From an uncultured Clostridia bacterium (GTDB lineage Bacteria > Bacillota > Clostridia > Oscillospirales > Oscillospiraceae): a DNA stretch of 10,312 nucleotides. The notes beneath the pieces are model-generated. The model ran no database searches and was not told the DNA's origin. It saw only the letters and a list, made by a program, of their open reading frames with translations. Positions 1 through 10,312 of this stretch are shown here, piece by piece. A program made the position numbers and the translations under genes. How positions within the stretch are numbered: the first letter of the stretch is position 1; every line of letters starts with the position of its first letter. The stretch lies in assembly GCA_945867445.1 (NCBI GenBank), contig CAMBID010000012.1, positions 1-10,312 on the forward strand, given 5' to 3'.

Positions 1-52
1 CAGCGGCGCCTTCTTGATAAAAATCAAAGATTTTTATCAAGAAAGAGTATCA
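1..52 (-). repeat. Partial copy of the ATAC...GTAT palindromic element (hairpin-A end)
   Basis: These bases are an exact reverse complement of 8449-8500. They contain a perfect 15-bp inverted repeat, arms 11-25 and 29-43 with a 3-base loop, and the element border ATACTC (minus strand) at 45-50. On the minus strand the element begins right at the hydrolase stop codon: TGA occupies 52-50, and its final A is the first base of the border. The rest of the element lies beyond the left edge of the window. The hairpin follows the hydrolase in its direction of transcription, so it may shape the mRNA 3' end, although it lacks a terminal U-run. Confidence 0.85.
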
Positions 53-988
53 GTTCCGCTTCAGCCGATCTTGGAGCCAAGCCAGGATGTCTCCCTGGAC
101 CTGGTCACGGCAGAAGTCGTTGAGGATCTCGTGCCGGGCCTCGGGATAGAGCTTCACCGTCACGTCCCGGACGCCGGCTCTCCGGAAGCTTCGGGCGGCC
201 TTTCGGACGCCCTTGCCGCAGTCGCCCACCGGGTCCATTTCGCCGGAGACGAAGAGAACGGGGGTATTGCCGTTCATTTTGGCGAGATTCCTGGGGGCCC
301 GGATGAAATCCAGGCCGGAGAGCATCTCCCGGAAGAGACCCAGGGTGGCGTAGCCCCCGCAGAGGGGGTCGGCCAGGTACCGGTCCACGTTCTCCGGATC
401 CAGACTCAGCCAGTCGCAGCTGGTGCGGTTGGGGGCAAAGAGCTTGTTGTAGGAGCCGAAGGCCAGGCCCTGGGCCAGCTTGCTGACCGTGTCGTCGGAT
501 CCCAGACGCCGGGTCTCCCGGGCGGCCACGAGACGGCCCCCCGCGGTCATGGCGGCGCTCTGCTGGCCCGTGCCCATGATGACGGCGGCCTGGACGGTGC
601 CGGGATAGCGGATGAGGTAGCTCCGGGCCAGGAAGGACCCCATGGAGTGTCCCAGCAGGGCATAGGGGACGCAGGGGAACTCCTTCCCGCAATGGCAGCG
701 GAGGGCGTAGAGGTCGTCCACCACCGTCTGCCAGCTGCCCTTGGGGCCGAAGTAGAGCCGCTGGGCCCCCTCCGCCAGGGACTGGCCGTGGCCGATATGG
801 TCATTGGCCGCCGCGGCGAAGCCGTGCTCCGTCAGAAAGGCGGCAAAGGGCTCATAGCGCAGGGCGTACTCCGCCACGCCGTGGGAGATCTGGAGCACGG
901 CACGAACTTCCCCTTCCGGCCGCCAGATCACGGCGTGGATGGGGGTCTTTCCGTCGCGGGAGGGGTAGGTGAACTCATTTTTAACCAT
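50..988 (-). CDS. Alpha/beta hydrolase, monoacylglycerol lipase / serine aminopeptidase S33 type
   Basis: A 312-residue soluble protein with the Hydrolase_4 (lysophospholipase/monoacylglycerol lipase-like) layout. An oxyanion-loop HGV lies at residues 36-38, DHIGHG at 63-68, and the nucleophile elbow GHSMGS puts the catalytic Ser at 115. The acid is probably Asp252 in SGEMDP and the base His286 in EARHE, so the triad is complete. No signal peptide is visible, so it is probably cytoplasmic. By family it hydrolyses an ester of a small lipid such as monoacylglycerol or lysophospholipid; the true substrate is not shown by the sequence. The ATG at 988 follows AAGGAGG with an 11-base gap, slightly long. 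It is divergent from glpK across 117 bp, consistent with a role in glycerol release, which is an inference. Its stop codon overlaps the border of a palindromic repeat. Confidence 0.9.
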
Positions 989-1016
989 GGAAAAGCCAGC
1001 CTCCTTGTGTTATACT
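988..1016 (+). promoter_or_regulatory. Possible glpK promoter
   Basis: TATACT at 1011-1016 is a good -10 box. TGGAAA at 988-993, 17 bases upstream, matches four of six bases of the sigma-A -35 consensus. The predicted start near 1023 would give a leader of about 83 nt carrying a G10 tract. On the opposite strand a TATACT (1071-1066) could serve the hydrolase, but its -35 is poor. No catabolite-repression (cre) site was recognised. Confidence 0.35.
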
Positions 1017-1031
1017 CAGGGCAGAGCGAAA

Positions 1032-1041
1032 GGGGGGGGGG
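1032..1041 (+). repeat. G10 homopolymer tract in the glpK leader
   Basis: Ten consecutive G residues lie between the likely glpK -10 box and the glpK start, in the gap shared with the divergent hydrolase. They follow three A residues. Tracts of this kind are prone to slippage in replication and to miscounting in sequencing. Confidence 0.9.
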
Positions 1042-1105
1042 ACGCTGCCCGTCTTTCCTCCCGCCAGTATACCACGGAGCGAGAAAAAAAGATAGGGGGA
1101 CTTCC

Positions 1106-2605
1106 ATGGATACCTACATTGCCGCCCTGGACCAGGGTACCACCAGCTCCCGGGCCATCCTTTTCAACCAGAATGGCGAGATTGCGGCCCGGGCCCAGTA
1201 TCCCTTCCGCCAGATCTACCCCCAGCCCGGCTGGGTGGAGCACGACCCCATGGAGATCTGGGCCTCGGAGCGCCGGGCCCTGGCGGAGATCACCACCCAC
1301 ATCGACCATAAGCAGGTGGCCGCCATCGGCATCACGAACCAGCGGGAGACCACCATCCTCTGGGACCGCCGGACGGGGGAGCCCATCCACAACGCCATCG
1401 TCTGGCAGTGCCGCCGGACCGCCCCCTTCTGCGACGCCCTGAAATCCCAGGGCCTGGGGACGCTGGTGGAGGAAAAGACCGGCCTTCTCATCGACGCCTA
1501 CTTCTCCGGCAGCAAGATCCGCTGGCTCCTGGACAACGTCCCCGGGGCAAGGGCCCGGGCGGAGCGGGGAGAGCTCTGCTTCGGCACGGTGGATTCCTGG
1601 CTCATCTGGCAGCTCAGCGGCGGGGCCGTCCATGTGACGGACTACTCCAACGCCTCCCGCACCATGCTCTTCAATATCCATACCCTCCGCTGGGATGAGG
1701 AGCTGTGCAAGCTCCTGGACATCCCCATGAGCATCCTGCCCCGGCCTGTCCCCAACAGCGAGATCTACGGGTCGGTCGCCCGGGACCTGCCGGAGCTGGA
1801 GGGGCTTGCCGGCATCCCCATCTGCGGCAGCATCGGCGACCAGCCGGCCGCCCTCTTCGGCCAGGGCTGCTTCCGGCCCGGGCAGGCCAAGAACACCTAT
1901 GGCACCGGCTGCTTCACCCTGATGAACGTGGGCGGAGAGGCGGTCCGGTCCCGGGCGGGGCTTGTGACCAGCGTTGGATGGAACGTGGGCGGGCAGACCA
2001 GTTATGCCCTGGAGGGCAGCGTATTCAATGCCGGGAGCACCATCCAATGGCTGCGGGACGAGCTGAAGCTCATCGAATCCGCCCCGGAGTGCGACCGGCT
2101 GGCAGAGAGCGTGCCGGACAGCGGAGGCGTCGTCATCGTGCCGGCCTTCACGGGACTGGGCGCCCCCTACTGGGACATGTACGCCCGGGGCACCATTCTG
2201 GGGCTGACCCGGGGCAGCACCCGGGCCCACATCGCCCGGGCGGTGCTGGACGCCATCGCATTGCAGGTGACGGACCTGGTCCGGGCCATGAACGCCGACG
2301 CCCCCTGCCCCATCACCACCCTCCGGGTGGACGGCGGCGCCAGCGTCAGCGATATCCTGATGCAGATCCAGGCGGACCTTCTGGGCATCTCCGTGGACCG
2401 GCCCGCCCAGGTGGAGACCACCGCCTTCGGCGCGGCGGCCCTGGCGGGCCTTGCCGTGGGGCTCTGGCGGGACCAGGAGGAGCTGGAGAAGCTCAGAAGG
2501 AGCCAGCACGTCTTCACCCCCCTCCGTCCCGAGGGCGAGTGCCGGGCGGAGTACGAAAGATGGCAGCGGGCTGTGGAGCGCGCCCGAACCTGGGCGGAGG
2601 AATAA
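1106..2605 (+). CDS. glpK: Glycerol kinase
   Basis: Phosphorylates glycerol with ATP to sn-glycerol-3-phosphate in the cytoplasm. The protein is 499 residues (E. coli GlpK is 502) and collinear with it. The N-terminal [10 protein letters not shown] phosphate-binding loop is at about 6-15, [15 protein letters not shown] and YFSG segments follow, and the catalytic Asp245 with Gln246 sits in GDQPAALFG at exactly the E. coli position. NTYGTGCF comes next, and the FGGY kinase signature GTILGL...HIARAVLD starts at about 362. The open frame extends to position 14, but the true start is ATG 1106, preceded by AGGGGGA at a 5-base gap; the upstream part is antisense to the hydrolase. The loop before GDQ lacks the His that HPr phosphorylates in many Gram-positive GlpK proteins. 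It ends in TAATAA with no obvious terminator. No glpF or glpD is adjacent. Confidence 0.98.
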
Positions 2606-2664
2606 TAAAGTAAGAACAGGCGGAAAACGGAATGAAAACGATGTGTAAATATCGGCAAAAACGG

Positions 2665-2693
2665 TTGCGTTTTTTGCCCCGCTGGGGTATACT
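2665..2693 (+). promoter_or_regulatory. Sigma-A promoter of the zinc-ribbon gene
   Basis: TTGCGT at 2665-2670 and TATACT at 2688-2693 are separated by exactly 17 bases, a near-consensus vegetative promoter. The predicted start near 2700 gives a leader of about 58 nt ending in AAGGAGAT before ATG 2758. A small imperfect inverted repeat (2654-2663 with 2668-2678, one extra T) overlaps the -35 box and could be an operator or chance. Confidence 0.75.
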
Positions 2694-2757
2694 GAATACC
2701 ACAAAAAGGAACCCATGCCCAAAATATAAGGCAATTCGCCGGAAGGAGATCTGAAAC

Positions 2758-3165
2758 ATGGCATTTTTGGACGATCTGAGTAAGAAGGCAAAGGACCTGG
2801 CCGCCGCCGCCGGTGAGTTCGCCGTGGCAGCGGGCGAGAAGGCCAAGGACGCCACCGAGGTGGCCAGGATCAACGTGGCCATCGCCTCTGAGCAGCGCGA
2901 CATCGACAAGAACTACCGCAACATTGGCGAGTGGTTCGTTAACGAGTACTCCGGGGAGATCCCCGAGGCCGTGAAGGACCTGGTGGAGGCTGTGGCGGCC
3001 TCCAAGGCCAAGATTGCCGAGCTGGAGGCCAGCAAGCCCGGCAAGGACGAGCCCGGCCCCGCCGGCGAGGCCGAGGCCAAGCCCGGCAAGACCTGCCCCA
3101 TCTGCGGCACGGAGTCTGACAGCAAGTTCTGCCCCCAGTGCGGCGCCCCTATGGGCGAGGAGTAA
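2758..3165 (+). CDS. Small zinc-ribbon protein with helical N-terminal region
   Basis: A 135-residue protein. Residues 1-95 are predicted largely helical, rich in Ala, Lys and Glu with no obvious membrane segment, and resemble amphipathic or coiled-coil sequence. A Pro/Gly/Glu-rich linker (about 96-110) leads to a C-terminal zinc ribbon with CPIC at 113-116 and CPQC at 125-128, the four Cys ligands of a rubredoxin-like knuckle pair. Such short helical-plus-zinc-ribbon proteins are common and uncharacterised in clostridia; the function is unknown. The ATG is preceded by AAGGAGAT at a suitable distance and by its own strong promoter, so it is probably transcribed alone and well. Its TAA stop shares its last base with the border of a palindromic element. 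Confidence 0.9.
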   Translation: MAFLDDLSKKAKDLAAAAGEFAVAAGEKAKDATEVARINVAIASEQRDIDKNYRNIGEWFVNEYSGEIPEAVKDLVEAVAASKAKIAELEASKPGKDEPGPAGEAEAKPGKTCPICGTESDSKFCPQCGAPMGEE

Positions 3166-3309
3166 TACCGATTTCAAAGGAAAGGGTTTCCTTTGAAATC
3201 CCGCGTGTTTCGCGCGCTTTCGGCGTGCGGGATGCGCGCCCGTCTCATAAAAACCTGACGCGCTTTGCGCGATCAAAAGCTTTTCCGGCTTTTTATCAGG
3301 TTTTGGTAT
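3165..3309 (+). repeat. Complete ATAC...GTAT palindromic element, copy 1
   Basis: A 145-bp unit with termini ATACC (3165-3169) and GGTAT (3305-3309). From left to right it holds a perfect 14-bp hairpin (3170-3183 with 3187-3200, loop GGG) and a GC-rich palindromic stretch (CCGC 3201-3204 with GCGG 3227-3230). A branched unit follows: outer stem 3250-3258 with 3296-3304, enclosing hairpin 3259-3263/3267-3271 and hairpin 3275-3280/3288-3293. The last part aligns with 8541-8607 but differs at several stem positions by compensatory pairs. It starts at the last base of the zinc-ribbon stop codon. It has no coding capacity. Confidence 0.85.
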
Positions 3310-3323
3310 CAGTCCCGAAAAGA

Positions 3324-3352
3324 AAAGCGCCTGGCCTCCGGCCAGGCGCTTT
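3324..3352. terminator. Bidirectional intrinsic terminator between converging genes
   Basis: A perfect 13-bp stem (3324-3336 with 3340-3352) with a 3-base loop. On the minus strand it is followed by a T-rich tail (TTTTCTTTTC including the last stem bases), so it should end the transporter/phosphodiesterase/YjdF-like operon. On the plus strand it ends TTTCTTTC and can end the zinc-ribbon transcript after the palindromic element. Confidence 0.85.
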
Positions 3353-3371
3353 CTTTCACGCAGGGAGAGAG

Positions 3372-4370
3372 CTACTTCGCTCGTTCTGAAGTCTCCGGCG
3401 GCTTTGCCGGTCCCTCCGGGGTGGGGAGAGCGCCCTCCCACTCCGCAGGGACATCCGGGACGGGAAGCTCCTCCGGGTATTCCGGGACGGCTTCCTCCGC
3501 CGCCAGCTCCGTCCGGGCCTTCCGGAGGAAGTCCGCATCCTCAGCCTTTACGTCCGGGACGAAACCCTGGATGGCGGCCTGGCGCTTGCCGTGGCTCTTC
3601 AGGTAGAAGTAGCCCACCACGGAGAAGACCAGGGCGCCGAGGAAGTTCACGAAGAGGTCCTTCATGGTGTCGATGATGCCGATGTCGAGATAGCCGCCCA
3701 GGCCCAGGTCCCGGCCATTGACGGCGACCTCCCGGATATCCGGAATGCTCACCACCTTGTTGGTATTTGTGGCGTCCAGGGTCACGGAGTGCAGGGCGTG
3801 GATGACGGTGTCCTTCTGCATGTCCGAGCCGAAAAAGAAGTCCATGCCGAACTCGAAGAACTCCCACAGCACGCCGATGGTCATGGAGAAGCAGAAGGCC
3901 ACAAGAGAGAGGTAGAAGGGAGAGAGGTCGAAGGTGATCCGCTTGCTGTCGTTGAGGAGCTTTACCAGGGAGAAGCCCACCGCCGCGGCCAGGAATCCGT
4001 TGAGGGTATGGAGCATGGTGTCCCAGCCGGGGATGCGGACATAGAAGGCGTGGACCTCGCCCAAAATCTCCGCCGCGAAGATGAAGCAGAGCACCGTGAT
4101 CTCAAGGGCCGGAGGCAGCTCGATGTGCAGCTGCACCTGGACCCAGCTGGGGGCATAGAGCAAAGCCAGGGCCAGGGCGCAGTAGAAAGCGCTCTCATAG
4201 CTGCCCAGCATGAGTTGGCGGACCAGGCTCACAATGACAAGGGCCCGGAGAACGGAGAAGACGAGAAAGGAGCTCTTATGCTCCCGCAGCTCCATCCGGA
4301 TGGCCTGCTGGAAGGCCCGCTTCTCCCGCTTCCGCCGCTGCTTCCGCACCTGCTTTTCAGCGCTGCTCAT
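3372..4370 (-). CDS. YjdF/DUF2238-like integral membrane protein
   Basis: A 332-residue protein. A very basic N-terminus (residues 5-18) is followed by about six hydrophobic segments: roughly 35-53, 57-77, 86-106, 118-137, 150-168 and 236-256. Conserved-looking polar motifs lie in or beside the membrane: WDTMLH (116-121), WEFFEF (169-174) and DTMKD (234-238). These resemble the WD..H, E..E and D...D motifs of the DUF2238 (YjdF) family, whose function is unknown. A Pro/Glu-rich tail (about 290-332) probably extends into the cytoplasm. The ATG overlaps the upstream phosphodiesterase stop as ATGA, and GGGAGGT lies just upstream, so the two are translationally coupled. It is the last gene of the operon. 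Family assignment is from motif memory; gene reality is firm. Confidence 0.85.
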   Translation of the reverse strand: MSSAEKQVRKQRRKREKRAFQQAIRMELREHKSSFLVFSVLRALVIVSLVRQLMLGSYESAFYCALALALLYAPSWVQVQLHIELPPALEITVLCFIFAAEILGEVHAFYVRIPGWDTMLHTLNGFLAAAVGFSLVKLLNDSKRITFDLSPFYLSLVAFCFSMTIGVLWEFFEFGMDFFFGSDMQKDTVIHALHSVTLDATNTNKVVSIPDIREVAVNGRDLGLGGYLDIGIIDTMKDLFVNFLGALVFSVVGYFYLKSHGKRQAAIQGFVPDVKAEDADFLRKARTELAAEEAVPEYPEELPVPDVPAEWEGALPTPEGPAKPPETSERAK

Positions 4371-5224
4371 ATGGCACCTCCCCGGTGGGGGGACGTCGGG
4401 CGGAAGCCCTCAAAGATCCCGAGAGCGCCCTCCCGCTCGGCAGAGAGGAGCTGCTCCGGGCTCGTCAGGGTCCAGTAGACGCCCTGGATCCGGTAGCCCC
4501 GGCAGCAGAGGGCGCGGAAGGGGCTCTTCCGGTCCTGCCAGCGCCAGGCGATGAAGTCCGGCCGGGTCCAGGCATTGGAGAAGAGGGTGGAGAGCAGGAA
4601 GCTTACCAGGAACTTCGGGCGGTCCTGATCCCGGAGAAAGTTCTGGGAGAGCTGGCCGCGGATGAGCTCCGGGCGGTTTTTCCGCAGCCAGAGGACGGCG
4701 AAGGGATCAAAGCTCTCCAGGCAGTAAGCCAGGTCCGGGAAGGTATCGAGGAGGGCGCAGACCTTCTCCGCCAGCTCCGGCTCATTGCCCCGGATGGGCT
4801 TGAGCTCCACGATAAGGGGGGCGACGCCGGCGAAGAGGGGCAGAACGTCTGAGAGGAGGGGGATGCCCTCCTCCGTGCCGAGGAGACGAAGCTGGGAGAG
4901 CTCCGCATAGGTCAGCTCCTCCACTTTGCCCGCCCGGCCGCAGACACGCTGCAGGTCGCTGTCGTGGATGACGGCCAGCTGCCCGTCCGCTGTCAGGTGG
5001 ACGTCCAGCTCCGCGCCGAAGCCTGCCTCCGCCGCCCGGCGGAAGGCGGCGAGGCTGTTCTCCGGGATGCCCGCGTCGTTATCGTAGAGCCCGCGGTGGG
5101 CGTAGCGCCAGTCCAGGAGCTTCTCCCAGCCAGGCTGAGAGCGGCGGCCATCCATCAGCAGCCGGCCCGCCATGGGGAGGGCCGCCGCCGTCACCGCCAG
5201 GGCGATCTTACTGTTTCTCTTCAT
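4367..5224 (-). CDS. Glycerophosphodiester phosphodiesterase family protein
   Basis: Hydrolyses glycerophosphodiesters such as glycerophosphocholine to glycerol-3-phosphate and an alcohol, by family. The protein has 285 residues. An N-terminal hydrophobic stretch (about 7-24) behind a KR start suggests a membrane anchor or uncleaved signal, with the catalytic domain then outside the membrane. The GDPD motifs are complete: AHRG with His43, PENS with Glu55, ELDVH with Glu72 and Asp74, the HD pair with His87, and VELKP with Glu140 and Lys142. The start is ATG 5224, eight bases after AAAGGAAG; the in-frame GTG at 5233 abuts that site and is unlikely. It lies 29 bp after the MFS stop and overlaps the YjdF-like gene by 4 bp, so it is in the middle of a three-gene operon. 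Confidence 0.93.
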   Translation of the reverse strand: MKRNSKIALAVTAAALPMAGRLLMDGRRSQPGWEKLLDWRYAHRGLYDNDAGIPENSLAAFRRAAEAGFGAELDVHLTADGQLAVIHDSDLQRVCGRAGKVEELTYAELSQLRLLGTEEGIPLLSDVLPLFAGVAPLIVELKPIRGNEPELAEKVCALLDTFPDLAYCLESFDPFAVLWLRKNRPELIRGQLSQNFLRDQDRPKFLVSFLLSTLFSNAWTRPDFIAWRWQDRKSPFRALCCRGYRIQGVYWTLTSPEQLLSAEREGALGIFEGFRPTSPHRGGAI

Positions 5225-5253
5225 GGGATGCACTTCCTTTGCAGGGGATTCGC

Positions 5254-6588
5254 TCAGTCCATTTCCTCAAAGGCGTCCAGACCCCGTTTGGCTTCCGCCT
5301 TGCTGTCGCCATGGCGGACGAAGCACATGGTGACGAAGCTCAACGCCACGAAGCAGGCGGCATAGGGGAAGAGGACGCGGTAGCTGATGTGCCGCATCAA
5401 CGTGCCCGCGAGGACGGGGGTCACCACCTGGGCGGCCATGGAGGCGGTATAGTAGTAGCCGGTGAATTTACCGACGTCGCTGCCCCGGCACATCTCCACC
5501 ACCATGGGCAGGGAGTTCACATTGATGGCGGCCCAGGCCAGGCCTACCAGGGCGAAGACGATGTACATGACGAAGTTGATGGAGGAGAAGGCGGTGGTCA
5601 GGAGGAAACCCGCGAGGAAGCAGGCGGCCAGCAATGCGCAGCCGGCCAGAATGGTCTTCCGGCGGCCGACTTTGGAGGCTACGACGCCGATGGGGATGTA
5701 GGAGACGATGGCGCCGACGGTGGCTACCAGGAGGCAGCGGGAGGCGCCACCCAGGCCCTCACCCATGATCTGGCTGATGTAGGTGGTGAACCAGGTGGTG
5801 ACACCGTTGTAGCCGATGTACCAGAGGGCAATGGAGGCCAGCAGGAAGCGCAGGCTCCGCTTCACGGCCGCGGGCAGCACCTCGCGGCCGGAGCCGTCGT
5901 CCTCAGCCAGGTTCCACTCCGGGTGCTGCGCCTCCAGGGACTGGTTCTCTGCGGAGAGCCTGGGCTCCCGGATGGTGAGAAGCAGCACCGCCACCGCCGC
6001 CGCCATGATGGCGGAGACCACCAGGAAGAGGGGCTGGTAGTTGACGTGGACCAGGTTCTTCACCTTGTCCGTGGGGTAAAGCACGGCGGCGACGCCCAGA
6101 TAGAGCACCCCGCCCACAGCGCCCATCAGGTTGATGATGGCGTTGGCCCGGGAGCGGAGGGGCTTGGGGGTCACGTCCGGCATCAGGGCCACCGCCGGGG
6201 AGCGGTAGGAGCCCATGGCCACCAGAAGTCCGCCCAGCACCACGATGAAGGCGATGAAATGCCAGCGGCCGCCGCCCGCGGCAAAGCCGTTGTCCAGCAG
6301 GGGCAGGAGGTTCATCAGGACCACCGCCACGGCGGTGCCAACCAGGATGAAGGGCGTCCGCCGGCCCAGCTTCTGATTCCGGCAGCGGTCCGAGAGGGTG
6401 CCGAAGAAGGGCAGGAGGAAGAGGGCCAGGATGTTGTCCAGCGCCATCACCGCGCCCGCCAGGGACTCGTTCATGTGGAAGGTCTCCCGCAGGATCAGGG
6501 GAATGACGTTGTCATACATCTGCCAGAAGGCGCAGATGGAGAGGAAGGCCAGTCCTACCAGGACGGTCCGTCGGTTGTTGAGCTTCAT
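5254..6588 (-). CDS. MFS transporter (SLC45/GPH-like sugar-type)
   Basis: A 444-residue polytopic membrane protein with about twelve hydrophobic helices and a hydrophilic central loop (about 215-260), the standard major facilitator layout. The loop between helices 2 and 3 carries the signature GTLSDRCRNQKLGRRTPF at 63-80, the form seen in SLC45 and GPH-type sugar carriers. An early MYDN (24-27) in helix 1 fits this group. The substrate cannot be read from the sequence; with a phosphodiesterase in the operon, a glycerophosphodiester or sugar are both possible. The open frame reaches 6702, but that start would lie upstream of the predicted transcription start, so ATG 6588 is chosen; GAGGG nine bases upstream is a modest ribosome-binding site. 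First gene of the operon. Confidence 0.93.
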   Translation of the reverse strand: MKLNNRRTVLVGLAFLSICAFWQMYDNVIPLILRETFHMNESLAGAVMALDNILALFLLPFFGTLSDRCRNQKLGRRTPFILVGTAVAVVLMNLLPLLDNGFAAGGGRWHFIAFIVVLGGLLVAMGSYRSPAVALMPDVTPKPLRSRANAIINLMGAVGGVLYLGVAAVLYPTDKVKNLVHVNYQPLFLVVSAIMAAAVAVLLLTIREPRLSAENQSLEAQHPEWNLAEDDGSGREVLPAAVKRSLRFLLASIALWYIGYNGVTTWFTTYISQIMGEGLGGASRCLLVATVGAIVSYIPIGVVASKVGRRKTILAGCALLAACFLAGFLLTTAFSSINFVMYIVFALVGLAWAAINVNSLPMVVEMCRGSDVGKFTGYYYTASMAAQVVTPVLAGTLMRHISYRVLFPYAACFVALSFVTMCFVRHGDSKAEAKRGLDAFEEMD

Positions 6589-6684
6589 AGGAGGGGTCCC
6601 TCGCTTCCTTTGCAGTTGAGTCCCGCCGTGGGGGAAGCTCTGCCCGGAGAGCCGGGAGAGGCAGGAGAATACAATACAGGATCT

Positions 6685-6713
6685 ATTATACTGTATTTCC
6701 ATGCAAAATGCAC
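6685..6713 (-). promoter_or_regulatory. Probable promoter of the MFS operon
   Basis: Read on the minus strand, a perfect TATAAT -10 box lies at 6690-6685. The region 16-18 bases upstream (about 6713-6706) has no good -35 hexamer but holds a small inverted repeat, TGCA-AAA-TGCA (6702-6712). A promoter with a strong -10 and weak -35 overlapped by a dyad may need an activator or bind a repressor. The resulting leader would be about 90 nt. Confidence 0.55.
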
Positions 6714-6830
6714 GAACTTTTTCGCGGGGGCTGGCCTTTCCGGGGAAAGCCGCCGGAAGGGAGCGCTTTCTGCCGGAAATGACTGGAAAGGGAGACTTTT
6801 CCCAAACCTTTGTGAAAATATAGTTTTTTC

Positions 6831-6859
6831 TTGACCTGCCCAGAAAAATCGATTAAAAT
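6831..6859 (+). promoter_or_regulatory. Sigma-A promoter of the radical SAM gene
   Basis: TTGACC at 6831-6836 and TAAAAT at 6854-6859 are 17 bases apart, preceded by an AT-rich stretch. Transcription should begin near 6866, leaving about 128 nt before the ATG at 6994. Confidence 0.75.
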
Positions 6860-6865
6860 ATCCTT

Positions 6866-6993
6866 CGATATCTGGAAAAGCTTTTTTGGATACCTCCGGC
6901 AGAGCCGGGGCGGATGCCCCGGGAAGGAAGCGGAAAGGAAATGCCCCGCCGGAGCTTGCGTTCCCAACGTCAACAACAGGAAAGGCAATCGAC
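6866..6993 (+). other. Long structured 5' leader of the radical SAM gene
   Basis: Two adjacent local hairpins are possible: CCGGC 6896-6900 with GCCGG 6904-6908, and a 7-bp stem 6905-6911 with 6916-6922. A competing long-range pairing joins CTCCGGC 6894-6900 to GCCGGAG 6948-6954, with GGGGC 6907-6911 to GCCCC 6943-6947. The two folds exclude each other. The ribosome-binding site AGGAAAGG (6978-6985) is outside these stems. No known riboswitch class was recognised, and GC-rich sequence forms such stems easily. Confidence 0.35.
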
Positions 6994-7887
6994 ATGAGTC
7001 ATCCTTATAAAACCAGAGAGGGCGGCGCTACCGTCACGATCTTTGTTCCCTACGACTGCAAGAACCACTGTCCGTTCTGCATCAATAAAGAGGAGTATGC
7101 CGACATGACCGGCTTCTCCCTGGAGAAGATCCTGGAGAGCATCCGTCGGATGGATGCCATCACACCTGCCTGTGACTTCGTCTTTACCGGCGGCGAGCCC
7201 TTCTCCGATATCCAGGCCCTGCAGCGGATGCTGGATGAGATCCCCACCACCCACCGGGTCTTTATCAACACCACCCTCCCGGTCTTTGAGCACCAGAGCG
7301 AGGACGATATCGTGGCTTTTACGGAGCGGAACCGGGGAAAGATCACCTGCATCAACGTCTCCCGCCATATGCAGCATTATGTGGTGGAGTCCAACGACAG
7401 CCTGCTGCGGCGGCTGGCGGTGCCCTTCCGCATCAACTGCGTGCTCTACAAGGACTACCCCGCCGAAAATCTGGTGCCCTTCCTGGAGAGATTCCTCCCC
7501 ATCCCCGGGGCCAACATCCAGTTCCGCTTCGACTATACCGCCACCACGCCGGAGAACCTCTATGACCAGGCCGGCGACAAGATCCTCCGTGATCTCAAGG
7601 CCATCTCCACCTACACCGGCCTGGACGGCTGCCGGATGCGCTGCGGCTTCCACTTTGACTACAAGGGCATGGAGCTGACCTATCACAAGACCCTGCCCTA
7701 CTCCACCATCGTGGAGACCGACCCGAAGGACGGTGTCACCTACGACATCCTCTATGACATCCTCATCAAGCAGAACGGTGACATCCACTCCGACTGGACC
7801 GGCGTCAAGATGGATGTGGACGCCTATGAGAAGGTGGTCTTCGAGCCCTACGACCTCCACTGGATCGAGGGCGGGCCCCGGAACTGA
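6994..7887 (+). CDS. Radical SAM domain protein of unknown substrate
   Basis: A 297-residue enzyme predicted to cleave S-adenosylmethionine reductively with a [4Fe-4S] cluster. The cluster motif C-x3-C-x2-C is at Cys22, Cys26 and Cys29, and the SAM-contacting GGE at 66-68 within TGGEPFS. The remainder resembles a TIM-barrel with no C-terminal SPASM or twitch Cys set; the only later Cys pair is C213-x3-C217. It is therefore a short, single-cluster member that I cannot assign to a pathway. Start ATG 6994 follows AGGAAAGG at an 8-base gap; an upstream in-frame extension to a TTG at 6886 is mostly leader sequence and poor as protein. It is monocistronic, divergent from the MFS operon, and no small precursor peptide gene is evident beside it. 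Confidence 0.92.
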   Translation: MSHPYKTREGGATVTIFVPYDCKNHCPFCINKEEYADMTGFSLEKILESIRRMDAITPACDFVFTGGEPFSDIQALQRMLDEIPTTHRVFINTTLPVFEHQSEDDIVAFTERNRGKITCINVSRHMQHYVVESNDSLLRRLAVPFRINCVLYKDYPAENLVPFLERFLPIPGANIQFRFDYTATTPENLYDQAGDKILRDLKAISTYTGLDGCRMRCGFHFDYKGMELTYHKTLPYSTIVETDPKDGVTYDILYDILIKQNGDIHSDWTGVKMDVDAYEKVVFEPYDLHWIEGGPRN

Positions 7888-7901
7888 TCCATCGTACAGA
7901 G

Positions 7902-7939
7902 AAGCCCTCACACTTTTTGGAAGGTGTGAGGGCTTTTCC
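7902..7939 (+). terminator. Intrinsic terminator of the radical SAM gene
   Basis: A 12-bp stem (7902-7913 with 7924-7935), a 10-base loop and a TTTT run at the end of the stem, starting 14 bases after the stop codon. Confidence 0.85.
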
Positions 7940-8048
7940 GCAAGCGACCGATGGCCGCTTCCCGGAGGAGCACTTGTGACCACGACCGGCGGAAGCGCCG
8001 CCGGCCAAGGTCTTATCCTCGGTTCAATCAATCGGGAGTTGTAAGAGT
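7940..8048 (+). other. Gap upstream of the AT-rich gene
   Basis: GC-rich sequence with one perfect 7-bp hairpin (7986-7992 with 7998-8004, loop 5). No convincing sigma-A promoter was found for the following gene. GGGAG at 8034-8038 lies 10 bases before the GTG at 8049 and 16 before ATG 8055. Confidence 0.5.
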
Positions 8049-8381
8049 GTGGCGATGAAAACTATGGTTAATATTACATTGGAAAAGATAATTCAAAGGA
8101 AAATCCTTTATTGTCAAAACGATAATAATCAGGAGCTTGCCAATATGAATGCAGGCTATGTGCGTGGTTTTAATCAAATGCTTGAAGATATGAATTTGAC
8201 TGAAACTGAATTTATTACAAAGTATTTGAATATAGTAAAAGAATTGAAAGTTGTGTTTGATGGTGTTATTGACCAAAAGGAATCGATCGAAAATATAGAT
8301 GAATTAAGTGGCTATCATAATGCGATTGTAGATATTTTAGGTTTGCTAAACGAAAAATATCTATATTATGAGAATTGGTAA
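8049..8381 (+). CDS. AT-rich small orphan protein, unknown function
   Basis: A 110-residue, acidic, predicted mostly helical protein with no membrane segment, signal, Cys cluster or motif that I recognise. It ends in an aromatic-rich tail (YLYYENW). Codons are A/T-ending (AAT, GAA, TTA, ATA), and base composition is roughly one third G+C in sampled stretches, against clearly more than 60 percent in neighbouring genes, a strong sign of recent acquisition. The start is uncertain: GTG 8049 has GGGAG ten bases upstream, while ATG 8055 and ATG 8064 are also in frame. Isolated AT-rich genes of this size are often immunity, antitoxin or phage-derived proteins, but nothing here shows that. Upstream is a terminator and downstream a palindromic element followed by another terminator. 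Confidence 0.75.
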   Translation: MAMKTMVNITLEKIIQRKILYCQNDNNQELANMNAGYVRGFNQMLEDMNLTETEFITKYLNIVKELKVVFDGVIDQKESIENIDELSGYHNAIVDILGLLNEKYLYYENW

Positions 8382-8449
8382 ATTCCAGTTTGCCGACCGG
8401 CTCCGCTCCGCGCTTGGAGGGAGTAGTCTGCTTCCCGGCGGGGGATTTT

Positions 8450-8610
8450 GATACTCTTTCTTGATAAAAATCTTTGATTTTTATCAAGAAGGCGCCGCTG
8501 TCAGCGTCGCCCTTTTGCGGCAGTCTGCCGCAAAAGCCGTCTCATAAGTTCTTGACGCGCCTGCGGCGCTATAAAAGCTTTTAAAGCTTTTTATCAAGAA
8601 CTAGTATGAG
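8450..8610 (+). repeat. Complete ATAC...GTAT palindromic element, copy 2
   Basis: The core runs 8451-8607 (157 bp) with 20-bp terminal inverted repeats: 8451-8470 and 8588-8607 match at 18 of 20 positions. Inside are hairpin A (perfect 15 bp, 8458-8472 with 8476-8490), hairpin B1 (8491-8499 with 8503-8511, one mismatch) and hairpin B2 (perfect 11 bp, 8512-8522 with 8526-8536). A branched unit follows, with outer stems 8541-8546/8605-8610 and 8547-8555/8594-8602 enclosing 8557-8561/8565-8569 and an AAAAGC...GCTTTT hairpin. Almost no base is left unpaired. The sequence 8449-8500 is repeated exactly, inverted, at 1-52. It carries no coding sequence, so it is either a miniature non-autonomous element or a structured 3' RNA. 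Confidence 0.88.
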
Positions 8611-8643
8611 GGGAGGGAAAGCGATGCTTTCCCTCCCCTTTTT
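8610..8643 (+). terminator. Intrinsic terminator abutting the palindromic element
   Basis: A perfect 13-bp GC-rich stem (8610-8622 with 8626-8638), a 3-base loop and TTTTT at 8639-8643. Its first base is the last base of the element's outer stem. It ends plus-strand transcription coming from the AT-rich gene and through the element. The remaining gap 8644-8721 has no clear sigma-A or forespore promoter that I could identify. Confidence 0.9.
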
Positions 8644-8721
8644 GCGACCCGGAGGGCATGGGTGGGATAAAATGGGCGGCTTTGGCGCAGACTGAGGGGG
8701 AATTCCTTCCGGAGGTGGCGT

Positions 8722-10140
8722 ATGGAGGAGCTTTCCCTCATCTATCAGGATAACGTGGCCCGATTCGATAAGCTCCTGGGCGTGGACCGCAGCTGCGACA
8801 TGGTGGCCCGGGACTTCCGGGTGGGGGGCCGCCGGGCAAGGCTCTGGGTGGTGGACGGCTACGGCCGGGACGCCATTTTAGAGCGGATGGGGGCCTTTTG
8901 GCTGAGCATCCCGGCGGAGGGGTTGAAGCCCATCTCCAAGATGCAGGACTTCATTGACCGCTTTATCTCTTTCTCGGAGACCAACGTCTCCTTTGACGTG
9001 GAGGACATCGTGACCTCCGTCCTCCTGGGGAAGACGCTGTTCCTGCTGGAGGGGGCGGAAGGGGCCGCCCTCATCGACGCCAAGGACTACCCCTCCCGTG
9101 GGGTGGGGGAGCCGGAGGACGGCAAGGTGCTCCGGGGCTCGCACGACGGCTTCGTGGAAGCCATCGTGCCCAACATGGCGCTGCTGCGGCGGCGCATCCG
9201 GGACCCGGAGCTCACCATGGAGGGCCACAAGGTGGGGTCCCGCTCCCGGACGGATGTGGTGCTCTGCTACCTCCGGGACCAGGCGGACCCGGAGCTCCTG
9301 TCCCGGCTCCGGGACCTGCTGGCGAAAACCGACGTACAGTCCCTCTCCATGGGACAGGAGAGCCTGGCGGAGGCCATCCGGCCCAGGCAGTGGTATAATC
9401 CCTTCCCAAAGACCCGCTACACCGAGCGGCCGGACACCGCCGCCGCCACGGTGCTGGAGGGAGGCGTGGTGGTGCTGGTGGACAACTCCCCCTCGGCGAT
9501 CCTGCTGCCCACGTCCCTCTTCGGCTTTACCCAGGAGGCCAACGACTTCTACTTCCCGCCCCTGGTGGGCACCTACCTGCGGCTGCTGCGGATGGGGGTC
9601 TTCCTCCTCTCCCTCTTTGTGACGCCGGTGTGGTATCTGCTTGCCAGCGTGCCGGAGCGCATTCCGGACTGGCTCACCTTCATTGCCGTGCCGGACCCCT
9701 GCAAGCTCTCCCTCTTTGCCCAGCTCGTCCTGGTGGAGTTCCTGGTGGACGTGCTGAAGCTGGCCTCCCTCAACACGCCGGATTCGCTGTCCTCGTCCTT
9801 CTCCATGCTGGGGGCGCTGATTTTGGGTGACTTTGCCGTCCAGGCGGAGTGGCTCTCACCGGAGGTACTGGTCTACATGGCCTTTGTCTCCGTATCCGGT
9901 TTCACCCAGCCCAGTTACGAGATGGACTACGCCTTCAAGCTGCTGCGGCTCATTTTACTGCTGCTTTCCGCGGCCTTCGACCTCTGGGGCTTCGCACTGG
10001 GGCTGCTGGGGATCGTGATCCTGCTTGCCACCTGCAGGCCCATCGCCGGAGGGAGCTACCTCTACCCTCTCATCCCCTTCGACGGCAAGGCCTTGCGGCG
10101 GCTCCTCCTGCGGGAGCCCATCTCCCGGGACAATACGTGA
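8722..10140 (+). CDS. spoVAF: Spore germination protein, GerA family, SpoVAF-like
   Basis: A 472-residue inner-membrane protein of the spore. The N-terminal soluble domain (1 to about 280) contains the family block RGSHDGF (from 138), then LLRRRIRDPEL and the VGSRSRTD segment. The membrane domain begins near 289, with hydrophobic stretches at about 289-311, 329-350, 360-376, 382-396 and 409-440. The segments near 328-368 (LASLNTPDSL, then LGALILGDFAV) and the later PSYE motif resemble SpoVAF more than GerAA/GerBA receptors. SpoVAF (about 490 residues in Bacillus) is linked to the SpoVA dipicolinate channel in germination. Here no spoVA genes are adjacent; it stands alone, with its own terminator. 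Start ATG 8722 follows GGAGGT by 5 bases. Family is secure; the SpoVAF subgroup is likely rather than proven. Confidence 0.92.
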   Translation: MEELSLIYQDNVARFDKLLGVDRSCDMVARDFRVGGRRARLWVVDGYGRDAILERMGAFWLSIPAEGLKPISKMQDFIDRFISFSETNVSFDVEDIVTSVLLGKTLFLLEGAEGAALIDAKDYPSRGVGEPEDGKVLRGSHDGFVEAIVPNMALLRRRIRDPELTMEGHKVGSRSRTDVVLCYLRDQADPELLSRLRDLLAKTDVQSLSMGQESLAEAIRPRQWYNPFPKTRYTERPDTAAATVLEGGVVVLVDNSPSAILLPTSLFGFTQEANDFYFPPLVGTYLRLLRMGVFLLSLFVTPVWYLLASVPERIPDWLTFIAVPDPCKLSLFAQLVLVEFLVDVLKLASLNTPDSLSSSFSMLGALILGDFAVQAEWLSPEVLVYMAFVSVSGFTQPSYEMDYAFKLLRLILLLLSAAFDLWGFALGLLGIVILLATCRPIAGGSYLYPLIPFDGKALRRLLLREPISRDNT

Positions 10141-10184
10141 AGCATCCGCCCCTCCCCGGCAAGGCCGGGGAGGGGCGGATGCTT
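10140..10184 (+). terminator. 21-bp terminator-like hairpin after the spoVAF-like gene
   Basis: A perfect 21-bp stem (10140-10160 with 10164-10184) with loop AAG, beginning at the last base of the TGA stop. It has no clear U-run (CCCTTG follows), so it may act as an mRNA 3'-stabilising stem as well as, or instead of, an intrinsic terminator. Confidence 0.75.
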
Positions 10185-10190
10185 CCCTTG

Positions 10191-10250
10191 ATACGACTCT
10201 CCCATTAATAAGATAGTTTAATGGGAACCGCCGCGCTTTGCGCGTCGGTG
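10191..10250 (+). repeat. Possible degenerate palindromic element part
   Basis: Begins ATAC like the other elements. It holds an inverted repeat (10200-10208 with 10218-10226, loop 9) and a GC-rich hairpin (10228-10236 with 10240-10248, one mismatch) whose core CGCGC-TTT-GCGCG also occurs at 3259-3271. The order of hairpins parallels the 5' half of the complete copies. Confidence 0.4.
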
Positions 10251-10259
10251 CGTTTCCTA

Positions 10260-10312
10260 ATACTAATTCTTGATAAAAAGATTGAATCAGCAGCGCAGGG
10301 ATATTGGTGCAA
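10260..10312 (-). repeat. Terminus of another palindromic element copy, cut by the window edge
   Basis: Bases 10260-10279 match the reverse complement of the right terminus 8588-8607 at 19 of 20 positions. The following bases resemble the inverted interior rather than hairpin A. This is therefore most likely the right end of a minus-oriented copy whose body lies beyond the window. Confidence 0.65.

Follow-up and report, generated by a model that had tools for sequence, protein, structure and literature searches.

Insertion sequences of the IS630 family are known to generate 2-bp TA target duplications, and transposition by Y1 enzymes is not known to make a target duplication. The mobile repeat bcr1 of the Bacillus cereus group is about 155 bp long, has an elaborate conserved fold and is associated with a 5-bp TTTAT duplication; the Oscillospiraceae repeat family presented here is similar in size and fold but differs in this duplication and in its host. 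In Streptococcus pneumoniae, RUP is a 107-bp non-coding repeat present in 108 intergenic copies, whose targets contain TA, whose terminal repeats resemble the ends of IS630-Spn1 and which is thought to be moved in trans (excerpt of PMC2229807). RUP/IS630-Spn1 and the Oscillospiraceae family are alike as non-coding repeats with IS630-like ends, whereas the TNA target, its 3-bp duplication, the direction, the structure and the placement at stop codons of the latter are not reported for RUP in that excerpt (PMC2229807). The GTAG and CGTC REPs and the BIMEs are palindromic, extragenic and often located downstream of genes, the CGTC REPs having stems of 8-9 bp and loops of 4-5 nt (excerpt of PMC3733652). 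Fot-type pogo transposons, from the IS630-Tc1-mariner group, share with the present family a 3-bp duplication, but they are eukaryotic and duplicate TAA rather than TNA (excerpt of PMC7386202).

The window, i.e. the whole stretch of 10,312 nucleotides that was analysed, is one entire contig (C12) from the assembly of an uncultured Clostridia bacterium (G000; 1.08 Mb in 218 contigs, estimated to be 52% complete). It contains members of a family of repeats that have, like MITEs, no coding capacity and many dispersed copies (Table 1). These repeats are very probably MITEs mobilised in trans by a DDE transposase of the IS630 family with a 3-bp directional TNA target, their stems covarying as DNA palindromes. 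The family is filed here as a variant of IS630-mobilised MITEs that differs from them in target length, direction, structure and placement.

Table 1. Repeat elements and associated features of the window
Feature	Position	Strand	Basis
Young-subfamily element cut at contig start; target triplet at 50-52	1..49	-	100% inverted repeat over 52 nt
Left triplet TAA of older element, also the stop codon of ORF 2758-3165	3163..3165	+	
Complete older-subfamily element, TACC...GGTA, 143 bp, directly 3' of the stop codon of ORF 2758-3165	3166..3308	+	
Target triplet TGA, left of young element	8449..8451	+	
Complete young-subfamily element, TACT...AGTA, 155 bp	8452..8606	+	sequence, fold and own-genome copies
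Hairpin A, 15 perfect pairs, overlapping left terminal repeat	8458..8490	+	fold
Hairpin B	8491..8511	+	fold
Hairpin C, 11 pairs	8512..8536	+	fold
Linker CCGTCTCATA, unpaired	8537..8546	+	
Right-hand branched unit, hairpins E and F enclosed by stem D (8547-8555/8594-8602)	8547..8602	+	fold
Target triplet TGA, right of young element	8607..8609	+	
Another subfamily (TACGACTCTCCCATTAA...), left part of a copy; interruption at TAA 10258-10260	10192..10260	+	by eye, against L002/L061/L069 elements
Third MITE family sharing the terminal repeat: left end, nested at TAA and cut by contig end	10261..10312	+	

The predicted fold of the element consists, in order, of the TACT/AGTA terminal pair, hairpins A, B and C, the unpaired linker and the branched D(E,F) unit. 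Within the linker, CGTCTCATA is kept in most subfamilies. A preliminary description, made from the sequence of the window, had reported two complete copies, which are indeed present at these places once their limits are set without the target triplets (8452-8606 and 3166-3308). Its coordinates for the 9-bp outer stem (8547-8555/8594-8602 and 3250-3258/3296-3304) are correct: pairs 2, 3, 4 and 6 differ between the two copies, as read from the sequence, and each difference is matched on the other arm, and hairpin A is perfect in both, with 15 bp and 14 bp. The edges ATAC...GTAT had to be revised in that the paired ends are real but the element itself is TACT...AGTA, the adjoining A and T belonging to the TNA triplets. 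Similarly, the first of two reported partial copies, at 1-52, is a true copy (the reverse complement of 8449-8500) cut by the contig end, but the second, at 10260-10312, shares only the terminal repeat. This second sequence is part of the third MITE family, which has a complete relative at L047:1335-1493 (159 bp; L102 was also noted) and whose long, quasi-palindromic interior is unlike that of the main family, only the terminal repeat being common to both. The older element has TCA as its right triplet (3309-3311), unequal to TAA on its left, and the copy at 8452 is not itself located on a stop codon. The nearby ORF 8049-8381 (110 aa) is AT-rich amid GC-rich surroundings, and no relative of it was found among the viral contigs scanned.

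The young element occurs at 36 places of its own genome at 98-100% identity, itself included (at least 35 further copies), and at 4 more places at 88-90% identity, each without a piece. All 40 places are near full length and lie in the assembled half of the genome; as the best 40 of 126 candidates were scored, this count is a lower bound. The element at 3166-3308 belongs to an older, diverged set, whose members are 73-89% identical to it and occupy, by our own count among the best 40 of 111 candidates, at least 35 further places without overlap to young copies. The terminal pattern was found at 164 places of the genome (78 forward and 86 reverse, with up to two mismatches), against 0 for the reversed control pattern. 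Among the 100 of these 164 places that were listed, 11 contigs, including the window, start within 85 bases of an element end. Many contigs break inside elements; the family therefore probably fragments its own assembly, and its copy number is probably underestimated.

In the genus, 29 of 86 genomes contain the family (covariance model R1, E <= 0.001), with the best 35 candidates at most scored per genome, a number that G000 and G092 attained. Across the Oscillospiraceae, it was detected in 44 of 400 genomes and 23 of 106 genera (E <= 1e-6, best 7 candidates scored per genome). A pattern drawn on the linker matched at least 80 loci, Oscillibacter valericigenes An890, Oscillibacter, Dysosmobacter, Butyricicoccus and other Oscillospiraceae MAGs being among the matches listed; the covariance model recognised 29 of the 32 loci tested (E <= 0.01), with no match at L277, L286 (Verrucomicrobia group) and L289. 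The covariance-model search proposed in the preliminary description thus returned further copies across genus and family, and neither a lack of copies nor uncompensated differences between stems were encountered; its view of a structured repeat family with compensated stem changes, carried as a non-autonomous element, is supported. The family was called undescribed, and no description was found either in Rfam or in a literature search limited to narrow terms and open-licence papers judged by title and start of abstract.

Variants of the element were also observed. Bare palindromes of 51-55 bp, triplets included, occur without the inner parts, and equal TNA triplets flank 4 of the 7 seen. At L131 (G065 C6), the conserved linker CGTCTCA is split by an insert with its own inverted ends (about 150 bp by eye). 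A second structural class is found in relatives (L122, L123, L124, L132, L086, L094), with elements of 162-176 bp (TACTAATTTTCAATAAAA... or TACTAATTCTTAATAAAA...), of which 5 of 6 are flanked by TTA at each end. Read in reverse, the right flank of 4 of the 6 is a TAA closing a gene-like frame, and this class may also sit at stop codons.

Equal 3-bp TNA triplets flank 95 of 122 elements (TACT...AGTA), the other 27 being without them. In other species, TNA flanks 73 of 83 elements at both ends; the two triplets are equal in 64 of the 73, where 34.2 would be expected. Among the 38 young G000 elements flanked in this way, 32 have equal triplets. The length of the duplication was deduced from an insertion nested in an older copy at TGA (L068), which reads CCTTTGA-element-TGAAATCCCG where other older copies read CCTTTGAAATCCCG: the duplication is therefore 3 bp. 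It is a TNA, not the 2-bp TA of IS630-mobilised MITEs. In element orientation, the 95 equal triplets are TGA (60), TAA (25), TCA (6) and TTA (4), so that the triplet is directional, with 85 TRA (TGA/TAA) against 10 TYA (TCA/TTA). For sites at which neither side has a 30-codon frame ending there, this ratio is 13 to 1; it is 37 to 5 at sites that were not called as stops. Pairing of the linker CTCATA with the right-junction TATGAG was considered as a guide for insertion and dropped, since the base after TGA is G in 20 of 55 cases only. By eye, the linker TCATA-AGAATCC could be a decayed TCA-TACTAGAATCC, the inner end of a nested palindrome, which makes a composite origin a candidate.

A transposase was met through the ends of the MITEs. 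A pattern drawn from these ends, TNA included, gave 54 matches in 17 of the 61 genomes searched, against 2 for the reversed control. At five contig ends of G029 the pattern adjoins the start of an ORF, and one contig end of G070 has the same terminal pattern, the contig stopping before the ORF; as the pattern itself required TNA, the triplet at these six matches is not independent. The 34-residue ORF start has relatives in two of 400 genomes (G340 and G469), bordered by the similar ends TACTATTCTCCAATAAAAAG (left) and TACTAATCTTCAATAAAAAC (right, reversed) with TNA outside. The encoded ORFB belongs to the IS630 family (NF033545, 137.3 bits for a cut-off of 100), while ORFA alone reaches 54.8 bits, below that cut-off; the domains DDE_3 (E 2.7e-21) and HTH_29 correspond to an IS630-type DDE enzyme with a winged-helix N-terminus. 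At L143, L145 and L148 a run of A marks the overlap between the two reading frames and is likely a slippery site for a frameshifted transposase. The right end of the insertion sequence (IS) reads AGTA then TNA in 8 of the 10 loci examined (L143, L145, L147-L154), L147 and L149 having no such end. Left ends follow TRA in 9 of 10 copies and the right triplets are TRA in 5 of 8. The full-length copy at L148 (G068) has TAA on both sides, and its first frame holds stops by eye. Two other candidates for an autonomous element were rejected: the related IS630 transposase encoded by G075 C7 has no TACT ends, and C4:11575-14124, selected on end spacing, consists of two separate short elements around ordinary genes.

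The suggestion of the preliminary description to look for a transposase with matching ends was thus borne out in related genomes, although none was found in the host's own assembly. ORFB relatives were found in 6 of 86 genomes of the genus and none in G000 (52% complete, 218 contigs); since 29 of the 86 genomes have elements and 4 of the 6 transposase-bearing genomes are among them, the co-occurrence is weak. The elements could be moved by another enzyme, the IS630-type element merely having similar ends or the same target. This would account for the lack of the transposase both in the assembled half of this genome and in the majority of the genomes of the genus that carry elements, as well as for TNA instead of TA, but the transposase was reached via the MITE end pattern and is bounded in several species by TACT...AGTA ends with TNA outside, which makes another enzyme improbable. 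A family of REP/REPIN type mobilised by a RAYT (Y1) tyrosine transposase, as the preliminary description had also envisaged, is hardly credible: the family has short ends and hairpins, and CGTC-tagged REPs are known in other phyla (excerpt of PMC3733652), but the 3-bp target duplications and the ends common to an IS630-type DDE transposase speak against it. The family resembles the GTAG and CGTC REPs and the BIMEs in being palindromic, extragenic and frequently placed downstream of genes, CGTC moreover opening its conserved linker, and it differs from the CGTC REPs, as far as the excerpt describes them, in its length of 130-170 bp, two TACT ends, target duplication and IS630-type enzyme (PMC3733652). 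Its stem D has the 8-9 bp of a CGTC-tagged REP stem but encloses two hairpins. By the duplication test, the family is not a REP.

Mobilisation by an IS630-type transposase, which we consider the best reading, is to be set beside the position of the elements relative to genes. In sense orientation, 51 of 119 copies (37 of 83 in other species and 14 of 36 young G000 elements) have as their left triplet the stop codon, in frame, of a gene lying upstream, against 5 of 118 for the antisense equivalent (4 of 82 and 1 of 36); genes were called strictly, with 38 open codons and GC3 minus GC2 of at least 0.25. Gene-like frames ending in the other two frames together number 3 in other species and 0 for the young G000 elements. 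The frame that ends at a left TGA or TAA is open over at least 40 codons in 44 of 66 cases, compared with 48 of 132 for the other two frames. Among 59 elements with long flanks, the distance to the upstream stop piles up at zero for 23, against 3 in antisense. These 23 make up most of the 35 elements located within 150 nt of a gene stop, where 6.4 would be expected under uniform TNA and 8.6 with the target preference, and of the 29 located within 60 nt (expected 10.5 and 14.4, respectively). Target choice and tolerance were therefore rejected as the whole cause: with 23 elements for 8.6 to 14.4 expected, part of the pile-up remains unexplained. Directional target choice and loss of harmful insertions explain much of it, though perhaps not the whole. 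Among the IS copies, a gene-like stop is found at 2 of 10 left ends and at none of the 8 right ends; the stop-codon placement is thus established for the MITEs and not for the IS.

The sites without an element were read at ORF 2758-3165, the gene of the older window copy, which has matches in 22 related genomes. In 18 of 19 orthologous loci, TAA or TGA stands at the same place and is followed by no element, with a terminator-like hairpin by eye; at the nineteenth (L375) the script chose another frame. It is conceivable, though rather doubtful, that transposase and element together actively seek out stop codons, inserting in sense orientation through a directional T-Y-TGA-D target or the sensing of gene ends (e.g. 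translation termination or transcript 3' ends), spreading without gene damage, the architecture and linker serving the targeting.

Compensated changes in the stems were assessed on 20 elements from seven species (36 pairs), which are related to one another. Paired cells amount to 94.1%, compared with 82.8% in 500 shuffles and 37-51% with partners slid, the excess over the slid controls being partly built in since the fold was derived from the same 20 sequences. Double changes affect 23 pairs (12.1 in shuffles) and 81 cells (21.5 in shuffles, 81 being reached in none of the 500), and further pair types number 36 (30.0 in shuffles, 3 of 500 reaching 36). Such covariation had been taken as a possible sign of a functional RNA; on this reading the element would be a 3' UTR regulator or a processing or stability element whose stems are kept by selection on the transcript. 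The sense orientation behind genes, with 51 stop codons in sense and 5 in antisense, and the conservation of the unpaired linker would agree with it. Under this selection, G-T (G-U in the transcript) should be far above A-C, because both arise alike from transitions in double-stranded DNA. The 96 distinct rows of stems gave 3078 Watson-Crick, 59 G-T, 69 A-C and 144 other pairs. Many mismatches of old copies are later decay, and the consensus figures bear on the active elements: 264 Watson-Crick, 4 G-T, 5 A-C and 14 other for the eight subfamilies with at least two members, and 915, 24, 26 and 48, respectively, for all 30 clusters. By comparison, 36 tRNAs, taken from loci in three genomes of the genus, gave in their acceptor and T stems 390 Watson-Crick, 39 G-T, 2 A-C and 1 other; the test therefore detects RNA selection where it is present, and neither such selection nor strand-specific pairing is visible here. 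The wobble signature being absent, the direction bias persisting without a gene-like frame at the site (13 to 1), bare palindromes existing without inner parts (4 of 7 with equal TNA triplets) and Rfam giving 7 matches at E up to 1, all below gathering scores, a functional RNA is very improbable. The hairpins look preserved as DNA palindromes, not as working RNA, and the family is not a demonstrated RNA.

For MITEs moved by an IS630-family enzyme, the following mechanism can be proposed. The transposase would recognise ends of about 18 bp (roughly TACTNNNNTYNNATAAAA) and duplicate a 3-bp TNA target read directionally, the left end following TGA or TAA as in 85 of the 95 elements with equal triplets. 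Both TGA and TAA terminate translation, so that an insertion at such a codon would restore it on the left of the new copy and leave the gene intact. Many surviving copies would for this reason be found in sense, downstream of a gene's stop codon and ahead of its terminator. Covariation of the stems would follow from their being DNA palindromes, of which two overlap the terminal repeats. Their coordinated change would most likely result from hairpin-templated correction combined with the need for two matching ends, rather than from selection on transcripts; the conserved unpaired CGTCTCATA is not explained by such a correction.

Repeats of this kind break assemblies of gut bacteria that are uncultured. 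Comparing wobble pairs with those of tRNAs offers a simple way to separate DNA palindromes from RNA structures when covariation by itself is ambiguous. For IS630-type systems, a 3-bp target read with a direction would widen the known abilities of the group, and a self-spreading element able to insert at stop codons and rebuild them would be nature's answer to the problem of adding DNA without breaking genes.
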